Below the pieces are notes generated by a model, which was given only the letters and a program-made list of their open reading frames with translations, had not been told where the DNA came from and made no database searches. A program made the translations under genes and the position numbers. Of a DNA stretch of 64,000 nt, positions 1 through 64,000 are shown piece by piece. The stretch covers positions 2,859,001 to 2,923,000 of the forward strand of contig NC_015573.1 of NCBI RefSeq assembly GCF_000214705.1, in the 5' to 3' direction. The DNA comes from Desulfofundulus kuznetsovii DSM 6115. Its GTDB lineage: Bacteria; Bacillota; Desulfotomaculia; Desulfotomaculales; Desulfovirgulaceae. How positions within the stretch are numbered: the stretch's first letter is position 1; every line of letters starts with the position of its first letter.

Positions 1-286
1 TGAGCCGTCCCAGCCATTTGTAAGCGGCGTTAAAAAGGCTCTCGTTCACCCCGGTACGGAAAACAATTTCCCCCATCAGGATGTACAAAGGGATCACGCT
101 CATGGTATAGCTGGAGAATTGATTCCAAAGATCCGCCGTTAAAACGTTGAAGGCTGCCTTGGGTGACGCCACCACCAGCAACCCCAGGAATCCCACTATT
201 AACATGGAGAAACTGATCGGCATCCGGAGAAACATCAATAAAAACAATACAGCCAGACCGATGAGGGCCAGAGTGACAGGACTCAC
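1..286 (-). CDS. dctM: TRAP transporter large permease DctM, N-terminal part
   Basis: This is the first ~95 codons of the large membrane subunit of a tripartite ATP-independent periplasmic (TRAP) transporter; the rest lies beyond the window edge. I read the frame from a GTG at 284-286 that overlaps the dctQ stop as GTGA, so the two are translationally coupled. The visible protein starts with a long hydrophobic helix (SPVTLALIGLAVLFLLMFLR) followed by a segment like the start of the DctM family (YTMSVIPLYILMGEIVFRTG). The family carries the Na+-coupled translocation path for organic acids. The order dctP-dctQ-dctM supports the call. The substrate is not deducible. Confidence 0.88.
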   Translation of the reverse strand, partial: MSPVTLALIGLAVLFLLMFLRMPISFSMLIVGFLGLLVVASPKAAFNVLTADLWNQFSSYTMSVIPLYILMGEIVFRTGVNESLFNAAYKWLGRL

Positions 287-846
287 CTGCTGGCACCCCC
301 GTTGAACTCCTTGAGAAAATCAACTAATATGGCCAGGGTCAATCCCACAAAACCCAGCGAAACCAGGAATATCAGGGGGTAATAGGGTATCCCCATGGTT
401 TCCGACAGGTTGCCGTTTTTAGCCACATTCAAGCCGTAAACGGTGATCTGCCATGCAACCAGGGCAAAAAAGATCATGCTGATGAAAAGCATGAGACGCT
501 TGAGGGCCTTCTGCAAACCAGGAGAAAACCGCTCAACCAGGGCATCCAGCTCGACGTAGCCCCGGCTAACCTGGGTATAACCCAGCCCGAAAGCCCCGGT
601 AACGGCCGCCAGCCAGCCGACAATTTCCGTGGTGCCGGGAAACGGCGCATAAACCACGCGCAGGATGGCATTACCGACGACCACCAGCACCATCAACAGT
701 AAACTGCCGCCGGCCACCCAGGCCAGCCCTTGATTGAGCACGAAGCTCAGACTGTTTAAACGGTCAAGGGCCTCCACCTTACGGGGCAGGCCGGCTACCG
801 CCCTTTTCTGCATCACCTGTTTTTCCAGCAACCCCAAAGCGTTCAC
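283..846 (-). CDS. dctQ: TRAP transporter small permease DctQ
   Basis: A 187-residue protein with four hydrophobic segments, as expected for the small membrane subunit of a TRAP transporter. The pattern around residues 70-100 (PGTTEIVGWLAAVTGAFGLG, then a GYVELDALVE stretch) is typical of the DctQ family. The cytosolic N-terminus of about 30 residues is longer than in many homologues. The annotated start is a GTG with a weak ribosome site; an internal ATG twelve codons in is a possible alternative. The gene sits between dctP and dctM and overlaps dctM by 4 bp. The gap to dctP is about 200 bp and contains an inverted repeat, unusual for this operon type. Confidence 0.88.
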   Translation of the reverse strand: MNALGLLEKQVMQKRAVAGLPRKVEALDRLNSLSFVLNQGLAWVAGGSLLLMVLVVVGNAILRVVYAPFPGTTEIVGWLAAVTGAFGLGYTQVSRGYVELDALVERFSPGLQKALKRLMLFISMIFFALVAWQITVYGLNVAKNGNLSETMGIPYYPLIFLVSLGFVGLTLAILVDFLKEFNGGASR

Positions 847-893
847 CTCACCAAGCCCGCATGTAAATGTTCAGCGAACCCGATTGGATGCGG

Positions 894-972
894 CCCAGCA
901 CTCACCCAAATATTACCTTGCTCCCGGACAAATCCGGTTTTGGGAAGAGCCGGTATCCCGGTGAGTGCTGGG
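894..972. repeat. 13-bp perfect inverted repeat between dctP and dctQ
   Basis: CCCAGCACTCACC at 894-906 is matched by its exact complement GGTGAGTGCTGGG at 960-972, with 53 nt between, which themselves contain a CCGGACAAATCCGG hairpin at about 924-937. There is no T-run on the transcribed (minus) strand, so it is not an ordinary terminator. The sequence just beyond the right arm (974-1000, CGCTCGCTCCAGTG core) resembles part of the MITE-like repeat at 2363-2616, so this may be a relic of a related element. It could also shape dctP versus dctQM mRNA levels. Confidence 0.7.
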
Positions 973-1042
973 GCTTCGCTCGCTCCAGTGCTTCGCGCCG
1001 ACAACACCACATCCGCGTTATTACGGTTTTGCTGAACACGAA

Positions 1043-2101
1043 TTACTGCTTGCTGTACTTCTCCTTCAATTCATAAAGCCTCTTTCTGTATTCCTCGGCA
1101 GGCAGGCCCTTTGCCTTCAATTCCTCAACGTATTTATCCTGGATGGGTTTGAGGATTTTGTCCCAGGCCGCCTTCTCCTCCGGAGAAAGGGTGATTATTT
1201 GCAGGCCGTGTTCCTTTTTACTCCACTCCAGGGCTTCCTTGACGTGGTTATCCATGTACTCGCCGGTCCAGATGGCCATTTCGAGGCTCAAGTCATCAAT
1301 CACTTTTTGCACGTCAGGGGGAAGGGAGTTCCAGACATCTTTATTCATCACCGCCACAAAGCTGGTGATGGTCAGGGGGTAATCGGTCGTGTACTTGAGT
1401 TTCTCCGCCAGTTTCAAATCCATCAGGATTTCCCGCGAAGTTACCAGCCCCTTAATAATACCTGTTTGGAGGGCTTCCGGAACCTCCGACATGGGCATCC
1501 CCACGGGGGAAGCGCCCAATTCCTTTAAGACCGGGGTAAGAGCCCCGGATATTCTAATTTGTTTCCCTTTCAGGTCTTGCAGGCTGGTGACCGGCTCCGT
1601 GACCATCAGGTGGGCAGGTTCAGTGGCAAAAGCAGTGATAATCTTAAAATCCTTAAAGGCGTCGGGCGGAAACTCCTTAATCAAATCGAAGACCACCCGG
1701 CTGGCTACCCTGGAGTTGGGGAAACCGGAAGGCAAATCTGAAATGGCCAATAACGGGAAACGGCCAGGTTCGTAGGTCGGACAGGACAAGCCGATGTCCG
1801 CCACCCCGTTTTTTACTCCATCATACATGTTCTGAGCAGTCAGCAGGGTTCCCCCGGGGAACAACTCGACCTTGACCTTGTTATTGGTCCGCTTCTCCAG
1901 TTCTTCCTTCCACTTCTCCATTTGCTTGGCGGGAAAAGTATTGGCAGGAGCAAAGAAAGCATATTTCAAGACGATAGGTTTTGCAGCCCCGGATTCTTCT
2001 TCCTTTTTACCCTCTTTTGCAGCACCCCCGCTGCAGCCCGTAACTGCCAGGCCAGCCAGCAATAAAACCGCGATCACGCCTAACAAACTCTTCCTCAACA
2101 T
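1043..2101 (-). CDS. dctP: TRAP transporter substrate-binding lipoprotein DctP
   Basis: This 352-residue extracytoplasmic binding protein captures the substrate for the DctQM permease. The N-terminus is a lipoprotein signal peptide: KS, a hydrophobic core, then the lipobox VTGC with Cys23 as the predicted lipidation site, followed by a Lys/Glu-rich linker. The mature part follows the DctP family, including the strand LQDLKGKQIRIS whose Arg normally pairs with the carboxylate of the ligand. The start ATG has a strong GAGGAGG site 5 nt upstream. It is the first gene of dctPQM. A carboxylate ligand is likely from the family, but the exact compound is unknown. Confidence 0.93.
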   Translation of the reverse strand: MLRKSLLGVIAVLLLAGLAVTGCSGGAAKEGKKEEESGAAKPIVLKYAFFAPANTFPAKQMEKWKEELEKRTNNKVKVELFPGGTLLTAQNMYDGVKNGVADIGLSCPTYEPGRFPLLAISDLPSGFPNSRVASRVVFDLIKEFPPDAFKDFKIITAFATEPAHLMVTEPVTSLQDLKGKQIRISGALTPVLKELGASPVGMPMSEVPEALQTGIIKGLVTSREILMDLKLAEKLKYTTDYPLTITSFVAVMNKDVWNSLPPDVQKVIDDLSLEMAIWTGEYMDNHVKEALEWSKKEHGLQIITLSPEEKAAWDKILKPIQDKYVEELKAKGLPAEEYRKRLYELKEKYSKQ

Positions 2102-2189
2102 TCTAAACCTCCTCAGCTAAGCTCTTTTTATTTGGCCCTTTACTACCACAGGTACTTCCCCGCCTTATAAACTACCTCGGGAAAATTAA

Positions 2190-2220
2190 AAACCAACACT
2201 CACATGATGAGTGTTGGTTT
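2190..2220 (-). terminator. Hairpin with T-rich tail upstream of dctP
   Basis: AAACCAACACTCA (2190-2202) pairs perfectly with TGAGTGTTGGTTT (2208-2220) over 13 bp with a 5-nt loop. On the minus strand the stem is followed by TTTTTAATTTT, the pattern of an intrinsic terminator. It lies about 90 bp upstream of the dctP start, so it either ends transcription coming from the pseudouridine synthase genes or attenuates dctPQM. Confidence 0.8.
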
Positions 2221-2362
2221 AATCAACCCAACCCACTCATCTCAGCTCACCTCAGCTCAACTCTATTCTATTACCTTATTAAACCTAGAGGCACCTTACG
2301 GCTCCCTGTCTGGCAAAATACTATCACGCCAGGAAAGAACATGTCAAGAAGACTTTTATCTG

Positions 2363-2616
2363 AGTTATCCCCACTTTCCAACTACCCTGTTTTGGCTCCC
2401 GCTCGCTCCAGTGAGCCTCGCGGGCCAAACTAGTGCTCGGCTCAAAGCTCCGGCAGGCTTCCCGGCAAATTCGGCATCCTGCCTCAGTTGCCGGCCTCGG
2501 GCATCCATGCCCTCGGGCCTGCCTTCGCTTTTCGCCTCGCTAAGTTTGGCTAGCCGCTCGGCTCAAGTCGCTCGCTACCGAGCCAAAACAGGGGCTTTAA
2601 AAAACTGGGGATACTT
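2363..2616 (+). repeat. MITE-like palindromic repeat, copy 1
   Basis: A ~255-bp element whose near-identical copy lies in inverted orientation at 18857-19112. Its ends are imperfect inverted repeats of about 37 bp: the left end starts GTTATCCCCA and runs to CCCTGTTTTGGCTC, and the right end runs GAGCCAAAACAGGGG to ACTGGGGATAC. The inverse complementarity continues imperfectly inwards, so the whole element could fold into a long cruciform; it includes the small palindrome GGGCATCCATGCCC. It encodes no transposase. An open frame of about 85 codons crosses both copies but looks like a by-product of the high G+C, not a gene. The rest of the 2102-2773 gap shows only the hairpin at 2190-2220. Confidence 0.85.
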
Positions 2617-2773
2617 CAGGACTTTTATGCCCGGGGTTTGTACGAGGCCACCACCCGGGCTGTTTTACCAGTTCTTCCCTGGACAGGCGGGGTGTTTGCT
2701 CCGGAAGGGTGCATTCCCGGAATTTACTCCTAAAGCACATTTCGCAGCGCGGAAATTGGACGTCAAACGGCTG

Positions 2774-3514
2774 CTATCTTGCCGGGTTTAATTCCCGCAG
2801 ATTTTTTATTTCTTCTTCCGACAATTCACGATACTCTCCGGGCTTCAACCGTTCATCGAGGATTAAGGGTCCCATGGCAATCCGTTTCAGATAGGTTACT
2901 TTCTTGCCCACAGATTGAAACATGCGCTTTACCTGATGATATTTTCCTTCATAAATGGTAAGTTCAACCTCCGATTCCGGTCCGGAGCGAAGAATCTTCA
3001 ACTTACCGGGCATGGTACGGTAGCCGTCATTCAAGATTACCCCATGACGAAATGCTTCCACATCTGTTTCTGTAACCATTCCGCATACCACGGCAAAATA
3101 CGTTTTTGGCACACGTTTTTTGGGTGACAGGAGTTGATGGGCCAGTTTGCCGTCATTGGTAAGTAAAAGCAATCCCTCTGCATCTTTGTCCAGCCGCCCT
3201 ACAGGAAACGGATGAAAGGCACGATACTCAGGAGGAAGCAGGTCAACCACTGCTTGCGCAAATCTATCTTCGGTGGCGGATAGAAAGCCTTGCGGCTTAT
3301 TTAGCATTAAATAGATGTGCTGTCTATATTCTACAGGTTCGCCGTCCACCTCAATGTGATCACGGCCGGGCAAAACGTGTAATCCCGGGTCATTGGCCAA
3401 TTCCCCGTTAACCCTGACTCGTTTTTCTTTGACCAGCTTTTTAATCTCCTTACGGGTACCAAACCCCATGTGTGCCAGCACTTTATCCAGGCGCTGCCGC
3501 CCTTTTTCCACCAT
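2774..3514 (-). CDS. Pseudouridine synthase of the RsuA/RluB family
   Basis: A 246-residue enzyme that isomerises a uridine in ribosomal RNA to pseudouridine. An N-terminal S4 RNA-binding domain (about residues 5-65, RLDKVLAHMGFGTRKEIKK) precedes the catalytic domain with the family motif GRLDKDAEGLLLLTNDG, in which the Asp after GRL is the catalytic residue. I chose the ATG at 3512-3514 because a GGTGAGG site lies just upstream; an upstream in-frame start would overlap truD and add 24 residues outside the family. Whether it acts on 16S (RsuA) or 23S (RluB-type) rRNA cannot be decided here. It lies 68 bp downstream of truD on the same strand. Confidence 0.9.
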   Translation of the reverse strand: MVEKGRQRLDKVLAHMGFGTRKEIKKLVKEKRVRVNGELANDPGLHVLPGRDHIEVDGEPVEYRQHIYLMLNKPQGFLSATEDRFAQAVVDLLPPEYRAFHPFPVGRLDKDAEGLLLLTNDGKLAHQLLSPKKRVPKTYFAVVCGMVTETDVEAFRHGVILNDGYRTMPGKLKILRSGPESEVELTIYEGKYHQVKRMFQSVGKKVTYLKRIAMGPLILDERLKPGEYRELSEEEIKNLRELNPAR

Positions 3515-3582
3515 TTTTCTCACCTCACCGCCGTTCCAGCCGGGCATATCATCCCGGCTATTACAGGGGTAATTATCATTGT

Positions 3583-4743
3583 TCAAGGCATGGTCAGCCT
3601 CTTGATGAGCATTGTCCCGTAGCTCCCCCGCGGCAGCTTAAAGAAAAGGCGGATTTTTTGCCTGCCGGGGTAAAGGTCATCGGGTTCCGCCGGCTCCAAA
3701 CGAAAATCGCCGGGAAAAACTACGGCACTCCTGGGAGTGGACTTAAAAAAGGCCTGCCGCACCTTGCGGAGGTTGAAACTGCTGCGCTTGATGCCTCTTT
3801 CCTCCAGGATGGCCGCAAAGAGTTGTTCGGTGCGGGCATCGGGAAACTCCATGCGGCTGGCAGCCAGCGGCAGGGCAAGAGACTTCAAATAGGCAAGCTC
3901 TTTTCTTTCCAGGCGCCGGTAAAAAAGATAGGGTCCGGCCACTCCCGGAACAGCCGCAAGATCAAGCCCGAGATCCTGCAGAATTCTTCTTAGAAGCTCG
4001 TTAAAGAGAAAACTCTGGTAGGCCGAAAAAAGAAGCGAAAGCTCTTCCCCGGGGATCATCTGTAACGCCTCTATGTAAGCCTTTGGTTTCTCTGCGAGCA
4101 GGGAAAATATTCTACTTTCCATGGTGGTTTTGGCACGGGAAAGGCAGATCGCCCAATCCCCCCAGTGTTCGCGGAAAAAGCGCTTTCGTTCCTTGGCCTC
4201 TTTTTTTTCTTCCGGGTAAACACCGGTAAGGTAGATCTGCAGGCTGCCGTTATAGTGCTTTTTCAGCAATCTCTCGGCCATAAAGCCCATCTGGCGGTCC
4301 ATGCTGCCGAAACGCTGGTCATCGTAGTAATTGGGGTAGCCAAAACCCCTGACCTCATCAACCCGGCGGGTGATGCGGGATACCTCTTCCGCACTGAGGG
4401 CGCGGATGGTGATGGCAAACTCGTTTCCTTCCAGAAGATCGGGCCCCATGGGCCTGTCCATATAGCCAATGCTCTGGAAGTGAAAGTTTTTGTCGCCGGT
4501 GGTTAAATTAGCGGGATGCTTAACCGTGACGTATTGGAAGGTATGGGCGTGCCTGTCCTTTAATCCCCCGTAAGCAAAAAGGCGGTAGGGAAGGCCATGC
4601 GCCTTTGCAAGCTGGAGCAAAAGATCGATGGTATTCCATCCCTTCTTTTCTAAAAGGTACAGCCGGTAGGGTCCTTTTTCCCGGAGAGGCAGGCGGGCCA
4701 ATTCCCTGACCACGAAATCCCCGGGAATCACCTTTAATTTCAT
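3583..4743 (-). CDS. truD: tRNA pseudouridine(13) synthase TruD
   Basis: A 386-residue protein of the TruD family, which modifies U13 of tRNA (Glu in E. coli). The catalytic motif is present as YGGLKDRHA near residue 60, with the Asp as nucleophile, and the second family motif appears as NYYDDQRFGS near residue 135, a variant of NYFGxQRFG. The TRUD insertion region follows. The start ATG has an AAGGAGT site 8 nt upstream. TruD is patchily distributed in Firmicutes, so its pairing with another pseudouridine synthase gene is of some note. No transfer signs are visible in its base composition. Confidence 0.92.
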   Translation of the reverse strand: MKLKVIPGDFVVRELARLPLREKGPYRLYLLEKKGWNTIDLLLQLAKAHGLPYRLFAYGGLKDRHAHTFQYVTVKHPANLTTGDKNFHFQSIGYMDRPMGPDLLEGNEFAITIRALSAEEVSRITRRVDEVRGFGYPNYYDDQRFGSMDRQMGFMAERLLKKHYNGSLQIYLTGVYPEEKKEAKERKRFFREHWGDWAICLSRAKTTMESRIFSLLAEKPKAYIEALQMIPGEELSLLFSAYQSFLFNELLRRILQDLGLDLAAVPGVAGPYLFYRRLERKELAYLKSLALPLAASRMEFPDARTEQLFAAILEERGIKRSSFNLRKVRQAFFKSTPRSAVVFPGDFRLEPAEPDDLYPGRQKIRLFFKLPRGSYGTMLIKRLTMP

Positions 4744-5007
4744 TGTCTTTACTCCTTATTTCCCTAATTTGTCGCCTCCCTAAATATGTACCACAACCCA
4801 CAGCGCTTTGTAAAACCCGGCGCAAAACAAAAAGGCCCCTCGCCAATTCAAGCTTTTCCGGCGCAATTTCAATAACCATAATTGGCTCACCTCAGTGAAA
4901 AGAATGCCTTTTAGAAAACGTTATCAAAGCGTACAAAAAACAACCGGCAGGTTTTGGGGCAAAGAAAAGGCTTAAGCCGTGCAGCAACTGGCCCTTGAGC
5001 TATTGGA

Positions 5008-5036
5008 TTGACAATATTGGTTTTATACTGTAAGTT
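5008..5036 (+). promoter_or_regulatory. Sigma-A-like promoter for the Phd/PIN pair
   Basis: TTGACA at 5008-5013 and TAAGTT at 5031-5036 are separated by 17 bp and lie 20 bp before the antitoxin start. The rest of 4744-5007 contains no gene I can support; it includes one copy of a 23-bp repeat (about 4910-4932) also found near 8846. Confidence 0.55.
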
Positions 5037-5055
5037 AAACATAGAGGTGAACCTT

Positions 5056-5334
5056 ATGGAAAACATCATTAATGTGGAAAATGCCAGGCGAATTCTGGGG
5101 GATTTGATCAGCCGGGTAAACGAAAATAAACAACCGGTAATCATCACCCGGCGCTCGAAAGAAAAGGCCATTCTTCTGGATTATGATGAGTACGTGCGAT
5201 TGAAAACCCTGGCTGAAAAGGCAAAGGAAGACCGGTTAATCGAAGCCCTGGAAAAGATCCAGCAAGCAGTCGCTGAAGCCGGTATTCCCTATGAAGCAGT
5301 CGCCGAAGCCATTCGCGAGGTTCGTTCCAGATGA
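5056..5334 (+). CDS. Phd/YefM-type antitoxin
   Basis: A 92-residue antitoxin that would bind its promoter and neutralise a PIN-domain ribonuclease. The N-terminal fold signature is visible (INVENARRILGDLISRVNE, then QPVIITRRSKEKAILLDYDE), which is the Phd/YefM DNA-binding domain; the C-terminal 35 residues are the charged toxin-binding tail. The start ATG follows a GAGGTGA site. The stop overlaps the toxin start as ATGA. A shrunken copy of this gene lies at 10406-10483, showing that this cassette was duplicated or moved within the island. Confidence 0.85.
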   Translation: MENIINVENARRILGDLISRVNENKQPVIITRRSKEKAILLDYDEYVRLKTLAEKAKEDRLIEALEKIQQAVAEAGIPYEAVAEAIREVRSR

Positions 5335-5743
5335 AAGTTGTTATGGATACAATATACTGGTATCAGCCATCGGTTGGACTGGTCCCCCGCACCGGCTGCT
5401 AAAGGCATGTATAGGGGGAAAACTAAAGCTTTTTATCAGCCCGGCTTTAATCGAAGAATTGATCCTGGTTATAGCCCGCCCGAAGCTTAAAGTGGTCGCC
5501 GCTCATCCTGATTTGCCCCGGATAATATCCTGGTTGTGCCAACCGGAACGTCTAATTATCCCCCGGCAGCAGCTAAATGTCATCACGGAAGATCCTGCCG
5601 ATAACAGGGTTCTCGAGTGTGCACTGGAGGCAGGCGCCGGGGCCATCGTTTCCGGCGACGAACACCTGCTGGATTTGAAAATCTTTTCTGGCATCCCCAT
5701 CCTGAAGGCTACCGAAGCATGCCGGGCCTGGAAAATTATCTGA
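5331..5743 (+). pseudogene. PIN-domain toxin broken by a one-base frameshift
   Basis: The toxin begins at the ATG at 5331, overlapping the antitoxin stop, and reads MKVVMDT before losing the frame near base 5352. One added A there would restore NILVSAIGWTGPP and the remaining ~120 residues, which run open to 5743 (with RPKLKVV, ITEDPADNRVLECAL and AGAGAIVSGDEHLLDLK as PIN-fold landmarks and acidic residues). As written, translation from 5331 ends after about 23 codons. Either the toxin is dead while the antitoxin survives, or this is a sequencing error in an A-run. The family is the PIN group often paired with Phd. Confidence 0.82.
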
Positions 5744-5882
5744 CTAAAACCGGACCCGGACTTTTCCCAGCCCGCAAAAGTTATCCATATATACCCAGCC
5801 CAAAAGGTACTTCTGAAAACCCAGGCGAGGGGTTGATGCAAGGGGTCAAAATTTAGCCTTACGGGCTATACGGTTATGTGAA

Positions 5883-6638
5883 CTAAATAATCTCCCGGTA
5901 TTCCCTTTCAATAATACTCCTGAGCATTCCAGCCAGCCCGGACACACTGTCTATTTCACTGTAGGGGATGGTAAACCGGACAAATCTTTCATCCAGGTCC
6001 AGCTCGTCCAGAAGAGACCCGAAGAGGCCCCGGGCCTTTTTGTCGAGCTGCATGACCACCACCAGTTCCCTCTCCCCGGCCACGGGATAAACCTCGATTT
6101 CATCGAGCTCCCGGGCAAAATAGGTGGTGGGACGGTACTCAAACTCCTGGAAGCGGCCGTTGTAATCCCCACAGCCGGGCTTTTCCCGAAAGCCCAGGAC
6201 TTTTAAGGCATCGAAGAACATTTTGAACTCCCTGTTGGGCACTATTTGAATAGGGTCATGGTCAACCGGGTCAATGGCCTGGGGTATGTCCAGCCCCGTC
6301 TGGAGGAAGTACCTGGTCCGGCCCCTGGAAATGGGCAGGCCAAAGGGGATCTGGAAACTCACCGGGTAGACCTTTTCCTCCCCCGGCCGGACCACCATTT
6401 TCTCTCCCACCGTGACCGTGCCGATGATCCGGCGAATGTTCCTGGTTTGATCCCCGGCCTTATAGGCTGAGGATAGGATAAGGTTGATGTAGATTTTGTC
6501 CACCTGCTGTTCGACGTTCCCGCCCTGGATCCTGATGGTCCCATTCAGGATCCCGCCCAGAGGGACCGCAGTCCCCGCCACCTCCAGGTTTACCCTGGCA
6601 GAACCAATGCCAATGCTGGCGAGAAGTTTGGTAAGCAT
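5883..6638 (-). CDS. spo0M: Sporulation-control protein Spo0M, full copy
   Basis: A 251-residue Spo0M-family protein with the arrestin-like beta-sandwich N-terminal half typical of the family (SARVNLEVAGTAVPLGGILN near the start, then GTIRIQGGNVEQQVDKIYIN). In Bacillus, Spo0M affects sporulation and cell morphology; its molecular role is not settled. The start ATG follows a GGAGGTG site. The first two thirds of the gene plus about 65 bp upstream are repeated at 7701-8242 with about 97% identity by eye. The presence of this gene supports an endospore-forming host. Confidence 0.9.
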   Translation of the reverse strand: MLTKLLASIGIGSARVNLEVAGTAVPLGGILNGTIRIQGGNVEQQVDKIYINLILSSAYKAGDQTRNIRRIIGTVTVGEKMVVRPGEEKVYPVSFQIPFGLPISRGRTRYFLQTGLDIPQAIDPVDHDPIQIVPNREFKMFFDALKVLGFREKPGCGDYNGRFQEFEYRPTTYFARELDEIEVYPVAGERELVVVMQLDKKARGLFGSLLDELDLDERFVRFTIPYSEIDSVSGLAGMLRSIIEREYREII

Positions 6639-6703
6639 GATACACCTCCGATAGAATTTGGAAAGCTGAGGTATTGAATTCGCCGGGCAATGGGGAAATC
6701 CTT
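6162..6703. repeat. Segmental duplication, copy 1 (spo0M 5' part)
   Basis: This stretch, running from inside spo0M through its start and about 65 bp of upstream DNA, recurs in the same orientation at 7701-8242. I see scattered single-base differences only. The two copies flank a VapC/AbrB pair. Confidence 0.93.
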
Positions 6704-6836
6704 TTCAGGAAGAAACACTGATATGCTTTTAATAGACCACGACCATGCTCGGGCGTACACAAAAATAATCCGGCTGCCTGGCCGGATCATGTTGAGCATT
6801 ACCAGAGGATTTCAGCCCAATTTTTATCCGAACTGG

Positions 6837-7271
6837 TTATTGAGAATTCGGGATATTTTTAGCCGGAAGCATCAACTGATCAATTTCCAGATCAACTCTG
6901 CTGAATTCCGGATCCCGGTGCACCAGCGTAGCAGCTTTTTTCCTTGCCAGGCCAGCAATAAAAGCATCGGCCACGCTTAACCCGCCCTTTGCTTTTATTT
7001 GTGCGGCCAACCAGAGCAACTCCTCGTCAGGCCAGACTTCTTCCAGTGGCAATTCCCTTAGCTGGAGAACCAGTTTTATTGCCTCATCCAGATTCTCCCT
7101 GGACATGACCAGATAAGCAATCTCAAAAATACTCATGAAAGAAATATAAACAATTGCCTTACCTGAGGAAGCTTGTACAAATACCTCTTCGATCAGGTCA
7201 GCTCCTGCTTCATCCTGGTAATAGGTCAACAGGGCACTGGTGTCCAGCACGTATTTTTTGATGTCACTCAT
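6837..7271 (-). CDS. VapC-type PIN-domain toxin
   Basis: A 144-residue PIN-domain ribonuclease. The acidic active-site residues are in place: LDTSALL near residue 10, the Glu of MSIFEIAYLV near 50, the Asp of LSVADAFIAGLA near 101 and the Asp of LVHRDPEFSRV. Such toxins usually cleave tRNA or rRNA loops and are held in check by a cognate antitoxin. The ATG overlaps the preceding AbrB-type antitoxin gene by 8 bp, a classic toxin-antitoxin arrangement. The gene looks intact. It lies between the two copies of the spo0M duplication. Confidence 0.9.
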   Translation of the reverse strand: MSDIKKYVLDTSALLTYYQDEAGADLIEEVFVQASSGKAIVYISFMSIFEIAYLVMSRENLDEAIKLVLQLRELPLEEVWPDEELLWLAAQIKAKGGLSVADAFIAGLARKKAATLVHRDPEFSRVDLEIDQLMLPAKNIPNSQ

Positions 7272-7512
7272 TTACTTTCCGTTCCTTTTCCCGGTACTTC
7301 ATCAGTAAACCGAGCAAATCCTTTCCCTTTCCAGCACCCCGGAAAAGTTTACCCGGTTCAGCTGGCAAAGGAATTATCTTTATCTCCCCGCCCTGGTCGA
7401 TCCAGGCTATGCGCGTGCCTTCCCGGATATTATAGCGTTCCCTAATCCCGGCTGGAATAACGGTCTGGTAACGGTGACTGACAGTGGTTTTAATGATATT
7501 TCTTGTGCTCAA
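7264..7512 (-). CDS. AbrB/SpoVT-type antitoxin
   Basis: An 82-residue swapped-hairpin antitoxin with the signature TTVSHRYQTVIPAGIRERYN, the AbrB/MazE DNA-binding fold, and a basic tail that would bind the toxin. I place the start at a TTG at 7510-7512 because a GGGAGG site lies 8-9 nt upstream; a longer open frame exists but has no family match. It overlaps the VapC gene at its 3' end. It probably autoregulates its own operon. Confidence 0.82.
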   Translation of the reverse strand: MSTRNIIKTTVSHRYQTVIPAGIRERYNIREGTRIAWIDQGGEIKIIPLPAEPGKLFRGAGKGKDLLGLLMKYREKERKVNE

Positions 7513-7624
7513 ACAACACACCTCCCTTTTCTTACAGTATACAAGACGTATATTCCTATTACAAGACAGAATGCATCCAAAACCTAAAAGTAAACCCACA
7601 TCTTATGTTGTAGATCCAGGTTGG

Positions 7625-7700
7625 TTATTCCCCCAGCACTTTAATAATGACCCTTTTCCGCCGACGGCCATCGAATTCAGCATAATAAACCTGCTGCCAG
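7625..7700 (-). pseudogene. C-terminal scrap of a YjbQ/UPF0047-like gene
   Basis: One minus-strand frame reads [20 protein letters not shown] followed by VLGE and a stop at 7625. This matches my recollection of the C-terminus of the YjbQ (UPF0047) family, which ends WQQ...FDGPR...V..GE. The scrap is cut exactly where the truncated spo0M copy begins (7701), so the duplication seems to have replaced the rest of the gene. Recognition is from memory of the family, without alignment. Confidence 0.5.
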
Positions 7701-8177
7701 GTAATCCCCACAGCCGGGCTTTTCCCGAAAGCCCAGGACTTTTAAGGCATCGAAGAACATTTTGAACCCCCTGTTGGGCACTATTTGAATGGGGTCATGG
7801 TCGACCGGGTCAATGGCCTGGGGTATGTCCAGCCCCGTCTGGAGGAAGTACCTGGTCCGGCCCCTGGAAATGGGCAGGCTAAAGGGGATCTGGAAACTCA
7901 CGGGGTAGACCTTTTCCTCCCCCGGCCGGACCACCATTTTCTCCCCCACCGTGGCCGTGCCGATGATCCGGCGAATGTTCCTGGTTTGATCCCCGGCCTT
8001 ATAGGCTGAGGATAGGATAAGGTTGATGTAGATTTTATCCACCTGCTGCTCGACGTTCCCGCCCTGGATCCTGATGGTCCCATTCAGGATCCCGCCCAGG
8101 GGGACCGCAGTCCCCGCCACCTCCAGGTTTACCCTGGCAGAACCAATGCCAATGCTGGCGAGAAGTTTGGTAAGCAT
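7677..8177 (-). pseudogene. Truncated second copy of spo0M
   Basis: This copy keeps the start, ribosome site and first ~159 codons of spo0M, then runs into foreign sequence and stops after seven unrelated residues (LAAGLLC). The C-terminal third is missing, so a full fold is unlikely. It is almost identical to the full copy, which suggests a recent event. It could still be translated as a truncated arrestin-like domain. Confidence 0.85.
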
Positions 8178-8242
8178 GACACACCTCCGATAGAATTTGG
8201 AAAGCTAAGGTAATGAATTCGGCGGGCAATGGGGAAGTCCCG
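7701..8242. repeat. Segmental duplication, copy 2
   Basis: This is the partner of 6162-6703. The left edge abuts the YjbQ-like scrap and the right edge falls within a few bases of the stop of another gene remnant at 8245. Both edges therefore join unrelated gene fragments. Confidence 0.93.
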
Positions 8243-8244
8243 GC

Positions 8245-8396
8245 TCACAGCCTCTGCACCATTATTCTTGACCGTATTACTTTAAGAACATCCCTTAGCT
8301 CAATTTCCAGCGATGGTTCAACATTACCAGGAGAGCCCGCGCTCAAATAACTCAACGTTAAAGTTATCTACGACATCTTTGAAGGCGGCGATTGTT
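8245..8396 (-). pseudogene. Possible remnant of a toxin gene
   Basis: Directly downstream of the 106-residue gene, two short minus-strand pieces look coding. One is AAFKDVVDNFNVELFERG just after the neighbour's stop. The other is NVEPSLEIELRDVLKVIRSR, ending at a stop at 8245. They are in different frames and too close together for a full protein. The second resembles the tail of TumE/DUF6516-type toxins, but only loosely. An internally deleted toxin is the simplest reading. Confidence 0.35.
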
Positions 8397-8717
8397 TTAA
8401 GCACTTTCGATCTCCCGCTTCCGCTGATCGAGCTCAACTAAAGCCTCCCTGGCAAAACGCCAATCAAGAAGATCCTCTTCCTGGGCAAAATCCTCTTCCT
8501 TTGCATTTTCCACCTTTCTAGCAAAATCTTCAAAAGACATGCCATATTTGCTTTGGAAATAGTCGCATTCAGCTTTGTAACGACTTATTTTAGCCATGAG
8601 CAATAATAATGCCTGTTCTTTCAGGAATTCTTTTACATCTGCAAACCCCATTTCCCTCAATACGGGAGTGACTTTCTGTAGAAATGTAACATCAAGAGTA
8701 ATTGTTTTATCAAGCAT
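8397..8717 (-). CDS. Small hypothetical protein, possible antitoxin
   Basis: A 106-residue acidic protein that I do not recognise. It starts TITLDVTFLQKVTPVLREMG and continues with helices ending in a Glu/Asp/Arg-rich tail (KEEDFAQEEDLLDWRFAREA). The ATG has a GAGAGGTG site upstream, so it is probably expressed. Size, charge, and the apparent decayed partner just downstream are consistent with an antitoxin that outlived its toxin. No DNA-binding motif is clear enough to name a family. Confidence 0.6.
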   Translation of the reverse strand: MLDKTITLDVTFLQKVTPVLREMGFADVKEFLKEQALLLLMAKISRYKAECDYFQSKYGMSFEDFARKVENAKEEDFAQEEDLLDWRFAREALVELDQRKREIESA

Positions 8718-8876
8718 TGTAGAACACCTCTCATGCCATATTGCTATTCAGACACAGGGAAAGATTATAAATGCCGCTTTCTTCCGCTTTGCTTATTTTA
8801 CCGTCCTACCGTTGAACAGTCAATTTTTTCCCACAGATGAGACTTTTTAGAAAACGTTATCACAGCGAATAAAAGT

Positions 8877-10298
8877 TCACAAATCGCCTGCACCATGGAA
8901 TTGACCGGCTTCAATAAGCAGCAGGTCGTGTCGTTCCGCCACCATCTCACGCAGCTCCTCAGTGAAACCGTTCCGGGCAAACATGGCGTAATACACATGC
9001 GGCGTCCGCTGAAAATGGGGCAGCACGGCTTTGGCCTTTTGCTGGAGTTCGGAGAGTATATTTGCCCCTACCGGTTTCGCCCACCATTTGCACTCGCCCA
9101 CCATAATGGCCGCTTCATCCTCACTAATGGCCAGCAGGTCCAGTTCGTTCTGCCCGTCCCACCAGGAGCCCAGGCGGTAGGGATAAAAGGGAAGTTTCCC
9201 CCGCCGCCCCAGGAGTCGCAAATGCTGCCGGCAAACCTCTTTAAAGGCCGGGCCAACAAACTCCGGAAAATGGGGCTTGATCCTGGTTTCCAGCACCCGC
9301 TCCGCTTCTCCCTCCTCGAGGTCGCTGCGGTTGGGGTAAACGAAGCGAAACCAGAAGCGCAGAAATTGATCCTGTAACCGGTAAATACCCCGGCGGCTTT
9401 TCTGCGGCTGCTTTTCCGTCACCGGCACCAGACGCTGGATTAAACCCATGTCCCTTAATATGTCCAGGTAACGGGAAGCGGCGCTGCGGTCGTGCAGGCC
9501 CGCCGCCTGGGTGATTTCATTCAGGCGGGTTTTGCCGTGGGCAATGGCCCTGAGCACGGCAAAATAATTGGCCGGCTCCCGCAGTTCCTGCATGAGAAGA
9601 AAACGCGGTTCTTCATAGAGGAAGGTGCCCCGGCGCAGCACCCGGCGGGCAATGCCGGCAAAAAGATCATCTTCATCTATAAATTCCAGCAGGTATGCCG
9701 GCACTCCACCGAGCACGGCGTAGGCTTCCACCTGCCAGATAGGATCCCTCCCCGGGAAAAAGCCCGCCATATCGTGAAAGTGCAGGGGCTCAATCAGGTA
9801 TTGCCCGGTGCGCCTTCCGTAGAGGGCGCTCTTATATCCCAGAACCTCCCTCTCCATCACTCCTACATAGGAACCGCACAAAATACACAATATCCCGGTA
9901 TTTCTCAATTCCTCGTCCCAGACTTTCTGCAGAATGGAAGGTATGGCCGGATTGGTCTCCATAAGGTAGGGGAATTCATCCAGCACCACAATAAGCCGAT
10001 CCTGGCGGGCCAGCCCGCCCATAAAACGGAAGGCAGCTTCCCAGGAAGGAAAGGAAAAACCCGTTTCTGCCTGTCCGTAGGCCTGCTCCCACAGCCGCTG
10101 CGAAAAAGCGGCCAGCTGCTCCCGGTCGGGCGCCAGGTCGGCCACAAAAAAGACATGTCTCTTCTCCCGGCAAAAAACCCTGAGCAGTTCCGTTTTCCCC
10201 ACCCGCCGGCGGCCGTATAACACCAGCAGCCCGGCACGACCGCTTCCATAAGCTTCCTCCAGCCAGTGTAGTTCAGCTTTGCGGTTTACAAAAGTCAC
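8877..10298 (-). CDS. AAA-family ATPase with C-terminal DUF234 nuclease-like domain
   Basis: A 473-residue protein of the archaeal-type ATPase group. The P-loop is LYGRRRVGKTELL near residue 30 and Walker B is RLIVVLDEFPYL near 105. A winged-helix stretch follows (about 250-300, LNEITQAAGLHDRSAASRYL). The C-terminus carries ELDLLAISEDEAAIMVGECK, which has the spacing of a PD-(D/E)xK nuclease core, as in DUF234. The GTG start has a GAGGTG site. Homologues are common in accessory regions of thermophiles and archaea; their function is largely unknown, with defence or mobile-element roles suspected. Confidence 0.85.
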   Translation of the reverse strand: MTFVNRKAELHWLEEAYGSGRAGLLVLYGRRRVGKTELLRVFCREKRHVFFVADLAPDREQLAAFSQRLWEQAYGQAETGFSFPSWEAAFRFMGGLARQDRLIVVLDEFPYLMETNPAIPSILQKVWDEELRNTGILCILCGSYVGVMEREVLGYKSALYGRRTGQYLIEPLHFHDMAGFFPGRDPIWQVEAYAVLGGVPAYLLEFIDEDDLFAGIARRVLRRGTFLYEEPRFLLMQELREPANYFAVLRAIAHGKTRLNEITQAAGLHDRSAASRYLDILRDMGLIQRLVPVTEKQPQKSRRGIYRLQDQFLRFWFRFVYPNRSDLEEGEAERVLETRIKPHFPEFVGPAFKEVCRQHLRLLGRRGKLPFYPYRLGSWWDGQNELDLLAISEDEAAIMVGECKWWAKPVGANILSELQQKAKAVLPHFQRTPHVYYAMFARNGFTEELREMVAERHDLLLIEAGQFHGAGDL

Positions 10299-10405
10299 AG
10301 CAGCACCTCATTGCTAATATAACTTGATTATGATATGATTAGCCTAATTAAGATTATACTAAACAAAATAACCGGACTCAATCCCGGATGCAATTAGCAA
10401 CAAAT

Positions 10406-10483
10406 AAAATAAACAACCGGTAATCATCACCCGGCGCTCGAAGGAAAAGGCCATCAGTCACCGAAGCCATTCGCGAGGTTCGT
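10406..10483 (+). pseudogene. Internally deleted copy of the Phd antitoxin gene
   Basis: Bases 10406-10454 match 5123-5170 of the Phd-type gene almost exactly (AACAACCGGTAATCATCACC core), and 10455-10483 match 5297-5325 (CGAAGCCATTCGCGAGGTTC core). About 125 bp of the original between these parts are missing, and so is the start. No toxin follows. This is a scar of a second Phd/PIN cassette. Confidence 0.85.
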
Positions 10484-10545
10484 TTACCCCGGAGGGGCAC
10501 TCCCATTTGCCTGCACTGTTTACCTGCACCCGGGGAGGAATAAAA

Positions 10546-11316
10546 ATGCTTCTCGAGAGCGAAAAAATTATCAGTGAAATTAAACGCCATGTCCAGGACC
10601 GACCACAGGTGGCCGTGGCCTATTTGATGGGGTCTTATGCCGGGGGCACGGCCACCCCTCTGAGTGATGTGGATGTGGGCATCGGCCTTTACCCCTCCCT
10701 GTGCCCGAACACAGACGACGCCCTGGATCTGGCAGCGGCACTGGAATACTCCCTGACGGAGGCGCTTTTTCCCGGTTATGACCCCGAACCCTGGACGGAA
10801 TGGCTCTTCACTCCGGTGGAAGTGGTGGTGCTGAATGCACCCCACACCCTTTCTTCCCTCCCCTGGATGCTGGCCGGCGCCCTGCCGGTCCACACCCCGG
10901 ATCCCTCATTTAAGGTGAAACTGGAAAAGCTGGCTTTCCGGCGCGGCCGCCCCACACCGGAAGAGGCCACCATTGCCGCCTGGCGGCTAAAGGCAACCTG
11001 GATCGTCCGCACCGCCCGGGGCCAGGTTTTTGCCTCCTATGAGGGCATTCTGCGCACCTGCCTGAACCTGGCCCACCGGGCGGTGGTCAGGCTGGGGCTA
11101 CCCGTACCGGAAGAACGGCAACAGCTGCCCCTGGTACTGTACCGGGCCGGCATCATTACCAGGCGGGCGGCTTCCTTTATCACAGAAGCCATCAATATAC
11201 TGTGCCACGACCGTGTAAACCTCCAGGCGTGGGAATATCTGCACCATCACCTCCACCTGCTGGCCGACTATGCCCTGCAGGTGGAAGACGCCCTGGAAAG
11301 GACCGTGAAGCAGTAG
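10546..11316 (+). CDS. Fused MNT nucleotidyltransferase and HEPN-like protein
   Basis: A 256-residue protein. Residues 20-60 carry the minimal nucleotidyltransferase motif (LMGSYAGGTATPLSDVDVGI), with GS and the DxD acidic pair intact. The C-terminal half is helical and resembles HepT/HEPN domains (NLQAWEYLHHHLHLLADYAL). In the MntA-HepT toxin-antitoxin system these are separate proteins and MntA AMPylates the HEPN RNase. Here they are one chain, and the RNase motif RxxxxH appears as INILCHD, with the Arg replaced by Ile. The RNase may be inactive. The ATG follows a GGGGAGGAA site; the more upstream in-frame start has none. Confidence 0.75.
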   Translation: MLLESEKIISEIKRHVQDRPQVAVAYLMGSYAGGTATPLSDVDVGIGLYPSLCPNTDDALDLAAALEYSLTEALFPGYDPEPWTEWLFTPVEVVVLNAPHTLSSLPWMLAGALPVHTPDPSFKVKLEKLAFRRGRPTPEEATIAAWRLKATWIVRTARGQVFASYEGILRTCLNLAHRAVVRLGLPVPEERQQLPLVLYRAGIITRRAASFITEAINILCHDRVNLQAWEYLHHHLHLLADYALQVEDALERTVKQ

Positions 11317-11409
11317 CAGCGACCGGCGAGATAGAGCCTTGCAGCGCCACTCAGAACCTGCAACCCGGTCTCTGCCAGTAGCAATGGGATCCTGCCCTAA
11401 GGGAACGGC

Positions 11410-11438
11410 TTGACATAGCTCGATGAAGGACATATGCT
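11410..11438 (+). promoter_or_regulatory. Promoter of the AbrB/PIN pair
   Basis: TTGACA (11410-11415) and TATGCT (11433-11438) are spaced by 17 bp. The expected start point is only about 14 nt ahead of the ATG, so the AAGGAGG site lies at the very 5' end of the message. Confidence 0.65.
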
Positions 11439-11458
11439 GTTGGTAAGGAGGTGTTCAT

Positions 11459-11728
11459 ATGTTAAGGGCACGATTAACGAGTAAGGGCCAGATAACCATA
11501 CCGGTAACTGTGCGCCGCATGCTTAACCTGCAACCGGGAGACGAACTACTCTTTGATGTAAGCCCGGAAGGCGAGGTTAAGGTAAAGTCTTTTAAACGCA
11601 AGCGCTTAACAGAGTTATACGCTTCTTTACCAACTGTTAAAGAATATCCTGGCAAAGAAAAAGTACGTGAGGAAGTAGCCGCCAGTATTGCCCGGCAGAT
11701 CCTGGGTAAAGGGAAAGAAAAAGAATGA
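11459..11728 (+). CDS. AbrB/MazE-type antitoxin
   Basis: An 89-residue antitoxin with a textbook swapped-hairpin domain (ARLTSKGQITIPVTVRRMLN, then LQPGDELLFDVSPEGEVKVK) and a basic helical tail for toxin binding. The ATG has an AAGGAGG site and a consensus promoter. It overlaps the toxin gene by 4 bp (ATGA). It is not closely similar to the other AbrB-type antitoxin at 7264-7512, so the two pairs were acquired independently. Confidence 0.88.
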   Translation: MLRARLTSKGQITIPVTVRRMLNLQPGDELLFDVSPEGEVKVKSFKRKRLTELYASLPTVKEYPGKEKVREEVAASIARQILGKGKEKE

Positions 11729-12147
11729 TTTATTTATGGATTGATGCCAACGTTGTTCTACGATTTCTTACCGGTAATCCGCCGGAGATGGCCGCCCAGG
11801 CGCTGGAGTTGATGGCCCGCGCCGAGAAGGGGGAAGTTTGCCTGCGCCTTCACCACCTGGTGATAGCTGAAATCGTCTGGGTTCTCTCCTCTTTTTACAA
11901 ATTTACCAAACGGGAGATTGCTAATACGCTGGTTTCCTTTATTCACGCGGATGGTATTCAAGTCGATAATTCCGATCTGGTTGTCCAGGCTTTACAAGAC
12001 ATGGCAAAAAAAAACATTGATTTTGTAGATGCCTACCTCGCCGCTCTGGCCAAACAACACGAAGAAAGTGTCTGTTCTTTTGATAGTGATTTCGAAAAGT
12101 TAAACGTAAGTCTGGTCAAACCCCCGGGATATCCGCAGGAGAAATAA
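11725..12147 (+). CDS. PIN-domain toxin
   Basis: A 140-residue PIN ribonuclease starting MIYLWIDANVVLRFLTGNPP, with the first catalytic Asp in that motif, the Glu in LVIAEIVWVLSS, and the remaining acids in NIDFVDAYLAALA and SFDSDFEKL. All four expected acidic positions are present, so it is probably active. It is translationally coupled to the AbrB-type antitoxin upstream. Confidence 0.88.
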   Translation: MIYLWIDANVVLRFLTGNPPEMAAQALELMARAEKGEVCLRLHHLVIAEIVWVLSSFYKFTKREIANTLVSFIHADGIQVDNSDLVVQALQDMAKKNIDFVDAYLAALAKQHEESVCSFDSDFEKLNVSLVKPPGYPQEK

Positions 12148-12162
12148 CATCTCACCTCTGAC

Positions 12163-12335
12163 TTGATGTTTGCCGGGGAAGGCCTTTTTGTATGTCAAAG
12201 ATGCAAAAGGAAAAGGCCCACTTCCCAATCTGCGCCTTTATGCCAGCAGGGCTCCTTTGTCAGGGCCTACCTCCATCCACCTAACCAGGAGGCCTTCCTG
12301 GAAGGGCACCGTCTGGCCTTCGAGTTTTTTTGCGT
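12163..12335 (+). pseudogene. Scrap of an IS21-family transposase (IstA)
   Basis: Two plus-strand frames together read like the core of IstA: YVKDAKGKGPLPNLRLYAS in one, then FVRAYLHPPNQEAFLEGHRL and AFEFF after a one-base shift near 12262. IstA proteins carry ...RAY.....EAFL.GH..AFEFFGG... at this place. Everything before and after is lost. The call rests on that motif alone. The rest of 12148-12389 shows no other feature. Confidence 0.55.
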
Positions 12336-12389
12336 CTTATGTGTCTTAATATTATGTCTTAATGTGACAAGCTTGTGTAGCCATAAGCT

Positions 12390-13238
12390 TTAGGACTCTT
12401 CGTATTCGGAACAGTTAGTTGCTCTCCGTAATTCTTTAAGTAATAAGGAGGCCTTCACGGGATGTCCAGCATCTTTAAGCCATCTAGCCGTTGCTTCAAT
12501 CAGAGCCTGTAGTCGCCGTATTTCTTTTCGGAGTTCCGCTACCTCGTTAAATTCTGCAAGTGCCTTTTCACCGCACCACTCTCTTACAAGGGCAAAAACG
12601 GGCTTTTTCTTAACCAGCCATTCTTCAGCAAATTCTTGTTCATATAAAGTAGATGCTGATATTGCTTCTTGCCGCAACTTATTCTCCTCAAGTTGTATAT
12701 ACCTTAGAATTTCTTTTGGGAATCTTTTGCAAAAATCTTTCACAACTCGCTCGCTAACATGAAAGGGGGCCTTGTAATCTCCGTAACGGTCGATAAAGGC
12801 GTGTGGTTCAGAAAGAAGTTCTTCTCTTCCAAGGCCCAATTTATGAACGGACTTTTCAAAATCCTTAATGATTATTAGGTTTTGCTCTATTGCCTTCCAC
12901 CCAAAGAAGATAAGTTCCTCGCCAAATAATTCTGCAATAGCCCCGAATACTTCTTCAGCAGCCTTATAGATAATTGATCCCTGGACATCACCGGAAGCTT
13001 TTACCGCATTCAATAACCTCCGTTCGTCATCACAGAATGCATTTACTTCCTCCCATGGAGCGACTAGTCGACTTTTGGGGACCCACTCTTCGAAGCCCTC
13101 GTATTCACCATCGAGGTGGCGTATTCGCACCTTTCGTGATCGCGGTGGTCCCTCTTTTACAACTATTACAGGCACAACTGGTTCACCTAGCATTCGTGCA
13201 CGTTCTCGATAAGCATATCGCTGTCCTACAATTGCCAT
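12390..13238 (-). CDS. Hypothetical protein beside the BREX remnant
   Basis: A 282-residue protein that I do not recognise. The first 60 residues look like a small beta-barrel (AIVGQRYAYRERARMLGEPV, then KVRIRHLDGEYEGFEEWVPK), the middle is mixed helical, and residues 225-275 form a likely coiled coil (FNEVAELRKEIRRLQALIEA). I take the ATG at 13236-13238, which has a GGGGG site; an upstream start would add nine residues with no ribosome site. Its coding bases are more A+T-rich than the metabolic genes, consistent with transfer. It lies just downstream of the decayed brxA-like gene. Confidence 0.65.
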   Translation of the reverse strand: MAIVGQRYAYRERARMLGEPVVPVIVVKEGPPRSRKVRIRHLDGEYEGFEEWVPKSRLVAPWEEVNAFCDDERRLLNAVKASGDVQGSIIYKAAEEVFGAIAELFGEELIFFGWKAIEQNLIIIKDFEKSVHKLGLGREELLSEPHAFIDRYGDYKAPFHVSERVVKDFCKRFPKEILRYIQLEENKLRQEAISASTLYEQEFAEEWLVKKKPVFALVREWCGEKALAEFNEVAELRKEIRRLQALIEATARWLKDAGHPVKASLLLKELRRATNCSEYEES

Positions 13239-13506
13239 CTGGTTACCCCCAATCTTCTCCAACATTAGAAGTGCTATGAGAAACCCTTCAAACTACAATT
13301 ACCCGCAGTTAAAAACGCAGTAAAATAAAAGTTGTTGGAATGGGGCCACTCTTTCTTGCAGGGCGGTTACCGCAGCCCGGGCCACTTCCATGAGCTTTGC
13401 TGCCTGTTTTTTCCAACGCCAAAGCCAGGTGACCGGACGTTTTACATTCTGAGCGACCGCCGTCATCTTTACCTGTTCATCTACCGCATTATTCTTAGCT
13501 GCTCGT

Positions 13507-14190
13507 TTACCTGATAACCACCATATCCAAATCCAAGCCCTGGCGCTGTATCTCAAGCTCCTTTGATTGTCATATGGCAACCACCGGAATATCCAGGTGA
13601 AACGGGAAAGCTGAAGGTATTTGTAATAATTGTTGCAGCGGCATTATCGGGGTTGGTTCTGAACGTAGTAGGGCTTCCAAAAACCACAATTGAACATCTT
13701 CACTGGTGGTTTCCTTCTTAGCGGCAGGGACATAAATACCCTTCGTAGACGTGCCCTCGAGAACACCCCAGTCCACCATTGAACGAACTACCCGCTGGCA
13801 GGCCCGTCGCACCGTTGCCCTCTCCCCCCAGCACTCCGCTAAACGACGGGAAATTTGTTGCAAAGAAACTTCATTCTGAAGCGTCAATAGACGGCCGATT
13901 ATCGTCGCTATGTCCCGGAAAAAAGGATAGGCCAACAGCATCATGCCCCATTGCAACCAGAGGCGCGTGCCGGGGTCACTTTCGAGTAAAATTTTTAGAG
14001 CCCTGCCTTGTAATAATCGGTGCCATCCGGTACCCTTGCCCATATACGAGTTAATACTGTAACAGTTTTCCTTCGAGCCTCCTTATTTTTGTATTCCGTA
14101 CTTAAAAGCTCATTAAGGTATTTGCGTACTTCATCAGCGTTTCCTTCCGTTCCCGCTTTCCAGGCCGTAGCATCCAGCCACTCCCGCCGG
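13507..14190 (-). pseudogene. Decayed BrxA-like (DUF1819-like) gene
   Basis: Three minus-strand pieces form one protein. The first, in one frame, reads EWLDATAWKAGTEGNADEVR to RKTVTVLTRIWARVP. After a one-base loss near 14025, the frame with ALKILLESDPGTRLWLQWGM continues through RRACQRVVRSMVDWGVLEG to an in-frame TGA at 13570-13572. Beyond that stop the same frame still reads ELEIQRQGLDLDMVVIR up to a TAA at 13507. The layout (LL..s...WL..., a long helical middle, then V...L...GVL near the end) resembles BrxA. BrxA closes type 3 BREX operons, which fits the position. Confidence 0.6.
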
Positions 14191-14295
14191 TTGGCCAGAG
14201 GCATGATCATGTGGTTGTAGGCCTGGGCCAGGGCGGAGCCGTGCCCGGAAAATCTTTCCCGGCTTATACGGTCGGCCTCAATGATGGCCCGGTGG
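14190..14295 (-). pseudogene. GH57-like fragment spliced between brxC and brxA remnants
   Basis: One minus-strand frame reads [20 protein letters not shown] then AQAYNHMIMPLANRR. The string GHG.A.AQ.YNH.I.PLANRR is a hallmark of glycoside hydrolase family 57/DUF3536 proteins and has no place in BREX genes. It follows the point where brxC loses its frame and continues in frame into the brxA-like remnant. It seems to be filler DNA captured during the deletion. Confidence 0.6.
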
Positions 14296-14563
14296 CCATC
14301 TCCGGATATTCGGCCACCGCGGAGATTACCGACATTAAGTGGGATTTACCGGTACCGTAGTTGCCTACGATCAGCAATCCCTTGTTATCCTGGGGGTGAT
14401 CATATTGAAGTTGAGGAAAAACAACGCCTGCAAGCTGCTCGGCCATGCGGTCGGAGATTACATAGGTTTCAACTAACTGGTAAGCTCTGGCTTTAGCGTC
14501 GGCTTCACGCAATTGGACGATAGTCTCTATGGGTTCAAAATGAATCAGGTCATTGTATTTCAC
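14264..14563 (-). pseudogene. N-terminal stub of brxC (BREX ATPase)
   Basis: About 90 residues remain, starting at a GTG with an AAAGGTGGG site: [20 protein letters not shown], then a P-loop [20 protein letters not shown], then loss of homology after EYPEMA and a stop at 14264. Full BrxC/PglY-type ATPases exceed 1000 residues and carry this start. In type 3 BREX the order is brxF-brxC-pglX-brxH-pglZ-brxA; only the two ends are left here. The stub may still be translated, being 16 bp downstream of brxF. Confidence 0.72.
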
Positions 14564-14579
14564 GACACTCCCACCTTTG

Positions 14580-15050
14580 TTAAATTTGACAAACCAGAGC
14601 ATCAACCTCAGAATACTTTCTGTACTCCGGGTGACCGGGCTCGGCATAAATCAGGGTGCGACCTTCAAATTTTCCACTCCATGCAGCCACGATGGTCCGG
14701 GTGCGGCTGATGTGTTGAAGCAGGCGTAAAGGGTCCTGCTGAAGAGCAGGTTCAAAGAGTATCTCAATATTATCCAATAGAACAGTATCTCCTGCCCTAT
14801 CATCTATAATTGCCTCAACGATCCCGGGCAAACGCAACGGGCGAACCCGGCCGGGGTATTCAAGCAGTTTCTGGCTCAGTATCAGGTTCAGGTTAATGTA
14901 AGGATAACCCGCCTCATTGGACAGTTGAAGAAGAACCCGGGTTTTTCCAGTTGCGGCCGGCCCAACCAATAACACTAATTGATAATAACGCGACCGGGCT
15001 GCCTCTATATGTCTTTTCAGATCCTCTATTTTATCACTCATAGTAATCAC
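14580..15050 (-). CDS. brxF: BREX type 3 P-loop protein BrxF
   Basis: A 156-residue ATPase-like protein with Walker [17 protein letters not shown] near residue 30 and a Walker B-like strand [12 protein letters not shown] near 93. Length, opening ([20 protein letters not shown]) and position directly ahead of brxC match BrxF, the small P-loop protein unique to type 3 BREX phage-defence loci. It appears intact, but the methylase, helicase and PglZ genes needed for defence are absent, so it can hardly work as BREX on its own. Most likely it is a survivor of the deleted locus. Confidence 0.75.
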
Positions 15051-15142
15051 CGGTGCTCATGGTTCGACGGAATCTGGCGAAAATCCTGCCAAAAATAGCA
15101 GTCGTTGCTGCAGTTCCGGGTGTGATGCAACCAGCCAGAGCT

Positions 15143-15179
15143 AAAAAAAACAGGGCGAGGTTCCATCCTTTCCTCGCCC
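15143..15179 (-). terminator. Terminator of the glmS transcript
   Basis: GGGCGAGG (15153-15160) pairs with CCTCGCCC (15172-15179), followed on the minus strand by TGTTTTTTTT. It lies 110 bp after the glmS stop. No gene is seen between 15051 and 15289. Confidence 0.88.
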
Positions 15180-15289
15180 ACGCCTATTTCATTTCTATTC
15201 AGTTTACCACTTTATTACCAAGTCTACGACTCATACTCAGTTCACAACTTTATTCCATGAAAACACGAAAGAACTAATCCTGCCTCTCC

Positions 15290-17119
15290 CTACTCCACCG
15301 TCACGCTCTTGGCCAGGTTGCGGGGCTGGTCCACGTCGCAGCCCCTCACCACGGCCATCTGGTAGGCCAGGAGTTGCAGGGGTATCACGGCCAGCACGGG
15401 GGCCAGGACGGGGTTGGTGGGCGGGATGTAGAGCACGTGATCGGCCACCTTTTCCAGTTCCTTCTGCCCCTCCATGGCCAGGGCGATTACCGTGGCTTCC
15501 CGGGCCTTCACCTCTTTGATGTTGCTTAAGGTCTTTTCAAAGAGGTTCTTCTGGGTGGCCAGGGCGACCACCGGCACGCCCTTTTCAATCAGGGCCAGGG
15601 TGCCGTGCTTTAATTCCCCGGCGGCGTAGGCTTCGGCGTGTATATAGGAGATCTCCTTCAGCTTCAAGGAACCTTCCAGGGCCACGGCATGGTCCAGGCC
15701 CCGGCCGATGAAGAAGACATCCTCGGCCCTGCCGTAAATCCGGGCGAGGTCCTTGATCACGTGGCCGTTGCCCAGGATCAGTTCCGCCCGGCTGTCCAGC
15801 TGTTTCAACTCCCGGATGATCGCCTGCCTTTCCTCGACGGTCATGGTTCCCCTTACCGCGGCCAGGTGCAGGGCAATCAGGTACATGGCCACCAGCTGGG
15901 TGGTATAGGCTTTGGTGGAGGCCACGGCTATCTCGGGACCGGCCCAGGTATAGAGCACGTGGTCGGCTTCCCGGGCAATGGAGCTGTCCACCACGTTGGT
16001 CACGGCCAGCACCGGGGCACCCAGACGCCTGGCTTCTCTCAAGGCGGCCAGGGTATCGGCGGTCTCCCCCGACTGGCTGATTACTATCACCAGCGTACCT
16101 TCATCAATAAGAGGCTGGCGGTAGCGGAATTCCGAAGCGATATCCACCTCCACCGGTACGCGGGCCAGCTGTTCGATTACATACTTGCCCACCAGGCCGG
16201 CGTGGTAGGCGGTACCGCAGGCGGTGATAAATATTTTACGCAGGCTTCTCAGCTTCCCGTCATCAATCTCCAGTTCTTTGAGCACCACCGCCGAATCGTC
16301 ACCGGCCAGGCGGCCTTTCAAGGTATCCCGCAGGGCCCGGGGCTGCTCGTGGATCTCTTTGAGCATGAAATGGGCAAAGCCGTTTTTTTCCGCCTGAGCG
16401 GCTTCCCATTTTACCTCAAAGACCCGTTTCTCCACCGGCTCCCCGCACCGGTTAAAAATCTTTACTTCTTCCGGTGTCAGTACGGCCATCTCGCCGTCGT
16501 CCAGGATGTATGTACGCCGGGTATGGGCCAGCAGGGCGGGGATATCGGAAGCCAGGAAGTTTTCGCCCTGACCCAGGCCCACCACCAGGGGGCTGTCCTG
16601 GCGCACGGCCACCAGTTTATCCGGCTCGTCAGCAGACAGCACCACCATGGCGTAGGAACCCCGGATGTGCTCCACCACCCGGCGTACCGCCTCCACCAGA
16701 TTACCCTGATAAAAGTGTTCCACCAGGTGGGGAAGCACCTCCGTGTCCGTTTCGGAAGTAAATTGATGGCCCCGGGAGCCGAGCCATTCCCTCAGTTCCA
16801 GGTAGTTCTCAATAATCCCGTTGTGCACCACGGCAAAACGCCCGGAACAGTCGTTGTGGGGGTGGGCATTGGTGTCCGAAGGGCGGCCGTGGGTGGCCCA
16901 GCGGGTGTGCCCGATGCCGGTTCGCGCCTGGCCGTTGTAACCCTGCAACTTTTCCGCCAGGCCGACCAGCTTGCCCGCCTGTTTGTGCACCTTAATGACC
17001 CCGTCTTCCAGAACGGCAATGCCGGCTGAATCATAACCGCGGTATTCCAGCCTGGCCAGCCCGCCAAGGAGTATGGGTACGGCCCGCCGGGGGCCGGTAT
17101 AGCCAACGATGCCACACAT
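15290..17119 (-). CDS. glmS: Glutamine-fructose-6-phosphate aminotransferase GlmS
   Basis: A 609-residue enzyme that makes glucosamine-6-phosphate from fructose-6-phosphate and glutamine, the entry to peptidoglycan amino sugars. I start at the ATG giving MCGIVGYTG because Cys2 is the glutaminase nucleophile and must be N-terminal; a GGAGG site lies upstream. The glutamine amidotransferase domain covers about residues 2-220 (TRWATHGRPSDTNAHPH visible) and two SIS sugar-isomerase domains follow (SQSGETADTLAAL near 350). The C-terminus NLAKSVTVE is canonical. It is controlled by the glmS ribozyme just upstream. Confidence 0.97.
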   Translation of the reverse strand: MCGIVGYTGPRRAVPILLGGLARLEYRGYDSAGIAVLEDGVIKVHKQAGKLVGLAEKLQGYNGQARTGIGHTRWATHGRPSDTNAHPHNDCSGRFAVVHNGIIENYLELREWLGSRGHQFTSETDTEVLPHLVEHFYQGNLVEAVRRVVEHIRGSYAMVVLSADEPDKLVAVRQDSPLVVGLGQGENFLASDIPALLAHTRRTYILDDGEMAVLTPEEVKIFNRCGEPVEKRVFEVKWEAAQAEKNGFAHFMLKEIHEQPRALRDTLKGRLAGDDSAVVLKELEIDDGKLRSLRKIFITACGTAYHAGLVGKYVIEQLARVPVEVDIASEFRYRQPLIDEGTLVIVISQSGETADTLAALREARRLGAPVLAVTNVVDSSIAREADHVLYTWAGPEIAVASTKAYTTQLVAMYLIALHLAAVRGTMTVEERQAIIRELKQLDSRAELILGNGHVIKDLARIYGRAEDVFFIGRGLDHAVALEGSLKLKEISYIHAEAYAAGELKHGTLALIEKGVPVVALATQKNLFEKTLSNIKEVKAREATVIALAMEGQKELEKVADHVLYIPPTNPVLAPVLAVIPLQLLAYQMAVVRGCDVDQPRNLAKSVTVE

Positions 17120-17214
17120 ATCGAAAACCTCCAGCAAAAAGGTTTTTAGTCTAATAATTAGAAATGCCGGGGCACAGAAAGGCCTCCGGCAGAGAAAGGG
17201 GCTTTTGTAAAAAG

Positions 17215-17425
17215 AAGAAACGGGGGTAATTTCGTAGAACGGCCTCTTACCCTTATGCCACCGGACACCCTTTGTCCCGGCCGTTGCCGGCCGGTTTTGT
17301 AGTGTCGTTCACGGTCGTGGCTAACCGGGGAGCACCCGCCGAAAACTTCGATAAACTCCCTCCTCGTCAACCCGGAATACCTGTTAAATCAACTGGCTAA
17401 CCGGCAATTTCCGGGTTCTGGCGCT
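17215..17425 (-). ncRNA. glmS ribozyme-riboswitch
   Basis: The minus strand contains the conserved core: AAAGCGCCAGAAC at the cleavage site, GTTGACGAGGAGGGAGTTTA, TCGAAGTTTTCGGCGGGTGC and TCCCCGGTTAGCCACGACCG. These match the Bacillus glmS ribozyme almost base for base. The family self-cleaves just 5' of the GCGCC G (here between 17425 and 17424) when glucosamine-6-phosphate binds, which destabilises the glmS message. It fills most of the gap between glmM and glmS. The 3' limit is approximate. Confidence 0.95.
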
Positions 17426-17487
17426 TTAATTTTCAGTTGTCCCGATAGATTAGCGCTTCCCCATCCCCCCTTTCAAAAAACCCTCGT

Positions 17488-18825
17488 TTAAGAGGACTCC
17501 TTGCGGATTACGTCCACCAGCTTGCCGGCAATGGACCGCAGGAGGTCCATATCCCGGCCCTCAACCATCACCCGTACGAGGGGCTCGGTGCCCGAAGGAC
17601 GCACCAGGATGCGCCCCTGCCCGGCCAGGCGTTCTTCCTGTTCCCGGATGGCCCGGGCCAGTACGGGACTGTTCATCACCTTTTCCTTATCGGTCACCCG
17701 GACGTTTTCCAGCAGCTGCGGCAGCTTCTCCATCTGGGCGGCCAGTTCCTGCAGGGTCGCCCCCGTTTCCCGGACCACCTGCAGGAGCTGCAGGGCGGTT
17801 AAAATGCCGTCCCCGGTGGTGTTGTAATCCAGCATGATGATGTGCCCGCTCTGCTCCCCGCCAAAGGTGGCTCCCGAACGCAGCAGCTCCTCCAGGACGT
17901 AACGGTCCCCAACCCGGGTTTTCAGCACACGGATGCCGCTCTGCCCCAGGGCCAGGTCCAGCCCCAGGTTGCTCATCACCGTAGCCACCACCGTATTTTT
18001 GGCCAGCCGGCCCTTCTTCTGGAGGGCCCGGGCCAGGATAACCATAATCTGGTCGCCGTCCACCGGGTTGCCCCGGCCGTCCACGGCGATTACCCGGTCG
18101 GCATCCCCGTCATGGGCCAGCCCCAGGTGGGCGCCGTGCTCCAGCACCGCCTCCTGCAGGGCTACCGGGTGGGTGGAGCCGCAGCCGGCATTGATATTGA
18201 CCCCGTCGGGGGCGTTGAATATGGGGATGACTTCCGCACCCAGTTCCGCCAGCACCCGGGGGGCAACCCGGGAGGCGGCCCCGTTGGCGCAGTCCACCAC
18301 CACCTTCAAGCCGGAAAAGTCACATGATACGGTATCCTTTAAAAAGGCCACGTAACGGTCCACCGCATCGACTACCGGGTAAGCACGGCCCACCCCCGCC
18401 CCCACGGGAGCGGGGATGCGGTCGGGACAGGAAACCAGCTGCTCGATTTCCTCTTCCATCCCGTCGGACAGCTTGTAACCGCTGGCTCCGAAAAACTTGA
18501 TCCCGTTGTCGTCCATGGGATTGTGGGAAGCAGATATAACCACTCCCCCGGCGGCACCCAGGGCCCTGGTGAGGTAGGCGATGGCCGCCGTGGGCATGAC
18601 CCCCACCTTGAGGACATTGACCCCGGCCGAACATATCCCGGCCGTGAGGGCGGCCTCCAGCATGTCGGAGGAAATGCGGGTATCCCAGCCGACCACCAGG
18701 CTTGCCCCCGGCAGGCCCCGGGAAAGGACGTAAGCCCCCGCCCGGCCCAGCTTTAAGGCCAGTTCCGGGGTAAGCTCCCGGTTGGCCACCCCCCGGACGC
18801 CGTCGGTACCAAATATTGCTCCCAT
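17488..18825 (-). CDS. glmM: Phosphoglucosamine mutase GlmM
   Basis: A 445-residue phosphohexomutase converting glucosamine-6-phosphate to glucosamine-1-phosphate. The phosphorylated Ser is Ser100 in [12 protein letters not shown], at the position known for Bacillus GlmM. The metal loop [12 protein letters not shown] lies near residue 240 and the phosphate-binding loop [15 protein letters not shown] near the C-terminus. I prefer the ATG at 18823-18825, 9 nt after GGAG, over a TTG two codons earlier. The family forms an operon with cdaA-cdaR and glmS in Firmicutes and GlmM can inhibit CdaA; here a repeat element separates it from cdaR. Confidence 0.96.
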
Positions 18826-18856
18826 GGTCAAAGACTCCTTTCACGCTCGACAGAGT

Positions 18857-19112
18857 GAAGTATCCCCAGTTTTTTAAAGCCCCTGTTTTGGCTCGGTAGC
18901 GAGCGACTTGAGCCGAGCGGCCAGCCAAACTTGGCGAGGCGAAAAGCGAAGGCAGGCCCGAGGGCATGGATGCCCGAGGCCGGCAACTGAGGCAGGATGC
19001 CGAATTTGCCGGGAAGCCTGCCGGAGCTTTGAGCCGAGCACTAGTTTGGCCCGCGAGGCTCACCGGAGCGAGCGGGAGCCAAAACAGGGTAGTTGGAAAG
19101 TGGGGATAACTC
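18857..19112 (-). repeat. MITE-like palindromic repeat, copy 2
   Basis: This is the reverse complement of the element at 2363-2616, with only a few base differences. It lies between cdaR and glmM, which are usually adjacent, so it seems to have inserted into the cdaA-cdaR-glmM-glmS operon. The transcript crossing it would fold into a long hairpin. The remaining ~150 bp to the cdaR stop (19113-19269) hold no recognisable feature. Confidence 0.88.
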
Positions 19113-19269
19113 AGCTTGACAGAGATCACGTCCAAACACTGATAATTATATCCACACCCATTGAAGAGGTCAATTTTTTGTCTGGAAGTTTGACTTCACT
19201 AACAATAATATGATCAGGGATAACTTCCGGTCATGTCGATCCTGGCAAATCCCTGCAGCCACCCGTTTT

Positions 19270-20217
19270 TCATGTTTGGTTTTGTTCTTCCGGCGGCGTT
19301 CTCTCAGGAGGGTTTTCCGGCAAGGGGGAAAGGCGTACCGTAACCTGCACCTGCTCGGGACGCATGACCACCCCGTTCCCGGGAGCAACCAGGCCAACCC
19401 TTCGTACCACGTCCTGACTGACCCCGCTGACATCCAGCGGAACAGTGTTTACCCTTTGGACACCTTCCAGTACCGGCGCCGGTGCCGATACCCGGATCAC
19501 ATCGGGTTCCACCCTTACCTCCTCCACCCGGTAACCAGCCGCGGGAGTCCCCCTTACCTGGGGTTCCACCGGCACTTCTTTTACCGGCATGGCCAGAACG
19601 GGAACGGTCACCCTGACCACAGGGGGAAACACGCTGACTCCCCGGGGCAGGCCGGTGAGTGTCGCCGATCTTTCCACCGTTCCACTGGCACCCTGTACGT
19701 CAACGGTCGCCGTTACCCGGGTAACGGCATTGACCAGCCGCTCCGGTCCTTTCAGGTGCACCAGCGGCGGGTCCACCGTAGCGGCCAGGGCACTGTAACC
19801 GGCGGCGGGTTCCCCCCTGAAGGTTACCGCCACCGGGACTTCCTTTTCCACTACCCTGTCCACCTGCACCCGCACCCGGGAGGGGGACACCTGGATTACC
19901 CGGATGCCGGGTGGAGCACTCACATTTACCGTCAACTCGTTTTCCCCCGGGGTGATGCCTGATAAGTCCACCACCGCCTGGAAATCACCCGGGGTAAGGG
20001 TGGTCAGCTGGCCCCGGCTGCCCTGGGCCCGCACATTCACCGTTGACGGCAGCCCGGTCACCAGGTAACCGTCGGGCACCCCCCGCCCCCGCAGGGAAAC
20101 ATTAAACGGGCGTTCATCCAGGGGGTTCTGCTCGTTGGTCACGTAAACCCACAGGATCAGGGCCATCAACAGCGACAGGATTTGCAGGGAAAGATTGCGC
20201 CAGTTTAAACGGGGCAA
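19270..20217 (-). CDS. cdaR: CdaA regulator CdaR (YbbR-domain protein)
   Basis: A 315-residue protein with one N-terminal membrane helix (ILSLLMALILWVYVTNEQNP, a hallmark of YbbR proteins) and about three to four extracytoplasmic YbbR repeats of ~85 residues (recurring VxVxxxGxPAxGYxVxxVxxxPxxVxVxG-like pattern). It modulates the diadenylate cyclase CdaA from outside the membrane. The start is a TTG with a GGAGGTG site. The Pro/Glu-rich tail is unstructured. The gene ends 22 bp into the gap after cdaA, in the conserved order. Confidence 0.92.
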   Translation of the reverse strand: MPRLNWRNLSLQILSLLMALILWVYVTNEQNPLDERPFNVSLRGRGVPDGYLVTGLPSTVNVRAQGSRGQLTTLTPGDFQAVVDLSGITPGENELTVNVSAPPGIRVIQVSPSRVRVQVDRVVEKEVPVAVTFRGEPAAGYSALAATVDPPLVHLKGPERLVNAVTRVTATVDVQGASGTVERSATLTGLPRGVSVFPPVVRVTVPVLAMPVKEVPVEPQVRGTPAAGYRVEEVRVEPDVIRVSAPAPVLEGVQRVNTVPLDVSGVSQDVVRRVGLVAPGNGVVMRPEQVQVTVRLSPLPENPPERTPPEEQNQT

Positions 20218-20238
20218 ACAGGAACACCTCCGGCAATG

Positions 20239-21060
20239 CTACTGTTTGCGGAGCCACAAAAAGGCCAGGGAGCGCCCCTTTTGCGGCTCGAACGCCCCGG
20301 CCAGCCGGTCGGCCAGGGCAGGCTCGTCCAGGTTTCTGGCCAGCACACCCTCCACGGCCAGGGAAATGATCCCCGTCTCCTCGGAAACAATCACCGCCAG
20401 GGCGTCCGAAACTTCCGTTACGCCAATCCCCGCCCGGTGGCGGGTACCCAATCCCCTGGCCACGTCGGGGCTTTCCGTCAGGGGTAACAGGCAGGCCGCC
20501 GATGCCACCCGGTCGCCCCGGATGATCACCGCGCCGTCATGCAAAGGGGTGTTGGGCTCAAAAATATTGAGCAGCAATTCTGCCGTCACCAGGCCGTCGA
20601 TTTTAATGCCCGTATCGATGTATTCCTCCAGGCCGGTGGTCCGTTCTAAAACAATCAACGCGCCAATACGCCGGCGGGATAGAAGACTGGCCGCCCGTAC
20701 CACCTGGCTGATGGTCCGGGAACGATCGTCCTCACCCTGATGAATGAGCGAGCTGGTAAAAAAGCGGCCTCCCCCCAGCTTTTCCAGCGCCCGGCGCAGT
20801 TCGGGCTGAAAAACTATGGGCAGGGCCACCACCAGGGCCGTCATGGCCTGGCGCAGCAGCCAGTGAAAGGTGTATAAATGCAGCCAGCTGCTTAAAGCCG
20901 TGGCCACCAGCAAAACGGCCAGGCCTTTGAGGAGCTGTACCGCGCGGGTGCCTTTAATCAACAGGATTAACCGGTAGAGAACAAAGGCCACAATGAGGAT
21001 GTCGATGATACTGGTGAGATTAAACAGATCCAGGTTCAGGGCCTTGAGTTGCTCCAGCAA
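20239..21060 (-). CDS. cdaA: Diadenylate cyclase CdaA
   Basis: A 273-residue membrane enzyme that makes cyclic di-AMP from two ATP. Three hydrophobic segments occupy the first ~95 residues; the DAC domain follows with the two catalytic motifs LHDGAVIIRGD and GLGTRHRAGIGVTE intact. Cyclic di-AMP controls potassium, osmolyte and cell-wall balance in Firmicutes. Start is a TTG with a GGGGGAAAG site. The gene is the first of the cdaA-cdaR-glmM-glmS group and lies 113 bp downstream of cimA, so it may have its own promoter. Confidence 0.95.
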   Translation of the reverse strand: MLEQLKALNLDLFNLTSIIDILIVAFVLYRLILLIKGTRAVQLLKGLAVLLVATALSSWLHLYTFHWLLRQAMTALVVALPIVFQPELRRALEKLGGGRFFTSSLIHQGEDDRSRTISQVVRAASLLSRRRIGALIVLERTTGLEEYIDTGIKIDGLVTAELLLNIFEPNTPLHDGAVIIRGDRVASAACLLPLTESPDVARGLGTRHRAGIGVTEVSDALAVIVSEETGIISLAVEGVLARNLDEPALADRLAGAFEPQKGRSLAFLWLRKQ

Positions 21061-21173
21061 CTTCTTTCCCCCTTCGTACCCCCGATCACGGTTAGTATTG
21101 GATCCATGAAAACATTATAACCCTTTTGCGGCTGCAAATAAAGGAGCGCCCTCATCTAATGGAGCGCCCGGAT

Positions 21174-22742
21174 TTATCTTCCATTGTTTTTGAGCAGCCC
21201 GTAGGCGATGCTGTCTACCAGGGCCTGCCAGCTCGCTTCAATGATGTTTGTGGATACCCCCACGGTGCCCCAGGATCGCTCACCGTCCCCGGTTTCAATC
21301 AGCACCCGCACCACCGCCCCCGTGCCGTCCTTTTCATCCAGCACCCGCACCTTGTAGTCGGTAAGCTGCATGCGCCGGATGTCGGGGTAGAAAACTTCCA
21401 GGGCCTTGCGCAGGGCGTTGTCCAGGGCGTTCACCGGACCGTTTCCTTCCGCCGCCGTGTGCACCACCTGGTCGCCCACGGTCAGCTTGATGATGGCTTC
21501 GGAATACACGGGGCTGTTTTCCTTCAGCTCTATGATCACCCGCAGGCTTTCCAGCTTGAAGGGCTCCCGGTAATTGTCGTACGCCCGGCGCAGGAGCAGT
21601 TCAAAGGACCCTTCGGCGCCTTCAAACATGTACCCCTGATGTTCCAGTTCCTTAATTTCCTCCAGGAAGCGGCGCGTTTCTTCCTTGCTGGCATCGAGAT
21701 TGAAGTTGAGCTCCTTTAACTTGTAGAAAAGGTTGGACAACCCGCTCAATTCGGATACCAGCACCCGCCGCCGGTTGCCCACCAGTGCCGGGTCAATGTG
21801 CTCGTAGGTCCGGGGGTCTTTCAAAATGGCGTTGACATGGACCCCGCCCTTGTGGGCAAAGGCGCTGGCTCCCACAAAGGGCTGGTGGGTGTTGGGATGC
21901 AGGTTGGCCAGCTCGCTCACATAGCGGGAGAGATCGGTGAGCTGGGCTAAAGAAGACCGGGGGATGGTTTCGTGGCCGTACTTTAAGGTAAGGTTGGGTA
22001 TAACGGAACAGAGATTGGCGTTGCCGCAGCGCTCCCCGTAGCCGTTGATGGTCCCCTGCACATGGGTGACCCCGGCCCGCACCGCCGCCAGGGTGTTGGC
22101 CACGGCCAGCTCCCCGTCATTATGGCAGTGGATGCCCAGGACAACCGGGATCTCTTCCTTTACCCTTTCCACTATAGCGGCAATTTCCTCCGGCAGGCTT
22201 CCCCCGTTGGTATCGCACAGTACCAGCCGGTCGGCTCCCCCGCGCACGGCGGCCCGTAAGGTGGCCAGGGCATATTGCGCATTGGCCTTGAAGCCGTCAA
22301 AAAAATGTTCCGCATCGTAAATGACCGTCAATCCCCGGCTTTTCAAATAACCCACCGACTCTTCAATCATGGCCAGGTTTTCTTCCAGGGTGGTCCCCAG
22401 GGCCCTGGTAACGTGTAAGTCCCAGCTCTTGCCGAAAATTGTGGCTACGGAAACCCCGGCGGCCAGGATGCTCTGGATGTTGCCGTCTTCCTGCACCGGA
22501 ACACCGGGCTTGCGGGTGGACCCAAAGGCGGCAATGCGGGCATGGGACAGCCGGTGATTTTTAATGCGCTGGAAAAAGGCCATATCCTTGGGGTTGGAGC
22601 CGGGCCAGCCGCCTTCCACGTAGTGAAAGCCCATTTTATCAAGCTTGAGGGCAATCTTGACCTTGTCTTCCGCGGAAAAGGAAACCCCTTCTCCCTGGGA
22701 GCCGTCCCGCAGGGTGGTATCGTATATCTCCACTACCGCCAT
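21174..22742 (-). CDS. cimA: Citramalate synthase CimA
   Basis: A 522-residue enzyme condensing pyruvate and acetyl-CoA to (R)-citramalate, the first step of the threonine-independent isoleucine pathway. The HMGL-like TIM barrel has the motifs [20 protein letters not shown] and [15 protein letters not shown]; a C-terminal LeuA-type dimerisation/allosteric domain follows. The motif [10 protein letters not shown] separates it from true LeuA, and a genuine leuA lies upstream in the same operon. No threonine deaminase gene is in the operon, which fits the citramalate route. It closes the eleven-gene operon. Confidence 0.93.
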
Positions 22743-22754
22743 GGTTTCTCCCCC

Positions 22755-23840
22755 TTAGACAAGCTCGCCCCTTTCCACCAGTTCGGCAATCAGCCGGCCT
22801 ATCTCCGTGGTGGTTACCTGGTGTTTGCCCGGTTCCATGATATCGGCCGTGCGGTATCCCTGCTCAAGCACCGCGGCCACCGCCCGTTCAATGGCCGCGG
22901 CCGCCTCCTCCAGCCCGAAGGAATGGCGCAGCATTAAGGCACCGGAAAGGATGGCGGCAATGGGATTGGCCAGCTGGCGCCCGGCAATGTCCGGGGCGGA
23001 GCCGTGAACCGGCTCATATAAGCCCACCCCGTCTCCCAGGCTGGCCGAGGGCAGCATACCCAGGGAACCGGTGAGCTGGGCCGCCTCGTCGCTCAGGATA
23101 TCGCCGAAAAGGTTCTCCGTCAGCAATACATCGAATTGTTTCGGGTTGCGCACCAGCTGCATGGCACAGTTATCCACCAGCATGTGGTTGACTTCCACGT
23201 CGGGGTACTCCCGGGCCATGTCCGTAACCACCTCCCGCCACAGGCGGGAGCTTTCCAGCACATTGGCCTTATCCACCGAGGTGAGCTTTTTCTTTCTTTT
23301 CCGGGCCAGTTCAAAGGCCCGCCTGGCCACCCGCTGGATTTCCTGGGTGGTGTAGACCAGGGTTTCCACCACCCGCTGCCCGCCGGGAATTTCCTCCCGC
23401 TTTTTCTCCCCGAAATAAAGCCCGCCGGTCAGCTCCCGCACCACCACTATATCCAGCCCCTCCGCCACTTCCGGCTTCAGGGTGGAAGCACCGGCCAGGG
23501 CCGGGAAAACCACGGCCGGGCGCAGGTTGGCGTAAACATTCAGGGCCTTCCGCAGGGGCAGCAGGGCGCCCGCTTCCGGGCGCAGGTGCACCGGGAGGTT
23601 ATCCCATTTGGGCCCCCCGACCGCCCCCAGAAGGACCGCGTCACTGGACCGGCACAGATCCAGGGTGGCCCGGGGCAGGGGCTGGCCCGTGGCGTCATAG
23701 GCTATTCCCCCGATTAAGCCTTCCTGGAAATAAAATTCATATCCAAAACGACGTCCGGCGGCGGCCAGGACCCGGGTGGCCTGGGCCGTTACCTCCGGGC
23801 CGATGCCGTCCCCCGGTAAAACCGCAATCCTGTACATCAT
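22755..23840 (-). CDS. leuB: 3-isopropylmalate dehydrogenase LeuB
   Basis: A 361-residue NAD-dependent decarboxylating dehydrogenase, acting in leucine synthesis and probably on the citramalate-derived intermediate for isoleucine. Visible motifs are [14 protein letters not shown], the substrate segment [13 protein letters not shown], the Lys/Asp pair around [15 protein letters not shown], and [20 protein letters not shown]. Length is normal. It overlaps leuD by 4 bp. Confidence 0.97.
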
Positions 23841-24334
23841 CCATTCAACCTCCGGGCTACGTAGTTAATCAGACCTCCGGCGGCGATGATCTCCTGCATG
23901 AACGGCGGTACCGGTGTGGCCCGGTACTGCTCATGGCGGGTCAGGTTGGTGATGGTCCCCGATTCCACGTCCACCGCCACTTCGTCACCCTCCTGGATCT
24001 TAGCCGCCGCTTCCGGCGACTCGAAGATGGGCAGGCCGATGTTGAAGGCGTTGCGGTAGAAAATGCGGGCAAAGGAAGCCGCAATCACGCAGGAAACCCC
24101 GGCCGCCTTGATGGCTATGGGGGCATGCTCCCGGGAACTGCCGCAGCCGAAGTTTTTCCCGGCCACAATGATGTCCCCCGGCTGCACCCTCCCGGCAAAG
24201 GAGGGGTCCGCATCCTCCATGCAATGGACGGCCAGCTCCCGGGGCTCGGAGGTATTCAGGTAACGGGCCGGGATAATGGCGTCGGTGTCTATATCATCAC
24301 CAAACTTCCACGCTTTTCCGCGCAGCTGGTTCAC
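23837..24334 (-). CDS. leuD: 3-isopropylmalate dehydratase small subunit LeuD
   Basis: A 165-residue swivelling domain of isopropylmalate isomerase. The signature [20 protein letters not shown] is intact, as is the start [16 protein letters not shown]. The size fits the short, bacterial/archaeal type 2 LeuD. The GTG start directly follows the leuC stop, with an AGGAGGTG site inside leuC. Confidence 0.96.
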
Positions 24335-25597
24335 TTACAGCACCTCCTGGGGAGCGGCAATCCGCCCCAAAATGGCCGAGGCGGCGGCTACCGCGGGATT
24401 GCTCAAGTATACTTCGCTTTCCGGGTGGCCCATCCGGCCGACAAAATTCCGGTTGGTGGTGGCCAGGCAGCGCTCCCCGGCGGCCAGGATGCCCATGTGG
24501 CCGCCCAGGCAGGGGCCGCAGGTGGGAGTGCTCACCGCCGCACCGGCGTCAATAAATATTTCCATTAAACCTTCCTTTAAAGCGGTGCGGTAAACTTCCT
24601 GGGTTCCCGGGATAACAATCAGGCGCACATCGGGATGCACCTTTTTGCCCTGCAACACCCGGGCGGCCAGGCGCAGGTCCTCCAGCCGGCCGTTGGTGCA
24701 GGAACCGATAACCACCTGCTGGATCTCCACGTGTCCCGCCTGGCTCACCGGGCGAACATTGGAGGGCAGGTGGGGGAAGGCCACCTGGGGTTCCAGCCTG
24801 CTCACATCAAACTCGTAAACCCGGGCGTACCGGGCACCGGGATCGCTCTGATACACCCGGTAGGGCCTTCTGGCCCGTCCCTTTACGTAGTCGAGAGTAA
24901 TTTCATCGGGCGGCACAATGCCGTTTTTGGCTCCGGCCTCCACGGCCATATTGGCCATGGTCAGGCGCCCGTCCATGGACAGGGTCTTGACGGCCGGCCC
25001 GGTGAATTCCATGGCCTGGTAGAGGGCGCCGTCCACGCCGATCTGGCCGATGGTGTAGAGGATTAAATCCTTGCCCCCCACCCAGGGCTGGAGCTCCCCG
25101 TAATAGACGAACTTAACTGACTCGGGAACTTTGAGCCAGATTTCCCCCAGGGCCATGGCCGCCGCCAGGTCGGTGCTGCCCACCCCGGTGGCAAAGGCCC
25201 CCAGGGCGCCATAGGTACAGGTATGGGAATCGGCCCCGATCACCACGTCCCCCGGTCCCACCAGCCCCTGCTCGGGCAAAAGGCAGTGCTCGATCCCCAT
25301 GCGCCCGACCTCGAAGTAGTGGGTCAGCTGCTGCTGGCGGGCAAAGTCCCTGAGGATTTTGGCCTGCTCGGCCGACTTGATATCCTTGTTCGGTACGAAG
25401 TGGTCGGGTACCAGGACCACCCGCTCCCGGTCAAAAACCTTTTCTACACCGATGCGCCGGAACTCTTTAATGGCCACGGGAGCGGTAATGTCGTTACCCA
25501 AAACCAGGTCCACCCGGACATTGATCAGCTGCCCGGGCTCCACCCGGTCGAGGCCGGCATGGGCGGCCAGGATCTTTTCCGTGATGGTCATGGGCAT
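24335..25597 (-). CDS. leuC: 3-isopropylmalate dehydratase large subunit LeuC
   Basis: A 420-residue [4Fe-4S] aconitase-family subunit. The cluster cysteines are seen in [13 protein letters not shown] and in [13 protein letters not shown], plus the [18 protein letters not shown] substrate loop. The 420-residue length marks the short archaeal-type LeuC that pairs with a short LeuD, as found next door. It lies 4 bp after leuA. Confidence 0.96.
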
Positions 25598-25601
25598 GTT
25601 C

Positions 25602-27149
25602 TTAATTCACCTCGTTACAGCTTTTATCTTTTAACCTCCCCGTCTCCCAGAGGAGCCTGTTGACCGCGTTGACGTAGGCTTTGGCGCTGGCCTCCAGGAT
25701 GTCCGTGCTGATGCCCCGGCCCAGGTAGGTCTTGCCGCCGTTTTCGGAAATTTTCAAGGTAACCTCGCCAATGGCGTCCTTACCGGAGGTAACGGCATTA
25801 ATCCCCCAGCTCTTGAGCACGCAGGGAATGCCGGTGACCTTGTCGACCGCCCGGCAGATGGCATCCACGGGGCCGTTGCCGCAGGCCGCCTCCTCAAAGA
25901 CCTCGTCGCCCTTCTTCAACCCGACGGTGGCCGTGGGCACTATGGTCGTACCCGTGGAAATGTGCAGGTACTCCAGGGTATAGGTTACCGGCACCGGGCG
26001 CAGCTCTTCCTCCACAATGGCTTCCAGGTCCGCGTCGGTGATTTCCTTTTTCTTGTCGGCCAGGACCTTGAACTGCTGGAAGGCCTTGTTGAGCTCTTCC
26101 TCGCCGAGCTCATACCCCAGCTCCAGGAGCCTCTGCCGGAAGGCGTGCCGCCCCGAGTGTTTGCCCAGAACCAGGTTGCTCTGGCTGATCCCCACCATCA
26201 CCGGGTTCATGATCTCGTAGGTGGTGCGCTCCTTGAGCACCCCGTCCTGGTGGATGCCCGATTCGTGGGCAAAGGCGTTCTTCCCCACCACCGCCTTGTT
26301 GGGCTGCACGGGCATGCCGGTGAGGCTGGACACCAGGCGGCTGGTGCGGTAAATTTCCTCCGTACGGATGTTGGTAATACAACCGAACTGGTCCCGGCGG
26401 GTGTACAGGGCCATGACCACCTCTTCCAGGGCGGCGTTCCCGGCCCGTTCGCCGATGCCGTTGATGGCTCCCTCCACCTGGGTCGCCCCGGCCGCCACCG
26501 CCGCCAGGGAATTGGCCACCGCCAGCCCCAGGTCGTCGTGGCAGTGCACGCTCAGCACCACCTTCTCAATGCCCGGCACCCGCTGGCGGATATCCCGGAT
26601 GAAACGGGCAAATTCCTCGGGCGTGGCGTAACCCACCGTGTCCGGGATGTTCACCACCGTAGCCCCGGCCGCAATAGCCGCCTCCAGCACCCGGCACAGG
26701 AAATCCAGCTCCGACCGGGAGGCATCCTCGGCAGAAAACTCCACGTCGGAAACATAACTTTTGGCCCGCTTGACCGCCGCCACGGCAGCTTCTATTACCT
26801 GTTCTTCGGTCATGCGCAGCTTATGGCGCATGTGAATGGGCGAGGTGGCAATAAAGGTGTGAATCCGGGGCTGCTCCGCCTCCTTAACGGCCTCCCAGGC
26901 CCGGTCGATGTCCTGGAAATCGGCCCGGGCCAGGGCCGCCACGGTCACGCCCCGCACTTCCCGCGCAATGGTCTTCACCGCCTCGTAATCCCCGGGGGAA
27001 GTGATGGGAAAACCGGCTTCAATCACGTCTACCCCCAGCCTGGCCAGCTGCCTGGCGATCTGCAATTTCTCCATCACGTTCAGGCTTACCCCCGGGGATT
27101 GCTCCCCGTCCCTCAAGGTAGTATCAAAGATGTAAACACGCCGGCTCAT
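25602..27149 (-). CDS. leuA: 2-isopropylmalate synthase LeuA
   Basis: A 515-residue enzyme joining acetyl-CoA and 2-ketoisovalerate, the committed step to leucine. The TIM barrel has [20 protein letters not shown] near the start and [18 protein letters not shown] near 200; the C-terminal allosteric domain (from about 390) is present and would bind leucine. I use the ATG giving MSRRVYIFD, since it has an AAAGGAGG site; an upstream open frame overlaps ilvB and is not family sequence. Confidence 0.97.
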
Positions 27150-27171
27150 AAAAGTCCTCCTTTGAGTGGAA

Positions 27172-28836
27172 TCAACCTTCAAAGGTTTCGTCAATTCCAC
27201 GTCCGCTGGGAACCATGGGCAGAACTTTCTCCTGTGGACTTACCAGGCAATTGACCAGCACCGGGCCGGTCGTGCCGAGCGCCTCGGGGATGACCCTTTG
27301 CGCCTCTTCTTCCGTTTCTACGGTATAGCCCTTGATGCCATAGGCCCTGGCCAGGGTGATGAAATCGGGATGGAACTTGAAGTCCACGGCCATGTAGCGG
27401 CCCTCGCAGTAATATTCCTGGAGCTGGCGCACCATGCCCAGGGTCTGGTTATTGATCATGAATATTTTTATGGGCAACTCCTGCTCCCGCACCGTAGCCA
27501 GCTCCTGCATGGTCATCTGGAAACTGCCGTCGCCGGTAACCAGGATAACCTGCCGGTCGGGGAGTCCCAGCTGGGCGCCAACTGCGGCGGGCAGGCCAAA
27601 ACCCATGGTGCCCAAACCACCCGAAGATATCAGGCCGCGCGGGTGCTTAAACCGGTAGTACTGGGCCACCCACATCTGGTGCTGACCCACATCGGTGGCG
27701 ATGGTGGCGCAGCCTCTGGTGTGGCGGTACAATTCTTCAATGATGTACTGGGGTTTCAAGCCGCCTTCCCGGTTGTAGCGCAAAGGATAAAGTTCCCGCA
27801 GTTCCTGGACGCGGGCCAGCCAGGGGGAACGGTCGGTTTTCCTGAGCAGGGGCAGGAGGGCCTGCAGCACCAGCTTCACGTCCCCCACGATGGGTACATG
27901 CACCGGCACGTTCTTGCCAATTTCGGCCGGGTCGATGTCCACGTGGATCACCACTGCGTGGGGGGCAAATCTGGCCAGCTTGCCCGTTACCCGGTCGTCA
28001 AACCTGGCCCCCAGGGCAATGAGCAAATCGCACTCCGTCACGGCCAGGTTGGCGTAGCGGGTCCCGTGCAGGCCGAGCATCCCCAAAAACAGCGGGTGAT
28101 CCCCGGGAAAGCTGGAAAGCCCCATGAAGGTATTGGTAACCGGGGCGGAAATTAACTCGGCCAACTCCAAAAGTTCCGCGCTGGCCCCGGAATTGAGAAT
28201 GCCGCCGCCGGCGTAAATCACCGGGCGCTGCGACCTGTTGATTAATTCCGCCGCCTCGTTTATTTTGTTGCGGTGCCCCCGGTAGGTGGGCTTATACCCC
28301 CGCAGCTTCACCGTTTCAGGATAGTGAAAGTCAATGGTCGCCCCGGCCACATCCCTGGGCAGGTCAATGAGTACCGGCCCCGGCCGGCCGGTGGAAGCGA
28401 TATGAAAGGCGTTCTTAATGATCTGGGGCAGGGCAGCCGGGTCTTTTACCAGGTAATTATGCTTGGTAATGGGAATGGTAATCCCCGTGATATCCACTTC
28501 CTGAAAGGAGTCGGTGCCCACCTGGCTGGTGGGTACCTGGCCGGTAAAAACCACCAGGGGAACCGAGTCCATGTAGGCGTTGGCTATCCCGGTCACCAGG
28601 TTGGTGGCTCCCGGGCCGGAGGTGGCCATGCATACCCCCACCCGCCCGGTAGCCCGGGCGTAGCCGTCGGCGGCATGTACGGCCCCCTGCTCGTGGCGGA
28701 CCAGTACATGCTTGATGGAGGAATGATAGAGGGCGTCGTATACGGGGAGCATGGCGCCTCCCGGATATCCAAAAACAATATCCACCTTTTCCAGCTCCAG
28801 GCAGCGGACGAGGGCCTGGGCAGCGGTAATCTTCAA
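27172..28836 (-). CDS. ilvB: Acetolactate synthase large subunit, paralogue 1
   Basis: A 554-residue thiamine-diphosphate enzyme making acetolactate or acetohydroxybutyrate. Visible are the catalytic Glu region [19 protein letters not shown], the central FAD-binding domain, and the ThDP/Mg motif [15 protein letters not shown] with [10 protein letters not shown]. The TTG start has a GGGGGGAG site. This is one of two large-subunit genes in the operon; the other is at 30448-32106 and they differ along the whole length. Only one small subunit gene (ilvN) is present and could serve either. Confidence 0.95.
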
Positions 28837-28914
28837 GGCAACTCCCCCCTTTTCCAGCCGTTTTTCCGGGAGTTACCGGGGGGCCGCCGGCGGGCCCCAC
28901 CCTGAACCCGGTAT

Positions 28915-30433
<1,519 letters not shown>

Positions 30434-30447
30434 ACCACCTCCCCGGT

Positions 30448-32106
30448 TTAACCTAACATGCGGTCCAGGGACTCGCCCGGAGGAACAAAGGGCAGGACAT
30501 TCTCTTCCCGTTCAATGACGAAGTCCATGAGCACCGGCTTGGACGTGGCCAGGGCCTGCTCCAGGGCCGGCCTGACGTCGGCGGGTTTTTCCACCCGCAT
30601 GCCCACCGCGCCGTAGGCCTCGGCCAGCTTGACAAAGTCGGGGTTGACCAGCTCGCTGTAGGAATAGCGGCGGTTGTAAAAGAGCTCCTGCCACTGGCGG
30701 ACCATGCCCAGGTAACCGTTATCCAGGATGGCCACCTTTACCGGCAGGTCGTAGTTTACCGCCGTGGCCAGCTCCTGGATGTTCATCTGGATGCTGCCGT
30801 CGCCGGCGATGTCAAAGACAATCTCACCGGGGCAGGCCACCTGCACGCCGATGGCCGCGGGCAGGCCAAAGCCCATGGTACCCAGCCCGCCGGAAGAGAT
30901 AAAGGTCCGGGGGCGGGTATAAGTGTAATAATGGGCCGCCCACATCTGGTGCTGGCCCACCTCGGTAGTAATCCTGGCCTGGCCTTTGGTCACCCGGTAT
31001 ATCTCCCGGATGACATGCTGGGGTTTGAGGTGGCCGTTTTCCTCATAGGTAATGGGGTATTCCTTTTTCCAGGTCTGGATCTTCTCCTGCCAGGCTCCCG
31101 GCAACTTGGCTTCCAAACGCTCAATGAGGGCGGACAAAACCCGCTTGACATCCCCCACCAGGGGAATGTCTACCCGTACATTCTTCCCTATTTCCGCCGG
31201 GTCAATGTCAATGTGCATGATCCTGGCCTGGGAAGCAAAACTCTCCAGCTTGCCGGTAACCCGGTCGTCAAACCGCACGCCCACGGCAATCAGCAGGTCG
31301 CACTCGCAGACGGCAAAGTTGGCGTACTTGCTGCCGTGCATGCCCAGCATACCCAGAGCCAGGGGATGATCCCCGGGGAAACCTCCCAGACCCATGAGGG
31401 TGGTGGCCACCGGGGCCAGGATCAGCTCGGCAAAGCGGCGCAGCTCCCGGTGGGCGCCGGAATAAACCACACCGCCCCCGGCGTAAATCACCGGCCGCTC
31501 GGCCCGGGCAATGGCCTCCGCCGCCCGGTTGAGCTGTTCCGCCGACGGCTCCAGCACCGGGCGGTACCCGGGCAGGTTGACCGGGCCGGGGTCCTCGTAC
31601 TCGGTTTGGGTGCTGGAGACGTCCTTGGGTATATCCACCAGCACCGGGCCGGGCCTGCCGGTGGTGGCGATGTAAAAGGCCTCCTTGATGACCCGGGCCA
31701 GGTCCCGCACGTCTTTCACCAGATAATTGTGCTTGGTAATGGGCAGGGTGATCCCGGTAATATCCGCTTCCTGGAAGGAGTCCTTCCCCAGCTGGGAAGT
31801 AACCACCTGCCCGGTAAAGGCCACCAGGGGTACGGAATCCATGTAGGCATTGGCAATGCCCGTAACCAGGTTGGTGGCCCCGGGACCCGAGGTGGCCAGG
31901 CATACCCCCGGCCGGCCCGAAGCCCGGGCATAGCCGTCCGCCGCGTGAGCGGCACCCTGTTCGTGTCTGGTTAAAATGTGCCGGATATCCGCATCGTAGA
32001 GGGCATCATAAATGGGCAATACCGCGCCTCCGGGATAACCGAAGATGGTATCCACTCCCTGTTCACGCAAACAGTCCACCAGGATTTGCGCCCCGGATTT
32101 TTTCAT
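30448..32106 (-). CDS. ilvB: Acetolactate synthase large subunit, paralogue 2
   Basis: A 552-residue thiamine-diphosphate enzyme with [20 protein letters not shown], the catalytic Glu in [20 protein letters not shown], and [20 protein letters not shown] with [16 protein letters not shown]. The WQE motif in that last segment is typical of canonical valine-sensitive IlvB; paralogue 1 has LQE instead. Since this copy sits immediately before ilvN, I take it as the regular partner of the small subunit. Confidence 0.96.
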
Positions 32107-32126
32107 GCCCCCTCACCTCCACCATC

Positions 32127-33785
32127 CTATTCGAAAACTGCTCCCGTGCCGGCCGAACTCACCTGTCGGGCATAGCGGGCCAGGTAACCCCTGGTCACCC
32201 GGGGGGCAGGAGGAGTCCACCGGGCCAGCCGGTCCTGTATTTCTTCCGGACTGAGTTCCACATCCAGGCGATAATTGGGAATGTCAATGACAATCATGTC
32301 CCCGTCCCTGACCACCGCCAGGGGACCACCTTCGGCAGCTTCGGGAGAAATATGGCCGATGGAGGCACCCCGGGTGGCGCCGGAAAAGCGCCCGTCGGTT
32401 AACAGAGCCACTTCCCTGTCCAGCCCCATGCCGGCCACTGCCGCAGTGGGCGTCAGCATTTCCCGCATACCCGGCCCTCCCCGGGGGCCCTCATAACGGA
32501 TGACAATAACATCGCCCCTGTTAATCCTACCGCCTAAAATGGCCTGTACTGCTTCTTCCTCGGAATCAAATACCCTGGCGGGGCCCCGGTGGACCATCAT
32601 CTCCGGCGCCACCCCGGCCTTTTTCACCACCGCCCCGCCGGGGGCCAGGTTGCCCCGCAGGATGGCTATGCCGCCGGTGGGGCTGTGGGGATTCTCAATG
32701 TCCCGGATCACCTCCGGCCGGCTTACCTCACGGTCCCGGATCAGTTCGCCAACGGTTTGCCCGGAAACCGTAGGCAAATCTAAGTGGAGCAGGTTCTTTT
32801 TCGCCAGCTGGGCCATCACCGCCGGAATACCACCCGCCTCATGGAGGTCCTGCATGAAGTAGGGCCCCATGGGGCTGAGCTTGCACAAATTTGGCGTGCG
32901 GGCACTGATTTCATTGATCTTGTCCAGGCTGATTTCCACCCCGGCCTCCCGGGCAATGGCCGGGAGGTGCAGCACCGTGTTGGTGGAGCAGCCCAGGGCC
33001 ATATCCACAGCCAGGGCGTTCTCAAAGGCCCTGGCGGTCAGGATGCTTGACGGCCGCACATCATCTTTCACCAGTTCCACGGCGCGCATGCCCGTCAACT
33101 TGGCCAGCCGGCGCCGGGCCGCCGAAACGGCGGGGATGGTGCCGTTGCCGGGCAGGGCCATACCGATGGCCTCGGTAAGGCAGTTCATGGAGTTGGCGGT
33201 AAACATGCCGGCGCAGGAACCGCAGCCCGGGCAGGCCTCCTCCTCCAGGGCGGCCAGTTCCTCTTCCGTCATCCGGCCCGCCCGCACGGCCCCCACGGCC
33301 TCGAACATGTTGCTCAAGGACAAATCCCGACCCTGGTAGCGGCCGGCCAGCATGGGGCCGCCGCTGATCACTATGGCCGGAATGTCCAGCCGGGCGGCGG
33401 CCATGAGCATGCCCGGCACGATCTTGTCGCAGGCGGTTACCAGGACCAGGCCGTCAAACTGGTGGGCCTGGACCATAACCTCTATGGAATCGGCAATCAG
33501 CTCGCGGCTGGCCAGGGAATACTTCATGCCGCTGTGGTTCATGGCAATGCCGTCACAAACCGCAATGCAGGGAAACTCCACCGGCGTGCCGCCGGCCATT
33601 CGCACACCGGCCTTGACCGCGGCGGTGATCTCGTTTAAATGCATGTGCCCCGGCACGATTTCATTGAAGGAATTCACCACCCCGATCATGGGCCGCTCCA
33701 GTTCCTGGTCCACGAAACCCAGGGCCTTTAAAAGGGAACGGTGCGGGGCCTTCTCCAGACCCTTTTTTATGGCATCGCTGCGCAC
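32127..33785 (-). CDS. ilvD: Dihydroxy-acid dehydratase IlvD
   Basis: A 552-residue iron-sulfur dehydratase. Cluster cysteines are in [14 protein letters not shown] and [20 protein letters not shown], and the C-terminal ligand region [20 protein letters not shown] is intact. I prefer a GTG at 33783-33785, 8 nt after AAGGAGG, to a TTG two codons before. A 55-bp gap to ilvE contains a short repetitive stretch (CAGTCGTCAGTCGTCGGAAG) of unknown meaning. Confidence 0.96.
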
Positions 33786-33840
33786 GGCCAAGCCCTCCTT
33801 ATTCAGTCGTCAGTCGTCGGAAGTCGGAACTGACCGGACA

Positions 33841-34749
33841 CTAGCCGGCACAGTTCATGCTACGCTCATCTTCCCGGAAGATTACCGGCCCGTCAACCCT
33901 GGTCAGCTCCCGGTAGGCCCGGATCAACTCCCAGGTCATTTTCCCGGGACGGCCATCGCCAATGATCCGGCCGTCCAGCTTAACCGCCGGGATGACCTCC
34001 GCCGCCGTGCCGGTAAGGAAGCACTCGTCGGCGGTGTATATGTCATGCCGGGTAAAGAGTTTCTCCTCCACCGGGATGCCCTTTTGACGGGCAATCTCCA
34101 TCACCGTGTTGCGGGTAATCCCCTCCAGAATGCCCGCATAGGGCGGCGGGGTAATGAGCACGCCGTTTTTGACGATGAAAATGTTGTCCCCGGTGGCCTC
34201 GGCCACATAGCCCTCCTGGTTGAGCATCACCGCCTCGGGGGCGCCCACCAGGTTGGCCTCCATCTTGGCATAGATGTTGTTGAGGTAGTTCAAAGATTTG
34301 ACCCGGGGGTTGCACGCTTCGGGCAGGTTGCGGCGGGTGGCCACGGTAACCAGCTCCAACCCCCTTTCATACAGTTCCTCGGGATAGAGCTGGATGGAAG
34401 CAGCTATGCAGAAGATGGTCGGACTGGGGCACTTGCGGGGATCCAGGCCCAGATCCCCCCGGCCCCGGGTGACCACCAGGCGAATGTAGCCGTCCCGCAG
34501 GCCGTTGCGCCGGCAGGTTTCCAGCACCACTTCTTCCATTTCGGGCATGGTGATGGGAATATCAAGGCCTATGGTGCGCGCCGACTCGTACAGGCGTATA
34601 ATATGCTCCCTGAGCTTGAAAACACGGTTATGGTAGGCCCGGATGCCTTCAAAAACGCCGTCCCCATATAGAAGGCCGTGATCAAAAACGGATACCACTG
34701 CCTGCTCTTCCGGTACAAACTTGCCGTCAAGATAAATAATCAGTCCCAT
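33841..34749 (-). CDS. ilvE: Branched-chain amino acid aminotransferase IlvE
   Basis: A 302-residue fold-type IV PLP enzyme doing the last step to valine, isoleucine and leucine. The PLP Lys lies in PRVKSLNYLNNIYAKMEANL, and the family motif EATGDNIFIVKNGVLITPP is present. The start ATG (MGLIIYLDGKFV) follows a GAGGTG site. It is the first gene of the operon, directly downstream of the T-box and ykkC-type leader. Confidence 0.96.
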   Translation of the reverse strand: MGLIIYLDGKFVPEEQAVVSVFDHGLLYGDGVFEGIRAYHNRVFKLREHIIRLYESARTIGLDIPITMPEMEEVVLETCRRNGLRDGYIRLVVTRGRGDLGLDPRKCPSPTIFCIAASIQLYPEELYERGLELVTVATRRNLPEACNPRVKSLNYLNNIYAKMEANLVGAPEAVMLNQEGYVAEATGDNIFIVKNGVLITPPPYAGILEGITRNTVMEIARQKGIPVEEKLFTRHDIYTADECFLTGTAAEVIPAVKLDGRIIGDGRPGKMTWELIRAYRELTRVDGPVIFREDERSMNCAG

Positions 34750-34853
34750 CAAAACACACCTCTCTTCTTTCTTGCAAATTCCCTTTCTCCTGTCTCCCCC
34801 ATCCGGGGGGTAACTACAAGTAACACCAATGTTCACCCCCGCTTCAAACCGGT

Positions 34854-35020
34854 AAAAAATAAGACCCGATACGATATTTCCCACAGAGTGGAACCTATCC
34901 GCTCGGGTCTTTTATCCCCACGGTGTAACCGCCGTGAAATTTTCACCGGCGGCCTGTACCGCTTGGTCCAGTCCCCCGCCAAAGCGGGGCGGAACCCTAG
35001 GTACACTTCCCTCCGTACAA
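34854..35020 (-). ncRNA. ykkC-type riboswitch, probably ppGpp-sensing, with terminator
   Basis: On the minus strand, 35020 to ~34898 reads through the ykkC core: GTACCTAGGGTTCCG, then a GC hairpin, GACTGGACCAAGCGGTACAG, a second hairpin, and ACACCGTGGGGATAAAAGAC. The ykkC class has ..CUAGGGUUCCG..ACUGGUCCGAGAG..UACA..ACACCGUGGGGAUAAAAG... Subtypes bind guanidine, ppGpp, PRPP or nucleoside diphosphates. ppGpp members are known ahead of branched-chain amino acid genes, often beside T-boxes; context makes ppGpp most likely. The 3' aptamer strand AAAGACCCGA also forms the terminator stem with TCGGGTCTT (34861-34869) and a T-run, so ligand binding should favour read-through. Confidence 0.8.
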
Positions 35021-35045
35021 ACCCTATATACTTGTTTTGTGGGAT

Positions 35046-35361
35046 AAAAATTAAAAACCTCCCGCCCCGGCAGCCCAAAGAAAACTGCCAGGGACGAGAG
35101 GTAAATCCTCGCGCGGTACCACCCTGCTTGCCCTTGCCTCGCGGCAAGGACCCCTTATGTGTCCCTACCAGGACACGGCTTTGGTAACGGGTGACCAACC
35201 CGGCCCGGCTTAATCAGCGTTACTGCAAGAGACGCCTTTCAGCTGGCGACTCCGGGGCGATCCTTTCACCTGCTCCGGCGCCGGTTCGCAGCTACCCCGG
35301 CTCTCTGCAGCCTGGAAGACAGGTTACTCGCTCCCCTTCATAGTCTTTATCCGTGAACTTG
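35046..35361 (-). ncRNA. T-box leader, probably isoleucine-specific
   Basis: The T-box AGGGTGGTACCGCG lies at 35112-35125 on the minus strand. Upstream are Stem I landmarks, including GAGTAAC near the base, an AGAGAG bulge, and CCGGAGTCGCCAGCTGAAAG after the specifier loop. The likely specifier is ATC (35259-35261), giving Ile. Downstream a terminator forms between CCTCTCGTCCCTGGCAG and CTGCCGGGGCGGGAGG (35058-35101), then TTTTTAATTTTT. Uncharged tRNA would pair with the T-box and favour the antiterminator. The specifier assignment is an inference; the T-box itself is clear. Confidence 0.93.
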
Positions 35362-35367
35362 TTATCC

Positions 35368-35396
35368 AGTATACAGTTTCAGGGTACGGGTGTCAA
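35368..35396 (-). promoter_or_regulatory. Promoter of the ilv-leu operon
   Basis: On the minus strand TTGACA (35391-35396) and TATACT (35368-35373) are 17 bp apart. The match to the sigma-A consensus is near perfect. Transcription would start near 35361, giving a leader of about 600 nt before ilvE. Confidence 0.88.
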
Positions 35397-35426
35397 GCAA
35401 TTTTTAGTTAAGAATTTGTTTAGTTT

Positions 35427-36803
35427 TTACCGGCCCAACCTCTCCCTGGCCCGGAAAATGGCCTCCCGGACGGACTCCGGCGCCGGCCCCCCCAGCACCC
35501 GCCGGGCGGCCACGCACTGCCTGATATCAATGGCCCGGTAAACATCTTCTTCAACCCGGGGGGCGAAATGCCTGAACTCCTCCAGGGACAGTTCCTCCAG
35601 GGATTTACCCCGGGACAGGCAGTAGTAAACCAGTTTGCCCACCTGTTCATGAGCTTCCCGGAAGGGTACGCCTTTTTTCACCAGGTAGTCCGCCAGGTCG
35701 GTGGCGTTGGTGAAGCCCCCCCTTGCCGCCCCGGCCATATTTTCCGGGCGCACCTTTAAGCTGGCCACCATGGGCGTGAAAACCCGCAGGCACTTTTTGA
35801 CCGTATCCACGGCATCAAAAAGGGCTTCTTTATCTTCCTGCATGTCTTTATTATAAGCCAGGGGTAACCCTTTAAGCATGGTCAAAAGGGTCATTAAATC
35901 GCCAAATACCCGGCCGGCTTTGCCCCGGGTCAACTCCGCCACATCGGGGTTCTTTTTCTGGGGCATCATGCTGCTGCCGGTGCTGTAGGCATCATCCAGC
36001 TCCACAAAGGCAAACTCCGCAGAAGACCAGAGGATAATCTCCTCACAAAAACGGCTCAAGTGCACCATGATCAAGGCTGCGGCAGCCGTAAATTCCACCG
36101 CAAAGTCCCGGTCACTGACGGCATCCAGGCTGTTTTCCGCCACGGCGGCAAAACCAAGCTGTTCGGCCACGCAGGCCGGATCTATGGGAAAGGTGGTGCC
36201 GGCCAGGGCTCCTGCGCCCAGGGGCAGAACATCCGTACGCCGCCGGCAGTCCTGCAGCCTGTCCACATCCCGTCCAAACATCTGCACATAAGCCATTAAA
36301 TGATGGGCCAGGGTGATGGGCTGGGCCCGCTGCAGGTGGGTGTAGCCGGGCATGACCGTATCCAGGTGTTTTTCGGCCAGATCCAGCAGAGTTTCCTGCA
36401 GCTGCCTGAGGAGAGCGATAATGGCGTCAATTTCGTCCTTAAGATACATGCGCACGTCCAGGGCCACCTGGTCATTGCGGCTGCGGGCGGTGTGGAGCTT
36501 TTTTCCCACCGGACCGATGCGTTCGGTAAGCAGTTGTTCTATATTCATGTGAATGTCCTCGGCAGCCACCGAAAACTCCACCCGTCCGGCCTCAATGTCG
36601 GCCAGGATTTCTTCCAGACCCTTTATGATTGCCTGCGCTTCTTCCGGAGCAATAATCCCCTGTTTGGCCAGCATACGGGCATGGGCCATGCTGCCCCGTA
36701 TATCATAACGGTACAACCGCTGGTCAAAGGAAATGGAAGAATGAAAGTCGTCCACCAGGTGATCCGTAGCCTTTTGAAAGCGTCCTCCCCACAGTTTGGC
36801 CAC
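35427..36803 (-). CDS. argH: Argininosuccinate lyase ArgH
   Basis: A 458-residue fumarase-superfamily enzyme that splits argininosuccinate to arginine and fumarate. The signature [20 protein letters not shown] is intact, and the catalytic regions [20 protein letters not shown] and [20 protein letters not shown] are present. I use the GTG at 36801-36803 (MAKLWGGRF), which has a GGGAG site at 8 nt; an upstream GTG adds three residues. No argG or other arginine gene is adjacent. No feature is seen in 36804-37020. Confidence 0.95.
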
Positions 36804-37021
36804 TGAAAACACTCCCTACGGCAAGAGATTGTTAGCTGCACCAGCCTGGTTGCAACGATTCTTGTTGATTTTAGCATTCCCGCAAGCGCCATGCAAGCCT
36901 TGAAATATGCCTCATTTTGGCCCGCCGCCCATGGCCGGTTAACTTACGGCATTCTTACCCGATAATTGTCTGCACGATTTGCATATTTTTCGAGTATTAA
37001 CGCCCACACCGGGCGCACAAG

Positions 37022-37052
37022 AAAAGGCAGCCCCTTTCGGGAAACTGCCTTT
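37022..37052 (-). terminator. Putative terminator after the 62-residue membrane protein gene
   Basis: AAAGGCAG (37023-37030) pairs with CTGCCTTT (37045-37052), with an inner CCC/GGG pairing; on the minus strand it ends in TTTTCTTG. The U-tract is short. Confidence 0.6.
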
Positions 37053-37089
37053 GGCCTCACGGTTTTTTTGTTCTTTACCGGATTCCCTC

Positions 37090-37278
37090 TTACCTGCCGA
37101 TTGCCGTTAAAATCAGCTTAATGGAAAGCCCTAACAAGCCGCCCATAACAGCAACCTGGCCTACCCAGAAGATAAACATCCACTTGATCAAATCCGCCCT
37201 GGTGTGAGCGATCTCTGTTTTGAGCTCCGTCCTGAGATCGGCAATTTGTTTTTCAATCCCGCCTTTTGCTTCCGTCAT
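37090..37278 (-). CDS. Small coiled-coil membrane protein
   Basis: A 62-residue protein: a short coiled coil (EKQIADLRTELKTEIAHTRA) leading into one or two membrane helices (LIKWMFIFWVGQVAVMGGLL and a second hydrophobic stretch). The pattern of a coiled coil followed by KWMF and a C-terminal helix is common in small DUF1640/CCDC90-like bacterial proteins, often found near toxin-antitoxin or phage genes. The start follows a weak GGATGGCG site. Function is unknown. Confidence 0.6.
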   Translation of the reverse strand: MTEAKGGIEKQIADLRTELKTEIAHTRADLIKWMFIFWVGQVAVMGGLLGLSIKLILTAIGR

Positions 37279-37381
37279 TTTACGCCATCCTCGCCCAGCT
37301 TCATTCGCAAGGTTTCCGGGATATAAAGAATCTCTGCCATCCCGCTCACTTCCCTTCGCCTCCATTCTACCACAGGCCGGT

Positions 37382-37681
37382 CTAACCGGCAAGGCGGACG
37401 CCCAGGGCAATCAGCCCCTTGTCGCCCTGCCGGTATTTAATTTCCACCGTCTTGCCCACCGCACCGGCCAAAGCCTGGCCAGCGCCGTCTTTGGCGTAAA
37501 CGGCGTGTTTGGTGCCATCTATGGCCTGGCAGTAGGCCCTGACGACGCCGGGGGACTTGCCGGACCGGACTTCCAGCACCGTGAAGGTGCCGGTTTCCGT
37601 GCCGTCCCCGGCGGCCTGCGCCTGGCCGTTCGGCTGGGCCTGCTGCAACCCCAGTAAACATGCGAGTTTCAGGGGAACCAT
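37382..37681 (-). CDS. Doubtful small hypothetical protein
   Basis: A possible 99-residue protein beginning in the spacer after the tRNA terminator. The middle (GTFTVLEVRSGKSPGVVRAY, HAVYAKDGAGQALAGAVGKT) looks like a small beta-rich protein. There is no clear ribosome site at the annotated ATG, and an upstream in-frame start is excluded by the terminator. The real start could be internal. I do not recognise a family. Confidence 0.35.
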   Translation of the reverse strand: MVPLKLACLLGLQQAQPNGQAQAAGDGTETGTFTVLEVRSGKSPGVVRAYCQAIDGTKHAVYAKDGAGQALAGAVGKTVEIKYRQGDKGLIALGVRLAG

Positions 37682-37709
37682 ACGAAGCCGCCCCCCGGCC
37701 CTCTCCCGG

Positions 37710-37757
37710 AAAATTAGAAAACCCGCAAACCCTTGATTTTCCTGGGCTTGCGGGCTT
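37710..37757 (-). terminator. Terminator of tRNA-Arg
   Basis: The stem is AACCCGCAAACCC (37720-37732) against GGGCTTGCGGGCTT (37744-37757), with one bulge or mismatch. On the minus strand it is followed by TTTTCTAATTTT. Confidence 0.8.
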
Positions 37758-37762
37758 ATTTC

Positions 37763-37840
37763 TGGTGCGCCTGGCAGGAATCGAACCTGCGCAAGACCCG
37801 GCTCCGGAGGCCGGCGCTCTATCCGCTGAGCTACAGGCGC
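37763..37840 (-). tRNA. tRNA-Arg (anticodon CCG)
   Basis: The minus strand reads GCGCCTG for the acceptor 5' strand, GCTCAGCGGATAGAGC for the D arm, an anticodon arm CCGGC-CTCCGGA-GCCGG, a T arm GCAGG-TTCGAAT-CCTGC, and CAGGCGC for the acceptor 3' strand. A and an encoded CCA follow. Anticodon CCG reads the Arg codon CGG. All stems pair fully. Confidence 0.97.
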
Positions 37841-38184
37841 ATCTAAATAGCTGCACGTATTATTATATCAAAACCACGAAAAAATGCAATAGTGACTATT
37901 CGATCCCTATTAATTCGGCTTTAACCGGCATAACCGCTGGATGCCTCTTTCAGGCAGCCCGGTTTTTCTTTTGGGTAGTGCATTAACCTATCTATGTAAT
38001 CATAAGCGAGGTGCCGGGAGGGCCAAAAAAAGAAACTCTTCCCTTCCGTGAAACAAAAGACTTCGTCAAAAAATTAATCCTGAGCAGAGCATCAAGAAGG
38101 AATTTGTCATAAGTAAAGCGAATATTTTCTCATCATTCTGAATCAAAAGCGAGGCAGATGGCAATGAAAGTAGAACACATTTTC

Positions 38185-38199
38185 GGGGGGGGGGGGGGG
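38185..38199 (+). repeat. Run of 15 G upstream of the GGDEF/HD-GYP gene
   Basis: Fifteen consecutive G bases lie about 160 bp before the start of the signalling gene at 38362. Tracts this long change length readily by slippage and are hard to sequence. The remaining part of 37841-38361 contains no gene; a weak hairpin with a T-run (about 37938-37970) is visible on the plus strand. Confidence 0.9.
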
Positions 38200-38282
38200 T
38201 ACCACCTCTACTCTTCCAGCGTAGCCAGGGATACCATGCTTGCTCCGACAGCCTAGCCATAAATAACGTGAAGTTGTGTTTG

Positions 38283-38324
38283 AACATTCCTGCCCATGGT
38301 ATATAGTGGCAGGAATGTTTTTTT
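38283..38324 (+). terminator. Terminator in the leader of the GGDEF/HD-GYP gene
   Basis: AACATTCCTGCC (38283-38294) pairs perfectly with GGCAGGAATGTT (38308-38319), followed by a run of T to 38324. It lies just before the ribosome site of the downstream gene and there is no plus-strand gene before it. That position is typical of an attenuator or riboswitch platform. Confidence 0.85.
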
Positions 38325-38361
38325 GTGGGTTTAAAGGGTTGGTTTGCCGGAGGTGTTGAGC

Positions 38362-40539
38362 ATGGGTCCGCGTGTTGGTACCAGAACGCAAATTGCTGGC
38401 CTGCTGCTGATAGCTATCCTGCTGGCTGCCTATGTTTTATTCCAGGTCGTTCAGACAACGGTGAAGCTGAACCAGATAACCGTTGTGGTGAACAAAGTAA
38501 TCACAGCTTCCCAGCTGTACAACTACGTACTCAGGCAGTCGTATGCCATTAAGGGTTACATGCTTCACCGCCAGCCTGCCTACCGGGAAGAATTCCGCCA
38601 TTACGCCCGCCTCAGCCAGCAGGAAATGGAACAGCTGCGGCAGGTGGTTCGCCCGGCCCGAAAGGCCCTGGTAGAGGAAATCCTGGTCCGGCAGCAAAAG
38701 TATGTCGCCCTTTGTGAAAAAGAAATCATTCCCTTAGTAGAACAGGGAAACATTGAAGGTGCAGCCCGCGTGGCCCAGCAGAGCGGCGCGGTAATTCTGA
38801 TTGAGGAAATGCTCGACCGGGTCGATAAACTGCAAGAAATGCGCCTGATGGACCTGAACGAGTCCCTGCATGAGGCTATTTTCAGCATCAGGCAGGCTCT
38901 CTGGTGGGGATTTGGCGGCGGGTTGCTCATCCTTTTCACAGCTGCCATCTTCGGCTTTCTGGTAAATCGCAGGCTAATCCTGGAAAACCTCGTCTACCGG
39001 CTCATCCTTTTAAATACCAGAAATGCGATAATCGTGGTGCAGCGGGACGGCCGTATTTACCTGATTAACCGGGCGGCGGAGGAAATTTTCGGTTTAAATG
39101 GCAGAGCAGTGGCGGGGATGCCTTTTGAGGCTGTTTTTACCGGCCGGCAGCGGCCGGGCGAGGTGGCCTTCAGCTATCCGGTGGCCGCCGCCCTGACTGC
39201 CGGTGAGGATATCTGCAATGTGGAGCAAAGCTATATCAGCACCGATGGGTGGCACTATGCCCTGCTTACCGATTGCCTGCAGCTACGCGATGAAAGGGGC
39301 AGGCGGCACGGCATTATGCTCATTACCAGGGATATCACCGAGCGCAAGGTGGTGGAAGAGAAACTACGGGGGCTGGCCGTGCGGGACAGCCTGACCATGC
39401 TCTACAATCACTCTTATTTCAAACAGGTGCTGGACCGCGAAGTGGCCCGGGCAAGCGAACAGGGCGGGAAACTGGCTTACTTAATGATGGATGTGGACAA
39501 CTTCAAAAGCTACAACGACCAGTTCGGCCATCCGGCGGGAGACGAACTGCTCAGGCAACTGGCCCGCCTGCTGGAAAAGAATGTGCGCCAGGTGGACATT
39601 GTGGGGCGCTACGGCGGGGACGAATTTGCCGTAATCCTGCCCGGCGCGGACCAGGTGGTAGCAGTGGAAGTGGGAGAACGCCTGCGCCGGGCTATCGCGG
39701 ACTACCCCTTCCCCTACCGGGAGCTTATGCCCGGCGGCAGGATCACCGTCTCGGTCGGGGTGTCCTGTTTCCCTGGTGACGCCTCCAGCGCCGCCGAACT
39801 GATCAGGCAGGCCGACGAAGCAATGTACAACGCCAAGCGCAATGCCAAAAACAGGGTGGAAGTCTGGTTTTCGGCCTTTAAAGAACTGGAGCTGGACTGG
39901 CCGGGTGAGCGGGACGTGCTGTACAGCATCGGGGGTCTCCTGGCCATGGTCAACAACAAGGACCGCTACACCTACGGCCATTCTGAAAAGGTAGCCTATT
40001 ATGCCACCGCCCTGGCCCGGGCAACAGGGCTGGCCCCGGAGGAAGTGAAAAAAATCAAGGTGGCCGCCTTTCTGCACGACCTGGGGAAAGTAGACATCCC
40101 GGAAGAAATCCTGAACAAACCCGGACCATTAAGCGAGGCAGAAAGGGAGTTATGCCAGTGTCACCCGGTTATCGGGGCCGAAATTGTGCAGCAGATCAAA
40201 TCCCTGGAAGAGATGGTACCCCTGATCCGGCATCACCACGAACGTTACGACGGGAAAGGCTATCCCGACGGCCTGGCCGGCGAAGCCATCCCCCTGGGCG
40301 CCCGCATTATTGCCATTGCTGACAGCTTCGATGCCATGACTACAAACCGTCCCTACCGCCGGGCCAAGACACACCGGGAAGCCCTGGAAGAGATCAGAAA
40401 AGAAGCTGGCCGGCAGTTCGACCCCCATCTGGCCGAGCTCTTTGTAACCAGGTGCGCTGGCAGCGGAGCCAGCGACGCAGGGGAGGTGGAACACGCTTTA
40501 AATGAGGGACCACCAATTCCCGCCGGGAAGCAATTTTGA
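38362..40539 (+). CDS. Membrane-bound GGDEF and HD-GYP signalling protein
   Basis: A 725-residue sensor that could both make and break cyclic di-GMP. Order: membrane helix (about 8-28), extracytoplasmic four-helix sensor (~30-180), second helix (~181-202), PAS domain (~216-326), GGDEF domain, HD-GYP domain. The GGDEF motif is intact (RYGGDEFAVI near 417) and an RQVD inhibitory I-site lies five residues before it. The HD-GYP motifs HDLGKVDIPEEILNKPG (near 572) and HHERYDGKGYPDGL are complete. The ATG has a GGAGGTG site. It stands alone on the plus strand; its leader carries a terminator and a 15-G tract. Confidence 0.94.
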   Translation: MGPRVGTRTQIAGLLLIAILLAAYVLFQVVQTTVKLNQITVVVNKVITASQLYNYVLRQSYAIKGYMLHRQPAYREEFRHYARLSQQEMEQLRQVVRPARKALVEEILVRQQKYVALCEKEIIPLVEQGNIEGAARVAQQSGAVILIEEMLDRVDKLQEMRLMDLNESLHEAIFSIRQALWWGFGGGLLILFTAAIFGFLVNRRLILENLVYRLILLNTRNAIIVVQRDGRIYLINRAAEEIFGLNGRAVAGMPFEAVFTGRQRPGEVAFSYPVAAALTAGEDICNVEQSYISTDGWHYALLTDCLQLRDERGRRHGIMLITRDITERKVVEEKLRGLAVRDSLTMLYNHSYFKQVLDREVARASEQGGKLAYLMMDVDNFKSYNDQFGHPAGDELLRQLARLLEKNVRQVDIVGRYGGDEFAVILPGADQVVAVEVGERLRRAIADYPFPYRELMPGGRITVSVGVSCFPGDASSAAELIRQADEAMYNAKRNAKNRVEVWFSAFKELELDWPGERDVLYSIGGLLAMVNNKDRYTYGHSEKVAYYATALARATGLAPEEVKKIKVAAFLHDLGKVDIPEEILNKPGPLSEAERELCQCHPVIGAEIVQQIKSLEEMVPLIRHHHERYDGKGYPDGLAGEAIPLGARIIAIADSFDAMTTNRPYRRAKTHREALEEIRKEAGRQFDPHLAELFVTRCAGSGASDAGEVEHALNEGPPIPAGKQF

Positions 40540-40851
40540 TGATCATCCGCTTACGGGCTGGCAGTGTTCAAATACACGAACCTAAAGAATATCCGGCCAA
40601 ATGAAGGAACTGGTGGATCAGTTCCGGATTGGGTGATCAAAAGCCCGCGTACATTCTAGCGCCGGACATTGCAGGTAGCACGCCACGGCAAACGCTTTTT
40701 CGCAACAAGCTGGCCCTTAATGCCAACAGCCCCCTGCGCTAAAGGCTCACCGTAAAGTATATTATGCAGGGCCTTAACCCCCTCAAAATCCAGGAGTGCT
40801 GCTCGAGCCGGTTGAAAAACGCCGGCCTGCACGAGGAAATCTTTGCCCCCT

Positions 40852-41799
40852 TTACGGCAAATCCAACTGGGCTATAATTGATTTCAGCGTCCGGGCGGAA
40901 TGATGTAAAGCTTCTTCTTCCTGGGGAGCCAGGGGCACGGCCAGCACCCGGGCCCGGCCCGTCCGGTTTACAATGGAAGGGAGGCTGAGACAAACGCCGG
41001 TGATCCCGTATTCGCCATCCACCAGGCCGGATACTGTAAGGATGGAGTTTTCATCCCTTAAAATGCTTTCGCAAATTCGTTTCACCGCCAGGCCAATGGC
41101 ATAATAAGTGGCTCCCTTGCGGGCGATAACCTCGTAAGCGGCCTCCCTTACCCGCCGGGTGATTTCCTCGGGGTTGAGGCAGGGCACCCCACGCCAGCAG
41201 CAGAATTCCTGCACCGGCATGCCGGCAATGTTGGCCAGGCTCCACAGGGGTACTTCCGTATCTCCATGTTCGCCTACCACATAGGCGTGAATGTTCCGGG
41301 GTTCCACCTGGCAGTACTGGCTGAGCAGGTAGCGGAAACGGGAGCTGTCCAGGACCGTGCCGGAACCGATCACCCGGTTGGGAGGCAGGTTGGTCAAACG
41401 CAACGCCGCGTAGGTAAGAATGTCCACCGGGTTGGTTACCATTAAGAACACCCCGTGCTCCTCAAGGGGCAGGAGGCGGACAAGAACATCCTTCAGGATG
41501 GCAAAATTACGCTGCACCAGGTCCAGGCGCGTTTCGCCGGGCTTCTGGTTGACCCCGGCGCAAAAGATGACGATATCGGCATCGCGGCAGTCCTCATATT
41601 CGCCGGCGTAAATGCGAATGGGTTTGATGAACGAAGCACCGTGGGCCAGGTCCATGGCCTCTCCCTCGGCCCGCTCCCGGTTGATATCCACCAGCACCAG
41701 TTCGCTGACCAGGCCGCTCATCATGACCGCATAGGCGGTGGCGGACCCGACCGCACCAACTCCCACCACTGCTATTTTGCGCTTGTCATTTACGGGCAT
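40852..41799 (-). CDS. ldh: L-lactate dehydrogenase
   Basis: A 315-residue NAD-dependent dehydrogenase. The Rossmann motif is VVGVGAVGSATAYAVMMSGL, the catalytic His lies in YVVGEHGDTEVPLWS, and the substrate Arg in MVTNPVDILTYAALRLTNLP and QKPGETRLDLV segments. The Gln/Arg loop (GVNQKPGETR) favours lactate rather than malate. The ATG follows GGAGGGGAAG; upstream in-frame residues lie outside the family. The 311-bp gap before it (40540-40851) holds no feature I can support. Confidence 0.93.
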   Translation of the reverse strand: MPVNDKRKIAVVGVGAVGSATAYAVMMSGLVSELVLVDINRERAEGEAMDLAHGASFIKPIRIYAGEYEDCRDADIVIFCAGVNQKPGETRLDLVQRNFAILKDVLVRLLPLEEHGVFLMVTNPVDILTYAALRLTNLPPNRVIGSGTVLDSSRFRYLLSQYCQVEPRNIHAYVVGEHGDTEVPLWSLANIAGMPVQEFCCWRGVPCLNPEEITRRVREAAYEVIARKGATYYAIGLAVKRICESILRDENSILTVSGLVDGEYGITGVCLSLPSIVNRTGRARVLAVPLAPQEEEALHHSARTLKSIIAQLDLP

Positions 41800-41905
41800 C
41801 CGCTTCCCCTCCCCCCTTATTCTCCCCCCTTCCAGTAAAAAATTATCCCCAATTTTTTGGGGAGCATTTATCATCCACTCATAGCCGGTATCGCCAGGGC
41901 CTATC

Positions 41906-42829
41906 TTATTTTCTCCCCACACTGCATGATGCACATTCCGGGCGCATTTTTTCCCGGGGGAAAAGAGGTACTAAAGCAGGCTTCCCTGAACCGGAAACCC
42001 TTTGCATATAGTCAAAAAGCTGTTCCTTCGTGCGGGGCAAGGGTAAACCGTCAGGCAGCCATCCCCTGCGGCTCAGCTGCTCATGGATCTCCACCAGCCA
42101 GGGGCGGGTTAAATCACTCTGTTTCAAAAGCCGCTCATCGCGAAAAACCTCTTCGGGCAAACCTTCCCCCACCACGGCGCCGCGGCTCATCACAAACACA
42201 TAATCGGCCCAGGAATAGGCCAGGTCCACATCGTGGGTGGCGAGGATTACCGTGGTACCCTGCCGGTTGATGCGTTCAAAAAGTTCCATTACCTGACCGG
42301 CGTGCAGCGGGTCCAGGCCGGCTGTAGGTTCGTCACAGATCAACACCTGTGGCTCCATAGCCAGAACGCCGGCAAGGCAAACCCGTTTTTTCTGACCGTA
42401 GCTCAACAGGTGGGTGGGCTTATCCTTTAAGTCAGTGATCTCCGTAGCCGCCATGGCCGCTTCCACCCGGCGGAACACTTCTTCTCTGGACAGGCCCAGG
42501 TTTAACGGGCCAAAGGCAATTTCCTGGATGACACTGGCAGAAAAAAGCTGCGTATCGGGATCCTGGAAAACAATTCCCACGTTTTTGCGCAGCTGCATCA
42601 GCGAGCGGTGGTCGTAACGCACCAGCTGGCCGGCAAAAAGCACCTGGCCCCGCCCGGGACGCAAAATACCGTTAAAATGAAGAAAAATGGTGGTTTTGCC
42701 CGCCCCGTTGGAACCCAGCACCGCCACTTTAGATCCCCTGGCAATGGCCATGGTTGCTCCCCGTAAGGCGGGAGTTCCATCCGGGTAGTTAAAATGAACA
42801 TCACGGGCCTCGAGAATGAACTCTTTCAC
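41906..42829 (-). CDS. cbiO: ECF cobalt transporter ATPase CbiO
   Basis: A 307-residue ABC ATPase energising cobalt uptake. Walker A is VLGSNGAGKTTIFLHF, the Q-loop GIVFQDPDTQLFS, the signature LLSYGQKKRVCLAG and Walker B VLICDEPTAGLDP. The signature has LSYGQ instead of LSGGQ, as is frequent in CbiO. The C-terminus has extra residues with Cys pairs (ECASCSVG). I prefer the GTG at 42827-42829, 8 nt after GGAGG and overlapping the cbiQ stop as GTGA. Confidence 0.95.
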   Translation of the reverse strand: MKEFILEARDVHFNYPDGTPALRGATMAIARGSKVAVLGSNGAGKTTIFLHFNGILRPGRGQVLFAGQLVRYDHRSLMQLRKNVGIVFQDPDTQLFSASVIQEIAFGPLNLGLSREEVFRRVEAAMAATEITDLKDKPTHLLSYGQKKRVCLAGVLAMEPQVLICDEPTAGLDPLHAGQVMELFERINRQGTTVILATHDVDLAYSWADYVFVMSRGAVVGEGLPEEVFRDERLLKQSDLTRPWLVEIHEQLSRRGWLPDGLPLPRTKEQLFDYMQRVSGSGKPALVPLFPREKMRPECASCSVGRK

Positions 42830-43608
42830 AAGGGCCACCTCCAGGTCACCAGGGCGAGCACCACTAAAAGCACGTCCACCAGGGCGATCAAAGCCAGGTT
42901 TTTCTTCGACAGGGGGAAAGGCCTCTCCAGAACCCGGATTTCCCCCGTATAACCCCTGGCCATCAGGGTGGTAAACAGGGCCTGGGACCGGTAATATGAC
43001 TTTATAAACAGGTTGGACACCAGCTGCCCGAGGGAGTTGTACGCCGTTTTTAAACTGGCGTACCCCCAGCGGGATGACTGGGAAACATACATTTTTTCCG
43101 TCGTATCCATGATCACGAAAATAAACCGGTAAATGAGGCCCATCAATTCAATAAACACTGCCGGGACCCTCAACCGGCGCAGTACGGAAATAATCTCCAC
43201 CACCGGTGTGGTTAGGGACAAAAAATAAAGGCAGGAAACGGCCCCCAGGGATTTAACCAGCAGGAAGCCGGCCCGCTGGAGGCCGGGTACGGTCACTCCC
43301 ACGGTAAACCCGTAAAATGTCAGCCCGTGCACCGCCGGATCGGGTACCCGGGATACGGTCAGGGCCACGGTCAGTGCACCGGCCAGCAGAAAGCCAAGGG
43401 GGAGGCACAGGAGCTTAAAATAAACACGGGGGGGAATGCCGGCACGCAGGATTACCGTGGCCGCCATGAGCAGCATAACCAGAAGGGGCACCAGGATGCC
43501 GGGGGCGGCCATGCAGATGATCATGGTGATCAGGGCATAGGCAACTTTTTCCCCCGGATGTACACGGCGCAGGTTATTGCTGTAGGCATATTGATCTACT
43601 TGGAACAC
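42826..43608 (-). CDS. cbiQ: ECF cobalt transporter transmembrane protein CbiQ
   Basis: A 260-residue membrane protein with about five to six helices and the coupling motifs around ARG (TTLMARGYTGEIRVLE and the earlier VFIELMGLIYRFIFVIMDTT). It links CbiO ATPases to the CbiMN substrate unit. The start is a GTG with GGAGCGG upstream, overlapping cbiO. Confidence 0.94.
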   Translation of the reverse strand: MFQVDQYAYSNNLRRVHPGEKVAYALITMIICMAAPGILVPLLVMLLMAATVILRAGIPPRVYFKLLCLPLGFLLAGALTVALTVSRVPDPAVHGLTFYGFTVGVTVPGLQRAGFLLVKSLGAVSCLYFLSLTTPVVEIISVLRRLRVPAVFIELMGLIYRFIFVIMDTTEKMYVSQSSRWGYASLKTAYNSLGQLVSNLFIKSYYRSQALFTTLMARGYTGEIRVLERPFPLSKKNLALIALVDVLLVVLALVTWRWPL

Positions 43609-43635
43609 CCGTACCGCTCCCTCATATGAGTACGT

Positions 43636-43932
43636 TTACTCTTGCCGCTCCGCCAGGGATTTTTTGCGCCCCCGCCAGTAACCTATGTAATAGCCAATAA
43701 ACCCCGCACCCAGAGCTGCCTGCAGGGCAAAGAGCAGGCTTTCAATTTCCCCGCTGGGAGGTTCCCAGAGGGATTCAAACCATGGCTGGTAACCGGGATT
43801 GAGTTCTCCGATTAATTCCTCCGCCTTCCCGTCGGCTCCGCCAAAATCCGCATGTTTATTGACTGCCAGCGGGAAAACCGCCAGTGCCAGAACAATCAAA
43901 ATTAACACCATGTTTTTGGTGGTAAGACTCAT
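43636..43932 (-). CDS. cbiN: Cobalt transport protein CbiN
   Basis: A 98-residue protein with two membrane helices joined by an extracytoplasmic loop (NKHADFGGADGKAEELIGEL, then NPGYQPWFESLWEPPSGEIE). This is the standard CbiN layout; the loop inserts into CbiM to allow cobalt entry. It lies between cbiM and cbiQ. Confidence 0.94.
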   Translation of the reverse strand: MSLTTKNMVLILIVLALAVFPLAVNKHADFGGADGKAEELIGELNPGYQPWFESLWEPPSGEIESLLFALQAALGAGFIGYYIGYWRGRKKSLAERQE

Positions 43933-43935
43933 GTT

Positions 43936-44685
43936 TTACACCTCCCGGGATACGACCCGTAATTCTTCCAGCTGCTGCCAGTTATGAGCTACCAGGAAGT
44001 TGAAAATTACCACGGTTAAGAGCCCTTCACTAATGGCCAGGGGCACCTGGGTAAAGGCAAAGACAACAAGAAATTCAACCAGAGACTGGACCACTCCCCC
44101 CACCGGGGCGGGAAAGGCTACCGCCAGCTGTATAGCCGTGGTGACATAGGTAGCCAGATCAGCCAGGGAAGCGGCCAGGAAAACCGTCAACCACCGGGGC
44201 AGGCCAAGCCGCTGCCCGGCCCGGAAGAGTCCGTAGGCCACCAGGGGCCCCACCACAGCCATGGAGAAGGTATTGGCCCCCAGGGTGGTTAAACCACCGT
44301 GGGCCAGCAGCAACGCTTGAAAAAGCAGGACAATACAGCCCAGTACACTCATCACCGCAGGTCCGAAAAGCATGGCCCCCAGGCCTACACCGGTGGGATG
44401 GGAACAGCTGCCGCTAACGGAAGGTAGTTTTAAGGCCGAAAGCACAAACGCAAAGGCACCGGCCAGACCCAGCAGCATCTTTGTTCCCGGGCTGGCCTTG
44501 ACCACCTTTTGAATGGAAATGATGCCAGCAATAAGAAAGGGCAAGCTCAAGACATACCAGAAAACACACCATCCCACAGGCAGGAAACCTTCCATTATAT
44601 GCATGGCCCAGGCATTTTGCTGCGGGAAAATCATAAAGTAGGTGAACAATAAAAGCAGGGCAAGGATTCTTAAAAGCACACACAT
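43936..44685 (-). CDS. cbiM: Cobalt substrate-binding membrane protein CbiM
   Basis: A 249-residue S-component. After an N-terminal hydrophobic leader the protein has AMHIMEGFLPVGWCVFWYVL; in CbiM the Met-His of the processed N-terminus (here AMHIME) binds Co2+. Seven helices follow in total. The ~25 residues before AMHIME are probably removed as a signal peptide. It is the first gene of cbiMNQO and lies under a B12 riboswitch. Confidence 0.95.
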   Translation of the reverse strand: MCVLLRILALLLLFTYFMIFPQQNAWAMHIMEGFLPVGWCVFWYVLSLPFLIAGIISIQKVVKASPGTKMLLGLAGAFAFVLSALKLPSVSGSCSHPTGVGLGAMLFGPAVMSVLGCIVLLFQALLLAHGGLTTLGANTFSMAVVGPLVAYGLFRAGQRLGLPRWLTVFLAASLADLATYVTTAIQLAVAFPAPVGGVVQSLVEFLVVFAFTQVPLAISEGLLTVVIFNFLVAHNWQQLEELRVVSREV

Positions 44686-44711
44686 GACCCCCTTTGGGAA
44701 AAAATACTCTT

Positions 44712-44745
44712 AAAAAACAAATCCCCCCGACCTCCACGGGGGGAT
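44712..44745 (-). terminator. Second terminator in the cbiM leader
   Basis: ATCCCCCC and GGGGGGAT (44721-44728, 44738-44745) form the stem and the minus strand continues TTGTTTTTT. It lies 27 bp before the cbiM start, after the first terminator at 44975-44999. Between them (44750-44960) several strong stems can be drawn, including CTAGTCC with GGACTAC and GCTTTATCCC with GGGATAGAGC. Confidence 0.85.
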
Positions 44746-44965
44746 AAACGCCTGTAGTCCGGGAACAAAAGGACTAGCCCCACCGCCTTTCCCGGTGTCG
44801 GGTAACAAGAAGTTGAATAGGCACGTCCTTTCTGCCGTCAGATCATCACCCCTTCAAGTTTTCCCCTTCCTTTGAAAGAGCTCCCCCGGCATTGGACCAC
44901 ACAGGTCGTTTTTAAGCTCTATCCCTCGGGATAAAGCACCTATTCTTAAAAAATTGTCGGCTGAA

Positions 44966-44999
44966 AGTAAACAACCCCTGTCCGCAACGGGCACAGGGG
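44966..44999 (-). terminator. First terminator in the cbiM leader, B12 riboswitch platform
   Basis: CCCCTGT (44975-44981) pairs with ACAGGGG (44993-44999) and is followed on the minus strand by TTGTTTACTTTC. It lies right after the riboswitch, where a B12-controlled terminator is expected. Confidence 0.7.
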
Positions 45000-45049
45000 A
45001 AAGATGGCTTACAAGCGGCTTCACCTCCCCATGGACCGTAGGTACGAGC

Positions 45050-45325
45050 GGTGAATTGGAACGGGCAGGTTTCCTGGCTCATGGATCACTGCCCCACCAC
45101 GCCTTCCCAGCCCCGCACTCAGCCCTGCTTATTTCCGTTCTCCCCTACTTTATCTTTATTATCATCAGCTAACCTCAACCACAGCAGAATCAAATTAACT
45201 GAGTGCTGGACCAGTGGCTTTGTGTGGCGGACTCCCCATTCACAGTGGCGGCACCGCGTCAGATTTTCACTGACTTCCCTCTATCCCTGCCCTTTCCGGC
45301 AGGGAGCACCCGTCCACTTTATTCA
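45050..45325 (-). ncRNA. Cobalamin (B12) riboswitch
   Basis: The minus strand has GGGTGCTCCC at the 5' side, then GGGAAGTCAGTGAAAATCTG, ACGCGGTGCCGCCACTGTGA, and the B12 box as GAGCCAGGAAACCTGCC about 180 nt later. These are the conserved blocks of the class I cobalamin riboswitch. Ligand binding turns expression off in the family. It controls cobalt import by cbiMNQO, the usual context. Confidence 0.95.
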
Positions 45326-45334
45326 ATTGCCTAA

Positions 45335-45363
45335 ATTATAGCACAACAGGTATACGATGTCCA
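45335..45363 (-). promoter_or_regulatory. Promoter of the cbi operon
   Basis: TGGACA (45358-45363) and TATAAT (45335-45340) on the minus strand are 17 bp apart, directly before the riboswitch. Confidence 0.8.
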
Positions 45364-45385
45364 GAAGGATTGCCCGGAAAATAAA

Positions 45386-45417
45386 AAGTCCCCGCGCAAA
45401 TAACGCGGGGGCTTTTC
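45386..45417 (-). terminator. Terminator of groESL
   Basis: A GC stem (CCCCGCG against CGCGGGG, with flanking AAG/CTT pairs) followed on the minus strand by TTTTTATTTT, 16 bp after the groEL stop. Confidence 0.9.
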
Positions 45418-45432
45418 AATGTTCGTTTTACC

Positions 45433-47079
<1,647 letters not shown>

Positions 47080-47106
47080 TCACGCGTTCCAGAGCACCGG
47101 TTACTT

Positions 47107-47397
47107 TTACTTTTCAATAACCCCAAGGATGTCAGCTTCACGCATGATCAGATACTCTTCATCATCTATCTTGACCTCGTTGCCGGCATATTTGGAGAAC
47201 AAAACCCTGTCCCCCACCTTGAGATCAATAGGTACACGGGTACCATTTTCCAGCAGGCGGCCAGGACCTACCGCCACCACTTCCCCCTCCTGGGGCTTCT
47301 CCTTGGCGGTTTCAGGCAGCACAATGCCCCCCTTGGTCTTCTCCTCGCTGGGCAGCGGCTTGACAACCACCCGTTCACCTAATGGCCTAATCTTCAC
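47107..47397 (-). CDS. groES: Co-chaperonin GroES
   Basis: A 96-residue co-chaperonin with the mobile loop and roof typical of GroES ([40 protein letters not shown]). It caps the GroEL ring during folding. The start is 40 bp downstream of the CIRCE element. Confidence 0.98.
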
Positions 47398-47440
47398 CTA
47401 AAACCCCTCCTTTAAGATAAGAGATTGGTTTCCTCTATTG

Positions 47441-47467
47441 TTAGCACTCATTTAAACCGAGTGCTAA
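47441..47467 (-). promoter_or_regulatory. CIRCE element (HrcA operator)
   Basis: TTAGCACTC, nine bases, GAGTGCTAA: a perfect match to the CIRCE consensus. HrcA repressor binds it and is released on heat stress. Confidence 0.97.
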
Positions 47468-47479
47468 TACCCAAGTACT

Positions 47480-47509
47480 ATAATATAAAGGGGGAGTGGC
47501 AAAAAGCAA
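47480..47509 (-). promoter_or_regulatory. Promoter of groESL
   Basis: TTGCTT (47504-47509) and TATTAT (47480-47485) on the minus strand are 18 bp apart, just upstream of CIRCE. I see nothing else in 47510-47758. Confidence 0.7.
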
Positions 47510-47758
47510 CTTTTCTCAAAGGACCTAATCCCCCTTTTTAACCGCTCAAAGGAAATTACCTGATTTTATCTCGCATTTTCTCCCTCCATTAAGCTATTAT
47601 CATGACTTCCTGTCCAAACATTTCTTAGCCTTTCTAGTAACATTTTCCCCATAAAAAAATGGTTTATACATGCAAAATAAAAGTTGCCCGTCAGTCACGT
47701 TTTACACGGAAAAGCTCAATGATCCGGCCGTAAGCTTTTACCGCGGGCAGAACTCCCC

Positions 47759-48250
47759 TTAATCCGCCCCGCACTCGCCACCCCGACCGGTAAGTATTTC
47801 CAGACCATGGGCAAGTGCCGGCAAAATCACTTCCAGGCACTCCCTGACCGCCCTGGCACTGCCCGGCAGGTTGATGATGAGCGTTTGGTGACGGATGCCG
47901 GCTACGGCCCGGCTCAGCATGGCCCGGGGAGTCTTCTTGAGGCTTTCGTAGCGCATCACCTCGGGAATACCCGGCACCTCCCGCTGGATAACCGCCCGGG
48001 TTGCCTCGGGGGTGTTGTCCCGCGGGGCAAAGCCTGTACCCCCGGTAGTTAAAATCAGGTCCAGCTTCTCCTGATCGACCATTTTAATAAGTGCTTCCTT
48101 CAAGACATCCAGGTCATCGGGCACAATCCGGTAAGACACCACTTCTCCCCCGATGCCGGCCACCATATCCCGGATCACCTGCGCGCTCTTATCCTCCCGT
48201 TCACCCCGGGACCCTTTGTCACTGGCCGTGAGAATACCTACCCGCCACAA
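47759..48250 (-). CDS. mogA: Molybdopterin adenylyltransferase (MogA/MoaB family)
   Basis: A 163-residue protein that activates molybdopterin by adenylylation for metal insertion. The family motif ILTTGGTGFAPRDNTPEATR and the start VGILTASDKGSRGEREDKSA are clear; NLPGSARAVRE near the C-terminus completes the fold. MogA and MoaB are not separable by eye. The start is a TTG with GGGGG upstream. It fits with mobA, fdhD and the MopB oxidoreductase nearby. Confidence 0.92.
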   Translation of the reverse strand: MWRVGILTASDKGSRGEREDKSAQVIRDMVAGIGGEVVSYRIVPDDLDVLKEALIKMVDQEKLDLILTTGGTGFAPRDNTPEATRAVIQREVPGIPEVMRYESLKKTPRAMLSRAVAGIRHQTLIINLPGSARAVRECLEVILPALAHGLEILTGRGGECGAD

Positions 48251-48376
48251 GTTTCAGCACCCCCAAACGTTTTCCACCCATTGTCTGGAATTTAGAAGCC
48301 CTAGGGCTAAAAAGCTCGGGGGCTTCTTAAAATAATACCATGCCGCGAAGAAAATCCGCCTGCAATTGCGTTCTAA

Positions 48377-48571
48377 CTAAAAACATCCCAACTCACAGGC
48401 CTTAATCTTTATACCGAGGATGTCGCAGGCCGTCCCTACCATACGCACCGGGACATTCAGTTCCCTGGCCAACTCCCGAGCGGCAGTGCAGGTTAGCCGG
48501 CCTTCAACTGCGGCCTGCTTAACCGCTTCCAATACCTTTGGTTCAACGGAATTATTTTCCTTCTGTTTCAT
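48377..48571 (-). CDS. Small protein near molybdenum cofactor genes
   Basis: A 64-residue protein with a helix-turn-helix-like middle (LTCTAARELARELNVPVRMV then GTACDILGIK) and a CELGCF end that could bind metal through its two cysteines together with the earlier ones. The ATG has an AGGAGGC site. I recall similar short proteins next to molybdopterin genes in related bacteria, but no function is known to me. Confidence 0.65.
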   Translation of the reverse strand: MKQKENNSVEPKVLEAVKQAAVEGRLTCTAARELARELNVPVRMVGTACDILGIKIKACELGCF

Positions 48572-48808
48572 TTTCCAGCCTCCTTATATTTAACCGCTGC
48601 AGAAAAAACATAAATGGTAAAAATATCCGGCGTCGAAAATGATCTTCAACTTTAGCCGGGTTAGGTATCCAAAGACAAGGTATACTTTTTCTGATCGCGG
48701 GCGGTCGCTAGCACCCGCATCTTAAGAATCACCACTTAAAGATAAACAAAACCTTCTCTATATCATTATGCCATTGATTATACCATAGAAGCAACTGTTT
48801 TGGTACCA

Positions 48809-49822
48809 TTAACTGGCGTCGCCTCGCCCGACATCCATGGAAAGCTCAGGTACACTATCATTTCCTGAAAATATATATACCCCATCACGCTTATATACTT
48901 TTAACTCTCCCCTCTTCAACAAGAACACCATGTGAGCCAAAGTTTCGGCCATGGCAAACCTAATTTCATGTGGGGAAAGATTTTTATCAAAAATTTTCGT
49001 GCAGACATCATAGGCAGTAGCTCCCTGGAACGCAATTTTTTTGATTAACTCCAACCTTTCACGATGGTGAGTTTCCAGCTGATTAATCCTTTCTTCTAAG
49101 CAATCAAATGGTTCCCCGTGGGCGGGCAAGATACGTCGACATTTCAAATGGCGATTTTGTTGAAAAGATTGCATGAAATTTGCTAATGGGTTTGGAGCAG
49201 AATAGGGCAACAGGCTAATATTGGAGGTAATTTTTGGCAATAAATGATCTCCCGAAAAGAGGATATACTTTTCAATGTTATAAAAACAAACATGGCCATC
49301 GGAGTGACCGGGAGTTAAGATTATAAGGTAATTGTAATCACCCAACTGTATTGTTTCCCCGGGTTTGATAATGTTTAAGCGAGGATGCGGCCGGGTTAGA
49401 GGGATCATTTGTAACATGCACTCGACTACGGCGGCTGTTAGGTCTTGTGGCATACCATTTTCTATAAACATTTTCTTTACACTGGACCAGATTTGCTCTC
49501 CTTTTTCCCAATATCTTTGCGCAGCCGCGGCATCCTCTGCACTAATATAAACAGGTGTGCCGGACATTTTTTGTAACCAACCGGCAGCACCATAATGATC
49601 GGGATGGAAATGCGTTAAATAAATCCCCCGGATATCATTAACTCTCACTTGATAAGTTTCCATGAACTGTTGCCAGGTCTTTCTGCTTGCTTCCGTATTC
49701 AACCCCGTATCTATTAACCACCAGCCATTACTCCCTTTAATGGCGTAGCAATTAACATGATCAAGCCTGAAGGGAAGAGGTAATTTAACTCTATGGATAC
49801 CCAATTGTTCGTCTATAAGCAT
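48809..49822 (-). CDS. MBL-fold metallohydrolase
   Basis: A 337-residue metallo-beta-lactamase-fold hydrolase. The metal motif is LTHFHPDHYGAAGWLQ, with further ligands in LTPGHSDGHVCFYN and FSGDHLLPKI. A C-terminal winged-helix-like part (from about 260) is found in homologues such as LACTB2-like and hydroxyacylglutathione hydrolase-like proteins. The ATG has a CCAGGAG site. The substrate may be a thioester or RNA; no proof from sequence. The gene is visibly more A+T-rich than the ilv or glm genes. Confidence 0.85.
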   Translation of the reverse strand: MLIDEQLGIHRVKLPLPFRLDHVNCYAIKGSNGWWLIDTGLNTEASRKTWQQFMETYQVRVNDIRGIYLTHFHPDHYGAAGWLQKMSGTPVYISAEDAAAAQRYWEKGEQIWSSVKKMFIENGMPQDLTAAVVECMLQMIPLTRPHPRLNIIKPGETIQLGDYNYLIILTPGHSDGHVCFYNIEKYILFSGDHLLPKITSNISLLPYSAPNPLANFMQSFQQNRHLKCRRILPAHGEPFDCLEERINQLETHHRERLELIKKIAFQGATAYDVCTKIFDKNLSPHEIRFAMAETLAHMVFLLKRGELKVYKRDGVYIFSGNDSVPELSMDVGRGDAS

Positions 49823-49868
49823 AAAATCGTCTCCTGGATTTTGAGTTTAAGTTTTTGAGCATGGTAGT

Positions 49869-50243
49869 TCATGCAGCTACTGCTAGGTGTTTAAGGGAAA
49901 GGTCACCGGAAAAACCCTTGGTCTCCCTGGACATCTCAATCGGTATTTGCGGAGCAATGGGTGCAGCCCGGTATCCCAGGCGTTCCAAGTATCGACCTGC
50001 CTGGTATGAAAGACGGTAAAGCTGTTCAAACATTCCTTTGGTTTGCGTAGTAGCAACACGGCTGCTTGAACATTTGATGGCACCTGAGAGCATGGGAATA
50101 GCCATCACAATTACACTCCGGGCCCCGGGAATAATATCATTAACGTTCCGTGGCGGGTGGTAATCAGGTATGTTTTCTACGGCGGATATTCCCACGAGCT
50201 CCGCACCCTGTGCACGCAGAAAATCCTTCAGCTTAGCTTCCAT
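49869..50243 (-). pseudogene. N-terminal part of a QueG-like iron-sulfur protein
   Basis: About 124 residues resembling the start of epoxyqueuosine reductase-like proteins (QGAELVGISAVENIPDYHPP, PGARSVIVMAIPML, MSRETKGFSGDLSLKHLAVA). The expected continuation with a GLG.FG.N.L motif and two [4Fe-4S] ferredoxin clusters is missing; a stop follows HLAVAA. This is a truncated gene or a stand-alone N-domain. The start ATG has a GGAGG site. The same family N-domain occurs in non-queuosine reductases of anaerobes, so the original role is unclear. Confidence 0.65.
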
Positions 50244-50320
50244 AAATTCTACCTCCATTCCTTGCTAAGCAACAACAATAGAGCAAGATCGTAAACTTGA
50301 TGTAGTATTTAAGTGTTTAC

Positions 50321-50908
50321 TTAACTATACTTTAAAAACTCTAAAAGATCCCTGGGTGTATTAATATTTATAAAAACCCTTCTAAGATCAGGAACAAGAT
50401 TTAATCTGAATTCATCAATATAATTTACCTTGAGCCTGGACAGCAGATCCATTAACTTAAAATTTTTGCTATCAATAACCAGCTCTATGCTAGGCAAACA
50501 ACTTTTGCTGTAAACAGCAAATAACGGTTCCATACATTCTTTAATACGGGGGACAACAGCATCATAGCCGGAACAAGATCCGACCAGTACCGGGATCAAC
50601 CGAGCATCAATAAAAGGCATATCACAGGCCACGACAAAAATATATGGAGTATCAGCAAAGGTTAAACCGGCATGAATTCCACCCAGTGGCCCGCATCCCG
50701 ACCTAAGATCTTTTACCACGGGCAATCCCAGGTGCTGGTATAAAAATTCACGCTTGTTACTTACAACCATAACTCTAGAAAAAACTTTCCTTAGCTCCGA
50801 GGCAATCTTTTTAATCATGGTGGTTTGACCGATGGGTATGAAGGCCTTATCCATACCCATACGCGTGCTTTTCCCACCGGCCAGAATTACTCCTGTTATT
50901 TCCGTCAT
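50321..50908 (-). CDS. mobA: Molybdenum cofactor guanylyltransferase MobA
   Basis: A 195-residue enzyme that attaches GMP to molybdopterin to make the bis-MGD cofactor. The N-terminal signature LAGGKSTRMGMDKAFIPIG and the later CGPLGGIHAGL and VACDMPFIDARLI motifs fit the family. The start ATG has an AAAGGAG site; an upstream start would overlap fdhD. It lies 22 bp after fdhD in a probable operon supplying the MopB enzyme. Confidence 0.93.
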   Translation of the reverse strand: MTEITGVILAGGKSTRMGMDKAFIPIGQTTMIKKIASELRKVFSRVMVVSNKREFLYQHLGLPVVKDLRSGCGPLGGIHAGLTFADTPYIFVVACDMPFIDARLIPVLVGSCSGYDAVVPRIKECMEPLFAVYSKSCLPSIELVIDSKNFKLMDLLSRLKVNYIDEFRLNLVPDLRRVFININTPRDLLEFLKYS

Positions 50909-50930
50909 TGCAAAAAACTCCTTTAATACG

Positions 50931-51776
50931 CTATTCTTTATCATCTATGACTACCCTTTCGGGGTGTGTATAGATGTTTAAGCGGTCCTGGCGCACAAAA
51001 CCAACTACAGTTATATTCAGGCTATTCGCCATATTCAGGGCAAGGTCGGTGGGAGCAGAGCGGGATATAATTAGCGGTACTCCAACTCTAGCAACTTTGA
51101 TGATCATCTCAGATGAAATGCGACCGGACAGAAGGACAAACTTATCATTAAAGGGAACACCGTCAAGGAAGGCACGCCCCAGGACCTTATCAACCGCATT
51201 GTGCCGCCCGATGTCCTCGTAAAAGTAAAGGATCTCTTGCGCTGTACAAAGGGCCGCACTATGCGTTCCACCGGTACTCTTAAAAACAAGCCCCTGGCTT
51301 TCTCTTCTCTCATTTAAGGCTTTAATCTGGCTGGCTTTAACAGTAAAATTGGCCTCTACCGGTTTCAGGCCGGCATCGTTCATGAAATAAAAAGTGGAAC
51401 GGCCACGACCACAACAAGAGGCCAGGCAACGTTTTAAAAACAGCGATTCAGCCGGGTTGGACTGCACGGTTTCAGCCCAAACGAACCCCTCTTCAGGCAA
51501 TACTTTTATACCTAGAAGATCCTTTCTCTCCGTGATTATGCCTTCGACCAGCAAAAACCCTGCTACCAAAGCATCGATGGCGGAAGGCGAACATACCATC
51601 GTGACAAACTCCTGATCATTCAAAAAAATGGTTATCGGAACCTCGCGAACTACTTCGTCCTGTTCCTGTGTTAAGGAATTACCCCTCAATCGAAAAAGTT
51701 GCACATCAGTAGTCAACTTCTCCTGTTGCAACTTAAAAGACCTCCCATAAGTATCCGGAATAACCAGGCCAGGCAT
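50931..51776 (-). CDS. fdhD: Formate dehydrogenase accessory sulfurtransferase FdhD
   Basis: A 281-residue protein that passes sulfur from a cysteine desulfurase to the Mo-bis-MGD cofactor. The catalytic Cys loop is LASCCGRGR near residue 120, the equivalent of CxxC. Other family segments are STGGTHSAALC, EDIGRHNAVDKVLG and LLSGRISSEMIIKVARVGVP. It indicates that the neighbouring MopB enzyme needs a sulfurated cofactor. Confidence 0.95.
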   Translation of the reverse strand: MPGLVIPDTYGRSFKLQQEKLTTDVQLFRLRGNSLTQEQDEVVREVPITIFLNDQEFVTMVCSPSAIDALVAGFLLVEGIITERKDLLGIKVLPEEGFVWAETVQSNPAESLFLKRCLASCCGRGRSTFYFMNDAGLKPVEANFTVKASQIKALNERRESQGLVFKSTGGTHSAALCTAQEILYFYEDIGRHNAVDKVLGRAFLDGVPFNDKFVLLSGRISSEMIIKVARVGVPLIISRSAPTDLALNMANSLNITVVGFVRQDRLNIYTHPERVVIDDKE

Positions 51777-51906
51777 TAGGTTATTTTATCAATGCCCAAC
51801 CTTTTTCTGCATTTACAAATTAAGACGGTAAATAAAACCCTCTCCACGCTAAAATTCTGTTCATTTGGGAACCTACGTGTACATACCGCTCTCGATTCGT
51901 GCCGGG

Positions 51907-51998
51907 CAAATATGGGCCGCAATGGCGGCACGCCACTCCAAGCTATTTGTTCTTCCTGACCATTTATCCCAATCATTTCTTGCGTGCCGCCATTTTGC
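51907..51998. repeat. Inverted repeat between fdhD and the AsrB-like gene
   Basis: AATGGCGGCACGC near 51920 and GCGTGCCGCCATT near 51985 are exact complements, separated by about 50 nt; outer CGC/GCG bases extend the pairing. No T-run follows on either strand. It lies in a 315-bp gap (51777-52092) with no gene I can support and could act as a processing or regulatory stem within the operon. Confidence 0.7.
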
Positions 51999-52092
51999 GC
52001 TGCCAAAACCAGCTATCCCCCAAAAAACAAGTTCCGTTCCCGGTATTGCACAAGTCTCTTTGGATAACACCGGCTACTACCTTGCGTTCCCC

Positions 52093-52923
52093 CTAAAATG
52101 CTCTCTCCAGCGCCTCCTTTATACTTCCATAAGTGAAGACCGGGCCATCCAGGCACACCCGCTTCTGGCCAACCATACAATGGCCGCACATCCCCATGCC
52201 ACATTGCATTCGCCTCTCCATGGAAACAAGTATCTGGTCGTCACCGAAGCCCATATCGGACAGGCACTGAGTTGCAAACTTCATCATTATACTAGGCCCA
52301 CAGACAACGGCCATCGTATTGACAGGATCGAGTGTTGTTCTCTTGAAAAGCTCTGTTACGACGCCGACATGTCCTTCCCAACCGGTATCCGGTTGATCGA
52401 CAGTAAGAAGGATCTCGATGCCCTGTTCTTGCGCCTTTTCCTTATTGAAGAGGAAGTCCTTGTAAATCAGATCACCTGGAGTTCTTGCTCCATGCAGTAA
52501 TTGCAATTTACCATAATGGTCCCTGTTTTCAATAATGTAATTTATCAAATACCTCACAGCAGCAAGCCCAACCCCACCAGTTACAATACAGATGTTCTTT
52601 CCCTTCATTTCAGCCAATGGAAATCCGTTACCAAACGGCCCCCGGATTCCGATTGTCGAGCCTACGCTCAAGTTTGCAGTTTCCTTCGTAACCCTTCCGA
52701 TCCGCTGGATTGTAGTTTGTAAACGATCCTTTGTTGGTCCGAGAACAGCCGAAACACTCACAGGAAACTCACCGTAGCCAAAAATGGTTAGCTCGACAAA
52801 CTGGCCGGGCAGTGCGCTGAGAGGTTTTCGGCTTTTAAGTGAAATTGTCAGTGTTCTAATATTAGGGGTCTCTTCTTTTATATCATCTACCAAAGCGAGC
52901 TCAGGCATATATAGGTTATTCAT
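52093..52923 (-). CDS. AsrB-like FAD/NAD(P) and [2Fe-2S] electron-transfer protein
   Basis: A 276-residue flavoprotein of the PyrK/AsrB/HydG group. An N-terminal ferredoxin-reductase beta-barrel binds FAD (LSALPGQFVELTIFGYGEFP), the nucleotide domain has ICIVTGGVGLAAVRYL, and the C-terminus holds a [2Fe-2S] cluster site RRMQCGMGMCGHCMVGQKRV followed by a fourth Cys. It passes electrons between NAD(P)H and the partner iron-sulfur protein. It follows the split AsrA-like gene after 2 bp. Confidence 0.9.
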   Translation of the reverse strand: MNNLYMPELALVDDIKEETPNIRTLTISLKSRKPLSALPGQFVELTIFGYGEFPVSVSAVLGPTKDRLQTTIQRIGRVTKETANLSVGSTIGIRGPFGNGFPLAEMKGKNICIVTGGVGLAAVRYLINYIIENRDHYGKLQLLHGARTPGDLIYKDFLFNKEKAQEQGIEILLTVDQPDTGWEGHVGVVTELFKRTTLDPVNTMAVVCGPSIMMKFATQCLSDMGFGDDQILVSMERRMQCGMGMCGHCMVGQKRVCLDGPVFTYGSIKEALERAF

Positions 52924-52925
52924 CC

Positions 52926-53138
52926 CTATCCCTCCTGCAGTCTCCTTAAAGCAGCACGAACATCAATATGAGACGGGCAGAATTCCATGCATCGCCCACA
53001 GCCGACACAAGATACCGATCCATGTTGCTTTGCGGTGTAGTAAAACTTGTGGTAAAGCCTGTGCTTGAACCGCGAGCTCTTCTCCCCTCTCATATTGAGG
53101 TTCCCGGCCATTTGGGCGAACCTCTCAAATCGAAGTTT
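52926..53138 (-). pseudogene. 3' part of an AsrA-like iron-sulfur gene
   Basis: The frame continues the protein cut at 55023: LRFERFAQMAGNLNMRGEKS, then HGSVSCVGCGRCMEFCPSHI for the second [4Fe-4S] cluster, ending at 52926. Joining the two parts gives about 350 residues, the usual length of AsrA. A start codon inside this part (Met of MAGNLN) has no good ribosome site, so separate translation is unlikely. Confidence 0.85.
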
Positions 53139-55022
53139 GAAACTTTCAAATTAAAACCTCCCGGAAATCAAGGGCTCCGGGGCAATAATTAAAGACGTAC
53201 CACTACATTTTCCTTCATTTTACAATAATGAGGGTGTGTGGTAATCATCGGAAGTCCGAGCACTTTGTTTGCAAGTGCCGTTACCGTCGTTTTTGATTTC
53301 AGCTACCTTTAGGGGTGGCCGGATTCCCAGTGCTCTGAATGCTTCATATGCGTTGCCCACCAGTTCCGTGCGGCATAGGTACTTGTCTTCCCCAATACTG
53401 AGTTCCACTGCTTTTAACTGTTGCAGGTCCCTGAGCAGGTAAACGTACTCCAGTTCAACTTCTTTTTCTGCCAGTTTTCTCTGTAAGGCCGATTCCAGGA
53501 CCAGGGCCAGGAAACAGACCATGATGTGTCCCCGGACACGGCTGTCTTTCCAGTGGTAGACCGGGCGCAGGTCCAGACTGGATTTCATTTCCCGGAAGGC
53601 CCGCTCTACACGCCAGAGGTCTTTATAGGCCAGGGCCACTTCTTCGGTACTGAGTTGAGAGTTGGTACGCAGGACGTACTTGCCATCATACCGGGCTTCT
53701 TCTCTCAGGGCTTCCTGATCTATACCCACCACGGCGTCTTTGTTAAGCAATAGATACCGGCGGTAACCACGGTTGCCCACCAGCGATTTGATTCCGCCGT
53801 TTTTAAGCTGTTCTTCCAGCTTCCGGCACATTTCCTCCCGGGCCTTTTTGTCGTGTTCGGCCTGGACGGGATTATGGCAAACGATGTACCGGTCAGCATC
53901 GTACCAGACTTCTTTTACTTTCAGGTTTCCTTTGACGGTCCGGTACCTGCCGCCTGTTTTGAGTACTTCGCCGACGTCTTTGACTTTACGCATGCGCATA
54001 CCCACAATATATTCGATGTGATTTTTGTCCAAATGTTCCAGAATATCCTGGCTGACCATGCCCCGGTCGCCTACAAAGACGACCCGGGTCAGTTGAAACC
54101 GTTCGCGGACGTCGGCAATGATTTGACTGAATGTGTTGACATCAGCTGTATTGCCGGGAAAAACCTCATGGGCTATAGGTATGCCGGCACGGGTCATTAC
54201 CACGCCGACCATTACCTGGATTCTGTCCGGTCGATGATCTTTGGAGTGGCCGTAACGACCCAATTCCTCTGGCCCTCTGCCTTCAAAGTATGTGGATGTG
54301 GTGTCCCAGAAAATCATGTCCACTTCCAGGTCGAACAGGTTTCTGGTGCTGTCAAAAAGGTCCAGTTCTATCCTCTCTTTATATTCGGCCAGAAAATCAA
54401 GGGCACGGTAAAGATGGTGCAGTTCCAGCTGGTCAAAGGACGGCCGGTAAACTTCTTTGAGCCATTCATTAACGCCCCGTTTGGAAAGCGGGTCGCTGAT
54501 CCGGTTCAGCACCATGGCGTAGACGGCCTCAGCCAGTTGGCTGCAGGTGTATGCCTGGGAGAAATGGCGTTTCAGGATAAAGTCCAGGCCAAGTTGTTCC
54601 CACAGATGCCGGAAAATTAAATCCAACCCCCATTCCTTGGCACTGTGAACCATCAGTTTATCAGCTTCGGCCTGTATCCATTTCGTTTTTGAGAATTTAG
54701 CCAGGCTGGCAATGAGCCGGTCAAGGCTGCCTTTCTGAAGTTCGTCGATGCGGCCCAGGTTGGCCACCACTTTCTGGCGCACTTTGCCGTGCTCCCTGAC
54801 GGCTTCGACTATCTGGACATAAGTTCTTTTTGAGCCGTCCTTGTTGGTGAAAGTTTTTGTTCTGGCATACATGGCATAGATATTATACCATGTTAAGGCA
54901 GGTTAGAAAAACTAAATATTTACAGACGTGGCACTACACTTTCGCAATTTTTAAGTATTCCGCTAACTAAGACCCTTGATTTTACTGGGTTTCCAGCTTC
55001 GTTGGAAATGTATGGGGCGCTA
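53139..55022 (-). mobile_element. IS1634-family insertion inside the AsrA-like gene
   Basis: The 1884-bp insert carries one transposase gene. The six bases AAGTTT occur on both sides (53133-53138 and 55023-55028); removing the insert and one copy restores the reading frame exactly (...DSSLKLRFERF...). I could not find clear terminal inverted repeats at these borders. Instead, two imperfect direct repeats with the core GACGTNNCACTACA flank the transposase at about 53185 and 54933. The element ends are therefore well placed by the gene but not explained by IS structure. Confidence 0.85.
53220..54872 (-). CDS. IS1634-family transposase
   Basis: A 550-residue DDE transposase of the IS4-like group. 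The three acidic positions appear in IFWDTTSTYFEG, VFVGDRGMVSQ and AYKDLWRVERAFREMKSSLD (the YREK-like Glu motif), in the usual order. The N-terminus (VQIVEAVREHGKVRQKVVAN) and RVRGHIMVCFLALVLESAL near the C-terminus are typical of IS1634 elements. The gene is intact and could be active, which suggests a recent insertion. Confidence 0.93.
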   Translation of the reverse strand: MYARTKTFTNKDGSKRTYVQIVEAVREHGKVRQKVVANLGRIDELQKGSLDRLIASLAKFSKTKWIQAEADKLMVHSAKEWGLDLIFRHLWEQLGLDFILKRHFSQAYTCSQLAEAVYAMVLNRISDPLSKRGVNEWLKEVYRPSFDQLELHHLYRALDFLAEYKERIELDLFDSTRNLFDLEVDMIFWDTTSTYFEGRGPEELGRYGHSKDHRPDRIQVMVGVVMTRAGIPIAHEVFPGNTADVNTFSQIIADVRERFQLTRVVFVGDRGMVSQDILEHLDKNHIEYIVGMRMRKVKDVGEVLKTGGRYRTVKGNLKVKEVWYDADRYIVCHNPVQAEHDKKAREEMCRKLEEQLKNGGIKSLVGNRGYRRYLLLNKDAVVGIDQEALREEARYDGKYVLRTNSQLSTEEVALAYKDLWRVERAFREMKSSLDLRPVYHWKDSRVRGHIMVCFLALVLESALQRKLAEKEVELEYVYLLRDLQQLKAVELSIGEDKYLCRTELVGNAYEAFRALGIRPPLKVAEIKNDGNGTCKQSARTSDDYHTPSLL

Positions 55023-55883
55023 AAGTTTCAAACTTGAGTCAAAATGGCATGAATCCCACACGAGTACCCTTGTTCCTTCGCTTCCGTCCGGGCTCGTTTT
55101 GTCGATAATGGTAAAGCAGTGGCACGTCGGGCAGACCATATTGCAGGCGCCGCACGTAAAACAATTATCGGAAAACTCATTCCAGAGTTCATCGTTATAC
55201 TTGTCTGCCATAACAGATATTATCTTCGCTGGATCGACTTTCTCCGAAAGCCCCTCCTTAACTTTTTTCAGCTTTGCCTCTCTCAGTTCTCTATCCTGAT
55301 CGGTCGCATCCCTGAAGTAATCAGCGGATATAAGCTCTTTGCCTAGATCGGTTTTTGCTCTAAAGAAGTAACTGTCTCCTATATCCGTCATCAGCAGGTC
55401 GTAGCCGCTTTCAATATCGGGCCCTGAACCCAGGCTATTACAGAAACAGTGTTGCCGGGTTTCACTACAAGTCAAACCAATTATGATGCTCTTGCGTCTC
55501 TTGTCCTGGTAATAATGGTCCACAAAGCTATCTTCCATAAAAACTTTATCGAGGCACAATATTGCTGTAATATCACAAGGTCGTAATCCAAAAAGAACTC
55601 TTTCCTTATCCCAAACTTCCCGCAGGTCCTGTAACTTCACATTCTGGCCGTTTTTTTCATATTTGTAGAGTGGTTGACTATCCGGAAAATATATCCTCTT
55701 AGGAGACAACATGCTGGACTTATAGTCAATTTCCAGATCCTCCACCCCTTTTACGTAGTCAAAGGTCGTATAGGTATACGTGGACGTGGCTCCACCCTTC
55801 TTTGTTGGCCCGATAACTTTATACTTCGTTACCAGATCACCCAAAAACCTGGAGAAATGCGCTTTATCCAGAACTTTTTCCAT
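55023..55883 (-). pseudogene. 5' part of an AsrA-like iron-sulfur gene
   Basis: This part encodes about 287 residues: an N-terminal domain (LFGLRPCDITAILCLDKVFM is a conserved AsrA/HydB segment), CSETRQHCFCNSLGSGP, and the first ferredoxin cluster FTCGACNMVCPTCHCF. It is cut at SCHFDSSLKL by the IS element; a stop occurs three bases inside the insert. In the AsrA family the protein carries electrons from an AsrB-type flavoprotein. With the second cluster missing, the electron chain to the MopB subunit is probably broken in this strain. Confidence 0.88.
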
Positions 55884-55889
55884 ATTCGA

Positions 55890-58037
55890 TCACTCCTTTT
55901 CCGGCGCCTTATATACTTTGCAGGGATATCCTCTTAATGTAACGGAACCGGTCGGATAATCCCAAGGAGGAGCGTAATCGGTTATAAGGTTCATGTTTGC
56001 ATCCTCGTAGACATGATCTCCCCATCCGAATTCCACATTTACAACCTTGGGGTGCATACCTGGCTGCACCGAAAGCCTTTGCTTCATCTTGCCTTTGTAC
56101 GTCTCGATGTAGATCCAATCACCATCCTGCAACCCCAATTCTTTTGCAGTTTCCGGGTTCATATAGGTTGTGGGAGCCAGGGACTTCTTCCTCATTGCCT
56201 CAACATTCCTGTACCCGGAAAGCATAAAAATCTCGCTCTTGTAGTTAGTCATGATGAGCGGATATTCTTCACTAAGTTCGAAACGGCCCATCAGGGGTTC
56301 CTTAAGGTCTTTAAACCGCGGTAGAGGATCAACATTCGCCTTTTTCAATGCTTCGCAATATATTTCCACTTTTCCAGAAGGAGTACCATAACCTGCCACC
56401 TTGTCGGGATCATATTTGCTTTTTCCATGAAGATACTTTACTTCATCCCGAAACTGCTTCCAGGTTAACCCGAGGGGTTTCAACATATAATCCAATGCCT
56501 GTTCTTCATTCTCCCAGAAATAACGCTCCAGGCCGACTCTCTTGGCGAGCTCATTTATGATTTTCATGTCCGACCAGGCTTCACCCGGAGGATCCACCAC
56601 CTTGCAATTGGCTCTGATGTTTGCGAACCAGGCTGGCCAATACGCTATACTGTCATGTTCGTGCAGAAAGGCAGCCGGCAGGACAATATCGGCGATCCTC
56701 GTGGTAGCTGTATGGAACAGCTCCGACACAACCAGCAGTTCGAACTTTCTGAAAGCCGCCTCCGTCGCTTTTGAGTCGGGATAAGTGAGAAGAGGATTTG
56801 TGACAAAAGCAAGCCCAACTTTCGGCAGGTACGGCTTTTCCTCCAACAGGGCATGCACCAGTGCCTGCGTAGGTACGTACCCAAATCTTGAAGCAAGACC
56901 GAAATCCGGCCCGCAAATGGTCCTCTCGGGTGACCTCGGATATTCCCGCAGTCTGTCTTTCAAATCACCAAGCATGAATGAACCCGGTGGATGATATTTC
57001 GGCGGCACAAGTTCTACATGGCCTCCTAAAGGGGTGTTTACGTTGCCGGTGATACCTCTTAAGATGCAGATCGCCCGCAAAGTTTGAAACGCCTGTACAC
57101 TACCTTCCAGGGCATTGCCGGTTCCTATAATTCCAGGCTTATTAGTGGCGTAGAGTCTTGCCACCTGCTGGATCGTCTCTTTGGGCACCCAGGTGAGTTC
57201 CTCTACCTCATCGAGAGTGAACGTCGCGACTTCTTTGCAGAGTTCATCAAAGCCAACCGTCCAATTCTCGATATACTCCCGGTCATAGAGCTTTTCTTCT
57301 ATTATGACCTTTATCATGCCCATGGCCAGTATACCGTCACTATTGGGCCTGGGCCTGATCCAGTAGTCTGCATCAGAAGCGCGCATTCCCTTCTCAGGCC
57401 ATATCTCTATGTTCTTGGGATCGACGACGACCAGTTTGGTATCCCCGCTTACCAGGGCTCTGTTGAAATCGTAGCGTCCTATGTTGGAAAAAGTCCCGCC
57501 CGTATGAGCCGGGTTTGCACCCCAAATCACTATGACCTTCGGATTACTATCCATTCTTGCCATGATGTAGCGGGAGCCGAAGGTATATCTTAAGGCTTCG
57601 GTGTTTTGCACACCGCAATAGTTGCCTGGAGTGATAACGTTCGGTGTGCCAAAGGCCGTAGCAAATCTCTGTGCAAAAGCAAACTCCATTCCTTTCGGCT
57701 CTCCAAGGATCAGCACAACCCTTTCTGGTCCATACTTCTCTTTAACTTCAAGCAGCTTGGCAGCGATTGTATCCAGGGCCTCATCCCAGGAAATCTCTTC
57801 CCACTTGCCTTCCCCTTTAGCACCTTTCCTTCTTAGGGGCTTCTTGAGGCGGTCCGGACTGTTTACAGTTCCAATCAGATGATCCGCACCTTTCTGCACC
57901 GAGCACATATGAACTGGAAAACCGGATCCTCCAGCTGCCTTGACTTCCACAACTTTTCCATCCTCAACAATAACCTTGAGGGCGCAGTGATTCGGACAAA
58001 TATGGCAAAATGTAACATGCTCTTTGCGCAAAGCCAT
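55890..58037 (-). CDS. Molybdopterin (Mo/W-bis-PGD) oxidoreductase catalytic subunit
   Basis: A 715-residue MopB-family enzyme. The N-terminus binds a [4Fe-4S] cluster through Cys11, Cys14, Cys18 and Cys45 (FCHICPNHCALKV). Bis-PGD segments are visible, such as VIVIWGANPAHTG and the C-terminal MNPETAKELGLQDGDWIYIE. The Cys in TPGNYCGVQNTEALRY (near 140) is a good candidate metal ligand. There is no signal peptide, so it is cytoplasmic. The overall layout recalls acetylene hydratase/thiosulfate reductase-like enzymes, but the substrate cannot be named. fdhD, mobA and mogA nearby and the AsrA/B-like partners suggest a soluble NAD(P)H-linked complex. Confidence 0.9.
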   Translation of the reverse strand: MALRKEHVTFCHICPNHCALKVIVEDGKVVEVKAAGGSGFPVHMCSVQKGADHLIGTVNSPDRLKKPLRRKGAKGEGKWEEISWDEALDTIAAKLLEVKEKYGPERVVLILGEPKGMEFAFAQRFATAFGTPNVITPGNYCGVQNTEALRYTFGSRYIMARMDSNPKVIVIWGANPAHTGGTFSNIGRYDFNRALVSGDTKLVVVDPKNIEIWPEKGMRASDADYWIRPRPNSDGILAMGMIKVIIEEKLYDREYIENWTVGFDELCKEVATFTLDEVEELTWVPKETIQQVARLYATNKPGIIGTGNALEGSVQAFQTLRAICILRGITGNVNTPLGGHVELVPPKYHPPGSFMLGDLKDRLREYPRSPERTICGPDFGLASRFGYVPTQALVHALLEEKPYLPKVGLAFVTNPLLTYPDSKATEAAFRKFELLVVSELFHTATTRIADIVLPAAFLHEHDSIAYWPAWFANIRANCKVVDPPGEAWSDMKIINELAKRVGLERYFWENEEQALDYMLKPLGLTWKQFRDEVKYLHGKSKYDPDKVAGYGTPSGKVEIYCEALKKANVDPLPRFKDLKEPLMGRFELSEEYPLIMTNYKSEIFMLSGYRNVEAMRKKSLAPTTYMNPETAKELGLQDGDWIYIETYKGKMKQRLSVQPGMHPKVVNVEFGWGDHVYEDANMNLITDYAPPWDYPTGSVTLRGYPCKVYKAPEKE

Positions 58038-58320
58038 CTTACAATATCCCCCTTTTTGCGCTCGTATTCTTTTGATACCTCTAATTGATCATTCAAATGG
58101 GTAATTCCTAACTATCTCCAACTTCCAATTACCGTTGATGGCATAAACAGAGCACGTAGTTCTTTTTGAATTTTGGAAATGTGCTCCAGCAGCCGCCTTT
58201 GATATGGATCCTCCAGCCTTGTTTTCAAGGAACCGGGAAAGGGCCTTACTTCATTTATAGCTACTGTTATGGAGAGAAACAGTTGACAATTAACCGTTAA
58301 CAACGGTTTAAGGCGGTCAT

Positions 58321-59142
58321 TCAGACACTCCTTTTTTCCTTTGGATAAAATCCCTTGCCCCTGATCACATCCTTGATCCTGCCTTGCACCTCCCAATCCA
58401 GGTGGACCCAGGTCAGGGGGTATCGTATCATGCCGGCATGAGTAAACTCCAACCCGGCAACGATATCCTCCACGCAAGCCGCAGGGATCGCGAAGGCCAG
58501 GCCGTCATCGGAGGGCCAACTTAGCATTCTCGCTCCATTGCAGGGCAGGGCTATGCTGGGTTTTTGGGACATCACCGGTAGCGGGATCAGGTCGGCGCAA
58601 CCCCCGGCCTCTCCGTTTGAGCTGAACTCAAGGCGTACACCCTTGTTGTAGTTGTAGGCATGAATCAAGCGGTAAATTTGGGCAGTATTGCCAAAGATGA
58701 TTATTACGTCAGGCACCACCGGCATCTTCTCAAGCGGTGCCACCAGTATGCCGGAATAGTTGCCCACCTCGAAGCGGGGCGTGGTGGCAAAATTTCTTTC
58801 TGCAACCTCCTCGTTGATAAAATAGGATCTTACATAGCCGTGCATGTACTCAACCGGCAACTCTTCAAAACCAAGGACCCAGGAGCCGTACATGCACATG
58901 GAGGCCGTTTCCTTTGTTCCCCCCAATACTCGGCCCAGGTAACGCGCCTGGCCGATTAACTGGCAGACCGTCAGGTTTTTGCCTTCGACCATTCTCACCG
59001 TCCGGCCGTCCTTCTCTTTTACCCTCTTGAGCTCTTCCGGGTCCTTGTAAAGCTTGACGGCCACGGGAAAACTTGTAGGCCTGAGCAAACGATCGAAACG
59101 TCCCGCCAGGTATTCAAGCCTTGATACAGTTAATTCGGACAT
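58321..59142 (-). CDS. DUF169-family protein
   Basis: A 273-residue protein of the DUF169 (COG2043) family. Typical segments are SFPVAVKLYKDPEELKRVKE, TVCQLIGQARYLGRVLGGTK, and SSNGEAGGCADLIPLPVMSQ with IALPCNGARMLSWPSDDGLA. Conserved cysteines may bind a metal or cluster. The family is common in anaerobes near CoA-ligase and redox genes but has no established function. I use the ATG giving MSELTVSRLEYLAG with a GTGAGGTG site. Between it and the MopB gene (58038-58320) an open tail reads LEDPYQRRLLEHISKIQKEL, possibly a small gene or remnant that I cannot place. Confidence 0.85.
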   Translation of the reverse strand: MSELTVSRLEYLAGRFDRLLRPTSFPVAVKLYKDPEELKRVKEKDGRTVRMVEGKNLTVCQLIGQARYLGRVLGGTKETASMCMYGSWVLGFEELPVEYMHGYVRSYFINEEVAERNFATTPRFEVGNYSGILVAPLEKMPVVPDVIIIFGNTAQIYRLIHAYNYNKGVRLEFSSNGEAGGCADLIPLPVMSQKPSIALPCNGARMLSWPSDDGLAFAIPAACVEDIVAGLEFTHAGMIRYPLTWVHLDWEVQGRIKDVIRGKGFYPKEKRSV

Positions 59143-59330
59143 TTTTGACACCTCACTCGTAATCCCTGCAAGTGTTAAGGCCTCGGAACTCAAAAAATGC
59201 TTCCTGCGCCCACTGTGATTTTTCGAAACGAATGATTATCAAAAGCTGATGTTTCGCTGTTTTGAGTAAGTGGAACCAGAATATTCGTGCACCCGTCCTT
59301 TGCATGGTGCCTCGATGCCAGGAAAAATGT

Positions 59331-59546
59331 TTACATCCCCCTTTCTTTCTTGACTTCCAAAGCACGAACCCAGTAAACATACACTATGGCCACCAGTAAA
59401 GAAAACAGGTTTAATACCATTAAAGCCCAGTTTATTACCGGTATGTGTAAAAACACACTAGAACTCTGGAGGAAGAAAAAGGTCAGAAACATGACAATGA
59501 TCAAAAGGAACGAACAAATAAACATTGGACTGCGCAGTATTTTCAT
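59331..59546 (-). CDS. Small membrane protein next to the symporter
   Basis: A 71-residue protein with two membrane helices (FICSFLLIIVMFLTFFFLQS and ALMVLNLFSLLVAIVYVYWV) and a basic end. It follows the sodium/solute symporter by 25 bp. Small two-helix partners (DUF485- or DUF3311-like) are often encoded with SSS transporters; I infer a similar role. Confidence 0.75.
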   Translation of the reverse strand: MKILRSPMFICSFLLIIVMFLTFFFLQSSSVFLHIPVINWALMVLNLFSLLVAIVYVYWVRALEVKKERGM

Positions 59547-59571
59547 GGTTTAACCCCCCCACCTTTACAAG

Positions 59572-61017
59572 CTATACTGCTACATTATCCCGGATTTCAG
59601 CCACGAGTTGAGCAATTTCCTTAGGCGGCGGCGCAGTAATAAGGCTTACAGCCACTGTTAAAGCCAAGGAGAACAAGGCAGCCGGTATCGTTGCCGCAAA
59701 AAGAGGCATGAGTTTCCCCAGGTGCAATACTACGTAGAGAATGAATCCCCCAAGCATGCCAGCAATGCCGCCAGCCGCGGTAGCCCGCTCCCACCATAAA
59801 CCAAGCCATAACGGGAAGAAGAAGGTCGATCCCACCACACCGGTCAATAATCCGACAAGGACACCAATTAGACCGGGTGGGTTCAGGGCAATGAGGATAG
59901 CAAGACCACCCAGTATCACACATGCCAGCTTACCGACATAGACTGTTTCCTTCTCGCTAGCATCTTTTTTAATAAAGTTCTTATATAAATCGTTTGCCAC
60001 ATTGGCTCCGATGACCAGCAACATAGTAGCCACTGTGGCCTGAACAGCAGCCATGATCCCCGCCAGCATTATGCCGGCCACAGCCGGGTTAAAATAACGT
60101 TCAATCATATAAAGAATCAGGTTGTCCGGATCCTTCAAAGCGGGGAAAAAAATCTTACCTGCCGGAATAATGGTCATATAACCAAAGAAAACGAAAATAG
60201 CATACAAGGCAATTGCTACTACGAAAGAGAGACGTCCAATGTGAGGGGTACGGGCAGTGAGCTGTCTTTGTACCACATGGGGACTTGCCCCCATGAATAA
60301 GAATATTGATAAAAACAAACCGATACTAGATATTACAGGCATTTTCTGGCTAATGGTTGCAAAATTCGGCGCCGCATCCACCGCTTCCTTAAACAGGTTG
60401 CCGGGCCCACCCATGGTTGCCAGGATAATAAAGGCCAAACCACCCATACAAAAGGCTTTTACAATACCCTGGATAAACTCGGTCCAGGTAACGGCGTACA
60501 TGCCCCCGATGGCCACATACAGGATAAATACCGTGCCGATAAAAACTACCCCAAAGGTGTAAGGTATGCCTAGGACCATCTCAAGAATCAGGGCTCCCCC
60601 TTTCAGCTGGGGGATAAGGTAAAGGAAGAAAAACGTAATGGTCAGCACTGCCGTAATTAACCGTGCGACCGGACCATACCTTACCCCGAAAACGTCAGCC
60701 AGCGAAAAACGGCCCATCCTTTGGAGCGGTGCTGCAAAACCGAACATGGCAAAAGCATAACCTGCCGAAGCAGCTGCAATAATGATCAGGCTCACCGGCA
60801 TACCATAAACATAACCAAGGGCAATAAAGCCCATGTAGGAAGCCGCACTGGCGACGGCAGAAAAGATTCCTGTTCCATTAACAATTGCACCAATTGAACG
60901 TTCGGCTACCCAAAACTGGCCCTGATTTTCGCTTTTTTTCCGGTAATAATAGCCGATCCAAACCAGGGCTGCATTGTAAATAATTAGCATTACCAGTTCA
61001 ATGGTTTTGATTTCCAT
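59572..61017 (-). CDS. Sodium/solute symporter (SSS family)
   Basis: A 481-residue transporter with about 13 membrane helices. Typical are the first helix region (YYYRKKSENQGQFWVAERSI), ASAASYMGFIALGYVYGMP with the small residues around the Na2 site, and GGMYAVTWTEFIQGIVKAFC in the middle. SSS members move sugars, carboxylates, amino acids or pantothenate with sodium. In this context a carboxylic acid destined for CoA activation is likely. The start ATG follows a GGGGG site. Confidence 0.92.
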   Translation of the reverse strand: MEIKTIELVMLIIYNAALVWIGYYYRKKSENQGQFWVAERSIGAIVNGTGIFSAVASAASYMGFIALGYVYGMPVSLIIIAAASAGYAFAMFGFAAPLQRMGRFSLADVFGVRYGPVARLITAVLTITFFFLYLIPQLKGGALILEMVLGIPYTFGVVFIGTVFILYVAIGGMYAVTWTEFIQGIVKAFCMGGLAFIILATMGGPGNLFKEAVDAAPNFATISQKMPVISSIGLFLSIFLFMGASPHVVQRQLTARTPHIGRLSFVVAIALYAIFVFFGYMTIIPAGKIFFPALKDPDNLILYMIERYFNPAVAGIMLAGIMAAVQATVATMLLVIGANVANDLYKNFIKKDASEKETVYVGKLACVILGGLAILIALNPPGLIGVLVGLLTGVVGSTFFFPLWLGLWWERATAAGGIAGMLGGFILYVVLHLGKLMPLFAATIPAALFSLALTVAVSLITAPPPKEIAQLVAEIRDNVAV

Positions 61018-61188
61018 AATATTACCCCCATATCCCAATTAATTAAGAAAATTTACCACTATAATCCCAGGAAAAAGACTTGTTGAATTTATTAAGCCCG
61101 GCAATTATCTTTGTTTATGGCTTCATCACCTCCCGTGCAGCAAATTATTTAATATTTTGAATGCTTTGAATTCGCCGCCACTAGGTCC

Positions 61189-61220
61189 GGCTATCCGCAT
61201 AAAATACGATGCGGATAGCC
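61189..61220. terminator. Hairpin after the acyl-CoA ligase gene
   Basis: GGCTATCCGCAT (61189-61200) and ATGCGGATAGCC (61209-61220) form a perfect 12-bp stem with an 8-nt loop. There is no U-tract on the minus strand; on the plus strand GTTTGCTGGTTTTT follows. It may stabilise the 3' end of the ligase transcript. I see nothing else in 61018-61260. Confidence 0.65.
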
Positions 61221-61260
61221 GTTTGCTGGTTTTTCAAACTTTCTAACTTACCTTGCAATT

Positions 61261-62898
61261 TCAAAGATTATTTTGCTTTTCTTCCCTTTCCCTGAGAACG
61301 TTTCTTTGAATTTTTCCGGTAGTGGTTCTGGGTAATTCGTCCGCTCTAGCAAACACTATTTTTCGTGGAGACTTGTAATCTTCAATTTTCTCCTTGACAA
61401 ATGAACGCAACTCATTTTCCAGTTCCGGCGAAGGATCAAAACCTTCATTGAGCACGACAAAGGCTTTAATGATCGAGCCACGAACGGGATCGGGACTGGG
61501 CACAACGGCCGATTCCAGTACTGCGGGATGCTGGTTGAGGGCATTTTCAACTTCCCCGCAGGGAATTTTGTAGCCGGACGTCACAATAATGTCATCAGTC
61601 CTGCTCAAGTACCAGAAGAAGCCGTCTTCATCCTGATACATGTACAACCCCGGTCTGTTCCAGCCCTGCCAGACAGCATTTACCTGCTTTTCTGGCTTGT
61701 TCCAGTAAACCTGGCCGCAGGGTCCCTTAACCAGCAGTTCTCCCGGCTTACCCCTTGGTAGTTCGGAGAAGTCCTCTCCAACAACTTTGTTCGCAAAACC
61801 GGGAACCGTTGTACCAACGGATCCAATTTTTTCTTCCGGCATCCCCTCATATGTGGATAACCAGTACATCAAGTCACCTGAACCAAGGCTATTGATGATC
61901 TCAACATTATAGCGCTTTTTCCACTCCTTGTACGTCTTTACATTAAGAGGTTCACCAGCACTCTGGCACAGGCGGACGGTTTTCATGCATTCCTCATGAG
62001 GTTCGGAAACGTTTAACATCATATTAAAAGCTGTTGGAACGCAAAATAACATCGTAACACCATGGTTTTCGATTGTATGGAACATTTCTTCAGGTTCAAA
62101 GCGCTCAATAATGGATATAGAAGCTCCAAAGCGCCAGGGGTAGAAAGTGAAATTCACCGAACCGAAAGCAAAGCTGAAATATGGATGGCCGCCTAAAATA
62201 TCGTTTTCTTTAATTTTTAAAACATATCTGCCGTGCGTATCGGTAGCGGCCAGGATGTCATGAACGGTAGAAATGATCCCTTTTGGACGCCCGGTAGTAC
62301 CTGAACTGTAAATAAGCCTTCCCACGTGATCCAAGGTTGTGGAAGCCGAGGGGGCAGTATCACTCTGTTCCCTGATTAACTCCTCAAATGCTACACAGTT
62401 GGAAGCGTCAGCCTTACCACCGTAAACAATCTTCTTTAGAGAAGGAAGGTCCGCCTTTTCTACTTCGTTGAGACAGGCCACACTGCAAATGATGGCCTTG
62501 GCCCCGGAATCAGTAGCCCTGTAGATGATCTCATCATATTTAACCAGGTGATTGACCAGTACAGGAATTGCCCCTATTTTCCAGCAGGCCATGTTAGCAA
62601 TAATCCATTCCGGGCAGTTGGTACCCATTAACATTATCCGGTCAAATTCACCCAAACCGATGCTTCTTAATCCATTGGCAAGCCTGTTTACCTGCAACCA
62701 CAGCTGCCGGTAGGTTATTTTGGTGTCTTTGTAATAGATGGCCACTTTGTCCGGGTATCGGGCAGCGCTACGACCCACTAGATAATCGGCAAGGTTAATG
62801 TTATAGGGATACCTGGTTAGTTCAGGGAGGGTAAATATTTTTTCGGGAAGGTAATCCGACGGACCAATTACGTTATCCGGAAGAATAACCTTTCTCAT
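61261..62898 (-). CDS. AMP-forming acyl-CoA ligase, benzoate/acyl type
   Basis: A 545-residue adenylate-forming enzyme. The P-loop motif is LIYSSGTTGRPKG, the aromatic-acid-like segment HPYFSFAFGSVNFTFYPW, the hinge region LSRTDDIIVTSGYKIPCGEV, and the catalytic Lys lies in RTTTGKIQRNVLRE. The overall pattern recalls benzoate-CoA and medium-chain ligases; the acid it activates is not certain. I start at the ATG giving MRKVILPDN. It is flanked by a thiolase and a symporter, suggesting uptake and activation of an organic acid. Confidence 0.9.
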   Translation of the reverse strand: MRKVILPDNVIGPSDYLPEKIFTLPELTRYPYNINLADYLVGRSAARYPDKVAIYYKDTKITYRQLWLQVNRLANGLRSIGLGEFDRIMLMGTNCPEWIIANMACWKIGAIPVLVNHLVKYDEIIYRATDSGAKAIICSVACLNEVEKADLPSLKKIVYGGKADASNCVAFEELIREQSDTAPSASTTLDHVGRLIYSSGTTGRPKGIISTVHDILAATDTHGRYVLKIKENDILGGHPYFSFAFGSVNFTFYPWRFGASISIIERFEPEEMFHTIENHGVTMLFCVPTAFNMMLNVSEPHEECMKTVRLCQSAGEPLNVKTYKEWKKRYNVEIINSLGSGDLMYWLSTYEGMPEEKIGSVGTTVPGFANKVVGEDFSELPRGKPGELLVKGPCGQVYWNKPEKQVNAVWQGWNRPGLYMYQDEDGFFWYLSRTDDIIVTSGYKIPCGEVENALNQHPAVLESAVVPSPDPVRGSIIKAFVVLNEGFDPSPELENELRSFVKEKIEDYKSPRKIVFARADELPRTTTGKIQRNVLREREEKQNNL

Positions 62899-62962
62899 AC
62901 AGGAAATCACCTCACATGTTCTACATAAGCCAAAGTTATATTATGGATCAGCCCCTCCTATC

Positions 62963-64000
62963 TCAAACCCTGACCAGTGCAGCGTCACCCTGAGCCAACC
63001 CGCCACAGATGGCTGCCACGCCTAAACCGCCGCCGCGGCGCCGCAATTCATAGATCAAAGTGCCGATCAAACGCGCCCCGCTGGCGGTATTGGGATGCCC
63101 GATGGCGATGGCACCGCCGTTTACATTAACCTTCTTTTTGAGCTCTTCATATTTTTTCATATCCCCGTTGGCCAGCATCTTGGTGCTGGTCAAAGTGACT
63201 GCCGCAAAAGCTTCGTTAATTTCAAATAAATTGATGTCCTCAAGACCGTAACCCGTCTTCTGAAGTAACTTTTGGATGGCAATGGCCGGAGCTTCTGAGA
63301 GTAACCTCGGTTTAGTAGCAATGGAAACCATACCAACAATAGCACCCAGGGGCTCCAGGTCAAGCTCTCTGGCTTTTTTTCTGGTGGTAAGGAGAAGCGC
63401 CGCCGACCCGTCGTTCAAACCAGGGGCATTGCCCGCCGTACAGGTGGGACTGCCGTAAATGGGCTTTAAGGCTGCAAGTTTTTCCATGGTTGTATCAGGT
63501 CTGTACTGTTCGTCTATATTCAGGACACTTACGCCGTTCTTCTGCGGCACTTCCAGGGCCATCATTTCATCGAGAAATTTTCCTGCGGCGTAAGCATGGC
63601 CGTATTTAACATGGCTACTAACCGCCCATTCATCCTGCTGGAAACGGTCTATACCATGCATTAAGGCAACTTCTCCCGCATCCTTGGCTACCGGCGCATA
63701 GTCTTTATAACCCAATTCCAGCAGGGGATCCTCTATGGTTAGATGGCCCATTTTTTTGGAATGAAAACGCTGGTTGCGCAGTAAAAAGGGCACCGTACTA
63801 AAGCTGGTCACCCCTCCGGCCAGAATTACCTCCCCCTCGCCGGCCCGGATGGTCCGGCAACCGTAATTGACTGCCGACATGGCGGAAACACAGGCCTTAT
63901 CCAGCGAACAGGAAGGTATTTCGGGGGGCAAACCCGCCTTCAGCAATGCCTGCCTGGCCACCACCGGGGTGTAGGGATCCTTGCAACAGGTGGTATCGCC
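62963..64000 (-). CDS. Acetyl-CoA acetyltransferase (thiolase), 5' end cut
   Basis: The C-terminal ~345 residues of a thiolase; the frame stays open to the window edge (GDTTCCKDPYTPVVARQALL). The nucleophilic Cys lies in CSLDKACVSAMSAV, the His in GGAIAIGHPNTASGAR and the second Cys in AAICGGLAQGDAALV. All catalytic residues are present. It would cleave a 3-ketoacyl-CoA or condense acetyl-CoA. It ends 64 bp before the CoA ligase. Confidence 0.94.
   Translation of the reverse strand, partial: GDTTCCKDPYTPVVARQALLKAGLPPEIPSCSLDKACVSAMSAVNYGCRTIRAGEGEVILAGGVTSFSTVPFLLRNQRFHSKKMGHLTIEDPLLELGYKDYAPVAKDAGEVALMHGIDRFQQDEWAVSSHVKYGHAYAAGKFLDEMMALEVPQKNGVSVLNIDEQYRPDTTMEKLAALKPIYGSPTCTAGNAPGLNDGSAALLLTTRKKARELDLEPLGAIVGMVSIATKPRLLSEAPAIAIQKLLQKTGYGLEDINLFEINEAFAAVTLTSTKMLANGDMKKYEELKKKVNVNGGAIAIGHPNTASGARLIGTLIYELRRRGGGLGVAAICGGLAQGDAALVRV

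Follow-up and report, generated by a model that had tools for sequence, protein, structure and literature searches.

The window analysed here is a stretch of 64,000 nucleotides from the genome of Desulfofundulus kuznetsovii DSM 6115 (contig NC_015573.1; own genome G000). Between two flanks that are conserved in a congener, genome G002, it contains a collapsed type 3 BREX locus, with the following features.

15290..17137, minus strand: ORF that we take to be glmS from its translation; conserved flank on the brxF side, with the same flank in G002
14580..15050, minus strand: brxF, type 3 BREX P-loop protein; intact 156-codon ORF recognized by PADLOC and NCBIfam profiles
14294..14647, minus strand: brxC remnant, 118 codons from an ATG at 14647, ending at the deletion breakpoint
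14182..14295, minus strand: filler of 114 bp, 100% identical to G000:C1:2849096-2849209 (plus strand)
13507..14183, minus strand: brxA remnant, start gone, with a frameshift and a premature stop; matched by PADLOC PDLC02437 in two frames
10507..11316, plus strand: nucleotidyltransferase gene (Pfam Polbeta/NTP_transf_2), conserved flank on the brxA side; 97% identical to G002 L016:1-1499

The brxF product matches PADLOC PDLC02497 (E 9e-59) and NCBIfam BREX_3_BrxF (E 4e-54). The brxC remnant matches PADLOC PDLC02482 (E 3e-48) at profile positions 1-91 of 1231, and the similarity to this profile is lost directly after the P-loop. It also matches Pfam DUF6079 (E 9e-40). Against NCBIfam BREX_BrxC the remnant scores 22 bits, with a cut-off of 400. 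The full-length BrxC of G002 reaches 44 bits and is also below this cut-off, indicating that the NCBIfam model is a poor fit to this BrxC subfamily. The remnant is colinear with G002 brxC (1254 aa) as far as position 14294 and lacks more than 90% of the full length.

The brxA remnant matches PADLOC PDLC02437 at profile positions 11-69 of 238 in one frame (E 4e-15) and at positions 67-213 in the other (E 1e-57), after which the premature stop follows. Compared with the ORF in G002, the initial 19 codons are gone. Besides the deletion, two lesions were located, a frameshift near 14023 and a premature stop at 13570-13572. In Pfam and NCBIfam, no BrxA match was obtained with either the window pieces or the intact G002 BrxA. 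The BrxA call is therefore that of PADLOC and the G002 comparison, and the BrxC call is that of PADLOC, G002 and Pfam DUF6079. An initial annotation of this DNA had described an intact brxF, a brxC that stops after its P-loop and a BrxA-like gene with a frameshift and an in-frame stop, and all three descriptions are borne out. It had also proposed profile searches for each piece; PADLOC recovered BrxF, BrxC and BrxA, and Pfam failed for BrxA, intact or broken.

The type 3 BREX core is reported to comprise six members, the tripartite core plus BrxA, BrxF and BrxHII (PMC12839542), and a BREX system has been studied in Salmonella laboratory strains (PMC9009780). In the window, BrxF is present, and full-length BrxC and intact BrxA are absent. 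PglX, BrxHII and PglZ are absent as well, the brxC and brxA remnants being separated by 110 bp of filler alone. The end genes match type 3 BREX by profile, and G002 has type 3 genes, whereas in the window pglX, pglZ and the helicase are missing and what is left of brxC and brxA is truncated or broken. Judged from its gene content, the truncated locus is a relic, predicted to be unable to work as BREX. The classical type 3 BREX order is brxF, brxC, pglXI, brxHII, pglZ and brxA.

A DNA search was performed in six genomes of the genus, including that of DSM 6115. Both sides of the scar are matched by G002 at the same chromosomal place, with 96.7% identity over 14294-16000, 96.6% over the brxA remnant (13507-14183), which corresponds to a 244-aa open frame in G002, and 97.1% over the outer flank (9954-11447). 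In G002, the locus lies on two contigs, with brxF and brxC first and brxA last. The first contig carries glmS, brxF, brxC (profile positions 1-1231) and pglX (888 aa), followed by a NucS-like gene of 245 aa and a 966-aa ORF that has no profile match at the thresholds used. The second contig has an ORF of 311 aa, two helicases, one of the DEAD type (1611 aa) and one of the SNF2 type (937 aa), and also pglZ (682 aa) and brxA (244 aa). The type 3 members BrxF, BrxC, PglXI, PglZ and BrxA were all detected over these two contigs. The G002 BrxA covers profile positions 3-236 of 238, and PglZ matches BREX_PglZ_3 with 863 bits (cut-off 250). The PglXI match spans positions 32-792 of 919 with the protein end unconfirmed, so this pglX is not called intact. 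For the 937-aa helicase, the best PADLOC model is labelled BrxHI|BrxHII and described as BrxHI (E 0), a model described as BrxHII gives E 2e-83, and NCBIfam DrmD scores under its cut-off. Its length fits that of BrxHII, reported as about 940 residues (PMC12839542). In G002 coordinates, at least 21,378 bp are missing from the window; the figure is a lower bound because the two G002 contigs need not be continuous in the middle of the locus.

Two further differences were observed on the brxA side. The G002 homology ends exactly at the brxA stop codon (window 13507), past which the window has a 291-aa ORF whereas G002 has GmrSD/NsnA-type and other genes. Window positions 11448-11981 (534 bp, with more than half of a PIN gene and a MazE-like gene) are absent in G002, where the flanks nearly abut.

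The filler consists of 110 unique bp with a 2-bp microhomology at each end. Searching the own genome with 13500-15060 returned the locus itself and one other place, which is identical over 114 of 114 bp. This donor lies within an intact 823-aa open ORF (L003:8792-11263), whose neighbour genes presumably encode trehalose-pathway enzymes. The donor protein matches Pfam DUF3536 (E 4e-121) and Glyco_hydro_57 (E 2e-22). This profile evidence is for the full donor protein, and the filler is tied to GH57 by DNA identity. Since the match is exact over 114 bp, a chance likeness to GH57 was rejected, and since the donor frame is intact, the filler is a copy. Donor and scar are 23,973 bp apart in opposite orientations, and this distance to either side amounts to 1.3% of the genome. 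The GH57 frame continues directly into the BrxA frame, as would happen by chance at one joint in three. As another filler source, a mobile element was considered from a 93-aa ORF (13299-13580) with a weak HTH_Tnp_1 match (E 0.05, Pfam). This origin was rejected because the ORF sits at the far end of brxA, away from the joint.

Among the six genomes of the genus, the DNA search found the GH57 gene in two (G000 and G001) and did not find it in G002. The filler has no changes relative to the donor. With drift in the scrap alone since the split from G002, 1.8 changes would be expected (P 0.16 for none); with free drift in both copies, the probability of none is 0.03. As selection presumably acts on the donor, these values hint at a younger event and give no date.

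Alignment to G002 and to the donor indicates that the bases common to both sides are CC at the brxC/donor joint and GA at the donor/brxA joint. Because each breakpoint shares only 2 bp, homologous recombination was rejected. At random joints of the same sequences, at least 2 bp are shared in 16.1% and 15.9% of cases, respectively, and in 2.5% for both together. This favours, not strongly, the use of microhomology at the joints. The scar has features expected of an end-joining product with a captured or templated insert: no extended homology, an identified donor, and NHEJ genes in the genome. The latter encode Ku (Ku_bact, E 7e-96), an NHEJ ligase (NHEJ_ligase_lig, E 1e-75) and a LigD-type polymerase (ligD_pol, E 3e-82), which are separate adjacent genes, each scoring over its own model cut-off.

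A literature search covering titles and the beginnings of abstracts yielded one direct experimental parallel in bacteria. In Streptomyces ambofaciens, I-SceI breaks were repaired with deletions that measured 191 to 23,591 bp, two clones having lost more, and half of the scars showed a microhomology of 1-6 nt (PMC5869714). Three clones had acquired DNA of their own genome, namely pieces of 42 and 83 bp that originated nearby and one of 30 bp from a transposase gene of the terminal repeats (PMC5869714). Repaired clones were nearly lost without KuA, with one remaining, and none was obtained without LigC/LigD (PMC5869714). The inserts themselves would presumably need Ku. The S. ambofaciens scars and the scar in the window are alike in deletion size, microhomology and the nearby origin of the insert. 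They differ in that the former arose from an induced cut in an actinobacterium, whereas the latter is a natural scar in a defence operon. The window insert, 110 bp, inverted and from 24 kb away, is also slightly longer than the S. ambofaciens inserts.

Collectively, we consider it likely that end joining repaired one break, at the cost of a large deletion and with nearby DNA captured or copied into the joint, and that the locus then decayed. The ancestor would have had a type 3 BREX operon directly downstream of glmS. One or more double-strand breaks would have occurred within this operon, and the ends would have been joined without homology. The loss would extend from just after the P-loop codons of brxC as far as the first codons of brxA. 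A GH57 piece of about 110 bp, from 24 kb off, would have entered the gap by capture or copying, each joint having a microhomology of 2 bp. Ku, the NHEJ ligase and the LigD-type polymerase would be the likely machinery. Presumably this was a single event, and the frameshift and the stop in brxA would have arisen after the deletion. End joining is favoured because of the filler, the 2-bp microhomologies and the Ku, ligase and polymerase genes. The proximity of the donor was counted in its favour, and so was the like scar type in S. ambofaciens, where repair needed KuA and LigC/LigD almost entirely (PMC5869714). Counted against it are the division of the G002 locus between two contigs, the 2-bp microhomology, which is weak alone, and the one Streptomyces clone without KuA (PMC5869714).

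Several claims of the initial annotation can be assessed at this point. The order with brxF-brxC first and brxA last is seen in G002, which supplies the proposed comparison with relatives by carrying a fuller locus at the same site. The loss of pglX, brxH and pglZ in one large deletion stands as the best reading, with at least 21.4 kb missing relative to G002. The GH57 piece of about 100 bp, said to sit exactly at the scar in frame with brxA, does so and is 114 bp long with 110 bp unique. The search for its parent gene was successful, this gene being present in the same genome 24.0 kb away. The suggestion of end-joining repair from the filler is supported by the filler, the microhomologies and the repair genes, with Ku/LigD as the presumed pathway. 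It was also noted that a relative with the same gene order as a conserved unit would speak against a collapse; no such unit was seen at the ten brxF loci described below.

Pol theta and MMBIR leave templated insertions, or filler DNA, at eukaryotic breaks. These insertions are likewise short copies of DNA from elsewhere, placed at a deletion joint with microhomology. The enzymes are different: the window is bacterial, and its genome encodes Ku and a LigD-type polymerase. A replication-based origin of the MMBIR/FoSTeS type would have a fork, stalled or broken in brxC, switch to the GH57 gene by 2 bp, copy 110 bp and switch again to brxA, with no part for Ku or LigD. The intact, nearby and inverted donor and the short microhomology at both joints agree with this, and templated insertions by MMBIR are described in eukaryotes (PMC8421209). 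The literature search (titles and abstract beginnings), however, returned no bacterial example of template switching and did return a Ku-dependent case (PMC5869714), and the genome has an NHEJ gene set; we regard such switching as unlikely. Alternative end joining independent of Ku, in which very short homologies pair the resected ends and nearby DNA is taken up, would equally yield a large deletion with two joints that show microhomology. Illegitimate recombination with insertions is mentioned for E. coli (PMC5869714), and large deletions in Deinococcus have been ascribed to alternative end joining (PMC8149714). The 2 bp found here, however, are at the low end of the range of 2-20 bp given for that process (PMC8149714), and a dedicated Ku, ligase and polymerase set is available in the genome, making this route quite unlikely.

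The remaining explanations concern the number of events or the nature of the locus. The two additional disabling mutations in brxA indicate that the locus also changed at other times, as would suit a plain deletion with a GH57 fragment inserted later at the joint. But the filler occupies the joint with base precision at either end and no remnant of an older junction is seen, so that two events appear very unlikely. An assembly or cloning chimera, with no biological deletion, is extremely unlikely given the single 3.60-Mb contig, the disabling mutations of brxA beside the scar and the approximately 97% colinearity with G002 on both sides, the scar being known from the assembly of one strain. 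A functional minimal defence module of brxF, short brxC and brxA would agree with the intact brxF, for which dN is 0.023 and dS 0.123 relative to G002 (dN/dS about 0.19), values that sum both lineages and include the time before the loss. Against such a module, over 90% of brxC is gone, brxA is broken twice, pglX, pglZ and the helicase are missing, and the unit recurs at none of ten brxF loci in other genomes; we give it almost no credence.

Ten brxF loci from other genomes were checked by profile. Eight of them (L025-L032) have a BrxC frame of at least about 950 aa adjoining brxF, some of these frames being cut by contig ends, and no BrxC match was obtained at the other two (L024 and L033). 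A conserved mini-BREX unit of brxF, short brxC and brxA was considered and rejected, as it occurs at none of the ten loci. One locus (L030) has brxF, brxC, pglX, pglZ and brxA in that order on one contig. Five ORFs of G006 and six of the nine listed G004 ORFs of at least 150 aa were also profiled. The G006 brxC is 1244 aa long. In G006:C107 (L034, L035), the type III-C CRISPR genes Cas10c and Cmr4 lie between the BREX genes brxC and pglX.

Both loci without a BrxC match have other junctions. In Moorella stamsii (L024:9974-11590), a BREX remnant lies about 4 kb beyond the glmS homologue. Its truncated brxF directly abuts, with no filler, the gene whose window counterpart comes next after brxA, and then an ATPase gene fragment follows. 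In a Thermoanaerobacterales MAG (L033:7991-11779), a single frame matches BrxF and PglX, and pglZ in two pieces and then brxA follow. By its gene content, the latter looks like another collapsed BREX.

The region downstream of glmS also varies among the genomes G000 and G002 to G005 of the genus. BREX is found there in G000 and G002, a PADLOC PDC-M26A match in G003, SIR2 and HerA in G005, and, some kb further on, HerA-like and MzaA-like genes in G004. From these gene contents, the site (window position ~15049 outward; L038, L039, L040) looks like a hotspot for defence genes.

The locus provides a natural scar resolved to the base, in which at least 21 kb were deleted, with both ends placed by a sister genome, and the donor survives in the chromosome. 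It is a natural example of a product already made in the laboratory (PMC5869714). The novelty is moderate because the process has this experimental precedent. The scar also documents the loss of a defence operon in apparently one step. It can guide scans of genomes with and without Ku for such scars, with regard to donor distances and to whether Ku/LigD predicts them. A broader reading is that copying of nearby DNA into breaks by a polymerase system of Ku/LigD type is a regular, distance-biased source of mutation in thermophilic spore-forming Firmicutes, and that such end joining repeatedly erases BREX operons. We consider this doubtful; the repeated erasure draws on the remnants with other junctions in Moorella stamsii and the Thermoanaerobacterales MAG.

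The window was also compared with its own genome in four pieces, with the best 40 of 199, 184, 63 and 142 candidates scored. Among the matches listed, there was no other case of a short piece from inside a gene being exactly repeated between single-copy loci far apart; the others are dispersed repeats, an element of about 1.9 kb, weaker or longer similarities and local duplications. Two regions about 5 kb apart, 10406-10484 and 5123-5326, have a 49-bp and a 30-bp piece in common at 97-98% identity, and these could be smaller scars of the GH57-filler kind. A dispersed repeat of about 260 bp at 18856-19115 occurs in at least 15 other places over at least 235 bp at 94% identity or more, including 2360-2618, with many partial matches besides. 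The repeated element of about 1.9 kb (53128-55039) has at least five more near-full copies at 98-100% and is IS-like by its copies. A direct duplication of 540 bp (6162-6701 and 7701-8240, 97% identity) flanks two small ORFs, which by eye resemble an antitoxin/PIN pair.
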